A stretch of DNA of 64,000 nucleotides. It comes from Crossiella sp. CA-258035. GTDB lineage: Bacteria > Actinomycetota > Actinomycetes > Mycobacteriales > Pseudonocardiaceae. The notes beneath the pieces were generated by a model. The model searched no databases, was not told the origin of the DNA, and saw nothing but the letters and a program-made list of their open reading frames with translations. Made by a program: the position numbers and the translations under genes. The number at the start of each line of letters is the position of its first letter. Positions within the stretch are counted from its first letter, which is position 1. The stretch covers positions 1,397,001 to 1,461,000 of the forward strand of contig NZ_CP116413.1 in the NCBI RefSeq assembly GCF_030064675.1, read 5' to 3'. Below, one piece after another: positions 1-64,000 of this stretch.

Positions 1-1
1 C

Positions 2-79
2 GGGCCCCGGGAGGGTGATCTGGAAGACGTCCTCGCCGAGTTGGACCACACCCGTCAGGAGGCCGTCCCTGTCGCCTGA
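2..79 (+). CDS. C-terminal end of a protein entering from the left edge
   Basis: An open frame from the window edge ends at a TGA at 77-79 and encodes about 25 residues rich in acidic amino acids. Nothing in so short a piece identifies the family. In M. tuberculosis the gene upstream of ettA is Rv2478c, an SSB-like protein, and an acidic tail would fit that, but this is inference from gene order only. About 180 bp separate it from ettA, so ettA probably has its own promoter. Confidence 0.4.
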   Translation, partial: GPREGDLEDVLAELDHTRQEAVPVA

Positions 80-262
80 CCAGCCGAAGTCCCGATGTCC
101 CCGAATTGCGTCATGCGGTCGAAAACGCGCGATGAGCGGTGGTGAACCCACCTAGAAGACGATCGTGGGCGGAGCCGTTCACCGAGAAGTCCGGACGCTC
201 TCTGAGCGGATCCGCCCCACCGCCGTACGCGGCCCCCCGGGCACCGCTCTACGATCGCGGCC

Positions 263-1939
<1,677 letters not shown>

Positions 1940-1951
1940 ACGGGGAACTCC

Positions 1952-4900
1952 GTGGCGGCCTTGGGCGCAGAGCGGGCGAAGAACGGCAAGGCGGGGGCAC
2001 TGATCGCCACCGCCTGGCAGCTTCGTTGGCGTGCGCCGGAGCTGAGCCGGATGCTCAGCGAACGGGCCGCCGAACTCGCCGTCGCCGACGGTGACGAGCA
2101 CACCCGCCTCCGGGCCGAGACGCTGACGCTGTTCGCGCTCAACCGTCTCGGCCAGGGGGTGGTCGTCGCCGAACGCGCGGTGGCCTCGCTGCGGGCCGCC
2201 GAGGCCCTGGACGAGACCGAGCTGGCCTGGCGGCTGCGGGTCGAACTGGCCAACGCGGCCAGGGTGGTCGGCGCGCCGCTGACCGGTTTCGCCGTGCTCC
2301 GCCCCGTGCTGGAGGCGGGCACGGCGCCCAAGGGCCTGCGCGCGGCGGCCATGGTCCAGCTGGTGGACTGCCTGGCCCACCTGGGCAGCGTGCCGGAACT
2401 CACCGAGGCGCTGGCCGAGGCCGACCAGCTCTACGGCGAGGACCCGGACCTGGAGCCGGACATCGTGCTGGTGCTGCGCGGCCTGCTGCACTCGGTGGCC
2501 TCGGCGCACCACCGCCGCTGGGGCGACCTGCCCGCGGCGGTGCACGCCGCCAGGGAGGGCCTTGCCCTGCTGGACCAGCTCACCGACCCGGCAGCCGACA
2601 GCGGCCACGCCCGCGCCCGGCTGATCCTGCAGCTGGTGTGCGCCCTGCTGGACTCCAACCGCCCCGGCGAGGCGCGGTCAGCCGCGTACGACCTGCTCGA
2701 GCAGGCGGTCCGCGCCCCGGTCGCCTCCAGCGTCGGCTGGATCCGGCTGGCTCTGGCCACCCGCCTGTACCTGCCTTCCGGCCAGCCCGAGCTGGCCGCC
2801 GAGCTGCTCGGCGCCACCGCCGACTCGGCCCAGCGCCACGGCCTGGAGCCGCTGCTGGCGGAAAGCCTGACCGCGCTCGCCCACGTGCACGAGATGGGCG
2901 GCGACTACGCGGACGCGCTGTCCTGCCTGCGCACGGCCTACGCCGCCGAACGCAGGCGGCAGCGCGCGGTGCACGCGGTCCGGGTCGCGCTGATCGAACA
3001 GATCCCGGTGCCCCAGTTGCACGGCGAGACCGCGGCCGGCCTGCGCGAGCAGGTCACCGCGATGCTGCGCCGGGGCCGGGTGCGCAGGGACACCCCACGC
3101 GGCGCGGTCCCGATGCTGCGCCGCACCGCGGCCGAGATCGACGACCTCACCGGCCTGCTGAACCAGAGCGGCTTCCGCCGCAGACTCGACGCGGTGGTCA
3201 ACGGCGGCGACCCCGGCCACGCCCTCACCCTGGTCCTGTTCGACGTCGGCAAACTTGACGAGACCGCGCCGCACCACGTCAGTGAGCAACTGCTGCGCAC
3301 GGTCGCCGACCGCGTCCGCGACACCGCCCCGCAGCAGGCCGCCGTGGCCCGCGTCGGCGGCGAGGAGCTCGCGGTCCTGCTCCCCGGCGCCACCCAGGAC
3401 CAGGCCCAGCGCTGGGCCGAACAACTCCGCACCGAGGTCGCGGGCCTGTCCCCAGCGCTGCCGGTCACGGTGAACACCGGCGTCGCCCAGCACCGCCCAG
3501 GCACCAGAGCCGACGTCCTCATCACCGAGGCCGACCGCGCCCTGGCCCGAGCCAAACACGCCACCACCCCCCCTCGCTTCCGCGCCGCCGACCTCCCCAC
3601 CCCAGCCCGCCGCGCGAACACCAACGACCACCCACCCACCACCCACCGCGCCCCCGTCACCAGCGACTTCGCCACCGCCCCCCGCGAGGCGCCAACGGCG
3701 GATTCCCCCACTCCCGCGGCAGCCACCCACCAGCTGACAGGCGAGTTCACCACCCCAGCCGCGGCCCACCGCCAGTCGCCACCGAGCGACTTCACCACCC
3801 CAGCCACAACCGCCCACCACACTCCGTCGAGCGGGCACACCACCCCCACTGACCAAACCCCGCCCAGCGGCTTCACCAGCCCCGCTGCCGCCACCGGTCA
3901 GGCCCTGCCACGCGATTTCGCCACCTCCACTGCCGCGACCGGTCAGCAGCCGCCGGGCGATTTCGCCACCTCCACCGAGGCCACCGGCCAGGCTCAGTCG
4001 ATCGAGTTCGCTACTTCCGCCGCGGCCATCCGCCAGGCTCCGTCGGACGATTTCGCCACCCCCGCCGAGGCCACCGGCCAAGCTCAGCCGGACGATTTCG
4101 CTACCTCCGCCGCAGCCACCAGTCGGGCTCCGTCGATCGAGTCCGGCACTCCCGCCGCGGCCACTGACCAGACTCCGCCGGACGATTTCGCCACCCCGAC
4201 CTCGGTCACCGGCCAGACTCCGCCCGACGAGTTCAGCACCCCGGCAATGGCCACGCACCACATGTCATCCGGCGAGTTCCGCATCCCGGCAGCCGCCGAC
4301 CACCAGGCGCCATCCGGCGAGTTCTCCGCACCGGCGGCAGCCACCCACGCGGCATCGACCGGCGAGTTCCCGGCCGTCACCCGCCCCCAGCCCACCAGCG
4401 AGCCCGACCCCGCGCCCCCGGCAGGCCAGCACGCGGCTTCCACCGGCGAGCCCGAGTCAGTCCCCACCGGCCACCGCCAGCCCACCCGAGCCGAGACCAC
4501 CGGCACATCGCCGGCTCGCGCCACCACCGGCGAGTTCCCGGCCCCGGCCGACAACTTCTCCGCACCCACCCGCGCCGCCGACTTCCCGGCCCCGGCCAGC
4601 CGCGCCGCAACCACCGGCGAGTTCGACACCCCCGCCGCGGCCACCACCGGCGAGTTCCCCGCCCAGCCAGCCACCCGCACCCCCACCGGCGAGTTCCCGG
4701 CCCCGGCCGCCACCCGACCCACTCCCGCCGAATCCACCGGCAGCCACGCCCGCCCTGACTCCACCGGCCGCCGGGTCGCCCCGGAAGCCAGGTTCGCCGC
4801 GTTGCCGCCCATGGAGCACCCGGTGCCGGAGCCGGAGGCGCTCGGGCAGTCCGAGGCGCCGTTGTTCTTCGAGGCCCCGACCGCGCCGCAGCCGATCATC

Positions 4901-6517
4901 ACCGACCAGACGCCGCGGCCGGCCGAGCTCGACGCGGCCGCGTTAACCGGGTCGCGGCCGGTGGCGGCGGAACCGGTCGCGGCGCCAGCGGACTTCGCGT
5001 CGGTGCGGGCGGCCACTGTCGACTACGACGAGCCCGCGCCCGAGGTCACGCCGGAACCGGAGCCGGAAACATCCGCCGAGCCGGAGCCAGCCCCGCGGCC
5101 CGAACCCGAACCGGTGGCCGCCGAGCCGCCCGTTGCCGAGGAACCGGCGCCGGCCCCGGAAGTCCGGACGCGGCGCAGGTCCTCGTCGCTGGCGGAGGCG
5201 TTGGACTTCGACTGGGCGCAGGCGTTGCGGGACACCGAGCCGGAGACCGGGTACGAGCCCGCGCTGCCCCCGCCGCCCCGGTCCGCCGAACCCCAGGCCG
5301 ACATCCCGGACCGGACGGCCGAGCGCCAGGGAGCGGCGCGGCGCCAAGAGGCCCCGCGCCAGGAGCCCGCACACCGGGAGGCCGGGCACCGGGAGTTGGG
5401 GCACCAGCAGTTCGGGCACCACGAGGTCAGGCATCAAGAGGCCGGGCACCGGGAACCCGGGCACCAAGAGACGGCGCACCAAGAGGCCGGGCGCGAGGAG
5501 GCGGCGCACCAGGATCCCGCGCACCAGGACGCCGGGCACCGAAACGCCGCGCACCAGGATCCCGGGCACCGGGACGGCGTGCACCAAAACGCCGGGTACC
5601 AGGACGCCACGCACCGAGAATTCGGGCACCGGGACGGCGTGCACCAGGAGTTCGCGCAGCCGGAGCCGCGGCACCCGGACCTCGCCCCGCGGGAGTCCGA
5701 GCCAGCCGAGCACCTGCCCCCCGAGGCCGCCCCGCACCCGGACCTCATGCCCCGCGAAACCGAGCCCGCCGACCAATCCCCAACCTGGTCCGACACCTCG
5801 GCAGACGCGCCCGAACGCCGGTCCCGTGGTGACGCCAAGCTCGCCGAACTGCTCGCCGAGGCCCTCGCCGCCTACGAGACCGGCCGCCGCGAGGACCCCG
5901 AGACCGACTACGCCGACCCGGCCCCCAAACCGGAAAGCGCTCCCGAGCCCCCGGCACCCGCCTACCCGGGCAACGAACCGCCCCGCCCCGCCTACCCAGC
6001 CTCAGCGGAGCCCATCTACCCGCCCGCCGCCAGCTACCCCGCCTCAGCGGCACCCGCCTACCCAGGCGAATCCAGCTACCCGGCCGATTCGAGCTACCCC
6101 GCCTACCCCAGCGACCCGGCCACGCCCTCCTACCAGCGCAACCAGCCCAACCCCCCGGTCACCATCATCGGCCCCACCACCCCGGCCGACCTCCTGCACA
6201 ACCGGATCACCGTCCACCGCGCCGAGACCAGCGGCTACCACCAGCCCGTGCAGCCCCCGCCGCCCGAGGACGACGACGGCCCCTTCACCGGTCGCTGCGG
6301 CCCCCAGATCACCGGGGCGCCCGATCCGTTCGCTGGGCCTGAGCCGGATCCGTTCGGGTATGCCAGGGCCATGGATGCCACCGTGAATGCCTCGATGCTG
6401 CCGGAGCCGCCGCGCTATCCCGAGGTGGAGGACCCGACCGAGCCGCAGCCGCGGGTGGTCGACGGGCCCCGGGAACAGGCGTGGACGCCGCCGAAGCGGG
6501 ACTCGTCCTTCGGGTGA
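1952..6517 (+). CDS. TPR-like/GGDEF-domain protein with a very long repetitive tail
   Basis: A 1521-residue protein starting at GTG 1952, just behind ettA. Residues 1-380 are alpha-helical, Leu/Ala-rich and TPR-like. Residues about 395-540 form a diguanylate-cyclase fold starting near a DDLTGLLNQ segment, with RVGGEEL at about 465-471 in place of the canonical GG(D/E)EF. The terminal Leu makes cyclase activity uncertain. From about 560 to the end the chain is low-complexity: roughly 18-residue Pro/Thr repeats, then acidic Pro-rich sequence, then 19 His-rich pentapeptides (1140-1234), then Tyr-Pro repeats (about 1330-1390). No signal peptide or membrane segment is seen. The first third may sense partners and the tail is likely disordered. 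The function is unknown beyond possible cyclic-di-GMP signalling. Confidence 0.8.
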   Translation: MAALGAERAKNGKAGALIATAWQLRWRAPELSRMLSERAAELAVADGDEHTRLRAETLTLFALNRLGQGVVVAERAVASLRAAEALDETELAWRLRVELANAARVVGAPLTGFAVLRPVLEAGTAPKGLRAAAMVQLVDCLAHLGSVPELTEALAEADQLYGEDPDLEPDIVLVLRGLLHSVASAHHRRWGDLPAAVHAAREGLALLDQLTDPAADSGHARARLILQLVCALLDSNRPGEARSAAYDLLEQAVRAPVASSVGWIRLALATRLYLPSGQPELAAELLGATADSAQRHGLEPLLAESLTALAHVHEMGGDYADALSCLRTAYAAERRRQRAVHAVRVALIEQIPVPQLHGETAAGLREQVTAMLRRGRVRRDTPRGAVPMLRRTAAEIDDLTGLLNQSGFRRRLDAVVNGGDPGHALTLVLFDVGKLDETAPHHVSEQLLRTVADRVRDTAPQQAAVARVGGEELAVLLPGATQDQAQRWAEQLRTEVAGLSPALPVTVNTGVAQHRPGTRADVLITEADRALARAKHATTPPRFRAADLPTPARRANTNDHPPTTHRAPVTSDFATAPREAPTADSPTPAAATHQLTGEFTTPAAAHRQSPPSDFTTPATTAHHTPSSGHTTPTDQTPPSGFTSPAAATGQALPRDFATSTAATGQQPPGDFATSTEATGQAQSIEFATSAAAIRQAPSDDFATPAEATGQAQPDDFATSAAATSRAPSIESGTPAAATDQTPPDDFATPTSVTGQTPPDEFSTPAMATHHMSSGEFRIPAAADHQAPSGEFSAPAAATHAASTGEFPAVTRPQPTSEPDPAPPAGQHAASTGEPESVPTGHRQPTRAETTGTSPARATTGEFPAPADNFSAPTRAADFPAPASRAATTGEFDTPAAATTGEFPAQPATRTPTGEFPAPAATRPTPAESTGSHARPDSTGRRVAPEARFAALPPMEHPVPEPEALGQSEAPLFFEAPTAPQPIITDQTPRPAELDAAALTGSRPVAAEPVAAPADFASVRAATVDYDEPAPEVTPEPEPETSAEPEPAPRPEPEPVAAEPPVAEEPAPAPEVRTRRRSSSLAEALDFDWAQALRDTEPETGYEPALPPPPRSAEPQADIPDRTAERQGAARRQEAPRQEPAHREAGHRELGHQQFGHHEVRHQEAGHREPGHQETAHQEAGREEAAHQDPAHQDAGHRNAAHQDPGHRDGVHQNAGYQDATHREFGHRDGVHQEFAQPEPRHPDLAPRESEPAEHLPPEAAPHPDLMPRETEPADQSPTWSDTSADAPERRSRGDAKLAELLAEALAAYETGRREDPETDYADPAPKPESAPEPPAPAYPGNEPPRPAYPASAEPIYPPAASYPASAAPAYPGESSYPADSSYPAYPSDPATPSYQRNQPNPPVTIIGPTTPADLLHNRITVHRAETSGYHQPVQPPPPEDDDGPFTGRCGPQITGAPDPFAGPEPDPFGYARAMDATVNASMLPEPPRYPEVEDPTEPQPRVVDGPREQAWTPPKRDSSFG
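3640..4740 (+). repeat. Degenerate 18-residue repeat region in the GGDEF protein
   Basis: About residues 563-930 of the GGDEF protein repeat a loose pattern of the type ATGQ-x-P-x-(D/E)FATP-x, later shortening to TTGEFPAPA-type units. At DNA level the units are about 54-60 bp and imperfect. The tract is Pro/Thr/Ala-rich and predicted disordered. Coding is supported by the uninterrupted frame over more than 1 kb. Confidence 0.75.
5369..5653 (+). repeat. Nineteen tandem His-rich pentapeptides (15-bp units)
   Basis: Residues 1140-1234 of the GGDEF protein are 19 consecutive five-residue units of the form (A/G/V)H(R/Q)(E/D)x, for example AHREA, GHREL, AHQDP and GHRDG. Position 2 is His in 17 of 19; the exceptions are GREEA and GYQDA. 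The DNA is a 15-bp tandem repeat, a likely site of copy-number change. The His/acid spacing could bind metal, which is inference. Confidence 0.85.
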
Positions 6518-6673
6518 ACGGCCGGCTGGCCGAAAGTGACGCGATCTCAGTCACACCTGACCAGCATCTGGTCCCTTGATCGTTTCGGTGACCGATTCCG
6601 TTGCTGGCCAGGGGCCTTTCCACGCCTCCCTGCCCCCACGGGAAGCTGAACGTGGTCGTAGGGTGAACCTGGT

Positions 6674-6695
6674 CCCGGCACACCGAGGTGCCGGG
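6674..6695 (+). promoter_or_regulatory. Hairpin in the leader of gdh
   Basis: CCCGGCAC (6674-6681) and GTGCCGGG (6688-6695) form an 8-bp perfect stem with a 6-nt loop, ending 7 nt before the GGAG ribosome-binding site (6703-6706) of gdh. It could influence translation initiation. It may equally be chance in GC-rich DNA. Confidence 0.3.
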
Positions 6696-6716
6696 GAGCT
6701 GTGGAGCAAGCCGCAC

Positions 6717-9700
6717 ATGAAACCGACCGGAGCACCGTTGGGCGCCGCACCGTCACGCACCGAGACCACCGACCCCGAGTCCACCCCCGAAGTGCCCGCC
6801 AGCCCCGAACAGGTCCGCGACGAGCTGTTGGCTCGCGCCGCCGCGACCGCGCCGGAGATCGGCGATCTCATCCAGCTCTACTACCGCCACGCCCCGGCGG
6901 AGGAGGTCACCGACGACGAGCCCGCCGTGCTCGCCGGGACCGTCCGCTCGCACTACGAGCTCGCCGCCAGCCGGGTGCCCGGCAGGCCCGCGATCCGGGT
7001 GCTCAACCCCAGCACCGGCGCCGACGGCTGGAGCTGCCCGGCGACCGTGGTGCAGATCGTCACCGACGACATGCCCTACCTGGTGGACTCGGTGGCCGCC
7101 GAGCTCTCCCGGGGCGGCGTGCAGGCCCAGCGCGTGGTGCACCCCATCGTCGTGGTGCGCAGGGACGTCACCGGCGGGCTGCTCGAGGTGCTCACCGACG
7201 CGGACCCGGTCGACCCGCCGGCCGACGCGCTGGCCGAGTCCTGGATGTACCTGGAAGTCGACCTCATCACCGACCCGGACCGCGCGCGTGAGCTGAAGCA
7301 GCGGCTGCTCTCGGTGCTCAACGACGTCCGCGAGGTCGTCGAGGACACCGACAAGATGATCGGCACCGCCACCCAGCTGGCCGACGAGCTGACCAGCAAC
7401 CCGCCGCCGCTGTCCGGCACCGAGGTGGCCGACGGCGCCGCGCTGCTGCGCTGGCTCGCCGAGGACCACTTCACCTTCCTCGGCTACCGGCACTACGAGC
7501 TGGTCAGGGACACCCCGGACGGCGACCCGGCACTGCGCGCGGTGCTCGCCTCCGGCCTCGGCGTGCTGCGCCAGGACAGCCTGGCCGCGCGCAGCCTCAC
7601 CGCGGGCCCGGACTCCGCGGCCCAGGCGCTGGCGCCCGAGCTGCTGGTGCTGACCCAGGCCTCCGCGCCCTCCACCGTGCACCGCTCGGTCTACCCGTAC
7701 TACGTGGGCGTGAAGACCTTCGGCCCGGACGGCGAGGTCACCGGCGAGCACCGCTTCCTCGGCGTGCTGACCACCATCGCGCTGCACGAGAACGTGCTGG
7801 ACATCCCGGTCATCCAGCACCGGGTGCGCGAGGTCATCCGCCGCGCCGGGTTCCCGCTGGAGTCCTACTCCGGGCAGCGGATGCTGGAGGAGATCCAGAA
7901 CTACCCGCGCACCGAGCTGTTCTCCACCGACATCGACGGCCTCTACGACACCATCACCAAGGTGCTCGCGCTGGCCGAGCGCCGCCGCCTGCGGCTGTTC
8001 CTGCGCCGCGACCCGTACCGCCGCTTCTACTCCTGCCTGGTCTACCTGCCGCGCGACCGCTACACCACGACCTCGCGGCTGGCCATGCAGGAGGTGCTGC
8101 TGGCCGAGCTGTCCGGCACCTCGCTGGAGTACAGCGCCAGGATCGGGGAGTCCCAGCTGGCGCGGGTGCACTTCATGGTGCACACCGACCCGACCGTGGA
8201 CAGCGAGCCGGACGCCGCCCGGATCCAGCAGCAGCTCACCGATGCGGTGCGCAGCTGGGACGACCTGATGGTGGACGCGGTGCTGGCCGAGCGGCGGGCC
8301 CAGGCCGAGACGGCGGGACAGCCGGTGAGCACGGGCTCGGAGTCCGCCACCGAGCTGGGCCAGCGGTACGCGCTGTCCTTCCCGGAGGCGTACAAGGAGG
8401 ACTTCTCCGCCGAGGAGGGCCTGGCCGACCTGCGCAAGCTGCAGGGCCTGCTCGACCAGGAGGGCCAGTCCGCGCTCTCCTTCTACGTGCCGGAGCACGC
8501 CGAGCCGGGTGAGCGCCGGTTCAAGCTCTACCTGTGCGGGCGCAGGGTCACCCTGTCCCAGGTGCTGCCGATGCTGCAGCGGATGGGCGTGGAGGTCGTC
8601 GACGAGCGGCCCTACGAGATCCGCCGCGAGGACGGCGCCCAGTGCTGGATCTTCGACTTCGGCCTGCGGCTGGAGGCCGCGGTGCTGGACCGGATCGCCA
8701 CCGAGGACCTGGACACGGTCCGCATCCGCTTCCAGGAGGCATTCGCCGCCGCCTGGCGCGGTCAGGCCGAGGTGGACGGGTTCAACCAGCTGGTGCTGCG
8801 CGCCGGGCTGACCTGGCGGCAGGCCGCGCTGCTGCGCGCCTACGCCAAGTACCTGCGCCAGGCCCGCACGCCGTACAGCCAGGACTACATCGAGGACGCC
8901 GTGCTGGCGCACACCGAGGTGGCCACCGCGCTGGTCCGGCTGTTCGAGGCCCGCTTCGACCCGGCGCTGTCGGCGGAGACCAGGAACTCGCAGACGGAGA
9001 ACCTGCGCGCGGAGCTGGCGGCCCGGATCGACGAGGTCACCAGCCTGGACGCGGACCGCATCCTGCGCAGCTTCCTCAACCTGATCAACGCCACCCTGCG
9101 CACCAACTACTTCTGGCGCGACGAGCGGGGTGAGCCGCGGCCGTACGTGGCCTTCAAGCTGGAGCCCAGGTCCATCCCCGACCTGCCGGAGCCGCGGCCG
9201 CGGTTCGAGATCTTCGTCTACTCGCCCAGGATCGAGGGCGTGCACCTGCGCTTCGGCCCGGTGGCCCGCGGCGGCCTGCGCTGGTCCGACCGGCGGGAGG
9301 ACTTCCGCACCGAGATCCTCGGCCTGGTCAAGGCGCAGGCGGTGAAGAACGCGGTGATCGTGCCGGTCGGCGCCAAGGGTGGCTTCGTGGTCAAGCAGCC
9401 GCCCAAGCCCACCGGGGACGCCGGCCTGGACCGCGAGGCGACCTGGAACGAGGGCATCGCCTGCTACAAGATGTTCATCTCCGGCCTGCTCGACCTGACC
9501 GACAACCTCGCCGCGGGGCCGGATGGCAGCACCGTGATCCCGGCCGACCAGGTGGTGCGGCACGACGGTGACGACACCTACCTGGTGGTCGCCGCGGACA
9601 AGGGCACCGCGACCTTCTCCGACATCGCCAACGGCGTGGCCAAGGACTACGGCTTCTGGCTGGGCGACGCCTTCGCCTCCGGCGGCTCGGTCGGCTACGA

Positions 9701-11714
9701 CCACAAGGCCATGGGCATCACCGCCCGCGGCGCCTGGGAGAGCGTGAAGCGGCACTTCCGCGAGCTGGGGGTGGACACCCAGACCGAGGAGTTCACCGTG
9801 GTCGGCGTCGGCGACATGTCCGGCGACGTCTTCGGCAACGGCATGCTGCTCTCCGAGCACATCCGGCTGGTGGCCGCCTTCGACCACCGGCACATCTTCC
9901 TGGACCCGGACCCGGACGCGGCAGCCAGCTTCGCCGAGCGGCGGCGGATGTTCGAGCTGCCCCGCTCCTCCTGGGACGACTACGACCGGACCAAGATCAG
10001 CGAGGGCGGCGGGGTGTTCCCGCGCGGCGCCAAGTCGATCCCGGTCAGCCCGCAGGTGGCCGCGGCGCTCGGCCTGCCCGAGGGCACCACGAAGCTGTCC
10101 CCGCCGGAGCTGATGAAGGCCATCCTGCTGGCCCCGGTGGACCTGCTGTGGAACGGCGGCATCGGCACCTACGTCAAGGCATCCACCGAGTCGCACGCCG
10201 AGGTCGGCGACAAGGCCAACGACGCGCTGCGGGTGGACGGCGGGGCGCTGCGGGTCAAGGTGGTCGGCGAGGGCGGCAACCTGGGCCTGACCCAGCTCGG
10301 CCGGATCGAGTTCGCCAGGGCGGGCGGCAAGGTCAACACCGACGCGCTGGACAACTCCGCCGGGGTGGACTGCTCCGACCACGAGGTCAACATCAAGATC
10401 CTGCTGGACCGGCTGGTCGCCGACGGCAGGCTGGACGGCGCGCAGCGCAACGAGCTGCTGGCCGAGATGACCGACGAGGTCGCCGAGCTGGTGCTGGCGG
10501 ACAACTACCGGCAGAACGCGGTGCTCGGCATCAGCCGCGCGCACGCCGCGCCGATGCTGTCCGTGCACGCCAGGCTGGTCGCCGACCTGGAGAAGCGCAC
10601 CGGCCTGGACCGCACCCTGGAGGCGCTGCCCAGCCGGAGCCAGTTCAAGCAGCTGGAGACCGCCGGCCAGGGCCTGACCTCGCCGGAGCTGGCCACGCTG
10701 CTCGCGCACGTCAAGCTGGCGCTCAAGGACGAGGTGCTGGCCAGCGACCTGCCGGAGTCCGGCGCGTTCGCCAGGCGGCTGCCGGAGTACTTCCCCTCCG
10801 CGCTGCGCGAACGCTTCGGCGAGGCCATCCCGAGGCACCCGCTGCACCGGGAGATCACCACCACGTTGCTGGTCAACGAGGTGGTCGACGGCGGCGGCGT
10901 GTCCTTCGCCTTCCGGCTGACCGAGGAGCTCAACGCCAGCGCCACCGACGCGGTGCGCGCCTTCGCCATCGTGACCAAGGTCTTCGACCTGCCGTCGCTG
11001 TGGCGGGCGGTGGACGAGCTGGACAACGTGGTGCCCACCGCGGTGGCCGACGAGATCATCCTGGAGATCCGGCGGCTGCTGGACCGGGCCTGCCGCTGGC
11101 TGCTGTCCAACCGGCCGCAGCCGCTGGCCGTCGGCGCGGAGATCGCCCGCTTCCAGAGCCTGGTCGGCGAGGTCGGTCCGGACACCATCGAGCTGCTGCG
11201 CGGCCGGGAACGCGAGCAGGTGCTCGAGCACGCGGAGAAGCTGGTCGCCGACGGCGTGCCGGTCGAGCTGGCCCGCCGGGTCGCCTCGCTGCTGCACACC
11301 TACTGCCTGCTCGACGTCACCGAGGTGGCCGAGCTGGCCGAGCGGGACAACGTGGTCGGCGAGCACAGTCAGCGGGAGGCCGCCGACATGTACTTCGCCC
11401 TGTCGGAGCACCTGGACGTGGACCGCATGCTCACCTCGGTGAGCGCGCTGGAACGCGGCAACCGCTGGCACGCGCTGGCCAGGCTGGCCCTGCGGGACGA
11501 CCTCTACGCCTCGCTGCGGGAGATCACCCTGGACGTGCTGCGCACCAGCGACGTGGGCGACAGCGTGGCGGAGAAGATCGAGAAGTGGGAGCAGGCCAAC
11601 TCGTCCAGGCTGGCCCGCGCCCGCGCCGCGCTGCAGGAGATCAAGGAAGTCGGCAAGCTGGACCTGCCGACGCTGTCGGTGGTGGCCCGCCGGGTGCGCA
11701 GTATCGTCCGCTGA
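6717..11714 (+). CDS. gdh: NAD-specific glutamate dehydrogenase, large (GDH180-type)
   Basis: Converts glutamate to 2-oxoglutarate and ammonia with NAD. At 1665 residues it matches the large class known from Streptomyces and mycobacteria (Rv2476c, about 1624 residues). The N-terminal half carries the regulatory ACT-like regions. The catalytic core from about residue 830 includes the near-invariant VARGGLRWSDR and VPVGAKGGFVVK segments, and a GDMSGDVFGNGML nucleotide-binding stretch lies near 1030. I place the start at ATG 6717, with GGAG 10 nt upstream, rather than at an upstream TTG at 6576 that lacks a clear ribosome-binding site. Its TGA overlaps the ATG of the thioesterase gene, so translation is coupled. 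Confidence 0.93.
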   Translation: MKPTGAPLGAAPSRTETTDPESTPEVPASPEQVRDELLARAAATAPEIGDLIQLYYRHAPAEEVTDDEPAVLAGTVRSHYELAASRVPGRPAIRVLNPSTGADGWSCPATVVQIVTDDMPYLVDSVAAELSRGGVQAQRVVHPIVVVRRDVTGGLLEVLTDADPVDPPADALAESWMYLEVDLITDPDRARELKQRLLSVLNDVREVVEDTDKMIGTATQLADELTSNPPPLSGTEVADGAALLRWLAEDHFTFLGYRHYELVRDTPDGDPALRAVLASGLGVLRQDSLAARSLTAGPDSAAQALAPELLVLTQASAPSTVHRSVYPYYVGVKTFGPDGEVTGEHRFLGVLTTIALHENVLDIPVIQHRVREVIRRAGFPLESYSGQRMLEEIQNYPRTELFSTDIDGLYDTITKVLALAERRRLRLFLRRDPYRRFYSCLVYLPRDRYTTTSRLAMQEVLLAELSGTSLEYSARIGESQLARVHFMVHTDPTVDSEPDAARIQQQLTDAVRSWDDLMVDAVLAERRAQAETAGQPVSTGSESATELGQRYALSFPEAYKEDFSAEEGLADLRKLQGLLDQEGQSALSFYVPEHAEPGERRFKLYLCGRRVTLSQVLPMLQRMGVEVVDERPYEIRREDGAQCWIFDFGLRLEAAVLDRIATEDLDTVRIRFQEAFAAAWRGQAEVDGFNQLVLRAGLTWRQAALLRAYAKYLRQARTPYSQDYIEDAVLAHTEVATALVRLFEARFDPALSAETRNSQTENLRAELAARIDEVTSLDADRILRSFLNLINATLRTNYFWRDERGEPRPYVAFKLEPRSIPDLPEPRPRFEIFVYSPRIEGVHLRFGPVARGGLRWSDRREDFRTEILGLVKAQAVKNAVIVPVGAKGGFVVKQPPKPTGDAGLDREATWNEGIACYKMFISGLLDLTDNLAAGPDGSTVIPADQVVRHDGDDTYLVVAADKGTATFSDIANGVAKDYGFWLGDAFASGGSVGYDHKAMGITARGAWESVKRHFRELGVDTQTEEFTVVGVGDMSGDVFGNGMLLSEHIRLVAAFDHRHIFLDPDPDAAASFAERRRMFELPRSSWDDYDRTKISEGGGVFPRGAKSIPVSPQVAAALGLPEGTTKLSPPELMKAILLAPVDLLWNGGIGTYVKASTESHAEVGDKANDALRVDGGALRVKVVGEGGNLGLTQLGRIEFARAGGKVNTDALDNSAGVDCSDHEVNIKILLDRLVADGRLDGAQRNELLAEMTDEVAELVLADNYRQNAVLGISRAHAAPMLSVHARLVADLEKRTGLDRTLEALPSRSQFKQLETAGQGLTSPELATLLAHVKLALKDEVLASDLPESGAFARRLPEYFPSALRERFGEAIPRHPLHREITTTLLVNEVVDGGGVSFAFRLTEELNASATDAVRAFAIVTKVFDLPSLWRAVDELDNVVPTAVADEIILEIRRLLDRACRWLLSNRPQPLAVGAEIARFQSLVGEVGPDTIELLRGREREQVLEHAEKLVADGVPVELARRVASLLHTYCLLDVTEVAELAERDNVVGEHSQREAADMYFALSEHLDVDRMLTSVSALERGNRWHALARLALRDDLYASLREITLDVLRTSDVGDSVAEKIEKWEQANSSRLARARAALQEIKEVGKLDLPTLSVVARRVRSIVR

Positions 11715-12145
11715 TGCCCGTATACATCACGCAGGTGCGGCCGCGCTGGGCCGACATGGACGTGTTCAACCATGTCAACCACGCGGCCGTGGTCACCCTG
11801 CTGGAGGAGGCCCGGGCCGGGCTGCTGTTCGTGGAGGCGGCGCGGCTCGGGTTCACCGACATGGCCAACGGCCTGGTGCTGTCCCGGCTGGAAGTCGAGT
11901 ACAAGGGCCAGCTGCGCTACACCGGCGGTGACGTCCACGCCGAGGTGAGCATCGAGGATCTGCGACACGCCAGCTTCGTGGTGCGGCACACTCTGCACAC
12001 GGGCCCGTCGGCGGGGGATCCGGTCGCGGCGGTCGCCAGGACCACGCTGGTCCCCTTCGACGTGTCCGCACAACGACCACGACGACTGAGTGGAGCCGAG
12101 CGGGAGTTCCTCGCCGGTTACCAGGTGGGGGAGAGTGTTGGCTGA
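11714..12145 (+). CDS. Acyl-CoA thioesterase, hot-dog fold (4HBT family)
   Basis: A 143-residue hot-dog thioesterase. The N-terminal WADMDVFNHVNH segment (residues 12-23) is the 4HBT active-site signature, with Asp16 the likely catalytic acid. The start ATG overlaps the gdh stop (TGATG), and the next gene begins inside the 3' end of this one, so the three genes form one translationally coupled operon. The position matches M. tuberculosis Rv2475c. The substrate is unknown; such proteins hydrolyse aromatic or medium-chain acyl-CoA. Confidence 0.85.
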   Translation: MPVYITQVRPRWADMDVFNHVNHAAVVTLLEEARAGLLFVEAARLGFTDMANGLVLSRLEVEYKGQLRYTGGDVHAEVSIEDLRHASFVVRHTLHTGPSAGDPVAAVARTTLVPFDVSAQRPRRLSGAEREFLAGYQVGESVG

Positions 12146-12773
12146 GTTGCACGTGCCCGATCCGGTGGAGCGGGACGATCTCGGCGCGTTCGTGGCCAGG
12201 GCGGTACGGCTGGACCAGCAGGTGGCGGTGCGGCTGAAGGAACGCGAGGGCGGGCTGCTGGAAGCGTGGGCCGCCACCCCGTTCGACGTGCTGGCCACCA
12301 GGTCCGTCCAGGGCGCGATCCAGCCCTCGGACATCACGGTGACCGGCAGCGAGCTGCTGACCGCGCTGGCCGTGGTCGGCGGCGAGCGGGTCGACCCCGG
12401 TCCGCCGAGGGACATGCTGTGGCGGTCGGCGCTGCCGCCGGCGATCGGCTGGCAGCACGTGGACCTGCTGCCGGTGGCGGTGATCAGCGAGCTGGCCGAC
12501 CGCGGTGTGGAGCTGGCCAAGGAGAACACCGGCCCGCAGGGCACCCCGCCGGCCTCGCTGCTGGACCAGACCGTGCTCACGGTCTCCGGCAGCGGGCTGG
12601 ACGTGAAGGTGCCGCTGCGGGTGCTGTTCGCCTTGTCCGGCATGGGTTTCCTCAGCGGCGGCCCGGCCGAGGACGTGGTGAAGGTGACCGCGACCGACGC
12701 CTGGCTGCGCATCGACGCCCGCTTCGGCGCGGTGGTCCGCCGCAGGCACGCCCTGCTGCCGCTGCTGGTCTGA
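12138..12773 (+). CDS. Conserved actinobacterial protein of unknown function (Rv2474c-like)
   Basis: A soluble protein of about 211 residues with no motif I recognise, consistent by size and position with M. tuberculosis Rv2474c. I chose TTG 12138 because GGGGGAG at 12126-12132 lies 5 nt upstream; GTG 12135 is the alternative. It overlaps the thioesterase stop by 8 bp. Its place behind gdh and the thioesterase in both lineages suggests a role connected with that operon, but nothing in the sequence says which. Confidence 0.75.
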   Translation: MAELHVPDPVERDDLGAFVARAVRLDQQVAVRLKEREGGLLEAWAATPFDVLATRSVQGAIQPSDITVTGSELLTALAVVGGERVDPGPPRDMLWRSALPPAIGWQHVDLLPVAVISELADRGVELAKENTGPQGTPPASLLDQTVLTVSGSGLDVKVPLRVLFALSGMGFLSGGPAEDVVKVTATDAWLRIDARFGAVVRRRHALLPLLV

Positions 12774-12776
12774 GGC

Positions 12777-13700
12777 TCAGGCGGCGGGGACCACGGGTTC
12801 CCGCCGCTTCGCCCGGCTGGGCAGCGCGAGCAGCCCCAGCCCGGCCAGCACCAGCAGCGCGCCGATCCCACCGCCGGCGGTGAACGGCTCGCCCAGCACC
12901 AGCACGCCCAGCAGCGCGGCCACCACCGGCTCGGCCAGGGTGAGCGTGGCCACGGTGGCCGCGGGCAGCACCCGCAGCCCCGCGCCGAAGAGCAGGTAGG
13001 CCAGCACGGTGGGCACCAGCACCAGGTAGCCGACCACGGCCAGCCCGGACAGCCAGGCCGGGTCGCCGCCGTCCAGCCCGCCCGGCCAGCGCCACAGCAA
13101 CATCGGCAGCAGCACCAGCCCGCCACCGGCGAACAGCAGGCCCATCACCCCGTCCGAGCGCTGCCCCGCGGAGATCATCCTGGCCGCGCAGACCGTGTAG
13201 ACCGCGTAGCCCAGCCCGGCGGCCAGCGCGAGCGCCGCGCCCAGCGCCGCGTCCGCGGCGTTCCCCGTGCCGCTGGGACTGGCGAGCACCAGCGTGCCCA
13301 CCCCGGCCACCGCGAGCGCGGTCGCGGCCAGCCAGGTCCCGCTGGGCCGTTCCCTGGTCACCAGCCACTGCACCAGCCCGGTCCACACCGGGCAGGAGCC
13401 GAGCGCGGTGATCGTGCCGACCGCGACCCCGGCCATCGACACCCCGGAGAAGAACCCGACCTGGAACAGCGCCACCCCGGCCGCGCCGACCACGACCAGC
13501 GGCCAGGAAGCCCGGGGCAGCCCGCGGAAGGCCCCGCGCAGCAGGGCCAGGCCGAGCAGCAGCGCCCCGGCCAGCGCCACCCTGGCCGAGCCGACGGTCA
13601 GCGGGTCGAGGCCGGTGGGGCCGAGGGCCTGTGCCGTGCCGGTGGTGCCGAACAGCACGGCGGCGGTGAGGACCAGGACGGTGGCGCGTGCGGTGTTCAT
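12777..13700 (-). CDS. EamA/DMT-superfamily transporter
   Basis: A 307-residue inner-membrane protein with about ten hydrophobic segments arranged as two EamA repeats (about 8-140 and 155-295), the drug/metabolite transporter layout. The start at ATG 13700 is preceded by AGGAT and begins MNTARATVLVLTAAVLFGTT, whose hydrophobic part is the first membrane helix. The C-terminus is Arg/Lys-rich and cytosolic. It runs convergently into the Rv2474c-like gene with 3 bp between stops and lies 76 bp downstream of the alpha-glucosidase. The substrate cannot be predicted; an amino-acid or metabolite exporter is most common. Confidence 0.88.
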   Translation of the reverse strand: MNTARATVLVLTAAVLFGTTGTAQALGPTGLDPLTVGSARVALAGALLLGLALLRGAFRGLPRASWPLVVVGAAGVALFQVGFFSGVSMAGVAVGTITALGSCPVWTGLVQWLVTRERPSGTWLAATALAVAGVGTLVLASPSGTGNAADAALGAALALAAGLGYAVYTVCAARMISAGQRSDGVMGLLFAGGGLVLLPMLLWRWPGGLDGGDPAWLSGLAVVGYLVLVPTVLAYLLFGAGLRVLPAATVATLTLAEPVVAALLGVLVLGEPFTAGGGIGALLVLAGLGLLALPSRAKRREPVVPAA

Positions 13701-13776
13701 CGCCGCCGATCCTGGGGCACCCGGCGCAGCCGCGTCGACCGGGTTTCCCAACCGGTCGGATGAGCGGGCCGGTGGC

Positions 13777-15393
13777 TCAGACCAGCCAGGCCGCGGTGTC
13801 CGGCGGCAGCTGCTCACCGGCCAGCGGACCGCTGGCCAGCAGCACCTCGCCCGGCGGCAGCGGGACCAGCGCGCCGGAGGTGTTCAGCGCGCAGATCAGC
13901 CCGCCCGGCTTGCGGCGGAAGGCGAAGCAGCCAGCCGGCGCGCCGTACCACTCCACCTCCTCGCCGCTGATCGCTCCGTGCGTCTTGCGCAGCTCAAGGG
14001 CCTGCCGGTACAGCGAGAGCATCGAGGCCGGGTCCTCCAGCTGGGCCTCCACGGTCAGCGCGGCCCACTCCGCCGGCATCGGCAGCCAGGTGTGCTCACC
14101 GGGGGAGAAGCCGAACGGCGACTGCTCGCCCTCCCAGGGCATCGGCACCCGGCAGCCGTCCCGGCCGCGCTCGGTGTGCCCGGACCGCTCCCAGGACGGG
14201 TCCTGCAGGGCCCAGTCCGGCAGCTCCACGTTGGGCAGGCCCAGCTCCTCGCCGTTGTACAGGTAGACCACGCCGGGCAGCGCCAGCTCGACCAGCGTCA
14301 TCGCCCGCGCCCGCTTCACGCCCAGCTCGCCGCCGCCGTAGCGGGTCACGTGCCGGACCACGTCGTGGTTGGACAGCGTCCAGGTGGGCAGCGCGCCGAC
14401 CTCGCGCACCGCGGCCAGCGAGTGGTCGATGGCCCCGCGCACCGAGTCGGCGTCGAAGTCGGTCTCCACCAGCCGGAAGTTGAAGCCCAGGTGCAGCTCG
14501 TCCTGGCGGACGTAGCGGGACATCCGCTCGTCGTCCTGCACCCAGATCTCGCCGACGGCCATCCGGCCCGGGTACTCGTCCAGCACCTTGCGGATCATGC
14601 GGTGGATGTCGTGCACGCCGTCGTTGTCGAAGCGCGGGTCCCGGTTGTTGTCGAAGAGCAGGTGCGGGCCCGGCATGTCCTCGGGGTTCATGTCCGGCAG
14701 CCCGTCCGGCTTGGCCATGCCGTGCGCCACGTCGATGCGGAACCCGTCGACGCCCCGGTCCAGCCAGAACCGCAGCGTCTGCTCCAGGTCCGCCCACACC
14801 TCGGGGTGCTGCCAGTTCAGGTCGGGCTGCTCGGGAGCGAACAGGTGCAGGTACCACTGGCCGTCCTGGACCCTGGTCCACGCCGGTCCGCCGAAGATGC
14901 TCGGCCAGTTGTTCGGCGGCTCCGCGCCGTCGGGGCCGCGGCCCTCGCGGAAGATGTAGCGCTCCCGCTCCGGGCTGCCCCGGCCGCCGATGAGCGCGGC
15001 CTGGAACCACTCGTGCGCCTCGCTGCTGTGGTTGGGCACCAGGTCCACGGTGACCTTGATGTTCTGCGCGTGCGCGTCCGCGACCAGCCGGTCGAAGGCG
15101 GCCAGGTCGCCGAAGAGCGGGTCCACATCGCGCGGGTCGGCCACGTCGTAGCCGTGGTCGGCCATCGGGGAGCGGTAGAACGGGGTCAGCCAGAGCGCGT
15201 CGACACCGAGCAGCTCCAGGTAGCCCAGGCGGGACCGGATGCCCTCCAGGTCGCCGACCCCATCGCCGTCGGAGTCGGCGAAAGAGCGCACGTAGACCTG
15301 GTAGAAGACGGAGTCCCGCCACCAGTCGGACGCGGCGGCAGGATCAGCACTGCCGCCCGCGATGTCGGGGTCCACCTCGGGCGATCGTCGCAC
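13777..15393 (-). CDS. aglA: GH13 alpha-glucosidase / oligo-1,6-glucosidase family
   Basis: A cytosolic glycoside hydrolase of 538 residues that should release glucose from short alpha-glucans or trehalose-like sugars. GH13 conserved regions are present: DLVPNHSS, GFRIDVAHG with nucleophile Asp221, VGEIWV with acid/base Glu282, and LSNHDVVRH with transition-state Asp344. The N-terminal WWRDSVFYQVYVRSF is typical of the oligo-1,6-glucosidase/alpha-glucosidase branch. M. tuberculosis Rv2471 (aglA) holds the equivalent position next to glbO. There is no signal peptide. The exact linkage specificity cannot be read from sequence. Confidence 0.9.
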   Translation of the reverse strand: MRRSPEVDPDIAGGSADPAAASDWWRDSVFYQVYVRSFADSDGDGVGDLEGIRSRLGYLELLGVDALWLTPFYRSPMADHGYDVADPRDVDPLFGDLAAFDRLVADAHAQNIKVTVDLVPNHSSEAHEWFQAALIGGRGSPERERYIFREGRGPDGAEPPNNWPSIFGGPAWTRVQDGQWYLHLFAPEQPDLNWQHPEVWADLEQTLRFWLDRGVDGFRIDVAHGMAKPDGLPDMNPEDMPGPHLLFDNNRDPRFDNDGVHDIHRMIRKVLDEYPGRMAVGEIWVQDDERMSRYVRQDELHLGFNFRLVETDFDADSVRGAIDHSLAAVREVGALPTWTLSNHDVVRHVTRYGGGELGVKRARAMTLVELALPGVVYLYNGEELGLPNVELPDWALQDPSWERSGHTERGRDGCRVPMPWEGEQSPFGFSPGEHTWLPMPAEWAALTVEAQLEDPASMLSLYRQALELRKTHGAISGEEVEWYGAPAGCFAFRRKPGGLICALNTSGALVPLPPGEVLLASGPLAGEQLPPDTAAWLV

Positions 15394-15474
15394 GATGGTT
15401 CATCCTGCCATCCGGGTCTGACATTCAAGGCCCACTTGGGTGATCCGTGAGTTTCCCGACTTTCGCGGTCTGGA

Positions 15475-15867
15475 TCACACCCAGGAGTTGACCAAGCTGT
15501 TAGCGGCCATCTCCATGTACGCCCACAGCTGGTCCCGGCGCTCCGGTGCCAGGCCGGCCTCGTCCACCGCGATCCGCATGCAGCGCAGCCAGGCGTCCCG
15601 CTCGATCGGGCCGATGGTGAACGGCACGTGCCGCATCCGCAGCCGGGGGTGTCCGCGCTGGTCGGAGTAGGTGTGCGGGCCGCCCCAGTACTGCATCAGG
15701 AACAGCCGCAGCCGCTCCTCGGCCGGGCCGAGGTCCTGCTCCGGGTACATCGGCCGCAGCACCTCGTCCTTGGCGACCTCGGCGTAGAAGCGCCCCACGA
15801 TGCGGCGGAAGGTCTCCTCGCCGCCGACGAGGTCGTAGAAGGTCTCCGGAGTGCCCACGACAACCAT
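15475..15867 (-). CDS. glbO: Group II truncated haemoglobin (trHbO)
   Basis: A 130-residue 2-on-2 globin closely resembling M. tuberculosis GlbO (Rv2470). Visible features are RFYAEVA with the B10 Tyr, the [14 protein letters not shown] stretch, the LRMRHVPF segment with the proximal HisF8, and DAWLRCM with TrpG8. The family binds O2 and NO and is linked to respiration, lipid interaction and peroxide or NO chemistry. It follows the MscS gene by 12 bp on the same strand, so it probably ends a long leftward transcription unit starting in the ESX cassette. Confidence 0.95.
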
Positions 15868-15879
15868 TCTCCCCGTTGC

Positions 15880-16887
15880 TCAGGTCTTGGATCCGGCCGG
15901 GGCGGGCGGCAGCTCCGGCCCGTTGGGTCGCCCGTTCGGGTAAGGCGGCTCGACGCCCGCCTCGTCGTAGGCGGCCATGATCTTGGCCCGCAGCGCGCGC
16001 TGCACCGCCCACTGGCGGCCGGGCCGCACCTTGACGGTCATCCGCAGGGTCACCGTGTCCGAGGTGACCTTCTCCACGCCGAGCACCTCCGGCGGCTCCA
16101 GCACGTCCTCCAGCAGCGGCGTCTGGCTCGCGGCCGTGGTGACCACCTCGGCCATCAGCTCGGTCGCCTGGGCCACGTCCACCGTGTGCGCCAGCGGGAA
16201 GTCGACCACCGCGACCGCGAAGCCCTGGCTGGAGTTGCCGACCCGCAGCACCTCGCCGTTGCGCACGTACCAGACGGTGCCGTTGACATCCCGCAGCGTG
16301 GTGACCCGCAGGCCCACCGTCTCGATGGTGCCGGTGGCCGGGCCGAGGTCGACCACGTCGCCGACCCCGTACTGGTCCTCCAGCATCATGAAGATGCCGG
16401 ACAGGAAGTCCTTGATCAGGTTCTGCGCGCCGAAACCGATGGCCACGCCCAGCACACCCGCCGAGGCGATGATCGGCGTGATGTCGATGGTCAGCGTTTC
16501 CAGGATCATCAGGAACGCGATGCCGAACACCAGGATCGAGGTGATTGACTTCAGTATCGAGCCGATGGTCCTGGCCCGCTGCGCCCGCCGCTCGGACAAC
16601 AGCGGCCCGGCCGCGGCCTTGATCGCCTCGGGGGCGCGCTCCTTGAGCGGCCGCAGCAGCACCGGCACCCGCCCGGCGCCGGAGTTCGCGGTCAGCTTGT
16701 CGATCATCCGCCGGAGCACGTAGCGCAGCAGGAACGCGCCGACCATGACCAAGATGATCTTGATGGGCTTGGTGATGATCCACTGGTTGTTGGCCAGCCA
16801 CTCAGCCGAGCTGAACAGCCACTCCTGTGGTTCACGCACGGATGACTCGACGGTCATGTCACTAACAAGGGTGACAACGTTCGGCAC
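15880..16887 (-). CDS. Small-conductance mechanosensitive channel (MscS family)
   Basis: A membrane channel that opens under turgor stress. About 335 residues: hydrophobic helices at about 30-60, 95-120 and 125-150, the last being the pore helix (GVLGVAIGFGAQNLIKDF), then the cytoplasmic beta domain and a Pro-rich tail. The start is uncertain: GTG 16887 gives the longest protein and ATG 16857 is an alternative, neither with a strong ribosome-binding site. It lies 22 bp after the EspG stop, so it may be read from the ESX cassette promoter. Confidence 0.88.
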   Translation of the reverse strand: MPNVVTLVSDMTVESSVREPQEWLFSSAEWLANNQWIITKPIKIILVMVGAFLLRYVLRRMIDKLTANSGAGRVPVLLRPLKERAPEAIKAAAGPLLSERRAQRARTIGSILKSITSILVFGIAFLMILETLTIDITPIIASAGVLGVAIGFGAQNLIKDFLSGIFMMLEDQYGVGDVVDLGPATGTIETVGLRVTTLRDVNGTVWYVRNGEVLRVGNSSQGFAVAVVDFPLAHTVDVAQATELMAEVVTTAASQTPLLEDVLEPPEVLGVEKVTSDTVTLRMTVKVRPGRQWAVQRALRAKIMAAYDEAGVEPPYPNGRPNGPELPPAPAGSKT

Positions 16888-16909
16888 GGTGCCATGTTAC
16901 GGAGCGGTC

Positions 16910-17719
16910 TCAGCGGCCAGTGACCGAGGCGGCCATCTCGGACAGCTTCTGGGCCAGCGTGCGCTTGTCAGCCGGGGCCACGATGACCCACTGGCTACCG
17001 TCCGGACCTCGCATCTTCTGCCCGAGGTAGCGCCCGTCGGTGTTGTCGATGAATGTGAGCGGGCTCTCGGCCCGCTTGCGCGACCCGAGCCGGTCGCGGG
17101 CCGCCACGAACAACTGCCCGCCGCCGGTGCGCGGCTTGTCCATGATCTCCTTCAGTCGCTGCGGGCTGGGCCCGCCGCTGCCGCGCGAGGAGGTCATGAA
17201 CCCACCGCCGTCGTCCTCCGGCCGCGAGTGCCGCCCACCGCTGCGGCCACCGCCACCACCGTCGCCGACGCTGTCGGCGGGGAAGTTGAAGGACTGCCCG
17301 CGCGCGGCTGGCTTGTCCGGCAGCACCGAGACCAGCGCGTCGATCAGCCCGGTCGGCCGCAGCGGGGTCAGCACCAGCTTCTCGTCGATGATCTCGGCCA
17401 GCACCGCGTCGTCCCCGGAGGCCGCGGACAGCGCGGCGCGCTGCCCCTCGCCGTTGGGGGCGCTGAACCAGCCGTAGAACTCCCGCTGCGGCCGCTCCAG
17501 CATGTGGAAGGTGTCCACCAGGTCGGGGTGGGCCTTGCCGTTGCGGGCAAGGCCCAGCCCCTCCAGCTCCTGCCAGGCCCGCCGTTGCACGTCAAGCCGA
17601 TCCTGGTAGGTCTCCCCGTAGGAGGGGATGCTCAGGGTCGGGTGCTTGTCCTGCAGGTTCTCGCTTTCCCACACGATGTCGTAGGCAGGCAGCGAGATGG
17701 TGACTCTGGCTCTCAGCAC
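16910..17719 (-). CDS. ESX secretion-associated protein EspG
   Basis: A 269-residue EspG-family chaperone, which in mycobacteria binds PE-PPE substrates and delivers them to the type VII secretion machine. Family features are the DALVSVLPDKPAARGQSFNFP region near 125-150 and a C-terminal segment ending with WVIVAPADKRTLAQKLSEM, separated by a Gly/Ser-rich linker (about 150-190). The start is GTG 17719, with AGGAAG 5 nt upstream. It directly follows the PPE-like gene, its probable client. No ESX core genes (eccB-E, mycP) lie in the window, so it must serve a system elsewhere. Confidence 0.85.
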   Translation of the reverse strand: MLRARVTISLPAYDIVWESENLQDKHPTLSIPSYGETYQDRLDVQRRAWQELEGLGLARNGKAHPDLVDTFHMLERPQREFYGWFSAPNGEGQRAALSAASGDDAVLAEIIDEKLVLTPLRPTGLIDALVSVLPDKPAARGQSFNFPADSVGDGGGGGRSGGRHSRPEDDGGGFMTSSRGSGGPSPQRLKEIMDKPRTGGGQLFVAARDRLGSRKRAESPLTFIDNTDGRYLGQKMRGPDGSQWVIVAPADKRTLAQKLSEMAASVTGR

Positions 17720-17741
17720 GGTGTCTTCCTAGGTTGCGCGA

Positions 17742-19001
17742 TCAGCGGTACCCGGGCGGGGTCTCCCCGATGACCGGCGGCGCGACCAGCGTGTTGTCGC
17801 CCCAGATGTCATCGGACTCGACCAGGTAGCTCGGCCGCTTGTGTTCCTTGTCCTCATCGCCGCGCGCACCCGCGCCGCCCATACCGCCACCGGCGCCCAT
17901 GCCACCGCGGCCACCGGCACCACCCGCGCCGGCGCCACCGCGCCCGCCAGGCCCGTGCCCGTCCGCACCGACACCACCGGACCCACCAGGCCCGAACCCG
18001 GCCCCGCTGGGCCCGAACCCGCCACCACGCGGCCCGAACCCACCAGCGCCACCACCGCCACCAGGCCCACGGCCACCACCGCCGCCACCGGGCATCCCCG
18101 GCATCCGCGGCGGCGCCCCGCCACCAGGCCCACGACCGGGCCCGGGAGGCGGCTGCTGCCCAGGCGGCCAGCTGCCGATGGGCGGCGCGATCGGAGGCTG
18201 GATCGGCGGCGGCTGCACCGGCGGAGTCGGCGGCAGGTACGGCGGCCGCGGCGGCTCGACCAGCGGCGGCTTCACCAGACTCGGGTCAACCTGGTCATGG
18301 CCACCACCGGTGCCCGGCGGCCGTCCGTCCCCACCGGGCAGGCCCTGCGGGAGGTTCGGCATGTTCGGCGTGCGACTGCCGTTGCGGTCCCCGCCACCGA
18401 TCCCGCCGGGATCGTTCGGGTTGCGCTTGCCGGGGTCCACCTCGTTCGGGTTCGTCCCGCTGGTGTCCGGGGTCACCGGAGGCGGCGGGATGAACTGCGG
18501 CATGTTGCTGGTGTTGGTCTCGCTCTGCGCCGCGTACTCGGTCAGTGCCTGCTGGTTCGCGGTGGTCTTCTCCCCTTGAACCCGCTTGGCCTCGTCGTAG
18601 TCGGTCTCCCACCATGCCGCGCCGTTGAGCCAGGGCTCTTCGCCCGGGTCCGGCGGCAGCACGACCTTGTCCTTGACCGTGCGGAAGTCACCGCTCTGCG
18701 AGGCGACCTTGTAGGCGGTGTCGGTGCAGACGGTCTTGGCCGCGCCGGCCCATGCGGCCAGCGGCGAGGCGACGAGCTGCGCCTGGTCGGCCGCCTGGCC
18801 CTCCCAGGCCACCTTGCCGGCCTTCAGCGCGTTCTCGACCATGTCCCGGACGGTGAGGTAGCGGTCGCCGAGCTTCTGCCACGCCTCGTAGTTGAGGTCG
18901 GTGGTGGAGTCGGCGCCCTTGGCGTCCTTGTGGAAGAACTCGTAGATCGTCTTCCCGTCGTAGGCGTTCGGACGGGGCATGCACGAGGGATCAGGAGCCA
19001 T
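17742..19001 (-). CDS. PPE-like ESX substrate with a Gly/Pro-rich C-terminal half
   Basis: A 419-residue protein. Residues 1-175 are helical with WEGQAADQAQ-type sequence resembling the PPE/WXG fold of type VII substrates; the rest is Pro-rich and then almost pure Gly/Pro/Arg. The C-terminus returns to normal composition (YLVESDDIWGDNTLVAPPVIG). It lies between the DUF3558 lipoprotein gene (2 bp gap) and espG (22 bp). The Gly-rich tract (about 310-385) is a DNA low-complexity region. It is probably exported or surface-located, inferred from family and context. Confidence 0.75.
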   Translation of the reverse strand: MAPDPSCMPRPNAYDGKTIYEFFHKDAKGADSTTDLNYEAWQKLGDRYLTVRDMVENALKAGKVAWEGQAADQAQLVASPLAAWAGAAKTVCTDTAYKVASQSGDFRTVKDKVVLPPDPGEEPWLNGAAWWETDYDEAKRVQGEKTTANQQALTEYAAQSETNTSNMPQFIPPPPVTPDTSGTNPNEVDPGKRNPNDPGGIGGGDRNGSRTPNMPNLPQGLPGGDGRPPGTGGGHDQVDPSLVKPPLVEPPRPPYLPPTPPVQPPPIQPPIAPPIGSWPPGQQPPPGPGRGPGGGAPPRMPGMPGGGGGGRGPGGGGGAGGFGPRGGGFGPSGAGFGPGGSGGVGADGHGPGGRGGAGAGGAGGRGGMGAGGGMGGAGARGDEDKEHKRPSYLVESDDIWGDNTLVAPPVIGETPPGYR

Positions 19002-19003
19002 GG

Positions 19004-19627
19004 CTAGCTACCCCCTTTCATCGTCGAGATCACCATCTCCGCGACCTTGTCCGCCAGCGCGCAGGGCGCCTTGTACTCAGGGGCCTTCTGGTCACCGGTG
19101 AGCACCACGACGTTGAGGATCACGTTGTCGTTGACGCCGGTCACCCCGCCGCAGTCACCCGAGTCGAACGGGACCGACTCGTTGGTGTGCGCCGACGGGT
19201 AGCCGGCGACCGTGGTCTCCTCGAAGTGCTTGTAGGTGCTCCGGTCGGCGTAGATCTTGTTCAGGCCGCCCTCGGTCTTGCTGTTGAGGTTGACCCCGAT
19301 CGAGCCGGTCAGGCTCTGGCCAGGGCTGGCGTCCACGGTCCAGTTGCAGGTCTCGCCCGCGGGGGTGGACCGGGCCTTGCCCGGCTTGGTCACCCGGAGC
19401 TGCCCGGTCTGGGCCGAGGTGAGCAGTTCGCAGGTGCGGCCGTCCCACTTGGCCGCGTCCAGCTTGGGCTGGGTGATCGCCGGGGCCTGGCCCTTGCTGG
19501 AGCTGGGAGCGGCGGTGGCACTGGCCGAGGTAGGCGCGGGCGTCTGCCCGGAGCCACCGCCGGAGCAGCCGGCGACGGCTGCCAGGCAGAGCCCGGTGGT
19601 CAGTGCGATCAGAACCTGCCGGCTCAC
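19004..19627 (-). CDS. DUF3558-domain lipoprotein
   Basis: A 207-residue exported lipoprotein. The N-terminal hydrophobic segment ends in a lipobox, LAAVAGC, with the lipidated Cys near residue 21. A Ser/Thr/Ala-rich linker follows, then a DUF3558-type domain containing CELLTSAQTGQL, CNWTVD and a late Cys pair (SGDCGGVTG, APCALAD). DUF3558 proteins are common companions of PPE/EspG genes in Pseudonocardiales. The GTG start overlaps the stop of the upstream gene by 4 bp (GTGA), so translation is coupled. Confidence 0.85.
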   Translation of the reverse strand: MSRQVLIALTTGLCLAAVAGCSGGGSGQTPAPTSASATAAPSSSKGQAPAITQPKLDAAKWDGRTCELLTSAQTGQLRVTKPGKARSTPAGETCNWTVDASPGQSLTGSIGVNLNSKTEGGLNKIYADRSTYKHFEETTVAGYPSAHTNESVPFDSGDCGGVTGVNDNVILNVVVLTGDQKAPEYKAPCALADKVAEMVISTMKGGS

Positions 19628-20031
19628 TGCGCCTTGCCTCCAAGCTTGGTGTTCATCTCTTCCGCGTTCGCATAGCCCTGCTTGACCGCGTCGAGGTTGC
19701 GCACCATGTTCTCCAGGGCCTCGCGGTACTGCTTGTTGGCCTGGCCGTGGCAGCCCGCCTGGTCCAGCGCGCGCTCGGTGATCTTCTCGACGGCGACCGC
19801 GCTGTAGGGGTCGCGACCGGGGGCGGCCAGCTGGCGCAGCTGCCGGGCCTCCTGCTCGATCAGCTTCAGTTCCTCGATCGCGTCGTTGAGACCGTCGATC
19901 GCCTTCTGCACATGCGCCTTGTCGACCTTGAACTTGCCGCCGGTCTTCGCCGAGGAGTAGTCGGTCGAGTAGTGCTGATTGAGCCTCGCCTGCCCTGGCG
20001 AGATATCCGCATCCGGATCCCGTGGCGGCAT
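19624..20031 (-). CDS. Small helical protein of the ESX cassette
   Basis: A 135-residue, charged, alpha-helical protein without signal peptide or WXG motif, first gene of the leftward ESX cassette. Its heptad-like Leu/Ile pattern (about 40-70) and second helical block (about 90-125) suggest a helical hairpin of the PE/Esx type that could pair with the PPE-like protein downstream; this is inference. I recognise no named domain. The 181-bp gap before it should contain the promoter of the cassette. Confidence 0.65.
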   Translation of the reverse strand: MPPRDPDADISPGQARLNQHYSTDYSSAKTGGKFKVDKAHVQKAIDGLNDAIEELKLIEQEARQLRQLAAPGRDPYSAVAVEKITERALDQAGCHGQANKQYREALENMVRNLDAVKQGYANAEEMNTKLGGKAQ

Positions 20032-20212
20032 GTCACACCCTCCCAGTTACTGCGCTCGATGCCGTCTCGCATCGTAACCTTCGACGCCGACACCGCAGGG
20101 CGGGTTCCCACAGGTTCTGGCTGTCGTTTGTGGACCGTGACCCGGCTTGGTCACGGCCCGTCAACAGTGGTGACGCACGGGCACCGCGATCATGACGCGA
20201 ACGTGCGGCCGG

Positions 20213-22312
20213 TCACTGTCCGCCGAAGGTCAGGCCGGTGGCATTGGCCAGGAAGGACAGGGTGTCGGCGGTCAGTGAGACGGTGCGGGAGATCGAGCGG
20301 GTGCTGTGGCCCACGTCGGTCTCGCGGCGGAACAGGATCGGGTGGGTGGCCGGGTCGCCGCTGGTGGCCGCCTGCAGGGCGGCGCACATCTTGCGGGCGT
20401 GGCAGGGGTCCACGCGGGAGTCGGACTCGAAGACGGTGAACAGCACCGCCGGGTAGGCCACGCCCGGCCGGACGTGGTGGTACGGCGAGTAGGACAGCAG
20501 CCACTCCAGCTCGCCCGGGTCGGCGGCCGAGCCGTACTCGTCCTTCCAGATGCGGCCGATCAGGAACTCCTCGTAGCGGACCATGTCCAGCAGCGGGGCC
20601 GAGCAGACCACCGCGCGGTACAGCTCGGGGCGCTGGGTGATCGCCGCGCCCATCAGCAGGCCGCCGTTGGAGCCGCCCTGGATGGCCAGCTGCGGGCTGG
20701 TGGTCCAGCCGGTGGCGATCAGGTGTTCGGCGGCGGCGTGGAAGTCGTCGAAGGTGTTCTGCTTGTTCGCCCGCATGCCGCCCTGGTGCCAGGCCTCGCC
20801 CTCCTCGCCGCCGCCGCGCAGCGAGGCCAGCGCGTACACCCCGCCCGCCTCGACCCAGGCCAGCGCGGAGGCGCTGTAGGACGGGGAGTAGCTGATGGAG
20901 AAGCCGCCGTAGCCGCCGAGCAGGGTGGGCCGCGGCCGGTCCGGCTCGGCGGCGGGGGAGAGCACGAACATGTGCACGGTGGTGCCGTCGGCTGAGGTGT
21001 AGGCCAGCTGCCGGGTGTGCACCGGGGGCACCTCGACCGAGCCGGGCGCGGACTCCAGCAGCTCGGTGACGCCGGTGGAGCGCACGTGCCGGTGCACGCT
21101 GGGCGGGGTGACGAAGTCGGTCCAGCCGATCCACAGCGTGTCCGCGTCCGCCGTGGTGAGACTGTCCACTGTGGAGAGTCCGTGCACGGATCCGGTGCCG
21201 GGCAAGGGGATCTGGGTGAGGTGGCTGCCGTCGGCCGGATCGTGCAGGTGCACCTCGGAGACCGCGTGGCGGCTGCGCAGCACGGCGAGCGAGCCGTCCA
21301 GCCAGCGGGCGGTCTCCAGCACCGAGCCGGGGTCCTCGGCGATCAGCTCGCGCCAGTGCTCCTGGCCGGGCTCGGCCGGATCGGCCACGCACAGCCGCCA
21401 GCGCGGGGCGCCCAGGGTGGTCAGCAGGTAGAGCCTGCCGTCGCGCTCGACCCAGGCGGTGCAGTAGGCGCTGTCCACCTCGTCCACGATCTGGCGCAGC
21501 TTGCCGTCACCGGCCAGGTCGGCGATCCAGACCGACTCCTTGGGCGCGGTGCCGGGGGTGGCGTCGACCACCAGCCAGCGCCCGTCGGCGGACAGGCGCA
21601 CGCCGTAGTAGTTGGTCTTGTCCAGGCCCTCGCCGTGCACCAGCTCGTCCTTGGCCGGGTCGGCACCCAGCCGGTGCCGCCACACCCGCCGGTGGAACAG
21701 CTCCTCGCCCGCGGGCACGGCCTCCGGTGCCAGGCGGCGGACGTAGTACAGCTCCTCGCCGCCGGGCAGCCAGGCGATCGGGGAGTTGCGGGCCCGGTCG
21801 ATCGGCCCGTCCAGCACCCGGCCGGTGGCCACGTCGACCACGTGCAGCTGGGACTCCTCGTCGCCGCCGCTGGAGAGCAGGTAGGCGAGCTTGTCGCCCT
21901 CCAGGCTGGGCACCCAGTAGTCCAGGGTGGTCAGGCCGGAGGGGTCCAGCGCGGCCACGTCGATCAGCGCGCGCTCGCTGCAGTCGGCCTCCCGCACGTG
22001 CAGCACCGAGTGCTCCTGGCCGGGCAGGCGGCGGGTGAAGAAGGCCCGGCCGTTGCGCCAGAACGGCGCGGACACCGACCCGGACCGCAGCAGCGTGCCG
22101 ACCCGCTCGGCCACCGCGGCGCGACCGGGCAGCTCCGCCAGCAGCGGGCTGACCAGCGCGTCCTGCGCGGCCGACCAGGCCTGGGTGCGTTCATCGGCGG
22201 CGTCTTCGAGCCAGCGGTAGGGGTCCGGCACCCGGTGTCCGTGCAGCTCGTCGACCAGGTCGAGGCGCTCGGCGGGCGGGTAGGTCGAGGCTGCGGGACG
22301 CGACTGGCTCAC
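20213..22312 (-). CDS. Prolyl oligopeptidase family serine peptidase (S9A)
   Basis: A cytosolic serine peptidase of 699 residues, the usual length for prolyl oligopeptidase. It has an N-terminal PYRWLED segment, a central beta-propeller (about 75-420) and a C-terminal alpha/beta-hydrolase domain. The nucleophile is Ser548 in GGSNGG, the acid is in the SDSRVDP segment near 635, and the base is His669 in DVGHS. It cleaves short peptides after proline. The start is GTG 22312. It is transcribed away from the HNH gene; a 154-bp divergent promoter region separates them. Confidence 0.93.
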   Translation of the reverse strand: MSQSRPAASTYPPAERLDLVDELHGHRVPDPYRWLEDAADERTQAWSAAQDALVSPLLAELPGRAAVAERVGTLLRSGSVSAPFWRNGRAFFTRRLPGQEHSVLHVREADCSERALIDVAALDPSGLTTLDYWVPSLEGDKLAYLLSSGGDEESQLHVVDVATGRVLDGPIDRARNSPIAWLPGGEELYYVRRLAPEAVPAGEELFHRRVWRHRLGADPAKDELVHGEGLDKTNYYGVRLSADGRWLVVDATPGTAPKESVWIADLAGDGKLRQIVDEVDSAYCTAWVERDGRLYLLTTLGAPRWRLCVADPAEPGQEHWRELIAEDPGSVLETARWLDGSLAVLRSRHAVSEVHLHDPADGSHLTQIPLPGTGSVHGLSTVDSLTTADADTLWIGWTDFVTPPSVHRHVRSTGVTELLESAPGSVEVPPVHTRQLAYTSADGTTVHMFVLSPAAEPDRPRPTLLGGYGGFSISYSPSYSASALAWVEAGGVYALASLRGGGEEGEAWHQGGMRANKQNTFDDFHAAAEHLIATGWTTSPQLAIQGGSNGGLLMGAAITQRPELYRAVVCSAPLLDMVRYEEFLIGRIWKDEYGSAADPGELEWLLSYSPYHHVRPGVAYPAVLFTVFESDSRVDPCHARKMCAALQAATSGDPATHPILFRRETDVGHSTRSISRTVSLTADTLSFLANATGLTFGGQ

Positions 22313-22466
22313 GATCGGAACAGTACCGATACAGGCTTGTCACTCCACCGGTTAGCCGCTCGTTCACCGTAGATTCGGGCGAGCCTGCCCGACACGTTAC
22401 AGATCACAGGTGCGCGAATAGCGCATTATGTGGTCGACTACGTGTTGACCCGGTGGAGGTGGTCGC

Positions 22467-23132
22467 GTGCCCGACCGACAACCGACTCCCATCGGCGTAG
22501 CCGGTGGGCAGACGCCGCGGGTCCGTTCGTCCTCGAACGGGGTCCCGCCGGCCTTGGCCGCGTGCGTTCCTGTGCCTGCGCAGGAACGGGCGGCCCCTAG
22601 CGAGACGACCCCTGGCTGGGGCCGACGCCGTGTGTTGTTGCTGAATGCCACCTTCGAGCCGCTGACGGCCCTCCCGGTGCGCCGAGCGATCGTACTTCTT
22701 GTCTGCGGCAAAGCGGAAATCGTCCATGGAGACACCGCCGGCCTGCAGGTTCACTCCGCCAGCGAGACCGTCGCGGTGCCCTCGGTGATCAGGTTGAGCA
22801 CTTTCGTCCGGGTGCCCTACCGAGGCCGCATCCCGCTGACCCGCGCCGCCCTGATGCACCGCGACCGGTTCCGCTGCGCCTACTGCGCCGGCCGGGCCGA
22901 GACCATCGACCACGTGGTCCCGCGCAGCAAAGGCGGCCAGCACACCTGGGAGAACACGGTCGCCTGCTGCGCCAGGTGCAACCACCGCAAGGCCGACAAG
23001 CTGCTCAGCGAGCTGGGCTGGCGGCTGCGGGTGGTGCCGAGGACCCCGCGCGGACAGCACTGGCGCCTGCTCGCCGGTGTGCCCGACGCGGACCCGCAGT
23101 GGCTGCCCTACCTCGGCGAACCCGCCGCCTGA
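22467..23132 (+). CDS. HNH endonuclease-family protein (Rv2469c-like)
   Basis: A 221-residue protein. Residues 50-120 form the conserved RRVLLLNATFEPL...IPLTRAAL domain seen in actinobacterial Rv2469c-type proteins. The C-terminal HNH fold has a CAYC pair, DHVVPRSKGG, WENTV and a CARCN pair, so a structural zinc and a His-metal finger nuclease site are present. The biological target is unknown. The start is GTG 22467, with GGAGGT 6 nt upstream. It converges with the GVRIS gene, only 9 bp between stops and no hairpin between them. Confidence 0.85.
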   Translation: MPDRQPTPIGVAGGQTPRVRSSSNGVPPALAACVPVPAQERAAPSETTPGWGRRRVLLLNATFEPLTALPVRRAIVLLVCGKAEIVHGDTAGLQVHSASETVAVPSVIRLSTFVRVPYRGRIPLTRAALMHRDRFRCAYCAGRAETIDHVVPRSKGGQHTWENTVACCARCNHRKADKLLSELGWRLRVVPRTPRGQHWRLLAGVPDADPQWLPYLGEPAA

Positions 23133-23141
23133 CCCGGTCGT

Positions 23142-23921
23142 TCAGGCCGCCACGGCCAGCGCGGGGGCCTGGGCGCTGATCCGCACGCCATCGGCGGCGC
23201 TGATGCGCACGCCGTCGCGAGCGCTGATGCGAACCCCGGCGCGCCCGGAGATCCGCACGCCCGCCTCGCCGCTGATGCGGACGCCGTCGCGGGCGGAGAT
23301 CCGCACCCCGCGCTCAGCGCCGCTGATCCGCACCCCGGCCTCGCCACTGATGCGAACCCCGGCCTGACCGCTGATCCGGACACCGTCCTGGGCGGAGATG
23401 CGCACGCCCCGCTCGGCCCCACTGATCCGCACGCCTGCCTCGCCGCTGATGCGGACGCCGTCGCGGGCGGAGATGCGCACGCCCCGCTCGGCCCCGCTGA
23501 TCCGCACCCCTGCCTCGCCGCTGATCCGCACACCGTCCCGGGCGGAGATCCGCACGCCCCGGTCCACGCCGCTGATCCGCACACCCCGCTCCGCCGAGCT
23601 GATCCGCACCCCACGCTCGACCCCGCTGATCCGCACCCCCGAAGCCGCACTGATGCGCACTCCGCGATCGACTCCGCTGATGCGCACGCCGTCACGCACC
23701 GTGTCCGCCGAGCTGATCCGGACACCCGCCCGGCCGCTGATCCGCACCCCTGCGTGACCGGAGACGCAAACGTCATCAACGGCGCTGATGCGTACCCCGG
23801 CGCGCCCGCTGATCCGGACGCCATCAAAGTTGCTGATGCGCACGCCTGCATTGCGGATGAGTGACCGCTTACCCGAACGGGTGTGGTCGTTGCTCTGTTC
23901 GAGAGTCTTGATATCCGACAT
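23142..23921 (-). CDS. GVRIS octapeptide-repeat protein, no known family
   Basis: A 259-residue protein starting at ATG 23921, with GGGAG 9-13 nt upstream. A 25-residue leader (MSDIKTLEQSNDHTRSG then KRSLIRNA) is followed by 26 exact GVRIS pentapeptides and one degenerate DVCVS, each followed by a linker of usually 3 or 4 residues, giving 8- or 9-residue units; the tail is AQAPALAVAA. Linkers fall into classes G-x-A, A-x-D and (G/S)-x-(E/D)-R. There is a single Cys, almost no aromatics and no signal peptide or membrane helix. Alternating V and I around R suggests short beta strands, perhaps a beta-roll or solenoid; a multi-core peptide precursor is another idea. I do not recognise the family and no modifying enzyme is adjacent. 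Confidence 0.85.
   Translation of the reverse strand: MSDIKTLEQSNDHTRSGKRSLIRNAGVRISNFDGVRISGRAGVRISAVDDVCVSGHAGVRISGRAGVRISSADTVRDGVRISGVDRGVRISAASGVRISGVERGVRISSAERGVRISGVDRGVRISARDGVRISGEAGVRISGAERGVRISARDGVRISGEAGVRISGAERGVRISAQDGVRISGQAGVRISGEAGVRISGAERGVRISARDGVRISGEAGVRISGRAGVRISARDGVRISAADGVRISAQAPALAVAA
23175..23846 (-). repeat. Array of 27 GVRIS units (24-27 bp each)
   Basis: Residues 26-249 of the gene. In the middle (23310-23558) units combine into a higher-order 25-residue block made of ARD, GEA and GAER linkers, repeated three times with one extra octad in the third. GVRIS itself is encoded with several Gly, Val, Arg and Ser codons; Ser alternates between AGC and TCC. The repeat is therefore conserved at protein level and not as identical DNA. 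Confidence 0.9.
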
Positions 23922-24236
23922 GTTGGCGTCTCCCATCGGTGGGATGCTGCTCTGCGTGGAAGAGTCTGCGTGCACAAGACCCGGATAGGTGAAAAGTAGA
24001 AGCCTGGCTCCCCGCAGACAAGCCGCCAAAGCGGCCGCCATTTGCCGCTGTTCGGATCGGGGCCGACTGGCCCAGTGAGCTGGGCCGGTCGAGTGGCTTC
24101 GGGGCCGTGGTGCGTCGCGGGTCACACTTCCGGGTTACCTTCCGCGGCCTCCGGCCGAAACCTGGCGAATACCCGCGAACGGCCGCACGGGGACCACTGC
24201 CAGCGCAGCCGGGACGCACCATCTACAGTTGCCGCC
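23922..24236. other. Divergent intergenic region between the GVRIS gene and ctaJ
   Basis: 315 bp without a convincing gene. It holds the candidate GVRIS promoter (23993-24021) and a hairpin TGGCCCA-n6-TGGGCC near 24067-24086. Open frames that cross it on either strand lack ribosome-binding sites and coding bias. Confidence 0.6.
23993..24021 (-). promoter_or_regulatory. Candidate promoter of the GVRIS gene
   Basis: On the minus strand TTGTCT (24021-24016) and TACTTT (23998-23993) are separated by 17 nt, an acceptable housekeeping-sigma promoter for an actinomycete (TTG-n at -35, TAnnnT at -10). It would start RNA near 23986, leaving a leader of about 65 nt before the ATG. Prediction by eye. 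Confidence 0.4.
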
Positions 24237-24491
24237 GTGACCGTCCTGGAGACCATCCTCGTCTTCGCGGGGATCCCGTTGGCGCTGTACCTCGGGATCA
24301 CCCTGCTGACGATGTGGCCTAACTCCAGCCGGGGCCAGCGCTACCGGCCCGGCCAGGAGTGGCCCCACGAGCCCGTGTGGTGGAGTGCCAACCCCGCCGG
24401 CCTGACCACGTCTGCCGCCGCCGCGGCGCAAGACAACGAGGCGGCCGCGACCGCCGTCACCGCTCGGGGAGGTGCCCGTGGCAACTGGTGA
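24237..24491 (+). CDS. ctaJ: Probable cytochrome aa3 oxidase accessory subunit CtaJ
   Basis: An 84-residue protein: one N-terminal membrane helix (residues 5-27, beginning VLETILVFAGIPLALYLG), then a conserved RYRPGQEWPHEPVWWSANP block, then an Ala-rich tail. This matches the small subunit CtaJ found in the mycobacterial III2-IV2 respiratory supercomplex, whose gene, as I recall, lies in M. smegmatis beside the DUF5130 gene and the HNH gene, as here. The start is GTG 24237. Its stop overlaps the next gene, so the two are coupled. The assignment rests on the motif and gene order. Confidence 0.65.
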   Translation: MTVLETILVFAGIPLALYLGITLLTMWPNSSRGQRYRPGQEWPHEPVWWSANPAGLTTSAAAAAQDNEAAATAVTARGGARGNW

Positions 24492-24957
24492 GGTGGCGAC
24501 CCGCGTCGACCCCGAGGACCTGGCCTTCGGCGAGGCGCTGATGCCGCACGGCCGGGTCTCCTCGGCCAGGCACATCAGCGACAACGGCCCGAAGCTGCCG
24601 TTCAGCCCGACCCAGCTGGCCACCCTGGACGAGGCGCTGACCCTGTCCAGCCGCAGCTCCGGCCTGGACTTCAGCATCTACCTCGGCGACCTCGGCGAGG
24701 ACACCCGCGCCCGCGCGGAGCAGCTGCACGGCTCCCTCGGCACCAAGGCGGCCAACGCGGTGCTGATCGCGGTGTCCCCCGGCCAGCGCGTGCTGGAGAT
24801 CGTCACCGGCGCGGAGTCCGGGCGCAGGCTGGCCGACCGCGGCTGCAAGCTCGCGGTGATGAGCATGGTCGCCTCCTTCAAGGAGGGCGACCTGCCCGGC
24901 GGCCTGGTCAGCGGACTGCGCATGCTGGCCGACCAGGCCGGTCCCAAGCAGCACTGA
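24478..24957 (+). CDS. DUF5130 (TPM-like) protein, Rv2468c-like
   Basis: A 159-residue actinobacterial protein with the DUF5130/TPM-like fold: LPFSPTQLATLDEAL near 40, a DFSIYLGDLGED region, and KAANAVLIAVSPGQRVLEIVTG near 95-115. TPM domains of related proteins act in photosystem repair or as phosphatases, but the function here is unknown. I chose GTG 24478 (GGGGAGG at 24466-24472) over GTG 24472, which has no spacing. It overlaps ctaJ by 14 bp. A strong hairpin follows the stop. Confidence 0.8.
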   Translation: MATGEVATRVDPEDLAFGEALMPHGRVSSARHISDNGPKLPFSPTQLATLDEALTLSSRSSGLDFSIYLGDLGEDTRARAEQLHGSLGTKAANAVLIAVSPGQRVLEIVTGAESGRRLADRGCKLAVMSMVASFKEGDLPGGLVSGLRMLADQAGPKQH

Positions 24958-24970
24958 CCAGCTGAAACGT

Positions 24971-25013
24971 CAGCGGCGGCGTTCCCATCGGGCTGATGGG
25001 AACGCCGCCGCTG
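24971..25013. terminator. Bidirectional hairpin terminator between DUF5130 and pepN
   Basis: A perfect 19-bp inverted repeat (24971-24989 and 24995-25013) with a 5-nt loop, located between two convergent genes. No U-tract follows, as is common in actinomycetes. Confidence 0.85.
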
Positions 25014-25026
25014 CTGCGTTCAGGCG

Positions 25027-27588
25027 TCAGGAGCGGTCGAACTCACGGGCGGCCAGCGCCCGCACGATGCCCGCGCGGCCCTCGTTCACCAGGCGGAGCA
25101 GGGCCGGCGGGTGCTCGCCAGCGGCGATCCAGGCGTCCGCGGCCTTGACCGTGGCCTCCTCCACCGCCCAGGACGGGAACAGTCCGATCACCACCGGCAT
25201 CGCCCGGTCGCTGCCGCGGCGCTGCCACACCTCGGACACCTCGGCGAAGTAGCGGCCGGTGTAGCCGGCCAGCAGCTCCTTCTGCCCGGGGTGGGAGAAG
25301 CCGTTGATCAGCGACTCGTTGGTGGAGTTGGACAGCTCGTCGTCGTGCACGGCCCGCCGCCAGGTCTCCGCCTTGTTCTCCTCGGTCGGGATCAGCGCGG
25401 TGGCCAGCTCCGCCTGCCGCTTGCCGGTGGCGGTGGCGTCCCGCGCCAGCTCGGCGGCGATGTCGGTGTCGTCGGCGCGGGCGTGTGCCACCAGGGCACG
25501 GAGGATCCGCCAGCGCAGGTCCGCGTCCACGGTCAGGCCGTCCAGCACGGCGGTGCCGTCGTACCAGCCCTGCAGCACGGCCAGCTCGACCTCACCGAGC
25601 ACCGAGGAGGTCAGCGCGTTGGCGAAGGCCAGCTGGTGGTCCGAGCCCGGCTCCGCGGTGCTCGCCAGGTCCAGGACGCGGGTGGAGAAGCGGGACCAGC
25701 CCTCCGGCCGCCACGCCGGGTCGGCGTAGGAGGACAGCGCGGTCTGGGCCTGCGCGAGCAGCCGCTGCACCACGCCGACCTCGGTCTCGGCGTGCACGCC
25801 GCCGAGCACCAGGGTGACGAAGTCGCGGGCCTTCAGCTCGGCCTCGCGGGTCATCTCCCAGGCCGCCGACCAGCACAGCGTGCGCGGCAGCGGCTCGGTG
25901 ATGTGCGCGATCCGGTCGATCAGGGTGACCAGCGAGTCCGGGTCCAGCCGCATCGTGCAGTAGGTGAGGTCGTCGTCGTTGACCAGCACCAGCTTGCCGC
26001 GGTGCACGCCGACCAGCTCGGGCACGTCGGTGCGCTCGCCGTCCACGTCCACCTCGACCCGGTGCACCCGCGACAGCTTGCCGTCGGCGTCCTCGTCGTA
26101 GATGCCGATGGCCAGCCGGTGCGTGCGCAGCTCACCGGCGCCGGGCCGGGCGCCGCCCTGCAACACCGCGAACCTGGTGAACCTGCCGTCCGCGCCCACC
26201 TCGAACCGGGCGCGCAGCGAGTTCAGCCCGGTGGTCTGCAGCCACTGCGCGCTCCACCAGGACAGGTCCCGGCCGGATGCCTGCTCCAGCGCGACCAGCA
26301 GGTCGGCCAGGGTGGCGTTGTCCCAGGCGTGCTTGTCGAAGTACACCCGCAGCCCGGCCAGGAAGTTGTCCAGGCCCACGTAGGCCACCAGCTGCTTGAG
26401 CACGCTGGCGCCCTTGGCGTAGGTGATGCCGTCGAAGTTGACCTCCACGGCCTCCAGGTCGGGCATCTCGCAGGCGACCGGGTGGGTGGAGGGCAGCTGG
26501 TCCTGGCGGTAGGCCCAGGACTTCTCGATGTTGGCGAAGGAGGTCCAGGCGTGTTTGTACTCGGTGGCCGAGGCCTGCGCGAGCACACTGGCCCAGGTGG
26601 CGAAGGACTCGTTCAGCCACAGGTCGTCCCACCAGCGCATGGTGACCAGGTCGCCGAACCACATGTGCGCCATCTCGTGCAGCAGCGTCTCGCACCGGCG
26701 CTCGTAGTCGTAGCGGGTGACCCTGGAGCGGAAGATGTACTCCTCGCGGAAGGTCACGCAGCCCGCGTTCTCCATCGCGCCCGCGTTGAACTCCGGCACG
26801 AAGCACTGGTCGTACTTGCCGAACGGGTAGCGCACCCCGAAGGCGTTGTTGAAGAACTCGAAGCCCTGCTTGGTCTCGGTGAACAGCCGCTCGTGGTCGG
26901 CGAACTCGGCCAGCGAGGCGCGCACGTACAGCCCGAGCGGGATCTCGCCCTCGCTGTCGGTGTAGACGTCGCGCCACTCCGCGTACGGACCGGCCACCAG
27001 CGCGACCAGGTAGGTCGACATCGGCTTGGTGGTCTCGAAGACGTGCCGGACACCGCCGTCGACCTGCTCGGTGGACTCGGTGGCGCTGTTGGACAATACC
27101 TTCCAGTCCGCGGGCGCCAGCACGGTGAGCTGGTAGACCGACTTCAGGTCCGGCTGGTCGAAGCAGGCGAACATGCGCTTGGCGTCCGCGGTCTCGAACT
27201 GGGTGTAGAGGTACACCCCGTCGTCCACCGGGTCGACGAAGCGGTGCACGCCCTCACCGGTGTTCATGAACCGGCAGTCGGCCTCGATGACGAGCTCGTT
27301 GCGCTCGGCCAGGTTCGGCAGCGTGATCCCGTCCTCCTCGCGGAAGTCGGAGACGTCCAGCTCGACGCCGTTGAGCACGGCCCTGCGCACCCCGGCGGCC
27401 ACCAGGTCGACGAAGGTCTGGGCGCCGGTCTCACGGCTGGCGAACCGCACCGTGCTGGTCGAGCGGAACGTGTTCTCGCCCGGCCCGCCCGCTCCGTCGG
27501 TGAGGTCCAGCTCGATCGCGTAGGACTCCACCTCCAGGAGGGCGGCACGCTGCTGTGCCTGCTCGACCGTGAGGTTCGGTGCGGCCAC
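25027..27588 (-). CDS. pepN: Aminopeptidase N (M1 metallopeptidase)
   Basis: A cytosolic zinc aminopeptidase that removes N-terminal residues from peptides downstream of Clp and proteasome degradation. 853 residues, the size of Streptomyces lividans PepN and Rv2467. The substrate-anchoring GAMEN is at 270-274, the zinc site HEMAH at 304-308, and the third ligand Glu is in the following WLNESFATW. The C-terminal ERAP1-like helical domain occupies about 530-840. The start is GTG 27588, preceded by GAGGTGA. It is divergent from the DsbA-like gene over a 167-bp promoter region. Confidence 0.95.
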   Translation of the reverse strand: MAAPNLTVEQAQQRAALLEVESYAIELDLTDGAGGPGENTFRSTSTVRFASRETGAQTFVDLVAAGVRRAVLNGVELDVSDFREEDGITLPNLAERNELVIEADCRFMNTGEGVHRFVDPVDDGVYLYTQFETADAKRMFACFDQPDLKSVYQLTVLAPADWKVLSNSATESTEQVDGGVRHVFETTKPMSTYLVALVAGPYAEWRDVYTDSEGEIPLGLYVRASLAEFADHERLFTETKQGFEFFNNAFGVRYPFGKYDQCFVPEFNAGAMENAGCVTFREEYIFRSRVTRYDYERRCETLLHEMAHMWFGDLVTMRWWDDLWLNESFATWASVLAQASATEYKHAWTSFANIEKSWAYRQDQLPSTHPVACEMPDLEAVEVNFDGITYAKGASVLKQLVAYVGLDNFLAGLRVYFDKHAWDNATLADLLVALEQASGRDLSWWSAQWLQTTGLNSLRARFEVGADGRFTRFAVLQGGARPGAGELRTHRLAIGIYDEDADGKLSRVHRVEVDVDGERTDVPELVGVHRGKLVLVNDDDLTYCTMRLDPDSLVTLIDRIAHITEPLPRTLCWSAAWEMTREAELKARDFVTLVLGGVHAETEVGVVQRLLAQAQTALSSYADPAWRPEGWSRFSTRVLDLASTAEPGSDHQLAFANALTSSVLGEVELAVLQGWYDGTAVLDGLTVDADLRWRILRALVAHARADDTDIAAELARDATATGKRQAELATALIPTEENKAETWRRAVHDDELSNSTNESLINGFSHPGQKELLAGYTGRYFAEVSEVWQRRGSDRAMPVVIGLFPSWAVEEATVKAADAWIAAGEHPPALLRLVNEGRAGIVRALAAREFDRS

Positions 27589-27755
27589 GGGTCACCTCGT
27601 GTTCTTGCTATTGGGGATGCACGACGTCAGGCATCAAACCACGAACGTCGAAACGGTTTCCCGCTCCCGGGAAGAGTTCGCCCCCGCGCGCGGTTGGTAG
27701 CAGGCAGGACGTGCTGCCCGAGGCTCGTCAACAGCCATAAACCGAAAGAGGCGTC

Positions 27756-28370
27756 ATGAGCGCTGAGACCCCCCGAGTCGACTTCTACTTCGACCCGCTC
27801 TGCCCGTGGGCGTGGATCAGCTCGCGGTGGATCCTGGAGGTCGAACAGGTCCGCGACATCGACTTGCACTTCCGGGTGATGAGCCTGTCCGTGCTCAACT
27901 CCGGCCGCGACGTGCCCCCGGAGTACCAGGAGCTGCTGAACAAGGGCTGGGGCCCGGTCCGGGTGGCCATCGCCGCCGCCAAGTCCCACGGCGAGGACGT
28001 CCTCCGCCCGCTGTACACCGCGCTGGGCACCCGCATCCACAACGAGGGCCGCGGCGACGACCTGGACGGCGTGATCAAGGAAGCCCTGGCCGAGCTGGGC
28101 CTGCCCGCGGAACTCGCCGAGGCGGCCCACTCGACCGACCACGACGAGGCGCTGAAGGCCAGCCACCACGCCGGCATGGACCCGGTGGGCATGGAGGTGG
28201 GCACGCCGACCATCCACGTGGACGGGGTCGCGTTCTTCGGGCCGGTGCTGTCGAAGATCCCGAGGGGCGAGGATGCGGGAAAGATCTTCGACGGGGCTCG
28301 GCTGCTGGCCGGGTATCCGCACTTCTTCGAGCTGAAGCGGACGCGGACCGAGGACCCGGACTTCTCCTGA
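27756..28370 (+). CDS. DsbA-family mycothiol-dependent nitroreductase-like protein (Rv2466c homologue)
   Basis: A 204-residue thioredoxin-fold protein of the DsbA/FrnE branch, very similar to M. tuberculosis Rv2466c over its length ([65 protein letters not shown]). Rv2466c is a mycothiol-dependent oxidoreductase. Here the active site is CPWA (Cys16 to Ala19) where Rv2466c has CPWC, so only one redox Cys remains. A monothiol mechanism using mycothiol is plausible. The start is ATG 27756 after GAGG. Confidence 0.85.
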
Positions 28371-28503
28371 GGCTGAGCGGGGGACCGCTTTCCGGCGCGT
28401 GCTGGAGGGCGGTCCTTCGCCTTTGCGGCTGAGGCGGGGCCGGGCGGGGGTTGAGGTTGGGCTCTGTGCCGATCCAAGCGGCGGCCGCGTGGCGGTCAGC
28501 TTT

Positions 28504-28523
28504 AAGACGACCGGTCATATTCA
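28504..28523 (-). repeat. Copy 1 of the TGACCGGTCGTCTTA motif (inverted)
   Basis: TAAGACGACCGGTCATATT-type sequence in the orientation opposite to the other three copies. It contains the palindrome GACCGGTC. Confidence 0.8.
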
Positions 28524-28710
28524 GCGCTGCACTGAGCCCGCGCCGAGTTTGGCCTGTGCTGCACTGGGCCTGGCTGGCCGGGCCGGGTTGGACTGGCCGG
28601 GCTGGGGCCGTGCTGAGCTGGGCGGACAAGGGCTGGCTGGGGCGGGTCGGGCTGGTTGGGCCGGGCAGGGCCGGGTTGGTTGGCGGGCGCCCTCAGGAGG
28701 CCCTCTCGCT

Positions 28711-28730
28711 GAATATGACCGGTCGTCTTG
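28711..28730 (+). repeat. Copy 2 of the TGACCGGTCGTCTTA motif
   Basis: GAATATGACCGGTCGTCTTG. It is 30 bp from copy 3 (start to start), close to three helical turns. Confidence 0.8.
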
Positions 28731-28740
28731 AGTGCGAGCC

Positions 28741-28760
28741 GAATATGACCGGTCGTCTTA
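28741..28760 (+). repeat. Copy 3 of the TGACCGGTCGTCTTA motif
   Basis: GAATATGACCGGTCGTCTTA, identical to copy 2 over 19 bp. Confidence 0.8.
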
Positions 28761-28800
28761 AAGGAGCCGGTCCGGTCCGTCTTCGGCCTGGTCCCGCCTC

Positions 28801-28819
28801 AATGTGACCGGTCGTCTTA
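28801..28819 (+). repeat. Copy 4 of the TGACCGGTCGTCTTA motif
   Basis: AATGTGACCGGTCGTCTTA, one base different from copies 2 and 3 over the shared stretch. It ends about 145 bp upstream of the aldehyde dehydrogenase start. Confidence 0.8.
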
Positions 28820-28965
28820 GTGAGACCGCGACACGCACCCGCGCCGAGCCGCCACCTGACCGGACCCGGCCACCCACCCCCGCTCCCGCCCAGCGCCACC
28901 CTTCCAGTCCTTTGTGGACACCCAGCGCCCCCGATCCCCACCCCGCGCCATGACACCCTGACCCC

Positions 28966-30339
<1,374 letters not shown>

Positions 30340-30424
30340 CCGGGTCAGTCATCCGCTCGTGTCACACTCGTAGGTGACCGGATGGGGCCGCCGCCCCCTC
30401 CCCACTCAACGGAGCGTGGACGAG

Positions 30425-31798
30425 TTGGCGATTAGCGTCTTTGAGCTGTTCAAGATCGGTATCGGGCCGTCGAGCTCCCACACGGTGGGACCGATGCGGG
30501 CCGCATGCACGTTCGCCAACGGCCTGAAGGCGGATGGGCTGCTGGCCGACACGGCGACCGTGCGCTCGGAGCTGTTCGGCTCCCTGGGCGCCACCGGCCA
30601 CGGGCACGGCAGCGACAAGGCGGTGCTGCTCGGCCTGGAGGGCGAGGACCCGGAGACGGTGGACACCGCCTCGGTCGAGCCGAGGGTGGCCGCCATCCGC
30701 GAGCAGCGCCGGATCCGGCTGCTGGGCAGCCACGAGATCGCCTTCGAGGAGCGGACCGACCTGGTCATGCACCGGCGCAAGTCGTTGCCGTACCACCCCA
30801 ACGGCATGACCTTCGCCGCGCTGGACGCCTCGGGGCAGGAGCTGCGCAGCCGGACCTACTACTCGGTCGGCGGCGGTTTTGTGGTGGACGAGACCGCCGC
30901 GGGCGCCGACCGGATCAAGGTCGACGACACCCCGGTCCGGCTCCCGTTCCGCAACGGCGTGGAGCTGCTGGAGCGCACCATCGAGACCGGCCTGCCGATC
31001 AGCGGCGTGATGCTGGCCAACGAGCTGGCCTGGCGCACCGAGGCCGAGGTGCGGGACGGCCTGCTGCACATCTGGCAGGTCATCCAGGACTGCGTGCGCA
31101 GCGGCTGCGCGCGCGAGGGCACCCTGCCCGGCGGGCTGAAGGTGCAGCGCCGCGCGGCCGGGCTGTTCCAGACCCTGTCCAACGAGCACTACACCACCGA
31201 CCCGCTGCGGGTGATGGACTGGGTGACCCTGTTCGCGCTGGCGGTCAACGAGGAGAACGCGGCAGGCGGCCGGGTGGTCACCGCGCCCACCAACGGCGCG
31301 GCCGGGATCGTGCCGGCGGTGCTGCACTACTACGCCCGGTTCGTGCCGGGCGCCAACGACGACGGCGTGGTCCGCTTCCTGCTGACCGCGGGCGCGATCG
31401 GCCAGCTGTTCAAGGAGAACGCCTCCATCTCCGGCGCCGAGGTCGGCTGCCAGGGCGAGGTCGGCTCGGCCTGCTCGATGGCCGCGGCCGGCCTCACCGA
31501 GGTGCTGGGCGGCACCCCGGAGCAGGTGGAGAACGCCGCGGAGATCGCCCTGGAGCACAACCTGGGCCTGACCTGCGACCCGATCGGCGGCCTGGTGCAG
31601 ATCCCGTGCATCGAGCGCAACGCGGTCGCCTCGATCAAGGCCATCACCGCCTCCCGGATGGCGCTGCGCGGCGACGGCACGCACTTCGTCTCGCTGGACA
31701 AGGCGATCAAGACCATGCGCGAGACCGGCGCCGACATGAAGGTCAAGTACAAGGAGACCGCGCGCGGCGGCCTGGCCGTCAACGTCATCGAGTGCTGA
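30425..31798 (+). CDS. sdaA: L-serine ammonia-lyase, iron-sulfur type, single chain
   Basis: Deaminates L-serine to pyruvate and ammonia with a [4Fe-4S] cluster. The alpha and beta parts are fused, as in E. coli SdaA: N-terminal [16 protein letters not shown] motif, and cluster Cys residues in [13 protein letters not shown] and [16 protein letters not shown]. About 457 residues. I chose TTG 30425 because it aligns with the E. coli N-terminus and has GGAG 10 nt upstream; GTG 30416 is the alternative. It follows the aldehyde dehydrogenase by 85 bp. Confidence 0.93.
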
Positions 31799-32035
31799 GC
31801 CGCCGCCCTGGTGAGGGGCCGGGGCGGGCCGTTTTGAGGCTGTGGAAGGCAAGCACGCGGATGCCCTGGAAGTGAACTGGGCGTAGCCGACTGTCGCCAC
31901 CCATCTGTTTCCGGACGGCATCACCCTGTAGCGTCATGGCCGCTCGCTCTGTCCACGAGGCCTGCTCGTGGGTGGCGCGGGGGTGAGACGGGACCACTGC
32001 CATTGGTGGTACCGCTCGCATTGACGAGGAGTTTT

Positions 32036-32239
32036 ATGGCAACCGGCAAGGTCAAGTGGTTCAACGCGGAAAAGGGCTTTGGCTTCATCGCCCAGGACGG
32101 CGGCGGACCTGACGTGTTCGTGCACTTCTCGGCCATCCAGGGGTCCGGTTACCGGTCCCTGGAAGAGAACCAGGCCGTGGAGTTCGAGGTCGTTCAGGGC
32201 CCCAAGGGTCCTCAGGCGGACCGGGTCAGCGCGATCTGA
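32036..32239 (+). CDS. Cold-shock protein, CspA family
   Basis: A 67-residue single OB-fold nucleic-acid chaperone with RNP1 KGFGFI and RNP2 VFVHFSAI. The start is ATG 32036, with GAGGAG at 32026-32031. The preceding 237-bp gap (31799-32035) has no gene and presumably carries a long leader, usual for csp genes. A perfect hairpin follows. Confidence 0.95.
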
Positions 32240-32255
32240 TTCCGTTCACGACGCA

Positions 32256-32291
32256 CCGCGGGCCCGCATCCGATGGGATGCGGGCCCGCGG
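32256..32291. terminator. Hairpin terminator after the cold-shock gene
   Basis: A perfect 16-bp stem (32256-32271 and 32276-32291) with a 4-nt loop, followed by TTTG. It also serves the convergent XRE gene. Confidence 0.85.
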
Positions 32292-32311
32292 TTTGTCCGG
32301 ACAGGTACTGG

Positions 32312-33301
32312 CTAGTCCCAGTCCCAGCGCACGCCGTAGATGCCGGGCGAGACGTCCAGCGAGACGAAGTGCGCGGTGTTGGAGGCGCCCACCCACAGCT
32401 CCTGCACGTCCTGCTCGGGCGCGTTGGCCAGCTGGCGGTGGTAGCGGAAGCAGCGCGCCGGGACCATCGCCGGGTCGAAGTGCACCTGGAGCACGTAGTC
32501 CCGGGCGGGGGTCCGGAAGCGCCGGTCGTAGAAGTGCGCGGGAGTGGTCGACTGGCACTCCAGCTCGAACTCCATGATCGTGGTGTCCCCGGCGGAGAGC
32601 ACCCGGTCGAGCACCAGCTCGGCCACCATGAAGTTGCTGTCCGGGTCGAAGCGCACCCGGCCCAGCCGGCAGTACCGGGTCGAGGTGATCAGCGGCGCCG
32701 GGCGGTCCGGGTCGTCGCCCCGGTAGTAGAGGAAGTGCCGGGAGACCTTGTCGACCTCGGCGCGCACCACCTCCCGCACCCGCAGGCTCTTCTCCGAGCG
32801 GTCCGCGCCGAGCAGGTAGGTGTCGTGCACGCTCAGCCGGGTCAGCTGCGCGGTGGAGGGCACCTCCAGCCGCTCCAGCAGCTTGGTCAGGCCGTCGGGG
32901 GACTCCCACAGGCGCTCGGTGTCCAGGCTGCCGGGGGTGTGCGAGAGCCAGCGGCCGCGCGGTCGGCGCGGGCCGAGCAGGCTCATCAGTGAGTTCGCCG
33001 GCAGGCGCAGCACCTCTTCGAGGATGTGCACCCCGCGCAGCGAGTCCGGGCGCTCCGGGCGGCTGCGCCCGTGTCGCCAGTAGCTCAGCGTGGTCAGGCT
33101 GACCTTCACCCCACGCTGGGCGAGCCGGTACTGGATCCGGTCCAGGCTCAGCCCGCTTGCCTCGATCGCGAGGTGCAGGGCTCTGGAGAACGGGCCCTTC
33201 TGCAGCACTTCGGCCAGCTCACGGCTGGGTTCGGGCAGAGCGGGGGAGCCGTTGTACACCGGCCGGTGCGCAGTCGTGGTCGGCTGCGGCTCTTGGTGCA
33301 C
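32312..33301 (-). CDS. XRE-type helix-turn-helix regulator with a large C-terminal domain
   Basis: A DNA-binding region lies at about 40-90 (LSLDRIQYRLAQRGVKVSLT then LSYWRHGRSRPERP), an XRE-like HTH. A roughly 230-residue C-terminal domain follows, without a name I can assign; it contains two conserved-looking blocks, RYCRLGRVRFDPDSNFMVAE and FYDRRFRTPARDY. GTG 33301 has AGGAG 6 nt upstream, so I prefer it to GTG 33343. It is a monocistronic leftward gene. The target genes are unknown. Confidence 0.7.
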   Translation of the reverse strand: MHQEPQPTTTAHRPVYNGSPALPEPSRELAEVLQKGPFSRALHLAIEASGLSLDRIQYRLAQRGVKVSLTTLSYWRHGRSRPERPDSLRGVHILEEVLRLPANSLMSLLGPRRPRGRWLSHTPGSLDTERLWESPDGLTKLLERLEVPSTAQLTRLSVHDTYLLGADRSEKSLRVREVVRAEVDKVSRHFLYYRGDDPDRPAPLITSTRYCRLGRVRFDPDSNFMVAELVLDRVLSAGDTTIMEFELECQSTTPAHFYDRRFRTPARDYVLQVHFDPAMVPARCFRYHRQLANAPEQDVQELWVGASNTAHFVSLDVSPGIYGVRWDWD

Positions 33302-33481
33302 GAGCACCTCCTCGCCACGTGGCAGGTAATCACAGGGAGTCACCTACGACGCTGACTTGACACTTGTCACACGGAGCATAGTTCAGCTCACCGAGCCAGG
33401 CGAGGTGAAGCCCGATTGAGTAGGTACTGTCGGACTTTACGCAACAGACCGATGGCTCAGTGTCACAAGTATTTGGTGCTG

Positions 33482-34297
33482 CTAGGCGTGGCCAGAGTGA
33501 TTGGTAACACTTTCGAGTGCATCTGCGGTGAAGTCTTCAGGGTACGGGGAGCGGCGCAAGGCCGCAGCGCGATCCAGCCGACCGGCGCTGACCTCGGCGC
33601 ACAGCTCGGCCACCCGGCTCAGCTCGGCCAGCTGCTCCCGCACGAAGGCCCGGTCCACCGGCTCGCCGTGCCCCGGCACCACCACCGAGGGCTTGAGCGC
33701 CAGCACCTGCTCCACCGCGGCCGGCCAGGCCAGCGGCCAGGACCCCTTGAACGCCGGTGGCGCGCCCTGCTCGACCAGGTCGCCGGTGAAGACCACCGAC
33801 ACCTCGGGCAGCCAGACCAGCAGGTCGTGGTCGGTGTGCCCGTGCTCAGTGGGCAGCAGCTCCACGACCCGGCCGCCCAGGTCCAGCTCGGTCCGCTCGG
33901 CCACCGGATGGGTCGGCGGCACCGGCTCGGCGGCCAGGATCGCCTCGGCCACCTCGGGGCGGCCCTGCTCGCGGTAGTACTCGCTCCAGGCCTTCTTGTC
34001 CGCCTCGGCGCCCGCGGCCAGCGCGGGGCCGCAGCGGTGGTGCGCCCAGATCTCGCAGGGCGCGAAGGCCGAGGCGCCGAAGCTGTGGTCGAAGTGCGCG
34101 TGCGTGAGCACCACCCGCCAGGGCAGCGGGGTGACCTCGCGGACCGCCGCGGCCAGCTCCGCGCCCTGCACCCCGTCCCCCCTGGTGTCGATCACCAGGC
34201 AACCCTGCTCACCCAGCACCAGCCCGGTGTTGAGGTCCAGCTCGGTGTGCCTGCGGACCAGCACACCCTCGGCGACCTCGACCCAGCGACCGTCCAC
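33482..34297 (-). CDS. MBL-fold metallo-hydrolase
   Basis: A 271-residue metallo-beta-lactamase-fold enzyme with the two-metal site intact: THAHFDHS (HxHxDH), GHTDHD, FTGDLV bridging Asp and VVPGHGEP. The substrate is unknown; the arrangement resembles general hydrolases of the QuorE/SoxH-like group. The start is GTG 34297, with GGAAGGA upstream. It begins 13 bp after the ComB-like gene, so the two form an operon. Confidence 0.88.
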   Translation of the reverse strand: MDGRWVEVAEGVLVRRHTELDLNTGLVLGEQGCLVIDTRGDGVQGAELAAAVREVTPLPWRVVLTHAHFDHSFGASAFAPCEIWAHHRCGPALAAGAEADKKAWSEYYREQGRPEVAEAILAAEPVPPTHPVAERTELDLGGRVVELLPTEHGHTDHDLLVWLPEVSVVFTGDLVEQGAPPAFKGSWPLAWPAAVEQVLALKPSVVVPGHGEPVDRAFVREQLAELSRVAELCAEVSAGRLDRAAALRRSPYPEDFTADALESVTNHSGHA

Positions 34298-34310
34298 GAC
34301 CCGTCCTTCC

Positions 34311-35072
34311 CTAGGCGCCGAAGATCCCGTCCACCAGTACCGGTGCCGCCGTGCTGCTGTCCACCGCCCCGGCCAGCTCGACGTCCGCGGCCAGCCCGGC
34401 CTCGGTGAGCTCTCGTCCGGACACCGAGTCTGCCAGCAGCTCCGGCACCCGGTCGGCCACCGCGGCGAACGCGGTCGCGGCCAGCTCGGCCTCGCTGGAT
34501 CGCCCGTGCCGCAACCCGTGCGCGATCGCCCCCGCGCCCAGGTAGTCCTCCAGTGAGGGCCGCAGCGGCCGGGCCGGGTCGATCCGCCAGCGCTCGCCGC
34601 CGGCGATGATCCCGATCGGCCGGTCCCCGGCCAGCTCCAGCGCCTTGGCCGCCACCGCGCTCGCGTTGCGCAGGCACCCGGCCAGCACGGTGGCGCCGGT
34701 CGCGGCCGCCCGCGCGCACAGCGTGCCGCCGTTGGGCGAGGACAGGCCGAGCAGCGTGCCCCCGGGCACCCCGGTCAGCGAGGAGGGCCGCAGCGACCAC
34801 TTCTCCTTGGTGGCCACCGAGCCGGCCGGGCTGGTGTGCAGGCCCAGCCCGGCGATCACCGCGCCGCGCGCCTCCGCCGCCCGCTGCGCGCCCTCATCGG
34901 CGCTGGCGAAGGGCAGCACCCGCGCGCCCCGGCCGACCACCACGTCCACCGTGGTGGTGAACACCAGCACGTCCACCACGACCAGCACCGCGCACCGCGG
35001 CGCCAGCACCGCCACGCCCTCCCCGCCCCACTCCAGCCGCACCCGGAAGCCGTCCTGCCCGAAGACCGTCAT
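34311..35072 (-). CDS. 2-phosphosulfolactate phosphatase family (ComB)
   Basis: A 253-residue ComB-family phosphatase with LVVVDVLVFTTTVDVVV near 30-45, LGLSSPNGGTLC near 110, and an AGGERW block near 160. In methanogens ComB makes sulfolactate for coenzyme M; in actinobacteria the true substrate is not established. The start is ATG 35072, with GAGG 9 nt upstream. It is divergent from rpiB with about 66 bp between starts. Confidence 0.8.
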   Translation of the reverse strand: MTVFGQDGFRVRLEWGGEGVAVLAPRCAVLVVVDVLVFTTTVDVVVGRGARVLPFASADEGAQRAAEARGAVIAGLGLHTSPAGSVATKEKWSLRPSSLTGVPGGTLLGLSSPNGGTLCARAAATGATVLAGCLRNASAVAAKALELAGDRPIGIIAGGERWRIDPARPLRPSLEDYLGAGAIAHGLRHGRSSEAELAATAFAAVADRVPELLADSVSGRELTEAGLAADVELAGAVDSSTAAPVLVDGIFGA

Positions 35073-35138
35073 GTGACCAGCCTCGCAAAGCCGACCGCCC
35101 AGGTCAGGCGAATATCGGGGCTGGCAGACTGCGTGCCC

Positions 35139-35612
35139 GTGCGCGTTTACCTTGGTTCCGACCACGCAGGCTTCGAGCTGAAGAACCACCTCGTCACCCA
35201 CCTGACCGAGCAGGGTCACGAGGTGGTCGACGTGGGCCCCCACACCTACGACGCCGAGGACGACTACCCGCCGTTCTGCGTCGAGGCCGCCCGCCGGGTG
35301 GTCGCCGACGAGGGCAGCCTCGGCCTGGTGATCGGCGGCTCCGGCAACGGCGAGCAGATCGCCGCGAACAAGGTCCCCGGCTGCCGTGCCGCGCTGACCT
35401 GGAGCGTGCAGACCGCCCAGCTGTCCCGCCAGCACAACAACGCCCTGGTCGCCGGGGTGGGTGCGCGGATGCACAGCACCGAGGAGGCCACCGCGATCGT
35501 GGATGCCTTCCTGACCACCGAGTTCTCCGCCGAGCCCCGGCACGCCCGCCGAATCGGCCTGCTCAGCGAGTACGAGCGCACCGGCGAGCCGCCTGCTTTG
35601 CCGAGCGCCTGA
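35139..35612 (+). CDS. rpiB: Ribose-5-phosphate isomerase B
   Basis: Interconverts ribose-5-phosphate and ribulose-5-phosphate in the pentose phosphate pathway. 157 residues, strongly like M. tuberculosis Rv2465c: N-terminal RVYLGSDHAGFELK, GGSGNGEQIAANKV with the actinobacterial catalytic Glu in place of the E. coli Cys, and SRQHNNALVAGVGARMH. I chose GTG 35139 because it gives the conserved N-terminus; GTG 35133 adds two residues. Confidence 0.95.
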   Translation: MRVYLGSDHAGFELKNHLVTHLTEQGHEVVDVGPHTYDAEDDYPPFCVEAARRVVADEGSLGLVIGGSGNGEQIAANKVPGCRAALTWSVQTAQLSRQHNNALVAGVGARMHSTEEATAIVDAFLTTEFSAEPRHARRIGLLSEYERTGEPPALPSA

Positions 35613-35629
35613 GGGGGTAAGCCAGCCGG

Positions 35630-35971
35630 GTGAGTCGATCTGCCTGGCTGGCCACTCCGCTGGTCGCGACCTTCGGCACGCTGCTGGGCGTGCTGGCCCT
35701 CTACTTCGGCGAGGCGGCACTGGTGCCGTGGCTGGCCGGGCCGGGCGACCCGCCGTGCGGGCAGCCGGACTGCGTGCTCGGCGTCGGCCTGCAGATGATG
35801 CTGGCCGGGGTGGTCCTGGTGCTGGTCGCGGCGGTGGCCGGGGTGTGGCTGGGGCTCAGGAACCGGGAGACCGCGGACCGGGCCTCGGCCGTGCTGCGCG
35901 GGTTCGTAGTGTGTGGCTACTGCCTGCTGGCCTACGCGATCCAGTCCGTGGTCGCCTGGTGGCCGAAGTAG
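35630..35971 (+). CDS. Small membrane protein, unknown function
   Basis: A 113-residue protein with three hydrophobic segments (about 8-28, 50-72 and 88-108) and two Cys in a short extracytoplasmic loop (PPCGQPDCVLG). It lies 17 bp after rpiB and 18 bp before nei on the same strand, so it is probably in their operon. I recognise no family. Confidence 0.7.
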   Translation: MSRSAWLATPLVATFGTLLGVLALYFGEAALVPWLAGPGDPPCGQPDCVLGVGLQMMLAGVVLVLVAAVAGVWLGLRNRETADRASAVLRGFVVCGYCLLAYAIQSVVAWWPK

Positions 35972-35989
35972 CCGACGAGGAGCGCTGAG

Positions 35990-36796
35990 TTGCCCGAGGG
36001 CCACACCCTGCACCGGTTCGCCCTGCTGCACCACCGCCAGTTCGCCGGGCACCGGGTCGAGGTGTCCAGCCCGCAGGGCCGCTTCGCCACCGAGGCCGCC
36101 GTGGTGGACGGGCGGGTGTTCGAGTCGGCCGAGGCGCACGGCAAGCACCTGTTCCACCACTACGGCGATGTCACCGTGCACGTGCACCTGGGCCTGTACG
36201 GCACGTTCAGCGAGCGCGAGCTGCCGGTGGAGCCACCGCAGGGCCAGGTGCGGATGCGCCTGGTCGGCCCTAGTCACTGGACCGACCTGCGCGGCCCGAC
36301 CGCCTGCCGCCTGCTCGGGGACACCGAACTCGACGCCCTGCGCGCCCGCCTCGGCCCGGACCCGCTGCGCGCGGACGCCGACCCGGACCGCGTCTGGGCG
36401 AAGATCAGCAAGTCGAAGACCTCGATCGCGGCGCTGCTGATGGACCAGGCGGTGCTGGCCGGGGTCGGCAACGTCTACCGGGCCGAAGTCCTGTTCCGGC
36501 ACCACATCCCGCCGCTGCGCGCGGGCCGCGACCTCGGCCGCGCCGAGTGGGAGACCATCTGGGCGGACCTGGTCGAGCTGATGTCCGACGGCGTGCGGGC
36601 CGGCCGGATCGACACGGTGCGCCCCGAGCACCTGCCCGGGGCCACCGGCCGGGCGCCCAGGGTGGACCGGCACGGCGGCGAGGTCTACGTCTACCGCCGG
36701 GCCGGACTGCCCTGCCTGGTGTGCGGCACACCGGTGGCGATGTCGGAGCTGGTCAGCCGGAACCTCTACTGGTGCCCCGGCTGCCAGCCGGACTGA
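35990..36796 (+). CDS. nei: Fpg/Nei DNA glycosylase, endonuclease VIII-like
   Basis: A base-excision-repair glycosylase/AP lyase for oxidised bases. The TTG-initiated protein begins PEGHTLHRF, placing catalytic Pro and Glu directly after the initiator Met as the family requires. The H2TH region contains KTSIAALLMDQAVLAGVGNVYRAE in two blocks, and the C-terminus has a zinc finger (CLVCG then CPGCQ). 268 residues. The gene matches Rv2464c (nei1) next to rpiB. Confidence 0.93.
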   Translation: MPEGHTLHRFALLHHRQFAGHRVEVSSPQGRFATEAAVVDGRVFESAEAHGKHLFHHYGDVTVHVHLGLYGTFSERELPVEPPQGQVRMRLVGPSHWTDLRGPTACRLLGDTELDALRARLGPDPLRADADPDRVWAKISKSKTSIAALLMDQAVLAGVGNVYRAEVLFRHHIPPLRAGRDLGRAEWETIWADLVELMSDGVRAGRIDTVRPEHLPGATGRAPRVDRHGGEVYVYRRAGLPCLVCGTPVAMSELVSRNLYWCPGCQPD

Positions 36797-37534
36797 TCAC
36801 CAGTCGTCGCCACCGCCGAAGTCCATGCCGCCGAAGTCGCCGAAACCGTCGGCCAGGCTCTCGCCCATGTCGCCGAGGCCCTCGCCGATGCCGCCGATGA
36901 GGTCACCGGCCATGCTGGCGATCGCCACGCCCGCCATCCCGGCGAACATCGCGCCGAAGAGCATGCCCGCGCCCGAGCCCCAGGAACCGGTGGCCCTGGC
37001 CGGCTTCCAGATCGGTTCGCTGTACCAGCCCTGCGGCAGCGGCCTGCCGGCCACCATGCCGCCGGGGAAGTAGTGCGGGGTGTGCGAGCTCGGCGTGCGC
37101 GCCACCGCGTACTGGTGGCCCTCCACGGTGACCTCGCGGTCCTCCGACACCGTGCCGGCGCTGCGCTGGCCGTTGAGGTCGGGCAGCGCGGGACCGGGGT
37201 CCATGTCCATCGCGACCCTGGCCGCCCGCACGTAGTACAGGCCCTCCATCGCGGTCTGCTTGGCCAGCTGGGCCTGCGCCGCCGAGGTGGCCTGCTCGAT
37301 CTGCGAGCCCGCCGCGGTGTAGCTGCCGGAGGCGTCGGCCAGCGCCTGCCGGGCCGCCTCGTTGGTGCCGACCAGGTTCAGCACCTGGCCGCCCAGCCGC
37401 TCGATCCAGCGGCGCGCGTCGGCCTTCTCGTCGTTGAGCTGCTGCTGTGCCCGCGCGGCTTTCTGCCGGGACGCGTACAGCACCCCGCCCACGATGACCA
37501 CGGCGAGCAGCAACAGCACGATTGCCGTACTCAA
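36797..37534 (-). CDS. DUF1542-type membrane-anchored protein
   Basis: A 245-residue protein: N-terminal membrane helix (residues 3-22), a charged coiled coil (about 25-95), a conserved HYFPGG...GRPLPQGWYSEPIWKP block (about 150-185), then a hydrophobic Gly/Ala/Met stretch (about 195-225) and an acidic Gly/Asp tail. This architecture is common in actinobacteria under the DUF1542 label. The function is unknown. It converges with nei with no gap. Confidence 0.7.
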   Translation of the reverse strand: MSTAIVLLLLAVVIVGGVLYASRQKAARAQQQLNDEKADARRWIERLGGQVLNLVGTNEAARQALADASGSYTAAGSQIEQATSAAQAQLAKQTAMEGLYYVRAARVAMDMDPGPALPDLNGQRSAGTVSEDREVTVEGHQYAVARTPSSHTPHYFPGGMVAGRPLPQGWYSEPIWKPARATGSWGSGAGMLFGAMFAGMAGVAIASMAGDLIGGIGEGLGDMGESLADGFGDFGGMDFGGGDDW

Positions 37535-37637
37535 GGGTGCCTCCCGATAGCAGGGCGCCGCGGGTGGCTCCCGCGGTCACCCTCTCCAACGGGCTACCCC
37601 CGCGAGCCGTTCCCCACCGCCGGGTGAGTCAGGGCAC

Positions 37638-38843
37638 TCAGAAGTTCTCGATGGTGTGCGGCGCCGGATCTGTCAGGAATGCCCGGCTCAGCGGCGCCAG
37701 CGCGCCCGGCCGCAGCTCGCGCACCCGGCCCGCGGCGGCCAGCGCGGTCAGCCGTACCCCGCCGAGGAAGGCCGAGGCCAGCTCGGTCGTGCTCAGCGCC
37801 AGCTCCGGCTCGTCCTCGGTGCGGGTCACCTCGGCGTGGCCGTCCGCGCCGATCCGCAGCCGCCGGCGCCCGGCGTTCCACGGGCAGAACTCGTCGGTCA
37901 GCTCCAGCACGGTCTCCAGCGGCCCCGCGTAGCGCCGCAGCGGCAGCGCGCGGTCCACGTCGACCAGCCGCAGCCACAGCGCGTCGCAGCGCCCGCGCCG
38001 GACCGCGCGCGGGTCGGCCAGCAGGTGCGGCAGCGGGTCGTCCGGCGCGGCGCACCAGTAGTCGGCCAGGCCGGCCAGGTCCGCGTCGAGCAGGTGCCGC
38101 CAGAGCGCGGCGTAGCCGACCGGGCCGGTGGTGACCAGCTCGTGCACCTCCACCGCGAGCACCTGGCGCTGGTGCATCCGGAACAGCGCGTAGCCCTCGG
38201 GGTGCACCGCGAACCGGAAGGCCTGGCGGCCGTTGCGCTGCTGCGTCCCGTCGAGCAGCCGGTAGTGCCAGGCGTCGGTGTCCCGCTCCAGCCAGCCCGG
38301 GGTCTGCGCGGCCACCTTGGCGTGCAGCTCGCGCATGAGCGGTTCGGCGACCTCCCTGGACACCTCGCGCACCCGGTCGGTCCCGGTGTCCACGGTAGGC
38401 AGGAACCTGGCGCCCTTGTCGATCTCGATCTCCAGGCGCTCCACCGCGACCCCGTAGCCGTACCGGCCGTAGATGCCGCCCTCGGAGGCCCACAGCGCGG
38501 CGAACGGGTCGCCGCCCTCGGCGTGCAGGTCGTGCAGCAGCGAGCGCATCACCCCGGTGAGAGCGCCCCGCCTGCGCTGCCCAGGCGCGACCGCGACCAT
38601 GGTGACCCCGGCGAAGGAGTGCGCGCCGGTGCCCGGCAGCGTCATCCGCCTCGGCCAGATGCCGCCGCCGCCGATCAGCTCCGCGCCGTCGAAGGCCCCC
38701 CGGAAGCGGGCCGGGTCCCACATCCGGAGCTGGGCCTCGCGGGCGGGATCGTCGGGCTCGCCGTAGAAGGCGGTGCGGCAGATGTCGAGGTGCTCGGACA
38801 GGGTCGAGGCGGTGAGCGGGCGGACCGTCAGCGTTGAGGTCAT
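37638..38843 (-). CDS. eis: Eis-family GNAT acetyltransferase
   Basis: 401 residues, the length of mycobacterial Eis (about 402). It has an N-terminal GNAT domain with acetyl-CoA loop VAPGQRRRGALTGVM, a second degenerate GNAT domain containing ALWASEGGIYGRYGYG, and a C-terminal SCP2-like domain. The chain ends in Asn-Phe; in Eis the terminal Phe carboxylate is the catalytic base, so the active site appears intact. The family acetylates aminoglycoside amines and host or bacterial proteins at several positions. In a soil actinomycete the native substrate is unknown. Confidence 0.88.
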   Translation of the reverse strand: MTSTLTVRPLTASTLSEHLDICRTAFYGEPDDPAREAQLRMWDPARFRGAFDGAELIGGGGIWPRRMTLPGTGAHSFAGVTMVAVAPGQRRRGALTGVMRSLLHDLHAEGGDPFAALWASEGGIYGRYGYGVAVERLEIEIDKGARFLPTVDTGTDRVREVSREVAEPLMRELHAKVAAQTPGWLERDTDAWHYRLLDGTQQRNGRQAFRFAVHPEGYALFRMHQRQVLAVEVHELVTTGPVGYAALWRHLLDADLAGLADYWCAAPDDPLPHLLADPRAVRRGRCDALWLRLVDVDRALPLRRYAGPLETVLELTDEFCPWNAGRRRLRIGADGHAEVTRTEDEPELALSTTELASAFLGGVRLTALAAAGRVRELRPGALAPLSRAFLTDPAPHTIENF

Positions 38844-38901
38844 GCCCCGTTGCTACCGCAGGTTGTGGACGGGCGCGAACGGATTTGGGCAGGGTGGGCT
38901 G

Positions 38902-39606
38902 ATGCGCCCCGAAGCACTGCACACGGCACTGGGCACCGCGGTGGCTGAGTTCCAGGCCGCCGTGACCTCGGCCGGACCGGACGCGCCGGTGCCCACCTGC
39001 CCAGGCTGGACCGCCGACGCGCTCACCGCGCACCTGGCCTCGGTGTTCGCGCTGGTCGCGGACTGGATCCGCACCGGCCGCAGGCACCCGCCGAGACCGG
39101 TCCCGGCGGCCGCGCCGGACGCCTTCGCCACCGCCTCGGCCACCCTGCTGGAGCTGCTCGACCCCGGCCAGGCCAGCCGCCCGTACCCGACCTGGTGCCC
39201 GTGGGACCGCACGATGGGGTTCTGGATCCGGCGGATGGCGCACGAGGCGGTGATCCACCGGGTGGACGCCGAGTCCGCGCTGGGCGCGGTCACCCCGGTG
39301 CCTGCCGAGCTGGCCGCGGACGGGGTGGACGAGGTGCTCACGCTGTGGCTGGGCGCTCGCCAGCCGCCGGCTGTCAGCGGCGAACACGTTGTGCGGCTCG
39401 AGGTTCCGGGCCGGGAGTGGACGATCGGGCTGAACCCCTCGGTGGTCGACTTCTGCGACGGCGCCGAGCCGGAGGCGGTGCTGCGCGGCCCGGCCAGTGC
39501 ACTGGACCTGTGGCTGTGGGGCCGGGGCGATGCGGCCGGGCTGACCGTCGAGGGCGACCCGGCCGCGGTGGCCGCGCTCCGGTCCGCGGTCGCCGCCGTC
39601 ACCTGA
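38902..39606 (+). CDS. Mycothiol-dependent maleylpyruvate isomerase-family protein
   Basis: A 234-residue DinB/MDMPI-fold protein: N-terminal helical domain with TCPGWTADALTAHLA near 33-48 and RMAHEAVIHRVDAE near 110-125, giving the three metal-binding His positions, then a C-terminal MDMPI domain ending in LWLWGRGDAAGLTVEGD. These enzymes use mycothiol as cofactor. The individual reaction is unknown. It starts at ATG 38902, divergent from eis over 58 bp. Confidence 0.85.
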   Translation: MRPEALHTALGTAVAEFQAAVTSAGPDAPVPTCPGWTADALTAHLASVFALVADWIRTGRRHPPRPVPAAAPDAFATASATLLELLDPGQASRPYPTWCPWDRTMGFWIRRMAHEAVIHRVDAESALGAVTPVPAELAADGVDEVLTLWLGARQPPAVSGEHVVRLEVPGREWTIGLNPSVVDFCDGAEPEAVLRGPASALDLWLWGRGDAAGLTVEGDPAAVAALRSAVAAVT

Positions 39607-40021
39607 TCGCGCTGCGCCAACCAGGTGAGTTTCCGCCGGTTGCCGGGTGCCGCCCTGCCCGACCGGGCTTCGCGTGACCACCCGTTCAGTGGAACAACTC
39701 GTGACTCTAAGTTATCACCCGAGAAGGTTGCGACGACCAGATGGTGGCAAGATCGATATCACTGCTTGTCACCGTTGCGGTCGGTATCGGTCGACTACGA
39801 GGCGTGTTCGCGTTCTCACTCGATCGGGAAGCGACAGCCGCCGGAATTCCCGGTTAACTAACGGCCTGTGCGGCCCGCGACCCGCACGGAAAAACCGAAC
39901 AAATCCCCCGAGAAGCGCTAGCTCGAAGGAGTGGACGTCACCACAGGTGGCTAGGTAGCAGGACGCCGTGCTGGTGTAACTCCCCGGTAACGGGACACCA
40001 GCGCGGCTTTCACCATTCCCG
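39607..40021. other. 415-bp gene-free region with a hairpin
   Basis: Lower GC than its surroundings, with no open frame that shows coding bias or a ribosome-binding site. The only structure I see is the hairpin at 39965-40007, listed separately. Confidence 0.6.
39965..40007 (-). terminator. Hairpin terminator downstream of the SUFU gene
   Basis: GCCGTGCTGGTG (39965-39976) pairs with CACCAGCGCGGC (39996-40007) over 12 bp with one G-U, and CCCCG/CGGG pairs inside the loop. It lies 15 bp beyond the stop of the leftward SUFU-domain gene. Confidence 0.6.
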
Positions 40022-40597
40022 CTATTCGAACTGGCGAGCCGCCGAAACACCCCGCCGGTGGAAATCGGTGAGATCCGGGTCCTCGTTCTCGAATGCCTTC
40101 TCCAACTGCGCCCAGCCGACACGCTGCGCGAACTCCGCCTCGCTGCTGGTGATCGGGATCAGCCAGGTCAGCTGCACCGGCCGCTCGCCCACCGTCACCG
40201 TCCGGAACTCGTCCGGCAGATAGACCGGTAACGCCGCGTAGAACGCGGTCAGCTCGTCGACCGGGAAGATCTGCCCCCTAGGCCCGATCACCTGCCCCCG
40301 CGCCAGCCCCGCGCCGGCGCCCAGCAGTTCGGCCCCGACCTGGTCCAGCAGCGCGGGCACGAACTCCTGCAGTTCCCCGTCCCTGGTGTGCATGACCAGC
40401 TCCTGCCACACCCAGCCGCCGGGCAGGTCCAGCCGGTGTGCGGACAGGCCGATGGTGGCGTGCGTGCGCACCCCGCCGAAGGGCCGGTCCGGGCCGAACC
40501 GCACGATCCGGAACGGCATCGGAGTGCCGGTGTCGTCGGTGTCCCACTCGTGTTCCGGCGGGCCGAGGTGGCGCTCCAGGTGTCGGATCAGCTGCAC
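40022..40597 (-). CDS. Suppressor-of-fused (SUFU) domain protein
   Basis: A protein of about 191 residues with the bacterial SUFU-domain pattern: LIRHLERHLGPPEHEW at the N-terminus, the THATIGLSAHRLDLPGG block, WLIPITSSEAEFAQ near 150, and the terminal FENEDPDLTDFHR. Bacterial SUFU proteins are often found as immunity proteins or near toxin genes. I chose GTG 40597; an ATG at 40672 would add 25 residues with third positions unlike coding DNA and would collide with the divergent NADAR start. Confidence 0.78.
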   Translation of the reverse strand: MQLIRHLERHLGPPEHEWDTDDTGTPMPFRIVRFGPDRPFGGVRTHATIGLSAHRLDLPGGWVWQELVMHTRDGELQEFVPALLDQVGAELLGAGAGLARGQVIGPRGQIFPVDELTAFYAALPVYLPDEFRTVTVGERPVQLTWLIPITSSEAEFAQRVGWAQLEKAFENEDPDLTDFHRRGVSAARQFE

Positions 40598-40670
40598 CAG
40601 GCGGAGTCTGCCCCGGCCAGCGGTGGCTGTCTGTGGGGCAGAGGCGTGAACCGGTGGCAGGATCTCCGCC

Positions 40671-41183
40671 ATGACCAAGGCCGATCTGCTGCTGTTCTGG
40701 GGCCACCGGCCGGAGCCCGACGGGAGCGTCGGCAAGGGCTGCCTGAGCCAGTGGTGGCCAGCCGAGCTGGACGACGACGGCCTGCGGCTGCGCAGCGCCG
40801 AGCACTACATGATGTTCCACAAGGCGCTGCTGTTCGAGGACCAGGACACCGCGGCCAAGATCCTGGCCGCCGACAACCCCGGCGAGGCCAAGACCCTCGG
40901 CCGCCAGGTCCGCTCCTTCGACTCGGCTACCTGGGCCGCCCGCCGGTTCGACATCGTGGTCGCGGGCAACCTGCTCAAGTTCACCCAGCACCCCGACCTC
41001 GGCGCCTACCTGCTCGCCACCGGCGACCGGGTCCTGGTCGAGGCCAGCCCGCTCGACCCGGTCTGGGGCATCGGCCTGGCCGCTGACGACCCGAGGGCCG
41101 CCGACCCCGCGCAGTGGCCGGGGGAGAACCTGCTCGGCTTCGCCCTGATGGCGGTGCGCGACCGCCTGCGCGCCGCCGCGTAG
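40671..41183 (+). CDS. NADAR-domain protein (YbiA-like N-glycosidase)
   Basis: A 170-residue protein with the NADAR signature: LLFWGH at the N-terminus, CLSQWWPAELDDDG, SAEHYMMFHKALLF, and the late VWGIGL and NLLGFALMAVRD blocks. NADAR enzymes hydrolyse N-glycosidic bonds in riboflavin-pathway intermediates, and some remove ADP-ribose from guanine in DNA as antitoxins. No DarT-like toxin is adjacent. The start is ATG 40671, with AGGA upstream. Confidence 0.9.
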   Translation: MTKADLLLFWGHRPEPDGSVGKGCLSQWWPAELDDDGLRLRSAEHYMMFHKALLFEDQDTAAKILAADNPGEAKTLGRQVRSFDSATWAARRFDIVVAGNLLKFTQHPDLGAYLLATGDRVLVEASPLDPVWGIGLAADDPRAADPAQWPGENLLGFALMAVRDRLRAAA

Positions 41184-41255
41184 TCGTCACCGCGCCGTCG
41201 AACGCCGGTCACCTGAGGACGTAGGCTCAGTGGGCAGGCGTGTCGAGGAGGTTCG

Positions 41256-41924
41256 GTGCTGTACAGGTTGCTCAAGCGGCTACTGGGTCGGCTGGTCCGG
41301 TTGGTGTGGCGCCCCACGGTGATCGGGCTGGACAACCTGCCCAAGAAGGGCGCGTTCATCCTGGCCGCGAACCACCTGTCCTTCGCCGACAGCCTGATGC
41401 TCCCCCTGGTCGTCCCCCGCCAGGTCGCCTTCCTGGCCAAGGCCGAGTACTTCACCGGCAAGGGCGTCAAGGGCGCCATCATGCGCTGGGTCTTCACCGC
41501 CCTCGGCCAGATCCCGGTCGAACGCGGCAAGGGCCGAGCCGCCGGCCAGGCCCTGGACACCGCCCTGGAGGTCCTGCAGGCAGGCGGCGCCTTCGGCATC
41601 TACCCCGAGGGCACCCGCTCCCGCGACGGCCAGCTGCACCGCGGCCACGTCGGCGTCGCCCGCCTCGCCCTCACCAGCGGCGCCCCGGTCATCCCGGTCG
41701 GCCTGATCGGCACCGACCGCCTCCAGCCCGTCGGCAAGAAGATCCCCCGCATCCGCCCGGTCACCATCCACTTCGGCAAGCCGCTGGAGTTCAACCGGTA
41801 CGACGGGATGAACGAGTCCCTGCCGATCCTGCGCTCGGTGACCGACGAGATCATGTACCAGATCATGGAACTCTCGGGCCAGGAGTACGTCGACCGCTAC
41901 GAGAAGCCCCCAGCCGCCGCCTGA
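41256..41924 (+). CDS. 1-acyl-sn-glycerol-3-phosphate acyltransferase family (PlsC-like)
   Basis: A membrane-associated acyltransferase of phospholipid synthesis, 222 residues. It has NHLSFAD (the NHx4D catalytic motif) near 39-45, GQIPVERGKG (block II) and YPEGTRSRDG (block III), followed by PVIPVGLIGT. The N-terminus is basic and amphipathic (LYRLLKRLLGRLVRLVWRP), suiting membrane attachment. The start is GTG 41256, preceded by GAGGAGG. The acyl acceptor is inferred from the family only. Confidence 0.92.
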   Translation: MLYRLLKRLLGRLVRLVWRPTVIGLDNLPKKGAFILAANHLSFADSLMLPLVVPRQVAFLAKAEYFTGKGVKGAIMRWVFTALGQIPVERGKGRAAGQALDTALEVLQAGGAFGIYPEGTRSRDGQLHRGHVGVARLALTSGAPVIPVGLIGTDRLQPVGKKIPRIRPVTIHFGKPLEFNRYDGMNESLPILRSVTDEIMYQIMELSGQEYVDRYEKPPAAA

Positions 41925-42017
41925 TCCGCTTCTTTCCCGCTTGGGCTGAATTTTTCCGCTCTGCTCGGCACTTCTCGGTAGTGTCTTCGCCACGTGCGAC
42001 AGCAGGGAGGGCTGGCC

Positions 42018-43400
42018 GTGGCGGGGTTGGACGTTGTTCGACTGCTGGACACATTGCGGGTCAACACCGCATCAGGACAACCTGCGCGCCACCAGCCGCT
42101 TTTGTTGTTGTGGGCGGCTGGCAGGGCGGCCCGCGGCGCGGCACGGATGACCTCGTGGCAGTCGGTCCGAGCGGAGCTGACCGACCTGCTCGACAAGTTC
42201 GGTCGCCCCGGCGCGAAGGCGAGTCCGGAGTATCCCTTTGTTGCGCTGGCACACACCGCGTTCTGGGAGTTGGACGGACACAGCGAAGCGGTGCCAGCGG
42301 CGCACAGTTCCGGGGTGGCGAGGTGGCTGACGCGCAACAAGCCGTCTGGCGGTCTGACCGCGCCGGTGTACCGCATTCTGGCCACAGAGCACGGCCGGCG
42401 CAACGCGTTCGCCCGCAAGATCATCGACCGCTACTTCCCCGGCGAAGACACCGAGGCACTGCTGGCCGCCGTGCAGTTGGGCGACCTCACCTTCGATCGC
42501 TTTGGTGAGGTGCCCTGGGCCCCGGTGGGTACCCACTTCGTCGATCGGGACGCAGCCTTCTACGCCCACGTGCACCGCCAACGTCAGGCAGGCATCTGCG
42601 GCAAGCAGTCTGAGTGCGCCCAGTCCATCGTCGTCAGTGGTGGTTACGAGGATGACGAGGACCTAGGTGACGTCATTATCTACACAGGTCAAGGCGGCAA
42701 CGAAGGAAAGAAGCAGATTGCAGACCAGACGCTAACTCTTGGCAATAAGGCGTTGGCAAACAGCTGCGAGGAAGAAGAGCCCGTTCGGGTTATTCGCGGC
42801 TACAAGGGAGATCCTCGGTTTTCTCCGGACTCGGGGTATCGATACGACGGCCTCTATCGTGTGGCGGCATACTGGTCCGAAAAGGGTAAGTCTGGCTTTC
42901 TTGTGTGGCGCTACAAGATGGTCAAGTATATCCTCTCTGGTATCGAGGTTCCGCTGGCTGAGGCGGTAGCCAAGGCGGAGAAGACTGCCCTGACTGCACC
43001 GCCTGGTGCGGCGAAGCCAGGGCGCAAGTCGCAGCTCAGCAGCAAGATTGACCGATCCATCAAGGTGGTCAAGTGGGTCAAGAAGAAGCACGGCAGTAGG
43101 TGTCAGATCTGCGGCTTGCGGCTAGAAGTGCCCAATTCCTATTATGCGGAGACGGCGCACATCAAGCCGCTGGGCACCCCATTTGACGGTCCGGACGTGC
43201 CGGAGAACACCCTCTGTCTGTGCCCGAACCACCATGCCCTGTTTGATCGCGGTGCCGTCCTTATTGAGGATGACCTGACGATCGTTAACGAGATAACCGG
43301 CAAAGAAATGGGCACGCTGGTGACGGTCGCCGGGCACAATATCGAGGTGGAATACCTGGCTTGGCACCGCAACTACTTCCGCAACCGTGCCATCAGCTAG
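42018..43400 (+). CDS. Modification-dependent endonuclease, SBD-SRA-HNH (ScoMcrA-like)
   Basis: A 460-residue type IV restriction enzyme. Residues about 4-150 resemble the phosphorothioate sulfur-binding domain (HQPLLLLWAAGR at 25-36, PEYPFVALAHTAFWEL near 70-85). Residues about 167-315 are an SRA (YDG) domain that flips modified cytosine (VSGGYEDDEDLGDVIIYTGQGG region, then YRYDGLYRV). Residues 355-430 are an HNH nuclease with C362xxC365, AHIKPLG and NTLCLCPNHHALFD. S. coelicolor ScoMcrA combines the same three modules and cuts near methylated or phosphorothioated sites. The start is GTG 42018, with GGGAGG 7 nt upstream. GC drops in the SRA-HNH part, suggesting transfer. Its stop overlaps the convergent gene by 4 bp. 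Confidence 0.85.
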   Translation: MAGLDVVRLLDTLRVNTASGQPARHQPLLLLWAAGRAARGAARMTSWQSVRAELTDLLDKFGRPGAKASPEYPFVALAHTAFWELDGHSEAVPAAHSSGVARWLTRNKPSGGLTAPVYRILATEHGRRNAFARKIIDRYFPGEDTEALLAAVQLGDLTFDRFGEVPWAPVGTHFVDRDAAFYAHVHRQRQAGICGKQSECAQSIVVSGGYEDDEDLGDVIIYTGQGGNEGKKQIADQTLTLGNKALANSCEEEEPVRVIRGYKGDPRFSPDSGYRYDGLYRVAAYWSEKGKSGFLVWRYKMVKYILSGIEVPLAEAVAKAEKTALTAPPGAAKPGRKSQLSSKIDRSIKVVKWVKKKHGSRCQICGLRLEVPNSYYAETAHIKPLGTPFDGPDVPENTLCLCPNHHALFDRGAVLIEDDLTIVNEITGKEMGTLVTVAGHNIEVEYLAWHRNYFRNRAIS

Positions 43401-43891
43401 CCCCGGTCCGGGGTCGCCAGCGGCACCAGCTGCCGGTCCCCGACCCTGGTCAGCAGCGCCAGCGGCTTGCTGGCCAGGGTCAGTGCCAGGACCACCCAGC
43501 GCGGCTTGCCCAGTTCGCGCGCGATCGGTCCCGCGAAGGCCGCCATCAGCGCCGTCAGCCCCGGCAGTGGCCGCACCGACAGCGTGATCGCGGAGATCAG
43601 CCCCTCCGCGTTCAGTTCGACCCGCGCCGTCTCCTCCAGCTCCTGCCCACCCACGGTCGCCGTGTGCACCAGCACCCGCGTCCGCTCGTCACCCACGTCA
43701 GACCGGTACCGCAGCCCCTTCAGCTCCCGCAGGGCCACGGTCAGCACCGCGCGCACCTCGGCCTTGCCCTCGAACCGCACCCGCATCGTCAGTGGCGAGT
43801 GCAGCACCACGTCCTCGGCCAGGGTCGCCAGCACTCCCGTCAGGTCTCCGGCCTCACCGGCGGTGCGGTAGCGCTCAGTTGTCGTGCTCAT
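43397..43891 (-). CDS. NTF2-like / SnoaL-type small protein
   Basis: A 164-residue protein with a cone-shaped NTF2-like fold at residues 1-100 (ERYRTAGEAGDLTGVLATLAEDVVLHSPLT is the diagnostic N-terminal helix and strand, in two parts). The hydrophobic C-terminus contains LTALMAAFAGPIA and VVLALTLASKPLALL. The function is unknown; such proteins are often isomerases, hydrolases or lipid-pocket proteins. Its start lies inside the TetR gene (17-bp overlap), so it is coupled to and probably controlled by TetR. Confidence 0.8.
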   Translation of the reverse strand: MSTTTERYRTAGEAGDLTGVLATLAEDVVLHSPLTMRVRFEGKAEVRAVLTVALRELKGLRYRSDVGDERTRVLVHTATVGGQELEETARVELNAEGLISAITLSVRPLPGLTALMAAFAGPIARELGKPRWVVLALTLASKPLALLTRVGDRQLVPLATPDRG

Positions 43892-44519
43892 CGTGGTTCC
43901 CCTCGGTAGTGGTCAGTCCGTGCAGTCCGCGCCAGATCAGGTCCGCGGTCAGCGCCTCGATCTGCGGCCGGGTGACCTCCGGATTCCGCAGCCACCAGGA
44001 CGCCATCGCGTTCACCGTCCACTTGGTCGCCTCCGCCAAGGCAGCCGCGCCCTGCTCGCGGGACAGTCCTGGCGGCAGGCCGAGGTGCGGAATCCGGTGC
44101 AGCAGCGCGGTCAGCGCCGCCGACGCGTCGTCCTGACCACGCTGGTGGGCAGGCGCGACAGCCGGATCAGCGGGCGGTTCGCCGAACAACAACCGCCACC
44201 CCACCTCATTGCGCTCGATCCACCCGAAGATCAGCGACAACGTGTGCCGCACCAACCCCTCCGGCGACAACGAGCCAGGCGGAGCCCCCCAAGCAAGGTT
44301 CAGCTCAGCGGCATGCTCCTCGATCACCGCCCGGTACAACGCATCCTTGTCAGCAAAGTGGTCGTACAACACCGGCGTGGTAACCCCCGAAGCCGCAGCC
44401 ACCTCCCGCATAGAGGCCCCCACAAACCCCCGAGCCGCAAACACCCCACCAGCAGCCCGAAGAATCACCCCCCGCCGCTCAGCAGGGCTAAGACGCTTAC
44501 GAGACCCGTTACCTGACAT
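43875..44519 (-). CDS. TetR-family transcriptional regulator
   Basis: A 214-residue regulator with an N-terminal HTH at about 14-60 (ILRAAGGVFAARGFVGASMREVA then SGVTTPVLYDHFADKDAL) and a Trp-rich ligand-binding domain (WIERNEVGWRLL, ATKWTVNAMASWWLR). The ATG start at 44519 sits inside an inverted-repeat operator, with a second operator 31 bp upstream, so autorepression is likely. It is co-transcribed with the NTF2-like gene. The ligand is unknown. Confidence 0.9.
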   Translation of the reverse strand: MSGNGSRKRLSPAERRGVILRAAGGVFAARGFVGASMREVAAASGVTTPVLYDHFADKDALYRAVIEEHAAELNLAWGAPPGSLSPEGLVRHTLSLIFGWIERNEVGWRLLFGEPPADPAVAPAHQRGQDDASAALTALLHRIPHLGLPPGLSREQGAAALAEATKWTVNAMASWWLRNPEVTRPQIEALTADLIWRGLHGLTTTEGNHDEHDN

Positions 44520-44528
44520 CAGTTAGGT
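44511..44528. promoter_or_regulatory. TetR operator O1, overlapping the tetR start codon
   Basis: ACCTGAC-n4-GTTAGGT (44511-44517, 44522-44528), with one mismatch between half-sites, covers the ATG of the TetR gene. Confidence 0.7.
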
Positions 44529-44541
44529 ACCGTACAGCAAA

Positions 44542-44559
44542 ACCTAACCCCCGTCAGGT
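44542..44559. promoter_or_regulatory. TetR operator O2
   Basis: ACCTAAC-n4-GTCAGGT (44542-44548, 44553-44559). It has the same half-sites and the same 4-nt spacer as O1. The two sites are 31 bp apart, about three helical turns. Confidence 0.7.
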
Positions 44560-44646
44560 AGCGACGCGAAGCGAGCAGAAGGGGGTCCGGGGGCGAAGCC
44601 CGCCGGCGTGGGGGCGCGGGGGCTCGGCCCCCGCTGAAATGGCGAA

Positions 44647-44683
44647 ACGCCCCGGGGAAGCGCAAAGCGCGACCACGGGGCGT
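44647..44683 (-). terminator. Hairpin terminator downstream of tRNA-Gly
   Basis: ACGCCCCG (44647-44654) and CGGGGCGT (44676-44683) pair over 8 bp just beyond the 3' end of the leftward tRNA gene. The flanking 44560-44645 stretch is GC-rich with further small hairpins and no gene. Confidence 0.55.
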
Positions 44684-44689
44684 GCGGCG

Positions 44690-44763
44690 TGGAGCGGGCG
44701 ACGGGAATCGAACCCGCGTAGCTAGTTTGGAAGACTAGGGCTCTACCATTGAGCTACGCCCGC
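44690..44763 (-). tRNA. tRNA-Gly (anticodon TCC)
   Basis: On the minus strand a 74-nt cloverleaf: acceptor GCGGGCG pairs with CGCCCGC, D-arm GCTC-GAGC, anticodon stem CTAGT/ACTAG around CTTCCAA (anticodon TCC), T-arm CGGGTTCGATTCCCG, and encoded CCA at 44690-44692. Confidence 0.95.
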
Positions 44764-44834
44764 GTTGGAGCCCGGTTGCCTGGGCTCCGGTGTAAGGGTA
44801 GCGGGTCGCACGGTATGGTCTGCACGCGGTACCC

Positions 44835-44908
44835 CGGGATGTGGCGCAGCTTGGTAGCGCATCCGCTTTGGGAGCGGAGGGTCGCAGGTTCAAATCCTGT
44901 CATCCCGA
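44835..44908 (+). tRNA. tRNA-Pro (anticodon TGG)
   Basis: A 74-nt cloverleaf: acceptor CGGGATG pairs with CATCCCG, D-arm GCGC-GCGC, anticodon stem TCCGC/GCGGA with loop TTTGGGA (anticodon TGG), T-arm CAGGTTCAAATCCTG, discriminator A. CCA is not encoded. It is divergent from tRNA-Gly with 71 bp between. Confidence 0.95.
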
Positions 44909-44920
44909 CTCGACCTCTGG

Positions 44921-44958
44921 CCTCCCCATGCCCACGGAGAACGTGGGCCTTGGGGAGG
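44921..44958 (+). terminator. Hairpin terminator after tRNA-Pro
   Basis: CCTCCCCA/TGGGGAGG (44921-44928, 44951-44958) enclose GCCCACG/CGTGGGC (44930-44936, 44942-44948), a long nearly perfect stem 12 nt after the tRNA. Confidence 0.8.
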
Positions 44959-45049
44959 TCGTCGTAGCGTTTACCCGGGGGCCGAGCCCCCGGACCCCAC
45001 GGTGCGGTTGGTGCTGAACCAGCCCGGTTGCGTGTGTGGGTATGTGTGG

Positions 45050-45640
45050 TTAGTCGTCCAGGCCCAGTCTTACGCCGTAGCGGATCAGGGCGTGTCGGTC
45101 TGGTAGGTCCAGCTTGTTCTGGAGTCTGCTGATGGTGTTGCGGACTGTCTTGGGGCTCACCAGCAAGCGTTCGGCGATTGTCGTGGTGTCCAGGCGTTTT
45201 GCCAGTAGGCGTAGGAGTTCGTGTTCTCGGTCTGTTAGCTCGTGGGGTGGGGCTGGGGCTGTTAGGGGTTCGCCGGTGCAGGCCTGGTCGATGGCTGCTC
45301 TTAGTTCTGTGGGGCCCGCGCCTTTGAGTAGGTAGCCGGTGGCGCCTGCCTTGATGGACTTGAGGATGGCCTCTTGGTCTTCGGAGACGGTGAGCACGAC
45401 CACGCGGATGCTGGGGTCCCTGGCCAGGATCTTGGTGGTGGCCTCGTAGCCGTCCATGACGGGCATGGCCAGGTCCATCAGGACCAGGTGGGGGGCTGTC
45501 TCGGCGGCCAGGCGGACCGCTTCGAAGCCGTCGGCGGCCAGGCCGACTATCTCGTGGCCGTCGCCGCGGAGCAGGTCGCGCAGGCCGATGCGGAACAGGG
45601 GGTGGTCGTCGGCGATCAGGATGCGCAGGGGCGGCGGCAT
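45050..45640 (-). CDS. NarL/LuxR-family response regulator (orphan)
   Basis: A 196-residue regulator. The receiver domain (5-120) has acidic Asp11-Asp12 and phospho-acceptor Asp56 in LMDLAMP, a conserved Thr in VVVLTVSED and Lys in GYLLKGA. The LuxR-type HTH (about 133-190) contains LTDREHELLRLLAKRLDTTT and SPKTVRNTISRLQNKL. No histidine kinase gene is within reach. The lipoprotein gene upstream ends 13 bp before it on the same strand. Confidence 0.92.
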   Translation of the reverse strand: MPPPLRILIADDHPLFRIGLRDLLRGDGHEIVGLAADGFEAVRLAAETAPHLVLMDLAMPVMDGYEATTKILARDPSIRVVVLTVSEDQEAILKSIKAGATGYLLKGAGPTELRAAIDQACTGEPLTAPAPPHELTDREHELLRLLAKRLDTTTIAERLLVSPKTVRNTISRLQNKLDLPDRHALIRYGVRLGLDD

Positions 45641-45653
45641 GGGGGGGCGGGGC

Positions 45654-46250
45654 TCAGTGGTGGCCGGGCAGGGCGGCGAAGACGCAGCCTTCGGCGTCGG
45701 CGGGGAAGGTGTCCGCTTGCACGCCCGCCATCGGTTTGCACCACAGGTGGCGGAGGCCGAGCTTCTCCGAGCCGAACTCGGCTGAGGTGACCGCGAAGCC
45801 GTTGCCGAAGCCGAAGTCCGGGTTCTCCGTGATGGTGCCCTCGCGCAGGCCGCGCAGCCAGAACTCCTGCATGGACTTGATCTTGTCAGGTTTGAGCAGC
45901 ACCAGGCCGATCTTGGCGTGTTCCGGCACCGCGCAGGTGGCCCACTCGGCGATGAACGGCTCGTACCGCAGGGCGCGCACCTCGCCGAGGTAGCCGGGCA
46001 GCTCCGCCTTGCTGACAGTTCTGGCGTCCGTGCAGGCGCCGGTCTTCTGCTTCATCCAGTCGATCAGCGCGGTCATCGAGGGCATCGGCTCGCCGAGGGC
46101 GGCCGAGCCGGCGCGCGGGCCGCTCGCGGCGCTGGTCGGGCCGCCGTGCGCGTGCGCTGGGTGAGCTGGTTGGCCGTCGCCGCAGGCCGCCAGTAGGAGC
46201 AGCCCGGTGAGCAGTGCCGGAAGTCCTTGCCGCCAACGGGATCTCGTCAT
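45654..46250 (-). CDS. Secreted lipoprotein, unknown function
   Basis: A 198-residue protein: basic N-terminus, hydrophobic helix and lipobox LLAAC with Cys near residue 23, a His/Ala/Ser-rich linker (HPAHAHGG), then a globular domain with four Cys (GACTD, ATCAV, LWCKP, EGCVF). The start is ATG 46250, with a GGGAGAGGG ribosome-binding region. I recognise no domain. It may form an operon with the response regulator 13 bp downstream, so an envelope-sensing link is possible but unproven. Confidence 0.75.
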   Translation of the reverse strand: MTRSRWRQGLPALLTGLLLLAACGDGQPAHPAHAHGGPTSAASGPRAGSAALGEPMPSMTALIDWMKQKTGACTDARTVSKAELPGYLGEVRALRYEPFIAEWATCAVPEHAKIGLVLLKPDKIKSMQEFWLRGLREGTITENPDFGFGNGFAVTSAEFGSEKLGLRHLWCKPMAGVQADTFPADAEGCVFAALPGHH

Positions 46251-46502
46251 CGACTCGCCCTCTCCCTGAACGGACCGGCGGCGGGATGATCCGAAACTGA
46301 GCGTAGGCAAGCAGGGGTTCGGGCACAACGGTTCCGGCGACGCGGGGTCAGCGCTCGATCACGCTGAGCGGCTGGTTCGCGGGGTGTTGGCGCACCCGCG
46401 ACCGAAGTACTCGGCGGGTGCGCTTAGACTCGCCGGAGGACCCGGCGCCGCTGGCGTGCGGGTGTTGGCACGCGCCTGTTTTTGTTCGCACGAGGAGAAT
46501 AC

Positions 46503-47867
46503 GTGAAGAGCACCGTCGAGCAGCTGAGCCCGACGCGCGTCCGGATCAACGTCGAGGTGCCGTTCGACGAGCTCAAGGCGAGCTTCGACCGGGCATACCG
46601 CAAGCTGGCCAAGCAGGTTCGGATCCCCGGCTTCCGTCCGGGCAAGGCGCCCGCGCGGGTGCTGGAGAACCGCCTCGGCCGTGGCGTTGTCCTGGACGAG
46701 GTCGTCAACGAGGCCATTCCGGCGAAGTACCTGGAAGCCGTCAACGCCGGCGAGGTCAAGACGCTGGGCCGCCCCGAGATCGAGGTCACCAAGATCGAGG
46801 ACGGGCAGAGCCTGGAGTTCACCGCCGAGGTCGACATCCGTCCGGAGATCACCGTGCCCGCCTTCGGCGAGCTGGCGGTCTCCGTCGAGGACGTCGAGGT
46901 CACCGAGGAGGACGTGACCAGCCAGCTGGACGAGCTGCGCGCTCGCTTCGGCAGCCTGGTCGGCGTCGAGCGCCCGGCCGCGACCGGCGACTTCGTCTCG
47001 GTCGACCTGTCCGCCACGGTGGACGGCAACGAGGTCGAGGACGCCCGCACCAACGGCCTGTCCTACGAGATCGGCTCCGGCCAGCTCGTCGAGGGCATCG
47101 ACGAGGCCCTGGTCGGCGCGTCGGCCGGCGAGACCAAGTCGTTCACCACCACCCTGGTGGCCGGTGAGCACGCCGGCCGCGAGGCCTCGGTCAACGTCAC
47201 CGTGCAGACCGTCAAGGAGCGGCAGCTGCCCGAGCTGGACGACGAGTTCGCCCAGCTGGCCAGTGAGTTCGACACCCTGGACGAGCTGAAGGACGACCTG
47301 CGGACCCGGCTCGCCAGGGTCAAGGCCATGCAGCAGGGCATGGAGGCCAGGGACAAGGTCCTCGAGGCCCTCCTGGAGGCCACCGAGGTGCCGATGCCGG
47401 AGGCCGCGGTGGACGCCGAGGTCGAGGTGCGCAAGCACGACGCGGTGCACCGCTTCGAGCACGACGAGGCCCGCTTCGCCGAGTGGCTGTCCACCCAGGG
47501 CAAGACCGTCGAGGAGTTCGACGCGGAGACCCGCGCCGAGTCCGAGCGCACGGTCAAGACCCAGCTGGTGCTGGACGCCATCGCCGACGCCGAGCAGACC
47601 ACCGTCTCGGACAACGAGCTGACCGAGCGCATCGTCTACCAGGCGCAGAGCTTCGGCATCAGCCCGGACGAGTACGTGCAGCGGGCCCAGCAGTCCGGCC
47701 AGCTCGGCGCGATCTACGCCGACGTGCGCCGCGGCAAGGCGCTGGCCGGTGTGGTGGCCCAGGCCACGGTGACCGACGCCTCCGGCAACAAGGTCGACCT
47801 GGACGAGCTGTTCGGCAACGTGAACAAGAAGGACGAGCCGGAGAAGGCCGAAGCCGCTGCTGAGTGA
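46503..47867 (+). CDS. tig: Trigger factor
   Basis: A ribosome-bound chaperone and peptidyl-prolyl isomerase, 454 residues. The N-terminal domain carries the ribosome-docking GFRPGKAP motif (about 42-49). The FKBP domain is at about 150-245 (GDFVSVDLS, LVEGIDEALVGASAGE), followed by the helical C-terminal chaperone domain and an acidic/Lys tail. The start is GTG 46503, with GAGGAGA 4 nt upstream. It is followed by a perfect 18-bp hairpin before clpP1. Confidence 0.97.
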   Translation: MKSTVEQLSPTRVRINVEVPFDELKASFDRAYRKLAKQVRIPGFRPGKAPARVLENRLGRGVVLDEVVNEAIPAKYLEAVNAGEVKTLGRPEIEVTKIEDGQSLEFTAEVDIRPEITVPAFGELAVSVEDVEVTEEDVTSQLDELRARFGSLVGVERPAATGDFVSVDLSATVDGNEVEDARTNGLSYEIGSGQLVEGIDEALVGASAGETKSFTTTLVAGEHAGREASVNVTVQTVKERQLPELDDEFAQLASEFDTLDELKDDLRTRLARVKAMQQGMEARDKVLEALLEATEVPMPEAAVDAEVEVRKHDAVHRFEHDEARFAEWLSTQGKTVEEFDAETRAESERTVKTQLVLDAIADAEQTTVSDNELTERIVYQAQSFGISPDEYVQRAQQSGQLGAIYADVRRGKALAGVVAQATVTDASGNKVDLDELFGNVNKKDEPEKAEAAAE

Positions 47868-47900
47868 TCATCAGCGACGGTTGCCGATAAATTCCGGAAC

Positions 47901-47915
47901 ACGCTGTTAGCGAAC
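47901..47915. promoter_or_regulatory. Candidate ClgR box upstream of clpP1P2
   Basis: ACGCTGTTAGCGAAC has the CGC-n5-GCG core with flanks close to the actinobacterial ClgR consensus as I recall it (WCGCYNANRGCGWWS), one position off. ClgR activates clpP1P2 in Corynebacterium, Mycobacterium and Streptomyces. It lies 83 bp before the clpP1 start. Confidence 0.5.
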
Positions 47916-47952
47916 GCGGGCGGTGTCGGGAGTACGACACCGCCCGCGTTCG
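47911..47952 (+). terminator. Hairpin terminator after tig
   Basis: A perfect 18-bp inverted repeat (47911-47928, 47935-47952) with a 6-nt loop, followed by TTAGGGTCGTTTG. It overlaps the candidate ClgR box by 5 bp. Confidence 0.8.
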
Positions 47953-47997
47953 TTAGGGTCGTTTGTAGAGATCCTCCAGACCTAAAGGCAGGCACAC

Positions 47998-48612
47998 GTG
48001 ACGCAGTACCCGACCGTCCCGGCGCCCCAGATGCGGGCGGGCAGCGCAGGGCTGAACCTCAACGACTCGGTGTACGAGCGGCTGCTCCGTGAGCGCATCA
48101 TCGTCCTGGGCTCCCAGGTCGAGGAGACCATCGCGAACCAGATCTGCGCTCAGCTGCTGCTGCTCGCGGCCGAGGACGACGAGCGGGACATCTACCTCTA
48201 CATCAACTCCCCCGGCGGCTCGGTCACCGCGGGCATGGCCATCTACGACACCATGGAGCTGATCAGGCCCGACGTGGCCACCGTGGCCATGGGCCTGGCC
48301 GCCTCGATGGGTCAGTTCCTGCTCTCCGCGGGCGCCAGGGGCAAGCGCTCCGCGCTGCCGCACGCGCGGATCATGATGCACCAGCCCTCGGCCGGTCTGG
48401 GCGGCACCGCCGCGGACATCGCGATCCAGGCCGAGATGCTGATCAAGCACAAGCGTGAGATGGCCGAGCTGATCGCCACGCAGACCGGACAGCCGGTCGA
48501 GAAGATCATCGCCGACTCCGACCGCGACCGCTGGTTCACCGCGGAGGAGGCCAAGGAGTACGGCTTCATCGACCACGTGGCCAGCTCCGCCAGCCAGCTG
48601 CCGCGCGGCTGA
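47998..48612 (+). CDS. clpP1: ATP-dependent Clp protease proteolytic subunit 1
   Basis: A serine peptidase subunit of the ClpP1P2 tetradecamer. 204 residues; catalytic Ser103 in GLAASMGQ, His128 in MMHQP, and Asp in the SDRDRWF segment near 172. The Gly-rich substrate strand [11 protein letters not shown] is present. The start is GTG 47998. clpP2 follows after 31 bp, so they are co-transcribed and assemble together as in other actinobacteria. Confidence 0.97.
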
Positions 48613-48643
48613 GCGTCAGCACGAGTACGAGGAGTAACTCAAG

Positions 48644-49276
48644 ATGAGCGAGCTTTACCGCCCTCAGTCCCGTTACGTGCTGCCGTCCTTCGTGGAACGC
48701 ACCAGCTACGGGGTCAAGGAGTCCAACCCCTACAACAAGCTCTTCGAGGAGCGGGTCATCTTCCTCGGGGTGCAGATCGACGACGCCTCGGCGAACGACG
48801 TCATGGCCCAGTTGCTGTTCCTGGAGTCCGACGACCCGGACCGCGACATCACCATGTACATCAACTCGCCCGGCGGGTCCTTCACCTCGCTGATGGCCAT
48901 CTACGACACCATGCAGTACGTCCGGCCGGACATCGCCACCTTCTGCCTCGGCCAGGCGGCCTCGGCGGCGGCGGTGCTGCTGGCGGCGGGCACTCCAGGT
49001 AAGCGCGGCGCGCTGCCGAACGCCCGGATCATGATCCACCAGCCCTCCACCGAGGGCGTGTACGGTCAGGTGTCGGACCTGGAGATCCAGGCGCGGGAGA
49101 TCGAGCGGATCCGCCGCCAGCTGGAGTCCACGCTGGCCCGGCACACTGACAAGACGCCGGAGCAGGTCCGCCAGGACATCGACCGCGACAAGATCCTGAC
49201 CGCGGAAGAGGCGAAGGAGTACGGCATCGTGGACACCGTGCTGCCGTACCGGAAGCTGTCCGCGGCCCAGTCCTGA
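48644..49276 (+). CDS. clpP2: ATP-dependent Clp protease proteolytic subunit 2
   Basis: The partner of ClpP1, 210 residues; catalytic Ser107 in GQAASAAA, His132 in MIHQPS, and Asp in the [13 protein letters not shown] region. The N-terminal [13 protein letters not shown] is the usual propeptide/axial-gate sequence of ClpP2. A hairpin terminator follows, so clpX is transcribed separately. Confidence 0.97.
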
Positions 49277-49307
49277 CAAGGAGCCAAGCGGTACCCGTGA
49301 TCTGCGA

Positions 49308-49346
49308 CACGCCGAGCACCCAGTAGGACTGGCGGTGCTCGGCGTG
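49308..49346 (+). terminator. Hairpin terminator after clpP2
   Basis: A perfect 13-bp inverted repeat (49308-49320, 49334-49346) with a 13-nt loop. The rest of the 231-bp gap to clpX should contain the clpX promoter; I see no gene there. Confidence 0.75.
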
Positions 49347-49507
49347 CTCGGGGGAGGCTGGGGCACTCGGAAGTATTCAGTGACAGGTCTGGATGCTTCA
49401 GAGAGCTTGTCGACCTCCCGCTTGCCGGGGTAGTGCGGGTACCGTCAACAGCGAACACGGCCAGGCGCGTCGGCAGGGCGCGCCAGAGGGGACAGAGGTC
49501 AGCGGCC

Positions 49508-50788
49508 ATGGCACGTATCGGTGACGGCGGAGACCTGCTCAAGTGCTCTTTCTGCGGCAAGAGCCAAAAGCAGGTCAAGAAGCTCATCGCCGGCCCCGGC
49601 GTGTACATCTGCGATGAGTGCATCGACCTCTGCAACGAGATCATCGAGGAGGAACTGGCGGAGGCGGGCGACGTCAAGCTTGACGAGCTGCCCAAACCGC
49701 TGGAGATCCACGAGTTCCTCGATCAGTACGTGATCGGGCAGGACGAGGCCAAGCGCACGCTGTCGGTGGCGGTCTACAACCACTACAAGCGCATCCAGGC
49801 TGGTGACCGGGGCCGGGATGGCCGGGACGACGGCATCGAGATCGCCAAGTCCAACATCCTGATGCTCGGCCCCACCGGGTGCGGCAAGACCTACCTCGCG
49901 CAGACCTTGGCGAAGCTGCTGAACGTGCCGTTCGCCATCGCGGACGCCACCGCGCTGACCGAGGCCGGGTACGTCGGCGAGGACGTTGAGAATATTCTTC
50001 TGAAGCTGATCCAGGCTGCGGACTACGACGTCAAGCGGGCCGAGACCGGCATCATCTACATCGACGAGGTGGACAAGATCGCTCGCAAGAGCGAGAACCC
50101 CTCGATCACCAGGGACGTCTCCGGCGAGGGCGTGCAGCAGGCGCTGCTGAAGATCCTGGAGGGCACCACCGCGAGCGTGCCGCCGCAGGGCGGGCGCAAG
50201 CACCCGCACCAGGAGTTCATCCAGATCGACACCACGAACGTGCTGTTCATCGTGGCCGGGGCCTTCGCGGGCCTGGAGAAGATCGTGCACGAGCGGACCG
50301 GCAAGCGCGGGGTCGGCTTCGGCGCCGAGATCCGGTCCAAGGCCGAGATCGAGACCACCGACGTCTTCGGCGAGGTCATGCCGGAGGACCTGATCAAGTT
50401 CGGGCTGATCCCGGAGTTCATCGGCCGGCTGCCGATCGTGGCCAGCGTGATGAACCTGGACAAGCCGAGCCTGGTCAAGATCCTCTCCGAGCCGAAGAAC
50501 GCGCTGGTCAAGCAGTACCAGAAGCTGTTCGAGATGGACGGCGTGGAGCTGGAGTTCACCAAGACCGCGCTGGAGGCCATCGCCGACCAGTCGGTGCTGC
50601 GTGGCACCGGCGCTCGTGGGCTGCGCGCGATCATGGAGGAGGTGCTGCTGCCGGTGATGTACGACATCCCCAGCCGCACCGACGTGGCCAAGGTGGTCAT
50701 CACCGAGCAGACCGTCCGGGAGAACGTGAACCCGACGATCGTCTCCCGCCAGCCCAGCCGCCGCGAACGCCGCGACAAGTCCGCCTAA
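49508..50788 (+). CDS. clpX: ATP-dependent Clp protease ATP-binding subunit ClpX
   Basis: An AAA+ unfoldase feeding ClpP1P2. 426 residues: N-terminal C4 zinc domain (CSFCG then CDECIDLC), Walker A GPTGCGKT near 119, pore loop GYVGED near 153, Walker [11 protein letters not shown] near 183, RKH-type loop in GRKHPHQEF, then sensor-2 [14 protein letters not shown]. The start is ATG 49508, which gives the standard [17 protein letters not shown]-terminus. Confidence 0.97.
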
Positions 50789-50810
50789 AGCGGCCAACAC
50801 CGCGTACGAG

Positions 50811-50852
50811 AACGGCCAACACTCGGGGATTCCCGGCGTGTTGGCCGTTTTT
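50811..50852 (+). terminator. Intrinsic terminator after clpX
   Basis: AACGGCCAACAC (50811-50822) pairs perfectly with GTGTTGGCCGTT (50838-50849) and is followed by TTTG. It is nested within a second, imperfect arm pair (about 50792-50807 with 50853-50868) built from the same GGCCAACAC word. Confidence 0.88.
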
Positions 50853-50932
50853 GTACGGTGTGTTGGCCCCTGATCAGGTGTTCTGAGTGGGGCGGGGAGG
50901 CCCTCGGGGGCTTCGCGCGGTATTTGTGGATC

Positions 50933-51529
50933 ATGCGAGCGCTGCATGTGGTCCTGCTGCCCGGGTGGCGGGGTGCTGGGCGGGGGCACTGGCTGAGCTG
51001 GCTCGCCGGACAGCTGCGCGGGCTGGGGGTGGTCGTGCACGCGCCGGCGCTGCCGGGGGCGGAGCTGGGCGAGTGGCTGGCGGTGCTGCGGGCGAGCCTG
51101 GCGGCCGCGCCGCCCTCGGCTGACCTGGTGGTGCTCGCACACGGGCTGGGCGCGAACCTGTGGCTGCACCACGCGGCCGGGGTGGACGGGCGGGACCGGC
51201 GGGCGCACCGGGTGCTGCTGGTGGCACCGCCGGGGCCGGGGTGGCGGCATCCGGAGGTGCGCGGGCTGCATCCGGCTCCGGTGGACTCGCGGGCGCTGCG
51301 GCGGGCGGCGAGCATCACCCGGCTGGTGGCCGGTCTGGGGGATCCGTACTGCTCGCGGGTGGAGGCGTTGGGGCTGGCCAGGGGGCTCGGGGTGGAGCTG
51401 GACCTGGTGACAGGCGGGGAGCACCTCAACGAGGACGCCGGGTTCGGGGCATGGCCGGAGGTGCTGGCTTGGACGCTGGGACAGGTGCCGAGTCTGGGTG
51501 GGAACAGCCCGGCCGGGGCGCGCTCGTAG
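50933..51529 (+). CDS. RBBP9/YdeN-type alpha/beta hydrolase lacking the nucleophile Ser
   Basis: A 198-residue alpha/beta-hydrolase-fold protein: N-terminal VVLLPGWRGAGRGHWLSWL, nucleophile elbow LAHGLG near 68-73, LGDPYCS (acid) near 140 and GGEHLNEDAGFG (base His) near 163. In this family the elbow reads GHSLG; here Ser is replaced by Gly (CAC GGG CTG GGC), so ordinary serine hydrolysis is not expected. The rest of the fold and the other two catalytic positions are kept. The start is ATG 50933 with a weak ribosome-binding site. It could be a binding protein or pseudoenzyme. Confidence 0.75.
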   Translation: MRALHVVLLPGWRGAGRGHWLSWLAGQLRGLGVVVHAPALPGAELGEWLAVLRASLAAAPPSADLVVLAHGLGANLWLHHAAGVDGRDRRAHRVLLVAPPGPGWRHPEVRGLHPAPVDSRALRRAASITRLVAGLGDPYCSRVEALGLARGLGVELDLVTGGEHLNEDAGFGAWPEVLAWTLGQVPSLGGNSPAGARS

Positions 51530-51541
51530 TAGAACGATCGG

Positions 51542-52897
51542 GTGATCCTTCGCTCTGTGCCCGTCCTGACCGCGCTGGCGCTGCTCGCGCCGGGGACCCC
51601 GGTCCTGGCCGCGCCCGCGGACTGCGCGCCCCCGGAATTCACCTACACCGTGCTGTTCGCCCCGCACACGCCGCAGGGCAGCGTCGAGCGGCAGCTGACC
51701 AAGCACTGCGGCACACCAGTGCAGTACTACCCGGAGATCGGCGTGGCCGTGGCCAGCGCGGATGCCGGGTTCGATGGGCGGATCGGGGTGGACCGGGCGT
51801 TCAGCGCGGCCAAGGCCCGTGGTCCGGTCGCCGCGTCCGGTGCGCTGGCCGCGTCCGAGGTGCCGGACCGCACCGGCGAGCAGTGGGACATGCGGATGCT
51901 GCGCACCGAACTCGCGCACACCGTGACCACCGGCCGCCGGGACGTGGTGGTCGGCGTGCTGGACACCGGGGTGGACGGCAGGCACCCGGAGCTGGCACAC
52001 GCGCTGGATCCGGCGCTGTCCGCGGGCTGCGAGACCGGCAGGCCCAACACCGACCCGGCGGCCTGGGGACCCAAGCACGGGCACGGCACCGGGGTGGCCG
52101 GGGTGATCGCCTCGGCCGCGGACGGCAAGGGGATCACCGGGGTGGCGCCGGGGGTGCGGATCGCCTCGGTGCAGCTGATGCGGCCGGACGGGTACATGGA
52201 CCCCGAGGGCGTGGTGTGCGGGTTCATGTGGGCGGCCGAGCACCGGTTCACCCTGACCAACGGCAGCTGGTCCAGCGGGCCGTGGGCCTTCCTGTGCTCG
52301 GACCGGGCGGGGGAGGAGGTGGCCATCGAGGCGATCACCAGGGCGGTGCGGCACGCGACCCGGAGCGGGGTGCTGCACGTGTCCTCGGCCGGCAACTTCG
52401 CGGCGGACCTGACCGACCCCAAGACCGACCCGCTGCGCCCGCCGGGCAACACCATCGACAAGAACTGCCGGATGCTGCCCAATCAGCTGCCCGAGGTGGT
52501 CACCGTGTCCGCGGTCGGCTACCAGCGCAAGTTGTCCGGCTACAGCGACTGGGGCGCGGGAGTGGTGCGGGTGACCGCGCCCGGCGGCGACCGGGCCCAG
52601 GTGCCCCCGGCCGGTGCGGGCCCGGCGATGCCGCTGTCGACCACGCCGGAGGGCGGTTACGGGTCCTTCGGCGGCACCTCGGCGGCCGCGCCCAAGGTGA
52701 CCGGGGTGCTGGCGCTGCTGGCGAGCAAGTACGGCCGGGTGGGGCCCAGGGGGCTGACGGAGCTGCTGCTGCGGACCGGGGTGCAGCCGATGGCCTGTCC
52801 AGATGGGGACGCGCGGTGCACGATGGATGGGCAGGGGCGGAGCAGTTTCTACGGATACGGGCTGGTTGACGCGGCGAAGGCGGTGCGCGCGGGATGA
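51542..52897 (+). CDS. Secreted S8 family serine peptidase (subtilisin/mycosin-like)
   Basis: A 451-residue exported protease: signal peptide (1-23, ALALLAPGTPVLA), then a propeptide-like segment, then a peptidase domain with catalytic Asp in VLDTGVDG near 141, His in KHGHGTGVAG near 180 and Ser in GGTSAAAPKVTG near 380. Three Cys pairs may form disulfides. No C-terminal membrane anchor is seen, unlike ESX mycosins, so it is probably released. Its stop overlaps the start of the S1 protease gene by 4 bp. Confidence 0.9.
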   Translation: MILRSVPVLTALALLAPGTPVLAAPADCAPPEFTYTVLFAPHTPQGSVERQLTKHCGTPVQYYPEIGVAVASADAGFDGRIGVDRAFSAAKARGPVAASGALAASEVPDRTGEQWDMRMLRTELAHTVTTGRRDVVVGVLDTGVDGRHPELAHALDPALSAGCETGRPNTDPAAWGPKHGHGTGVAGVIASAADGKGITGVAPGVRIASVQLMRPDGYMDPEGVVCGFMWAAEHRFTLTNGSWSSGPWAFLCSDRAGEEVAIEAITRAVRHATRSGVLHVSSAGNFAADLTDPKTDPLRPPGNTIDKNCRMLPNQLPEVVTVSAVGYQRKLSGYSDWGAGVVRVTAPGGDRAQVPPAGAGPAMPLSTTPEGGYGSFGGTSAAAPKVTGVLALLASKYGRVGPRGLTELLLRTGVQPMACPDGDARCTMDGQGRSSFYGYGLVDAAKAVRAG

Positions 52898-53667
52898 CGC
52901 GGCGAGGTGTGCGGTGGCCGTTGGCCGGGGCGGTGCTGGCGTTGCTCGTGGTGCCCGCCAGCGTGGGCACGGCGGGTGGCGACCACGGCCATCCGCCCCG
53001 GCCGCCCAAGCCGCCGACCGCGGTGGCCGGCGACGGGCGGTCCACGGTCGGCGCGCTGTTCCTGGACAACGGGGCCGGGCCGCACTTCTGCACCGCGACG
53101 GTGATCGCCAGCAGACACCGGAACCTGTTGCTCACCGCCGCGCACTGCATGTTCGAGAACGAGACCGGGCCGCCGCGTGAGCGAGTGGCTTTTGTGCCGG
53201 GCTACCGGGACGGTCAGCGGCCGTACGGGACCTGGCCGGTGCGCGAGGTGGTGGTCAGCCCGCAGTGGCGGGAGCGGGCCGATCCGGACCACGACGTGGC
53301 CGTGCTGGTCGTCGACGAGGGCATCGAGGACCGGACCGGCGCGCAGCGGCTGCTGCTGGACTCGCGGCGGGAGCAGGTGGTCGAGGTGCTGGGCTACCCG
53401 GTGCGGGACGAACGGCCGGTGAGCTGCCGGAACTGGACCGCCGAGTTCAGCAGGACCCAGCGCGGGTTCGACTGCCGCGGCTACCTGACCGGCACCAGCG
53501 GCGGGCCGTGGCTCACCGCGCGCGGCGAGGTCGTCGGCCTGGTCGGCGGGTTCCAGTTCGGCGGTGACGAGGTCCTGCACAACTACAGCCCCTACCTCGG
53601 CGACCAGGCCCGCGCGCTCTACGAGCGGGCGCAGCAGGTCAGACCGGGGGCAGGTGGCGGCCGATGA
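52894..53667 (+). CDS. Secreted trypsin-like S1 serine peptidase
   Basis: A 257-residue exported protease: signal peptide (about 1-27), Pro-rich linker, then a trypsin fold with His in LTAAHC near 86, Asp in DPDHDVAVL near 132, and Ser in GTSGGPWL near 201. Cys pairs include CTAT/AAHC and SCRNW/DCRGY. The ATGA overlap with the S8 gene makes the two proteases co-translated. Its 3' end overlaps the convergent esterase gene by 29 bp. Confidence 0.9.
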   Translation: MTRRGVRWPLAGAVLALLVVPASVGTAGGDHGHPPRPPKPPTAVAGDGRSTVGALFLDNGAGPHFCTATVIASRHRNLLLTAAHCMFENETGPPRERVAFVPGYRDGQRPYGTWPVREVVVSPQWRERADPDHDVAVLVVDEGIEDRTGAQRLLLDSRREQVVEVLGYPVRDERPVSCRNWTAEFSRTQRGFDCRGYLTGTSGGPWLTARGEVVGLVGGFQFGGDEVLHNYSPYLGDQARALYERAQQVRPGAGGGR

Positions 53668-54553
53668 AGCGGATCATGTCCGGGCTGACCCGGTCGAAGT
53701 AGCTGCCGTCGTGGCGGCCCGGTCCGGTGGCGCCGACCAGCGGGCGGGCCTGGCGGATGAACTGGCGGGTGCCCTCGATGAAGCTGTCCTCGGTGCCGCA
53801 CCACAGGCCGACCCTGGCCGAGCCGAGCTTGTCGATGTGCCGCAACGGGTTCATCGACTCCCACTCGACGCTGTCCCGGAACGCCTTGCGCTTGTTCATC
53901 TCCGCCCAGTTGGTGATCAGCGCGGGGGAGATGGCCGCGGCCGCGCGCACCGGGCGGCCGCGCTCCTGGCGGCGGCGGGTGTAGAGCAGCGAGCCGAAGC
54001 CGCCCATGGAGATGCCCGCCACCGCGAACGGGTGGCCGTCGCCGAGGCCGCGTTCGGCCAGCCAGCGGGGCAGGTCCTCCAGCAGCATGGCCATCGGGTT
54101 GTCGCCGGGCTGGGCGTGCCAGTAGTTGTTGCCGCCGCCGTCGACCGCGACGAAGGCGAACGGCGGCACCGTGCCCCTGGCCACCGCGCTGGCCAGTGCG
54201 GAGGGCAGCGCGGCTGGGGCGGCGTTGCGGGCGGTGCCGAAGCGGCCGTGCAGCAGCAGGCACACCGGCAGCCCGGTCCGGTCGGCCTGCGGCGAGATGG
54301 TCACCAGGTCGACCTCGCGGTTGCGGTGCGCGGAGAAGACCCGCTCCACCCGCACCGTGCCGTTGCTGCCCGGCTTGGTGGTGCCCGCCGTACCGGCCGT
54401 GCCCAGCGTGCGCAGCACACTCGGGTCGACCTGGCCCAGCTGATCTTGGTGACTCAGCGTGGCGCCGACTCCGGCGACCGCGGCAGCCCCGGCCAGTGCT
54501 CCCCAGAGCACCGTGCGCCGGGAGACGAGCCCCCTGCCTTGACGTTCGTGCAT
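53639..54553 (-). CDS. Exported esterase, alpha/beta hydrolase (antigen 85/esterase D-like)
   Basis: A protein of about 304 residues with a twin-arginine signal (SRRTVLWGALAGAAAVAG). The mature part has an HGRFGTARN oxyanion region, VDGGGNNYW, nucleophile GISMGGFGS near 190, Asp in LWCGTEDSFIE and His in GRHDGSYF. This matches the esterase D/mycolyltransferase-like branch. The substrate is unknown. ATG 54553 is preferred, with GAGGGGG 10 nt upstream; GTG 54562 is the alternative. Confidence 0.85.
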   Translation of the reverse strand: MHERQGRGLVSRRTVLWGALAGAAAVAGVGATLSHQDQLGQVDPSVLRTLGTAGTAGTTKPGSNGTVRVERVFSAHRNREVDLVTISPQADRTGLPVCLLLHGRFGTARNAAPAALPSALASAVARGTVPPFAFVAVDGGGNNYWHAQPGDNPMAMLLEDLPRWLAERGLGDGHPFAVAGISMGGFGSLLYTRRRQERGRPVRAAAAISPALITNWAEMNKRKAFRDSVEWESMNPLRHIDKLGSARVGLWCGTEDSFIEGTRQFIRQARPLVGATGPGRHDGSYFDRVSPDMIRFIGRHLPPV

Positions 54554-54681
54554 CCCCTGCACACCCCCTCACAGAGAGAAACCGTTGACTGCTCCGTTTG
54601 TGTTACATGGCAGACGTCATCTTTGACCGATTGGTTCGCCACAGGTGGGGGTGATTCAGGACACACTGTCACTGAATGTGA

Positions 54682-55860
54682 CTAGACAACCCCGGTCTGC
54701 CGGAGGTTGTTGATCTCTTCCGGGTGATAGCCGAGCCAGTCAAGCACCAGATCGGTGTGTTCACCCAGGTCAGGGACCGTGCCCGGAGTCCAGGCCGAGC
54801 CGGAGTCGTCCACCGGCGGGCGGAGCATCCGGACCGTGCGGTTGTCCGGAACCGGCACTTCTGCCCACCGGTCCCGAACTTCAAGTTGGGGGTGCTCGGC
54901 GAGGTCCAGCACGGTGCGGGTGCGGGCGGCGGGCACGTCGGCGGCGTCCAGGGCGGCCAGCAGCTCGGCCGCGCTGGTGCGGTCGAAGGCGGGTTGCAGC
55001 TCCGCGTGCAGCTCGGGCCGGGCGGCCACCCGGCCGGCCACCGTGGTGAAGCGCGGGTCCTCGGCCAGCTCCCGCTGCCCGGTGACCGCGCACAGCCGCC
55101 GCCACTGGCCGTCGTTCTGCACCGCCAGGTGCACGCTCTGCCCGTCGCCGCAGCGGAACGGCCCGTACGGCGCGATGCTCGCGTGGTGCGCGCCGGTGCG
55201 CGGCGGGATGTTCCCGGTGCCGGTGGCGTAGAGCATCGGCTGGTGCATCCACTCCGCCAGCGCCTCCAGCAGGGTCAGCCGCAGCGTGGCGCCCTCGCCG
55301 GTGCGGCCCTTGCGCAGCAGCGCGGCCAGCACCGCGGCGTGCAGCTGGACCCCGGCGGCGATGTCGGCCACCGAGATCCCGGCCCGGCCGGTGACCTCGC
55401 CCTCGCCGGTGAGCTCGATCAGCCCGGCCTCGGACTGGATCAGCGCGTCGTATGCCTTGCGCCCGGCGTAGGGTCCCTGCTCGCCGTAGCCGGACAGCTC
55501 GCCGACGATCAGGCCGGGCCGCTCGGCGCGCAGGGCGTCCGCGGTCAGGCCCAGGCGGCCCGCGGCGGCGGGGGAGAGGTTGCACAGCACCACGTCGGCG
55601 CGTTCGAGCAGCCGGTCCAGCACGGCCCGGCCGTCCGGGTGCTTGAGGTCGAGGGTGATCGACTCCTTGCCGAGGTTGACCCAGGCGAAGTAGCTGGAGA
55701 CCGTGCCGCAGGCGGTGTCGTAGCCGCGGGCGAAGTCGCCGCCGCCCGGCCGCTCCACCTTGATCACCCTGGCGCCCAGGTCGGCGAGCAGGCGGGTGGC
55801 ATACGGCACGGCGACGGCCTGCTCCACGGCGAGCACGGTGGTTCCCTCAAGTGGCTGCAC
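54682..55860 (-). CDS. Class III CoA-transferase (CaiB/BaiF family)
   Basis: Transfers CoA between acyl-CoA and a carboxylic acid. 392 residues: LADLGARVIKVERPGGGD near 27-44, FAWVNLGKESITLDL near 57, and the catalytic Asp in ISVADIAAG near 165, as in formyl-CoA:oxalate CoA-transferase. The start is GTG 55860. It follows fdhD by 15 bp on the same strand, and both diverge from an oxalate/formate-type carrier, which suggests small-acid metabolism. The substrate pair cannot be fixed. Confidence 0.9.
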   Translation of the reverse strand: MQPLEGTTVLAVEQAVAVPYATRLLADLGARVIKVERPGGGDFARGYDTACGTVSSYFAWVNLGKESITLDLKHPDGRAVLDRLLERADVVLCNLSPAAAGRLGLTADALRAERPGLIVGELSGYGEQGPYAGRKAYDALIQSEAGLIELTGEGEVTGRAGISVADIAAGVQLHAAVLAALLRKGRTGEGATLRLTLLEALAEWMHQPMLYATGTGNIPPRTGAHHASIAPYGPFRCGDGQSVHLAVQNDGQWRRLCAVTGQRELAEDPRFTTVAGRVAARPELHAELQPAFDRTSAAELLAALDAADVPAARTRTVLDLAEHPQLEVRDRWAEVPVPDNRTVRMLRPPVDDSGSAWTPGTVPDLGEHTDLVLDWLGYHPEEINNLRQTGVV

Positions 55861-55875
55861 GGGTTCCAGTGTGGG

Positions 55876-56706
55876 TCAGTCGTCCAGCACGATCCGCTCG
55901 GTGCCGGAGTAGACGTTCATCGACTGCCCGCGCAGGAAGCCGACCAGGGTGATGCCCTGCTCGGCGGCCAGCTCCGCGGCCAGCGAGGAGGGCGCGGACA
56001 CCGCGGCCAGCACCGGCACCCCGGCCATCGCGGCCTTCTGCACCAGCTCGAAGGAGGCCCGGCCGGAGACCACCAGCACGTGCCCGGCCAGCGGCACCCT
56101 GCCTTCCAGCAGCGCCCAGCCGAGCACCTTGTCCACCGCGTTGTGCCGTCCGACGTCCTCCCGCACGGCCAGCAGCTCACCGTCCACTGTGGCCAGTCCG
56201 GCGGCGTGCAGACCGCCGGTGGCGTCGAAGACCCGCTGCGCGGCGCGCAACGCCTCCGGCAGCCCGCTGAGCACCGCGGGGGTGATCCGGGCCGGGTCGG
56301 CGGCGGGGGAGAAGCGGGTCTTGAGCTTGACCGCGTCCAGGGCCGCCTTGCCGCACACGCCGCAGGAGGAGGTGGTGTAGAAGTTGCGCTCCACCCCGGT
56401 CTCCGGCGGCGCGACGCCCTCGGCCAGCGCCACGTCGAGCACGTTGTAGGTGTTGCGGCCCTCGTCGTCGGTGCCCGAGCAGTAGCGCGCGGTGCGCACG
56501 TCCGCGGCCGCGCCGAGCACGCCCTCGGTGAGCAGGAACCCGTGTGCCAGCTCGACATCGTGGCCGGGGGTGCGCATGGTGACCGCCAGCGCGCGGCCGT
56601 TGACCCGCAGCTCCAGTGGCTCCTCCACCGCGAGCGAGTCCGGTCTGCGGACGACCCCCTTGGGGGAGATCCGCAGTACCGGGCGACGTGCCGTGACCCG
56701 TCCCAT
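55876..56706 (-). CDS. fdhD: Formate dehydrogenase accessory sulfurtransferase FdhD
   Basis: Passes sulfur from IscS/cysteine desulfurase to the molybdenum cofactor of formate dehydrogenase. 276 residues with the sulfur-carrying CGVCG pair in [11 protein letters not shown] near 112-122, a [14 protein letters not shown]-terminus and [13 protein letters not shown] near 181-193. The start is ATG 56706, with GGAGG 8 nt upstream. Its likely client is the molybdoenzyme at 60013-62322. Confidence 0.95.
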
Positions 56707-56747
56707 CCGAGGACCTCCCGACCCTGTACAACCTGGTGCGCACAGCC

Positions 56748-56771
56748 TAGGTTGCGCACTTAGGTTGCCAC
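56748..56771. repeat. Direct repeat TAGGTTGC(G)CAC in the fdhD-OFA promoter region
   Basis: TAGGTTGCGCAC (56748-56759) and TAGGTTGCCAC (56761-56771), with a related CTGGTGCGCAC just upstream (about 56733). They lie in the 91-bp divergent region, so they could be an operator for both directions. Confidence 0.5.
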
Positions 56772-56797
56772 TTCAACTATATGCCTGGAGGTGTGCG

Positions 56798-58171
56798 GTG
56801 GCCCTCGGTTTCCTGGACCGCTCCCGGGTGGTCGCGCCTCCTGGCTGGAGCCGCTGGCTGATCCCGCCGGCCGCGCTGTCGGTGCACCTGGCGATCGGGC
56901 AGGCCTACGCGTGGAGCGTGTTCAAGTCGCCGCTGGAGGGCGCGCTGTCGCTCTCCGGCACCGCGAGCGCGCTGCCCTTCCAGCTCGGCATCGTGATGCT
57001 CGGCCTGTCCGCGGCCTTCGGCGGCACCCTGGTGGAGCGCAACGGGCCGCGCTGGGCCATGTTCGTCTCCACGGTGTGCTTCTCCACCGGCTTCCTGATC
57101 GCCGCGCTCGGCGTGGCCACCCGGCAGTACTGGCTGGTGGTGCTGGGCTACGGCGGCATCGGCGGGATCGGCCTGGGCATCGGCTACATCTCCCCGGTGT
57201 CCACGCTGATCAAGTGGTTCCCGGACCGGCCGGGCATGGCCACCGGGATCGCCATCATGGGCTTCGGCGGCGGCGCGCTGATCGCCTCGCCCTGGTCGGC
57301 GGCCATGCTGGACGGCTTCGGCAAGGACGTCACCGGCATCGCGCAGACTTTCATCACGCACGGGCTGGTCTACGCGGTGTTCATGTCCGTCGGCGTGCTG
57401 CTGGTCCGGGTGCCCGCGCCGGACTGGAAACCGAAGGGCTGGCAGCCGAAGGCGGCCGCGGCGGGCCGCATGATCACCACCGCCCAGGTGTCGGCGAACA
57501 ACGCGATCCGCACCCCGCAGTTCTGGTGCCTGTGGGTGGTGCTGTGCTTCAACGTGACCGCGGGCATCGGCATCCTGGAGAAGGCCGCGCCGATGATCAG
57601 GGACTTCTTCGCCGACTCCGCGCTGCCGGTCAGCGCGGGCGCGGCGGCCGGGTTCGTCGCGCTGCTGTCGCTGACCAACATGGCCGGCCGGTTCGTCTGG
57701 TCCTCCACCTCGGACCTGGTGGGGCGCAAGAACATCTACCGCCTCTACCTGGGCGTCGGCGGGCTGCTCTACCTGACCATCGCGCTGGCCGGCGATGTGT
57801 CCACGCCGCTGTTCGTGGTGTGCGCCATGGTCATCCTGTCCTTCTACGGCGGCGGGTTCGCCACCATCCCGGCCTACCTCAAGGACCTGTTCGGCACCTA
57901 CCAGGTCGGCGCCATCCACGGCCGCCTGCTCACCGCCTGGTCGCTGGCCGGGGTGCTCGGGCCGCTGATCATCAACGCCATCGCGGACGCGCAGAAGGCG
58001 GCGGGCAAGTCGGGGCCCGCGCTCTACACCACCTCGCTCTACATCGTGATCGGCCTGCTGGTGGTCGGCTTCATCGCCAACGAGCTGGTCCGCCCGGTGC
58101 ACCCGAGGTTCCACGAACCCCAGCGGCCGTCCGCGGGCGAGGCCGCGGCGAGCAAGGCGGAGGCGGTCTGA
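56798..58171 (+). CDS. OFA-family MFS transporter (oxalate/formate antiporter type)
   Basis: A 457-residue, twelve-helix MFS carrier. It has the OFA N-terminal pattern (LIPPAALSVHLAIGQAYAWSVF), a short motif A-like loop GGTLVERNGPRW, and a central loop after helix 6. Named members exchange oxalate for formate, but many move other small carboxylates. The start is GTG 56798, with GGAGG 6 nt upstream. A 37-residue membrane peptide gene overlaps its stop. Confidence 0.9.
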   Translation: MALGFLDRSRVVAPPGWSRWLIPPAALSVHLAIGQAYAWSVFKSPLEGALSLSGTASALPFQLGIVMLGLSAAFGGTLVERNGPRWAMFVSTVCFSTGFLIAALGVATRQYWLVVLGYGGIGGIGLGIGYISPVSTLIKWFPDRPGMATGIAIMGFGGGALIASPWSAAMLDGFGKDVTGIAQTFITHGLVYAVFMSVGVLLVRVPAPDWKPKGWQPKAAAAGRMITTAQVSANNAIRTPQFWCLWVVLCFNVTAGIGILEKAAPMIRDFFADSALPVSAGAAAGFVALLSLTNMAGRFVWSSTSDLVGRKNIYRLYLGVGGLLYLTIALAGDVSTPLFVVCAMVILSFYGGGFATIPAYLKDLFGTYQVGAIHGRLLTAWSLAGVLGPLIINAIADAQKAAGKSGPALYTTSLYIVIGLLVVGFIANELVRPVHPRFHEPQRPSAGEAAASKAEAV

Positions 58172-58284
58172 TGAACCCGAGGTACCGGCCGGTCCTGGTC
58201 TTCGCCTGGCTGTGGGTCGGACTGCCGTTCGCCTACGGGCTTTTCGAACTGGTGCGGAAGGTGACTCAGCTGTTCACTGGCTGA
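58171..58284 (+). CDS. MFS transporter small subunit (37 residues)
   Basis: A 37-residue single-helix protein (helix RPVLVFAWLWVGLPFAYGLF, residues about 7-26) whose ATG overlaps the TGA of the OFA carrier. Small proteins of this pattern are regularly encoded directly behind OFA-family carriers in actinobacteria. It probably binds the carrier. It is shorter than usual gene-finding cut-offs and easily missed. Confidence 0.8.
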   Translation: MNPRYRPVLVFAWLWVGLPFAYGLFELVRKVTQLFTG

Positions 58285-58308
58285 CGACACCGCACGAAGG
58301 GAACCGGA

Positions 58309-59061
58309 ATGCCGGAACAGGACGGGCACACCACGGGCACGCCCAGCTGGGTCGATGTGTCCACACCGGATCTGGACGGGGCCAGGCAGTTCTACACTGG
58401 GCTGTTCGGCTGGTCCTACGAGGTCGGCGAGGAGCGTTTCGCCCACTACACCAACGCATTGCTGAACGACCGGGTGATCGCGGGCCTCGGCCCGGCCCAG
58501 CCGGACGCGCCCCCGATGTGGGGCACCTACCTGCACACCGAGGACCTGGCCGGCACCGTCGAGCGGGTGCGCGCGGCCGGGGGCACCGTGGTGGTGGAGC
58601 CGATGCCGATCGGCGACTTCGGCTCGATGGCGCTGGCCGCCGACCCCACCGGCGCGCTGATCGGGTTCTGGCAGCCGGACACCCACCGGGGCGCCGGTCT
58701 GGTCAACGAGCCGGGCGCGCTGGTCTGGAACGAGCTGCGCACCACCGATGTGGCCACGGCGAAGTCCTTCTACGGCAACGTCTTCGACTACACCTTCAGC
58801 GAGGTGCAGGGCGCGCCGGAGTGCCCGGTGTTCCAGCTGGGCGAGCGGCAGGTGGCCAGCGCCGAGCCGGTGCACCGGGAGGAGGAGCGGCCGCACTGGC
58901 TGGTCTACTTCGGCACGTCCGATGTGGACGCCACCGCGGCGCGGGCCACCGAGCTCGGCGGCTCGGTGGTGGAGGAGCCCAGCGACACCGCCTACGGGCG
59001 GATGGCCGTGCTCGCCGACCCGTGGGGCGCGGAGTTCGCGGTGCTGCACCTGCCGGATTGA
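58309..59061 (+). CDS. VOC-family (glyoxalase/bleomycin-resistance fold) protein, two domains
   Basis: A 250-residue protein made of two VOC modules: residues 12-125 (WVDVSTPDLDGARQFYTGLFGW) and 135-248 (WNELRTTDVATAKSFYGNVF), each ending with a DP-x-GA-x-(I/F) strand (AADPTGALIGFWQ, ADPWGAEFAVLHL). The metal-binding positions are not clearly complete. The function is unknown; this family includes hydroxylase-like and resistance proteins. It follows the small subunit gene by 24 bp. Confidence 0.85.
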   Translation: MPEQDGHTTGTPSWVDVSTPDLDGARQFYTGLFGWSYEVGEERFAHYTNALLNDRVIAGLGPAQPDAPPMWGTYLHTEDLAGTVERVRAAGGTVVVEPMPIGDFGSMALAADPTGALIGFWQPDTHRGAGLVNEPGALVWNELRTTDVATAKSFYGNVFDYTFSEVQGAPECPVFQLGERQVASAEPVHREEERPHWLVYFGTSDVDATAARATELGGSVVEEPSDTAYGRMAVLADPWGAEFAVLHLPD

Positions 59062-59100
59062 GCCCCACGCCGAGGCCGGACCCGATAGCCTGACCCGGCT

Positions 59101-59394
59101 ATGCATGGATACGGCCTCGACCACGAGGAACTGCGCGCGCTGGCCCGGCGGTTGTCCTTGGCGGTCAAGGACATCGAGGCCACCCGCAAGAGCTGGGACT
59201 CCGGCACCAGGGACGGCGCGACCTTCCCGACCACCGAGGCCGGCGCCGCGCACCTGGCCTTCCAGCAGCACCTCTTCGACAACCTGCGCGGCCGGATCAA
59301 CGCCATCGACACCCTGGTCAACCAGGCCAGGGACACCCTGGCGGGTTACGCCACCGCCGATGACGCGCAAGGCTTCCGGCAGGTCCCGCGGTGA
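59101..59394 (+). CDS. Small helical ESX/EspC-like protein
   Basis: A 97-residue all-helical protein beginning GYGLDHEELRALARRLSLAV, with a central turn containing W-D-S-G and a second helix (LAFQQHLFDNLRGRINAIDT). Size and pattern resemble EspC/WXG100-type type VII secretion targets. GTGA overlap joins it to the next gene. The identification is structural inference. Confidence 0.65.
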   Translation: MHGYGLDHEELRALARRLSLAVKDIEATRKSWDSGTRDGATFPTTEAGAAHLAFQQHLFDNLRGRINAIDTLVNQARDTLAGYATADDAQGFRQVPR

Positions 59395-60008
59395 GCCGGG
59401 GCGACCGCCACGACCTGACCGAGCGGGCCACCGTGCTGGCCAACCTGGCCGAGACGATCACCCTGGACACCATCGAGGACACCATCCGGATGGGCATGAC
59501 CCGGCTCGGCCCACTGATCGGTGACGCGGCCCGCCTTGCCGACCTGGCCGCGGCCTACCGGGCGGCCGCCACCGAGCTGCGCGACACCGGGGCCGAGCTG
59601 CTCGCCGAGTACGCGCAAACCGTGCCCTGGCAAGGGGAAGCGGCGGCCGAGGCAGCCGCGGTGATCACCACCCAGGGCCGCAAGCTCGGTGAGGACGCGG
59701 AGGTCCTGGCCGCGATCTCCGCGCTGCTGTCCGGGCACGCCGAGCGCTTCGCCCAGGCCCGGCGCGAGCACGAGGAGCTGCACCAGCGCTTCGTCGACCT
59801 CCGCCACCGGGTGAGCCTGGTGCTGCCGGTGCTGCACCTGGATCCCGGTGGCGCGCTGGCCTTCACCGCGCTGGTGGCGGACGCGCTGACCGACTCGGCC
59901 GCGCTGCTGGAGTCGGTGCGCGCGGACGCCGACGCGGTGGCCGAGGGCCTGCGCCGGGTCCAGGACGGCGGGGTGGCCGCGGCCAGGGAGCTGGCCACAC
60001 ACCGCTGA
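59391..60008 (+). CDS. Helical WXG-like protein of unknown function
   Basis: A 205-residue Ala/Leu-rich helical protein with a WQGEAA turn near 79-84, reminiscent of the WXG helical hairpin, and further helices up to 200. The GTG start overlaps the stop of the EspC-like gene by 4 bp. Together they look like a substrate pair for an ESX system encoded elsewhere. It converges with the molybdoenzyme gene with 4 bp between stops. Confidence 0.65.
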   Translation: MSRGDRHDLTERATVLANLAETITLDTIEDTIRMGMTRLGPLIGDAARLADLAAAYRAAATELRDTGAELLAEYAQTVPWQGEAAAEAAAVITTQGRKLGEDAEVLAAISALLSGHAERFAQARREHEELHQRFVDLRHRVSLVLPVLHLDPGGALAFTALVADALTDSAALLESVRADADAVAEGLRRVQDGGVAAARELATHR

Positions 60009-60012
60009 CCCA

Positions 60013-62322
60013 CTAGCCCCGGCGCGGCTCCAGCCGGACCACGATCGACTTGGACATGGGCGTGTTGGACACCCGCGCCGTGGCATCCAGCGGCACCAGG
60101 GCGTTGGCCTCGGGGAAGTAGGCCGCCGCGCAGCCGCGCGCGGTCGGGTAGGCGATCACCCGGAACCGCTCGGCCCTGCGCTCCTTGATCTTCTGCGGGT
60201 CCTGCGCCCACTCGCTGATCAGGTCCACGATCGTGCCGTCCGGGATCTCCAGCTCGGCCAGGTCCTCCGGGTTCACGAACACCACCCGGCGGCCGTCCTG
60301 CACGCCCCGGTAGCGGTCGTCCAGGCCGTAGATGGTGGTGTTGTACTGGTCGTGGCTGCGCACGGTCTGCAACAGCAGCCGCCCGGCCGGCAGTTCGGGG
60401 GCCTCGAAGGTGTTCACCGTCAGGTTGGCCCGGCCGGTGCTGGTCTCGAAGGTGCGGGAGTCCCTCGGCGGGTGCGGCAGCACGAAGCCGTCCGGCTGGC
60501 GGACCCTGCGGTTGAAGTCGGCGAAACCCGGTACCACGCGGGCGATCCGGTCCCTGATCTTGTCGTAGTCCCGCTCGAACTGCGCCCACGGCACCGGGTG
60601 CCCGTCGCCGAGGGTGGCCCGCGCGGCCCGGCAGATGATCGCCACCTCGGAGAGCAGTGCGGGCGAGGACGGCTTGAGCCGCCCGCGGGAGCGGTGCACC
60701 ACCGACATCGAGTCCTCGACCGTGACGAACTGGTCCTTGCCCGCCTGCGGGTCGCGGTCGGTGCGGCCCAGGGTCGGGAAGATCAGCGCGGTGCGGCCGT
60801 GCACCACGTGCGAGCGGTTCAGCTTGGTGGAGACCTGCACGGTCAGCGAGCAGTTGCGCAGCGCGGCCTCGCTGACCTCGCTGTCCGGGGTGGCCGCGGC
60901 GAAGTTGCCGCCCATGGCCAGGAACACCCTGGCGTGCCCGTCCCGCATGGCGCGCAACGACTCCACCGTGTCGAGGCCGTGCCTGCGCGGCACGGTGATG
61001 TGGAACTCGTGCTCCAGCGCGGCCAGGAACTCCTCCGGCATCTTCTCCCACACGCCCATGGTGCGGTCGCCTTGCACGTTGGAGTGCCCGCGCACCGGGC
61101 ACACGCCCGCGCCCGGCTTGCCGATCATGCCCCTGGTCAGCAGGACGTTCACGACCTCCTGGATGGTGGGCACCGAGTGCTTGTGCTGGGTGAGCCCCAT
61201 CGCCCAGCAGACCACCGTGCGCTCGGAGTCCATCAGCATCCGGCTGAACCGGGCGATCTCCTTGCGGGACAAGCCGGTCGCCCGGTCCACCTCGGACCAG
61301 TCCAGCTGCTGCAGGTGCTCGGCGTAGGCCTCGAAACCGTGCGTGTGCCGCTGCACGAAGTCCCAGTCCACCACGGTGCCCGGCGCGGCCCGCTCGGCCA
61401 GCAGCAGCAGGTGCCCGACGGCCTGGAACAGCGCCAGGTCGCCGCCGAGGCGGATCTGCAGGAACAGGTCGGCCAGCGGGGTGCCCCGCCCGATCAGGCC
61501 GCGCACGTTCTGCGGGTTCTTGAACCGCATCAGCCCGGCCTCGGGCAGCGGGTTCACCGCGACGATCTTCGCGCCGCGCTGCTTGGCCTGCTCCAGCGAG
61601 GACAGCATGCGGGGGTGGTTGGTGCCGGGGTTCTGGCCCACCACCACGATCAGGTCCGCGGACTCCAGGTCGGCCAGGCTGACCGAGCCCTTGCCGATGC
61701 CGATGGTCTCCTTCAGCGCCGCACCGGAGGACTCGTGGCACATGTTGGAGCAGTCCGGCAGGTTGTTCGTGCCCAGGCTGCGGGCGAACAGCTGCCACAG
61801 GAACGCGGCCTCGTTGCTGGTGCGGCCGGAGGTGTAGAAGATCGCGTCATCCGGCGAGGGCAGCCCGCGGAGCTCCTCGGCCAGCAGCTCGAAGGCGCTG
61901 TCCCAGGAGATCGGCTCGTAGTGGGTGCCGCCGGGCCGCAGCACCATCGGCTCGGTCAGCCTGCCCTGCTGGCCCAGCCAGTAGTCGGTCTTGGCAGCCA
62001 GCTCGCGGACCGGGTGCGCGGCGAAGAACTCCCGGCCCACGGTGCGCTTGGTCGCCTCCTCGGCCACCGCCTTGGCGCCGTTCTCGCAGAACTCGGCCAC
62101 CTTGCGGTGCCCCTGGGCTTCCGGCCAGGCGCAGCCGGGGCAGTCGTAGCCTTCGCGCTGGTTCAGCAGCCGCAGGGTGCGGGCCGAGCGCAGCGCGCCC
62201 ATCTGCTCGACGCCGTGCCGCAGCGAGACCAGGACCCCGGGGATCCCGGCGGCCCACTGCTTGGGCCGGGAGACCGACAGCCCGGTCTCGTCGACATCGT
62301 GTTCGGGTGCCTCACGCGCCAT
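60013..62322 (-). CDS. Molybdopterin oxidoreductase, FdhF/YdeP family (formate dehydrogenase-like)
   Basis: A 769-residue molybdopterin-guanine-dinucleotide enzyme, length as in E. coli YdeP. The N-terminus has CPGCAWPE (Cys61, Cys64) but no full four-Cys iron-sulfur ferredoxin motif. DCSNMCHESSG places a Cys where FdhH has selenocysteine, a likely Mo ligand. VVVGQNPGTNHPR, PVRGHSNVQGDRT and the C-terminal TVRSHDQYNTTIYG are MGD-binding blocks. The start is ATG 62322, with AGGA 8 nt upstream. fdhD 3.3 kb away would sulfurate its cofactor. Whether it oxidises formate is not proven for this branch. Confidence 0.88.
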   Translation of the reverse strand: MAREAPEHDVDETGLSVSRPKQWAAGIPGVLVSLRHGVEQMGALRSARTLRLLNQREGYDCPGCAWPEAQGHRKVAEFCENGAKAVAEEATKRTVGREFFAAHPVRELAAKTDYWLGQQGRLTEPMVLRPGGTHYEPISWDSAFELLAEELRGLPSPDDAIFYTSGRTSNEAAFLWQLFARSLGTNNLPDCSNMCHESSGAALKETIGIGKGSVSLADLESADLIVVVGQNPGTNHPRMLSSLEQAKQRGAKIVAVNPLPEAGLMRFKNPQNVRGLIGRGTPLADLFLQIRLGGDLALFQAVGHLLLLAERAAPGTVVDWDFVQRHTHGFEAYAEHLQQLDWSEVDRATGLSRKEIARFSRMLMDSERTVVCWAMGLTQHKHSVPTIQEVVNVLLTRGMIGKPGAGVCPVRGHSNVQGDRTMGVWEKMPEEFLAALEHEFHITVPRRHGLDTVESLRAMRDGHARVFLAMGGNFAAATPDSEVSEAALRNCSLTVQVSTKLNRSHVVHGRTALIFPTLGRTDRDPQAGKDQFVTVEDSMSVVHRSRGRLKPSSPALLSEVAIICRAARATLGDGHPVPWAQFERDYDKIRDRIARVVPGFADFNRRVRQPDGFVLPHPPRDSRTFETSTGRANLTVNTFEAPELPAGRLLLQTVRSHDQYNTTIYGLDDRYRGVQDGRRVVFVNPEDLAELEIPDGTIVDLISEWAQDPQKIKERRAERFRVIAYPTARGCAAAYFPEANALVPLDATARVSNTPMSKSIVVRLEPRRG

Positions 62323-62377
62323 GACACCATCCTGCGCTCGGGTGCCCACAAACCACCAATCGGGCGTAGCTCGCACT

Positions 62378-63148
62378 TCACCCGTCCGGAGTAGCAAGCC
62401 ATTCCCGCAGCACCGCCGCGTCCCGCCGGAACACCTCCGGAGAATCCCCCGGCACGAACTCCACCAGCGCGTACCGGTCCCGCCCGTCCGCCGCGAGCTC
62501 GGTCAGCACCGGTCGCCACAGGTCCTCCCGATCGGCCAGCGCCAGCCGGTCCTTCCCACCCCCTGGACCCCAGCTGAACACGTGCGCGGTCACCAGCTCC
62601 GGCAACAGCGCCCGCACCTCGGTCAGCGCGGAACCCACGTCCTGCCCACCGGCCGGCTGCCAGTACGGCACCACCTCGGCCCGGTCCACCTCGGCGAACA
62701 ACGCGGTCGCCGAGGCCAGCGTGTCGGTCAGGGTGTTCCGGTGGTACTCCACCGCGATCCGGATGCCCACCTCCGCGGCGGCCTCGGCCGCCCGCCGCAA
62801 CGCGTGCACGGTCGCCGCCCGCTCGTCGGGACTCGCCTCAGCCGACCCGAGCTTCCCGGCCCACACCCGGATCAACGGCGCGCCGAGCACGGCCGCGGTG
62901 CGCACCACCGGCGCCAGCTCGGCAGGATCGCTGTGCCCAGCCCGGTAGTAGGACCCGTAAGCGGCCACGGCCAGCCCAGCCTGAGCGGTCAGCTTCCGGG
63001 TGGCCTCGGCCGCGGCAAGATCACCGGCCGGGACATGGACGTCGCCACCCCACTCGATCGCTGACAACCCGGCTTCTTCCACCAGCCGCACCACCTCGGG
63101 CACACCCAGTTGCCGGAAGGTCACCGAGACCAGCCCAGGAACGATCAC
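62378..63148 (-). CDS. Sugar-phosphate isomerase/epimerase-like TIM-barrel protein
   Basis: A 256-residue xylose-isomerase-like TIM barrel (AP endonuclease 2 superfamily): LVEEAGLSAIEWGGD near 23-36, IRVWAGKLG near 95, IAVEYHRNTLTDT near 130-142 (metal Glu), TAHVFSWG near 190 and ALVEFVPGD near 226. The substrate is unknown; relatives act on inositol or keto sugars. It is a single leftward gene 55 bp upstream of the molybdoenzyme start. Confidence 0.85.
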   Translation of the reverse strand: MIVPGLVSVTFRQLGVPEVVRLVEEAGLSAIEWGGDVHVPAGDLAAAEATRKLTAQAGLAVAAYGSYYRAGHSDPAELAPVVRTAAVLGAPLIRVWAGKLGSAEASPDERAATVHALRRAAEAAAEVGIRIAVEYHRNTLTDTLASATALFAEVDRAEVVPYWQPAGGQDVGSALTEVRALLPELVTAHVFSWGPGGGKDRLALADREDLWRPVLTELAADGRDRYALVEFVPGDSPEVFRRDAAVLREWLATPDG

Positions 63149-63439
63149 GGCATCTCCTTGCGGCTACCAGCGGAATACGCTTTCCGAACATCTTACCGGC
63201 GACAACTTGCCGCGTTGGGAGGCGTGGCGCGCCAGCGACACGCCGGGCCTTTTGACCCAGCGGTGGGTTTGATTTTTTCGCGTCGTGCGTTCGTGACCCC
63301 GACACTCCGAAGCTTGCTTCGCGTGTGTCGGGGTCACGAACACACGACTCAGGAGCGAAAAAATCCCGCGTGCGGAGCACGCCAATGTGACAGCTACGGC
63401 TTGCGAGCACCTCACGGCGCGGCTTCCGTCCCCGAAGCC
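63149..63439. other. Gene-free region of lower GC with a nested inverted repeat
   Basis: 291 bp with no supported gene. Its main content is the inverted repeat at 63271-63365. Confidence 0.65.
63271..63365. repeat. Large nested inverted repeat (candidate REP/MITE-like element)
   Basis: From outside in: GATTTTTTCGC (63271-63281) with GCGAAAAAATC (63355-63365); GTCGTG (63282-63287) with CACGAC (63343-63348); a perfect 17-bp stem (63289-63305 with 63325-63341); and in the loop GAAGC/GCTTC. Arms total over 30 bp. It could terminate the right-edge gene, but A/T runs pair with each other rather than forming a free U-tract. Confidence 0.75.
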
Positions 63440-64000
63440 CTACTTGCACCCGTCCTCGTCATCCATCGGGCTGTTCGGATCAAAATAATGCTTCCGATCA
63501 TGCTTGGCCGTAGGCCCACCCGGCTTCTGCTTCTCCCGATAAGTAGGAGCCAGCAGTTCCTTCTCCGACTCCGCACAGCTCATCAGGTAGTCGTACCCGT
63601 CGAACTTCTCGCCCCACCACACCCCGTGCTGGCTCTTGCGGATCTGCGGGTTGTCCTCCAGCGTCCACTCGCCCGCACGCCGCTGGATCGCGATGATCTC
63701 GTGCGGATCGCTGATCTTCTCCGCCTGCTCCGGCTCAAAGGCGAAGGCGAACACGTAGTTCGTGCTGGCCGTCAGCTTGCCCTTGCCGTCCACGAACAGC
63801 TTCATCTCACCCTTGACCTTGGGTTCGACCTTGAGCAGCTTGTAGCCGGGCGCGATCCGCGTGTACAGGTACGAGCCCCCGTCGGCGGGCAACTTCTCCT
63901 TCTCCCGGTGCTCGTCGTACTGCTCCTGCGCCTCGGGCGCGAGCAACTTGAACACGTGCTCGGTCTGCCCCTCCACGATCACCCTGCGGTCCAGCCTGCC
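63440..64000 (-). CDS. Hypothetical protein, N-terminus cut by the window edge
   Basis: An open frame runs off the right edge; at least 187 residues are visible. It is hydrophilic, with FKLLAPEAQEQYDEHREKEK, a YLYTRIAPGY segment, ASTNYVFAFAFEP, and a central WTLEDNPQIRK. Cys occurs at MSCAESE and as the penultimate residue. The pattern suggests the extracytoplasmic part of a secreted or membrane-anchored protein, but I recognise no family. The GTG at 63982 is unlikely to be the true start because the frame continues upstream. Confidence 0.65.
   Translation of the reverse strand, partial: GRLDRRVIVEGQTEHVFKLLAPEAQEQYDEHREKEKLPADGGSYLYTRIAPGYKLLKVEPKVKGEMKLFVDGKGKLTASTNYVFAFAFEPEQAEKISDPHEIIAIQRRAGEWTLEDNPQIRKSQHGVWWGEKFDGYDYLMSCAESEKELLAPTYREKQKPGGPTAKHDRKHYFDPNSPMDDEDGCK

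Follow-up and report, generated by a model that had tools for sequence, protein, structure and literature searches.

In pentapeptide repeat proteins (PF00805; MfpA, Qnr), tandem five-residue units form a solenoid. The secretion domains of HxuA and EtpA, together with Cthe_2159, are presumably right-handed parallel β-helices, and to our knowledge none of the three is an array of one exact pentapeptide. Pfam DUF2345 is the C-terminal β-helix of VgrG. The β-helix repeat of phage T4 gp5 is given as VxGxxxxx (PMC4576200). For Clp degrons of the tmRNA (ssrA) type, it is reported that E. coli ClpXP degrades GFP-YALAA and not GFP-LAA, that the terminal Ala-Ala matters most, and that other cellular proteins bear Ala-Ala degrons (PMC7652416). 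SENYALAA on eGFP is described as sufficient (PMC8512704), the level of LacZ in M. tuberculosis is lowered by an LAA-ending tag (PMC3613350), and ssrA-tagged model proteins are degraded by M. tuberculosis ClpX and ClpC1 (PMC4416901). PMC7112951 adds little on the degron.

The repeat protein described here is encoded in a window of 64,000 nucleotides from Crossiella sp. CA-258035. It is not an orphan and belongs to a family at one locus. Its gene is made up as follows.

23142–23921, minus strand: repeat-protein coding sequence, 259 residues, stop codon at 23144–23142 (translation and homologues)
23847–23921, minus strand: polar leader of 25 residues, predicted to be disordered (translation; pLDDT below 50 for residues 1–30)
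23175–23846, minus strand: array of 27 units, 26 GVRIS and one DVCVS (translation and AlphaFold2)
23145–23174, minus strand: C-terminal tail AQAPALAVAA (translation and comparison with tails of relatives)
23930–23934, minus strand: GGGAG, probable ribosome-binding site, 8 nt ahead of the ATG

Translation bears out the 259 residues, the 26 exact GVRIS pentapeptides and the one DVCVS of an earlier note on this DNA. The strict 8/9-residue period claimed there holds for 25 of the 26 spacings (8 in 18 cases, 9 in seven) and fails for one spacing of 12, while GGGAG, 8 nt 5' of the ATG, agrees with its clear ribosome-binding site. The coding behaviour is likewise confirmed. Specifically, the Gly of the 27 units is encoded by GGC (12), GGG (9), GGT (4) and GGA (1), with GAC in DVCVS, and the Ser by AGC (18), TCC (6) and AGT (3). 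Because Gly, Val and Ser are each written with several synonymous codons across the units while the residues are constant, including both AGC and TCC for one Ser, it is the protein and not the DNA that is held constant. GC content at codon positions 1, 2 and 3 of the ORF is 0.72, 0.60 and 0.85. Antisense to the array lies a 119-residue open frame of RTP repeats (23398–23757, plus strand), probably a by-product of high GC content and repetition. The window genome contains a single match to the repeat protein.

Four genes flank the repeat gene.

20213–22312, minus strand: prolyl-oligopeptidase-family protein (Pfam)
22467–23132, plus strand: HNH protein, convergent to the repeat gene and used as syntenic anchor (Pfam; HNH matches in relatives)
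24472–24957, plus strand: DUF5130/TPM-domain protein, also in several related loci (Pfam; flanks of relatives)
25027–27588, minus strand: M1-family aminopeptidase (PepN-like), also in several related loci (Pfam; flanks of relatives)

A Pfam scan of these four genes gave no modification enzyme or exporter and no secretion-system or injection gene. The window HNH protein resembles IscB and Cas9d models over its HNH part, far under their cut-offs. Elsewhere in the window, a 135-residue ORF (19624–20031, minus strand) appears by eye to be a helical WXG-type protein, and a 1521-residue ORF (1952–6517, plus strand) appears to contain a GGDEF-type region and, after it, degenerate tandem repeats, which are TGEF/ATGQ-rich and then HREPGHQE-like and overlap 45-bp and 15-bp DNA arrays. 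Rfam reports only two tRNAs in the 64-kb window.

Searching 60 related genomes with the window protein gave matches in 20, some of them non-members: those in G049 and G050 lie in low-complexity sequence, and one in G004 (E 1e-4) lies outside the locus and by eye resembles a VgrG-type spike gene. The HNH gene was matched in 59 of the same 60 genomes and was therefore taken as the anchor; its best named match, in Crossiella sp. SN42, is 100%. At 65 of 80 named HNH loci, a convergent repeat ORF, called from at least three units of one kind, adjoins the HNH gene downstream, and the distance between its end and the HNH match is −1 to 334 bp (576 bp in one case). The 15 named loci without it comprise seven from Actinomycetospora and eight from metagenome bins. 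By reading of loci in the anchor set, the ORF is present in 32 of 36 Pseudonocardiaceae genomes and was not seen in the other four (G005, G006, G007 and G030); it is absent within 1800 bp of HNH in 12 genomes from other families. In three genomes without the ORF, the HNH and DUF5130 matches are 301–370 bp apart. The earlier note had made its reading depend on homologues in relatives, and the array is indeed present in relatives at the same locus, so that the window array is not a product of chance.

One unit form fails to retrieve the others, because a Lentzea query missed G035, a Pseudonocardiaceae genome that carries a GTRVT array. Searched against 394 genomes of the class, the Lentzea form matched 20, two of them in Pseudonocardiaceae; members outside that family were set aside, the five loci read among the other 18 matches showing unrelated low-complexity sequence. 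A GTRVT query matched 84 of 150 Pseudonocardiaceae genomes, some with low-complexity sequence (e.g. G005, 25% with 8 stops). An octapeptide array in G050 (L020/L233), GQRERVR[IL] or LADPDALT-like on the other strand, is unrelated to the family and lies on a different contig from the best HNH match of that genome. No description of the family was found among the open-licence papers listed for the units, the ssrA-like ends and the promoter strings, and the main text of a knotted-solenoid paper (PMC13123833) contains neither 'Pseudonocardia' nor 'Actinomycet'.

The unit differs between lineages, and its pattern, [GS]-[VTI]-R-[VI]-polar, is kept across them with a spacing of mostly 6, 8 or 9. GVRIS is the unit of Crossiella and Saccharopolyspora; GTRVT that of Amycolatopsis, Actinokineospora, Actinophytocola, Kibdelosporangium, Labedaea, Prauserella and Saccharomonospora; and SVRIT that of Lentzea, Saccharothrix, Umezawaea, Goodfellowiella and Solihabitans. 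Gandjariella has GTRIT, Streptoalloteichus GVRIH, and Kutzneria GIRVN and GVRVN; GVRIE, GVRVT and GIRVT occur in other related genomes. Among 1166 units of 65 proteins, selected by a pattern requiring [VTI]R[IV], the first residue is G or S and the fifth T, S, N or H. In these proteins the units are spaced by 6 (423), 8 (293), 9 (244), 10 (48), 7 (38) and rarer others, the linkers having 1 to more than 10 residues, mostly 1 to 5, and the main unit occurs 3 to 51 times per protein. Leaders are alike by eye in several genera (M-x-T...Q...T-x-S). A fixed super-period of three units, visible in L092 and L105 of Actinophytocola and L091 of Crossiella, is not shared by others and was rejected. Three Kutzneria-type loci (L099, L145 and L047) have only three GVRVN units and keep the promoter element and leader; the proteins of L099 and L145 have 49 and 55 residues.

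On a tree of 80 HNH proteins, with good support for only 26 of its 77 inner branches, eight unit labels, absence included, need nine changes, compared with a minimum of seven and with 42.6 for shuffles. We take the pattern to reflect largely vertical inheritance in which the unit was now and then exchanged as a whole, by concerted evolution. L169, labelled Nocardia sp. NRRL S-836, nests within Lentzea on this tree, has a Lentzea-type SVRIT array and is probably misnamed.

Selection acts on the protein. In seven Amycolatopsis sequences, the genus to which the aligned test applies, 51, 62 and 490 of 603 differences fall on codon positions 1, 2 and 3, summed over 21 pairs that are not independent. 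The dN/dS of these pairs is 0.023–0.27, mostly about 0.1, and their repeat regions differ by 9–30 synonymous and 0–5 nonsynonymous changes per pair. A Lentzea pair of equal length (L117 and L122), unaligned for gain or loss of units, gave 23 synonymous and 19 nonsynonymous changes and was set aside.

AlphaFold2 predicts a solenoid with a disordered leader and tail for the window protein, with one strand per unit and the strands stacked in regular coils; of the five models, only the best is confident. This model contains 26 strands, and from residue 130 onward each unit has a strand of five residues. The earlier note had suggested one short β-strand per unit in a solenoid, in agreement with the best model and with the solved β-helices that align to it. 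Closest by RMSD among the solved shapes are HxuA, EtpA and Cthe_2159 (3.0 Å over 202 residues, 4.3 Å over 221 and 3.6 Å over 205, respectively), with 11–17% identity to the window protein. These presumed right-handed helices thus align at RMSD of 3.0–4.3 Å, whereas left-handed hexapeptide proteins (PF00132; LpxD, NeuD, DapD) have the highest Z against the model, yet align at 11–14 Å; absence from the matches of this comparison excludes no structural family. The shared shape of HxuA, EtpA and Cthe_2159 says nothing of function.

Profile searches agree with the earlier statement that no described family has this unit, in that Pfam and NCBIfam give no curated family for the window protein; in NCBIfam nothing comes near a cut-off. 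The sole Pfam match above its cut-off is Pirin_C_2 (32.8 versus 22.9 bits), for which no single stretch of the protein passes by itself. DUF2345 reaches 26.0 bits, under the Pfam cut-off of 30.7, which is passed by three of ten relatives (L114, L098 and L165); a Lentzea member scores 69.9 bits. In alignment A2, 14 of 18 proteins resemble the DUF2345 profile; in A3, the GTRVT alignment, none of 18 matches it. The window protein has no Pfam match to the VgrG N-terminal domain, and none at E up to 1 to Hexapep (PF00132) or the pentapeptide repeat (PF00805). The GTRVT form shares a period of six with left-handed hexapeptide proteins and matches them weakly; a GVRIH member from Streptoalloteichus passes the Hexapep cut-off (31.0 versus 27). 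Compared with pentapeptide repeat proteins, units of the repeat protein are separated by linkers. With VgrG and T4 gp5 it shares short repeats of about eight residues and, by prediction, a rod-like β-helix, but no gp27/gp5-type domain was found in it, the Arg of its unit is conserved, and many members carry tmRNA-like tails; gp5 is a trimer. LRVVK of SspB, which resembles the unit, was dropped as a model for it, the string being absent from the literature matches listed.

Comparison of upstream regions defines a putative control region.

23975–23995, minus strand: conserved 21-bp element TTTTCACCTATCCGGGTCTTG, single copy in the genome at up to 3 mismatches
23993–23998, minus strand: putative −10 element TACTTT
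24016–24021, minus strand: putative −35 element TTGTCT, 17 nt from the −10 element

From the sequences of relatives we infer that TTGTCT-N17-TACTTT is the promoter of the window repeat gene. A plausible promoter had been proposed before; a consensus scan of 22400–24600 reports none, and the proposal draws its support from the comparison with relatives. Two terminator-like sites were found in the same interval, where 0.6 are expected, and one of them (24019–24002, minus strand) falls within the putative promoter spacer. A stretch close to TTTCACCTGTACGGGCCTTGC lies upstream of the ORF at all 65 named loci; the pattern finds 64, and L163 has a variant. TTGNNN-N17-TANNNT is recognised upstream at 48 of the 65, and by our own count the element starts 70–74 nt ahead of the ATG used at 38 of the 65. 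Single-sequence folds of the 5' UTR differ between relatives.

At up to 2 mismatches, the element occurs in 145 of 200 Pseudonocardiaceae genomes, once in 140 of them (own count) and two or three times in five, compared with about 21 of 200 for the reversed control pattern (own count). A regulon sharing the element was rejected, as the element is unique in 140 of the 145 genomes that have it. In a smaller set, the element is at the repeat locus in 30 of 36 Pseudonocardiaceae genomes; extras are two weak matches in G017 and one stray among 24 other genomes. That the element is found almost only at the repeat locus where checked suggests a dedicated regulator. Locus L075 (G025) has about 15 GIRVT units at the same place in a genome that lacks the element at up to 2 mismatches.

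The C terminus is a further recurrent feature. An [FYL]xLA[AG] end is present in 36 of the 65 named proteins and in none of 569 control ORFs, and a terminal Ala-Ala in 43 of 65 and 32 of 569; the Fisher comparison ignores shared ancestry. The controls were drawn by a mechanical rule from the same 80 loci, with a minimum length of 120 residues, and orthologues and probably spurious frames are among them. The tail occurs in nine of 18 genera by label, one of which, 'Nocardia', sits in the Lentzea clade. Many relatives' tails are [DE][FY]xLAA, like tmRNA tags; of 20 tmRNA tags, 16 of them from Pseudonocardiaceae and four from elsewhere in the order, 18 end in FALAA, one in FQLAA and one in YALAA. 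The window protein ends in LAVAA, with the terminal Ala-Ala and without the full tmRNA-like [FYL]xLAA end, and of the same-genus genomes G001–G003 two have QAALAA and one FARAA. The likeness, 36 of 65 proteins ending like relatives' tags, is one of sequence, and the end differs from a tmRNA tag in being encoded in the gene itself.

We infer cytosolic residence, Clp-dependent turnover and a binding or scaffold role for the repeat protein. A cytosolic β-solenoid rod with a short life encoded by a C-terminal Clp degron has, in our judgement, an about even chance of being correct; a binding or scaffold role of the rod, taken alone, is a tentative proposal. The rod gene, apparently one per genome, would be expressed from its dedicated conserved promoter. 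Each unit would form one strand, with residues 2 ([VTI]) and 4 ([VI]) probably inward and residues 3 (Arg) and 5 (polar) probably outward. Because positions 3 and 5 would point outward, the surface of the rod would show Arg and polar side chains stacked in rows. The rods, needed only briefly, may provide a repetitive partner with a scaffold or a surface to bind; a signal at the C terminus, recognised by ClpX or ClpC, would keep them short-lived, removing them through the tail. Binding of a polyanion by the Arg rows was rejected as a universal role, since net charge spans −10 to +66.

The same tail and promoter can be read differently. Steady synthesis and destruction through a tmRNA-tag-like end could make the protein a buffer or gauge of Clp load, which accumulates when tagged products of stalled ribosomes saturate the protease, or which slows the protease. 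The tails do resemble the tmRNA tags of the lineage and are more than short Ala ends, and the conserved promoter element is almost confined to the repeat locus where checked; but xLA[AG] is missing in 29 of 65 proteins, and Ala-Ala degrons on other cellular proteins (PMC7652416) mean that such an end alone makes no sensor. We consider this reading unlikely. In its widest form, a lineage-wide proteolysis gauge, a tag-mimicking rod would report or throttle Clp load while its units are rewritten under selection for strand geometry alone, which we find equally doubtful. Somewhat less probable still is a multi-core ribosomal peptide precursor, raised in the earlier note, in which a leader is followed by repeated pentapeptide cores released by proteolysis. 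Leaders similar by eye across several genera, and near-identical cores that differ between genera, would fit such a precursor. However, the unit pattern is kept while linkers vary in sequence and in length, from 1 to more than 10 residues, the opposite of variable cores set apart by constant cleavage sites; the four flanking genes include no modification enzyme or exporter, and the solenoid model covers the intact array.

A role in a contractile injection system, as a spike or adhesin part akin to the DUF2345 helix of VgrG, would account for the Lentzea member above the DUF2345 cut-off, for the type VI spike entries among the PDB matches of that member and for the spike-like match of G004 outside the locus. 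We regard it as very improbable, given that the window protein is under the cut-off and without a detected VgrG N-terminal domain, that its four flanking genes are of other kinds, and that the 18 proteins of alignment A3 have no DUF2345 match. That the array is non-coding DNA, repeated for recombination or binding and open by chance, is hardly credible: repetition is visible in the DNA as well and frames on the opposite strand remain open, but the Amycolatopsis differences are concentrated at the third codon position, and the start with its Shine-Dalgarno-like sequence, the leader and the tail recur among relatives.

Beyond the earlier note, the analysis adds the family, its differing units, a locus-specific promoter element and the tmRNA-tag-like ends. 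Among the rivals to a short-lived cytosolic rod, a gauge of Clp load would, if true, most raise the importance of the repeat protein. The likeness to tmRNA tags is encoded in the gene, which makes programmed turnover directly testable. Because the gene stayed by the same neighbour in most sampled members while its unit was swapped repeatedly, the family is a natural experiment on which sequences are able to form one and the same strand when the linkers have mostly 1 to 5 residues.
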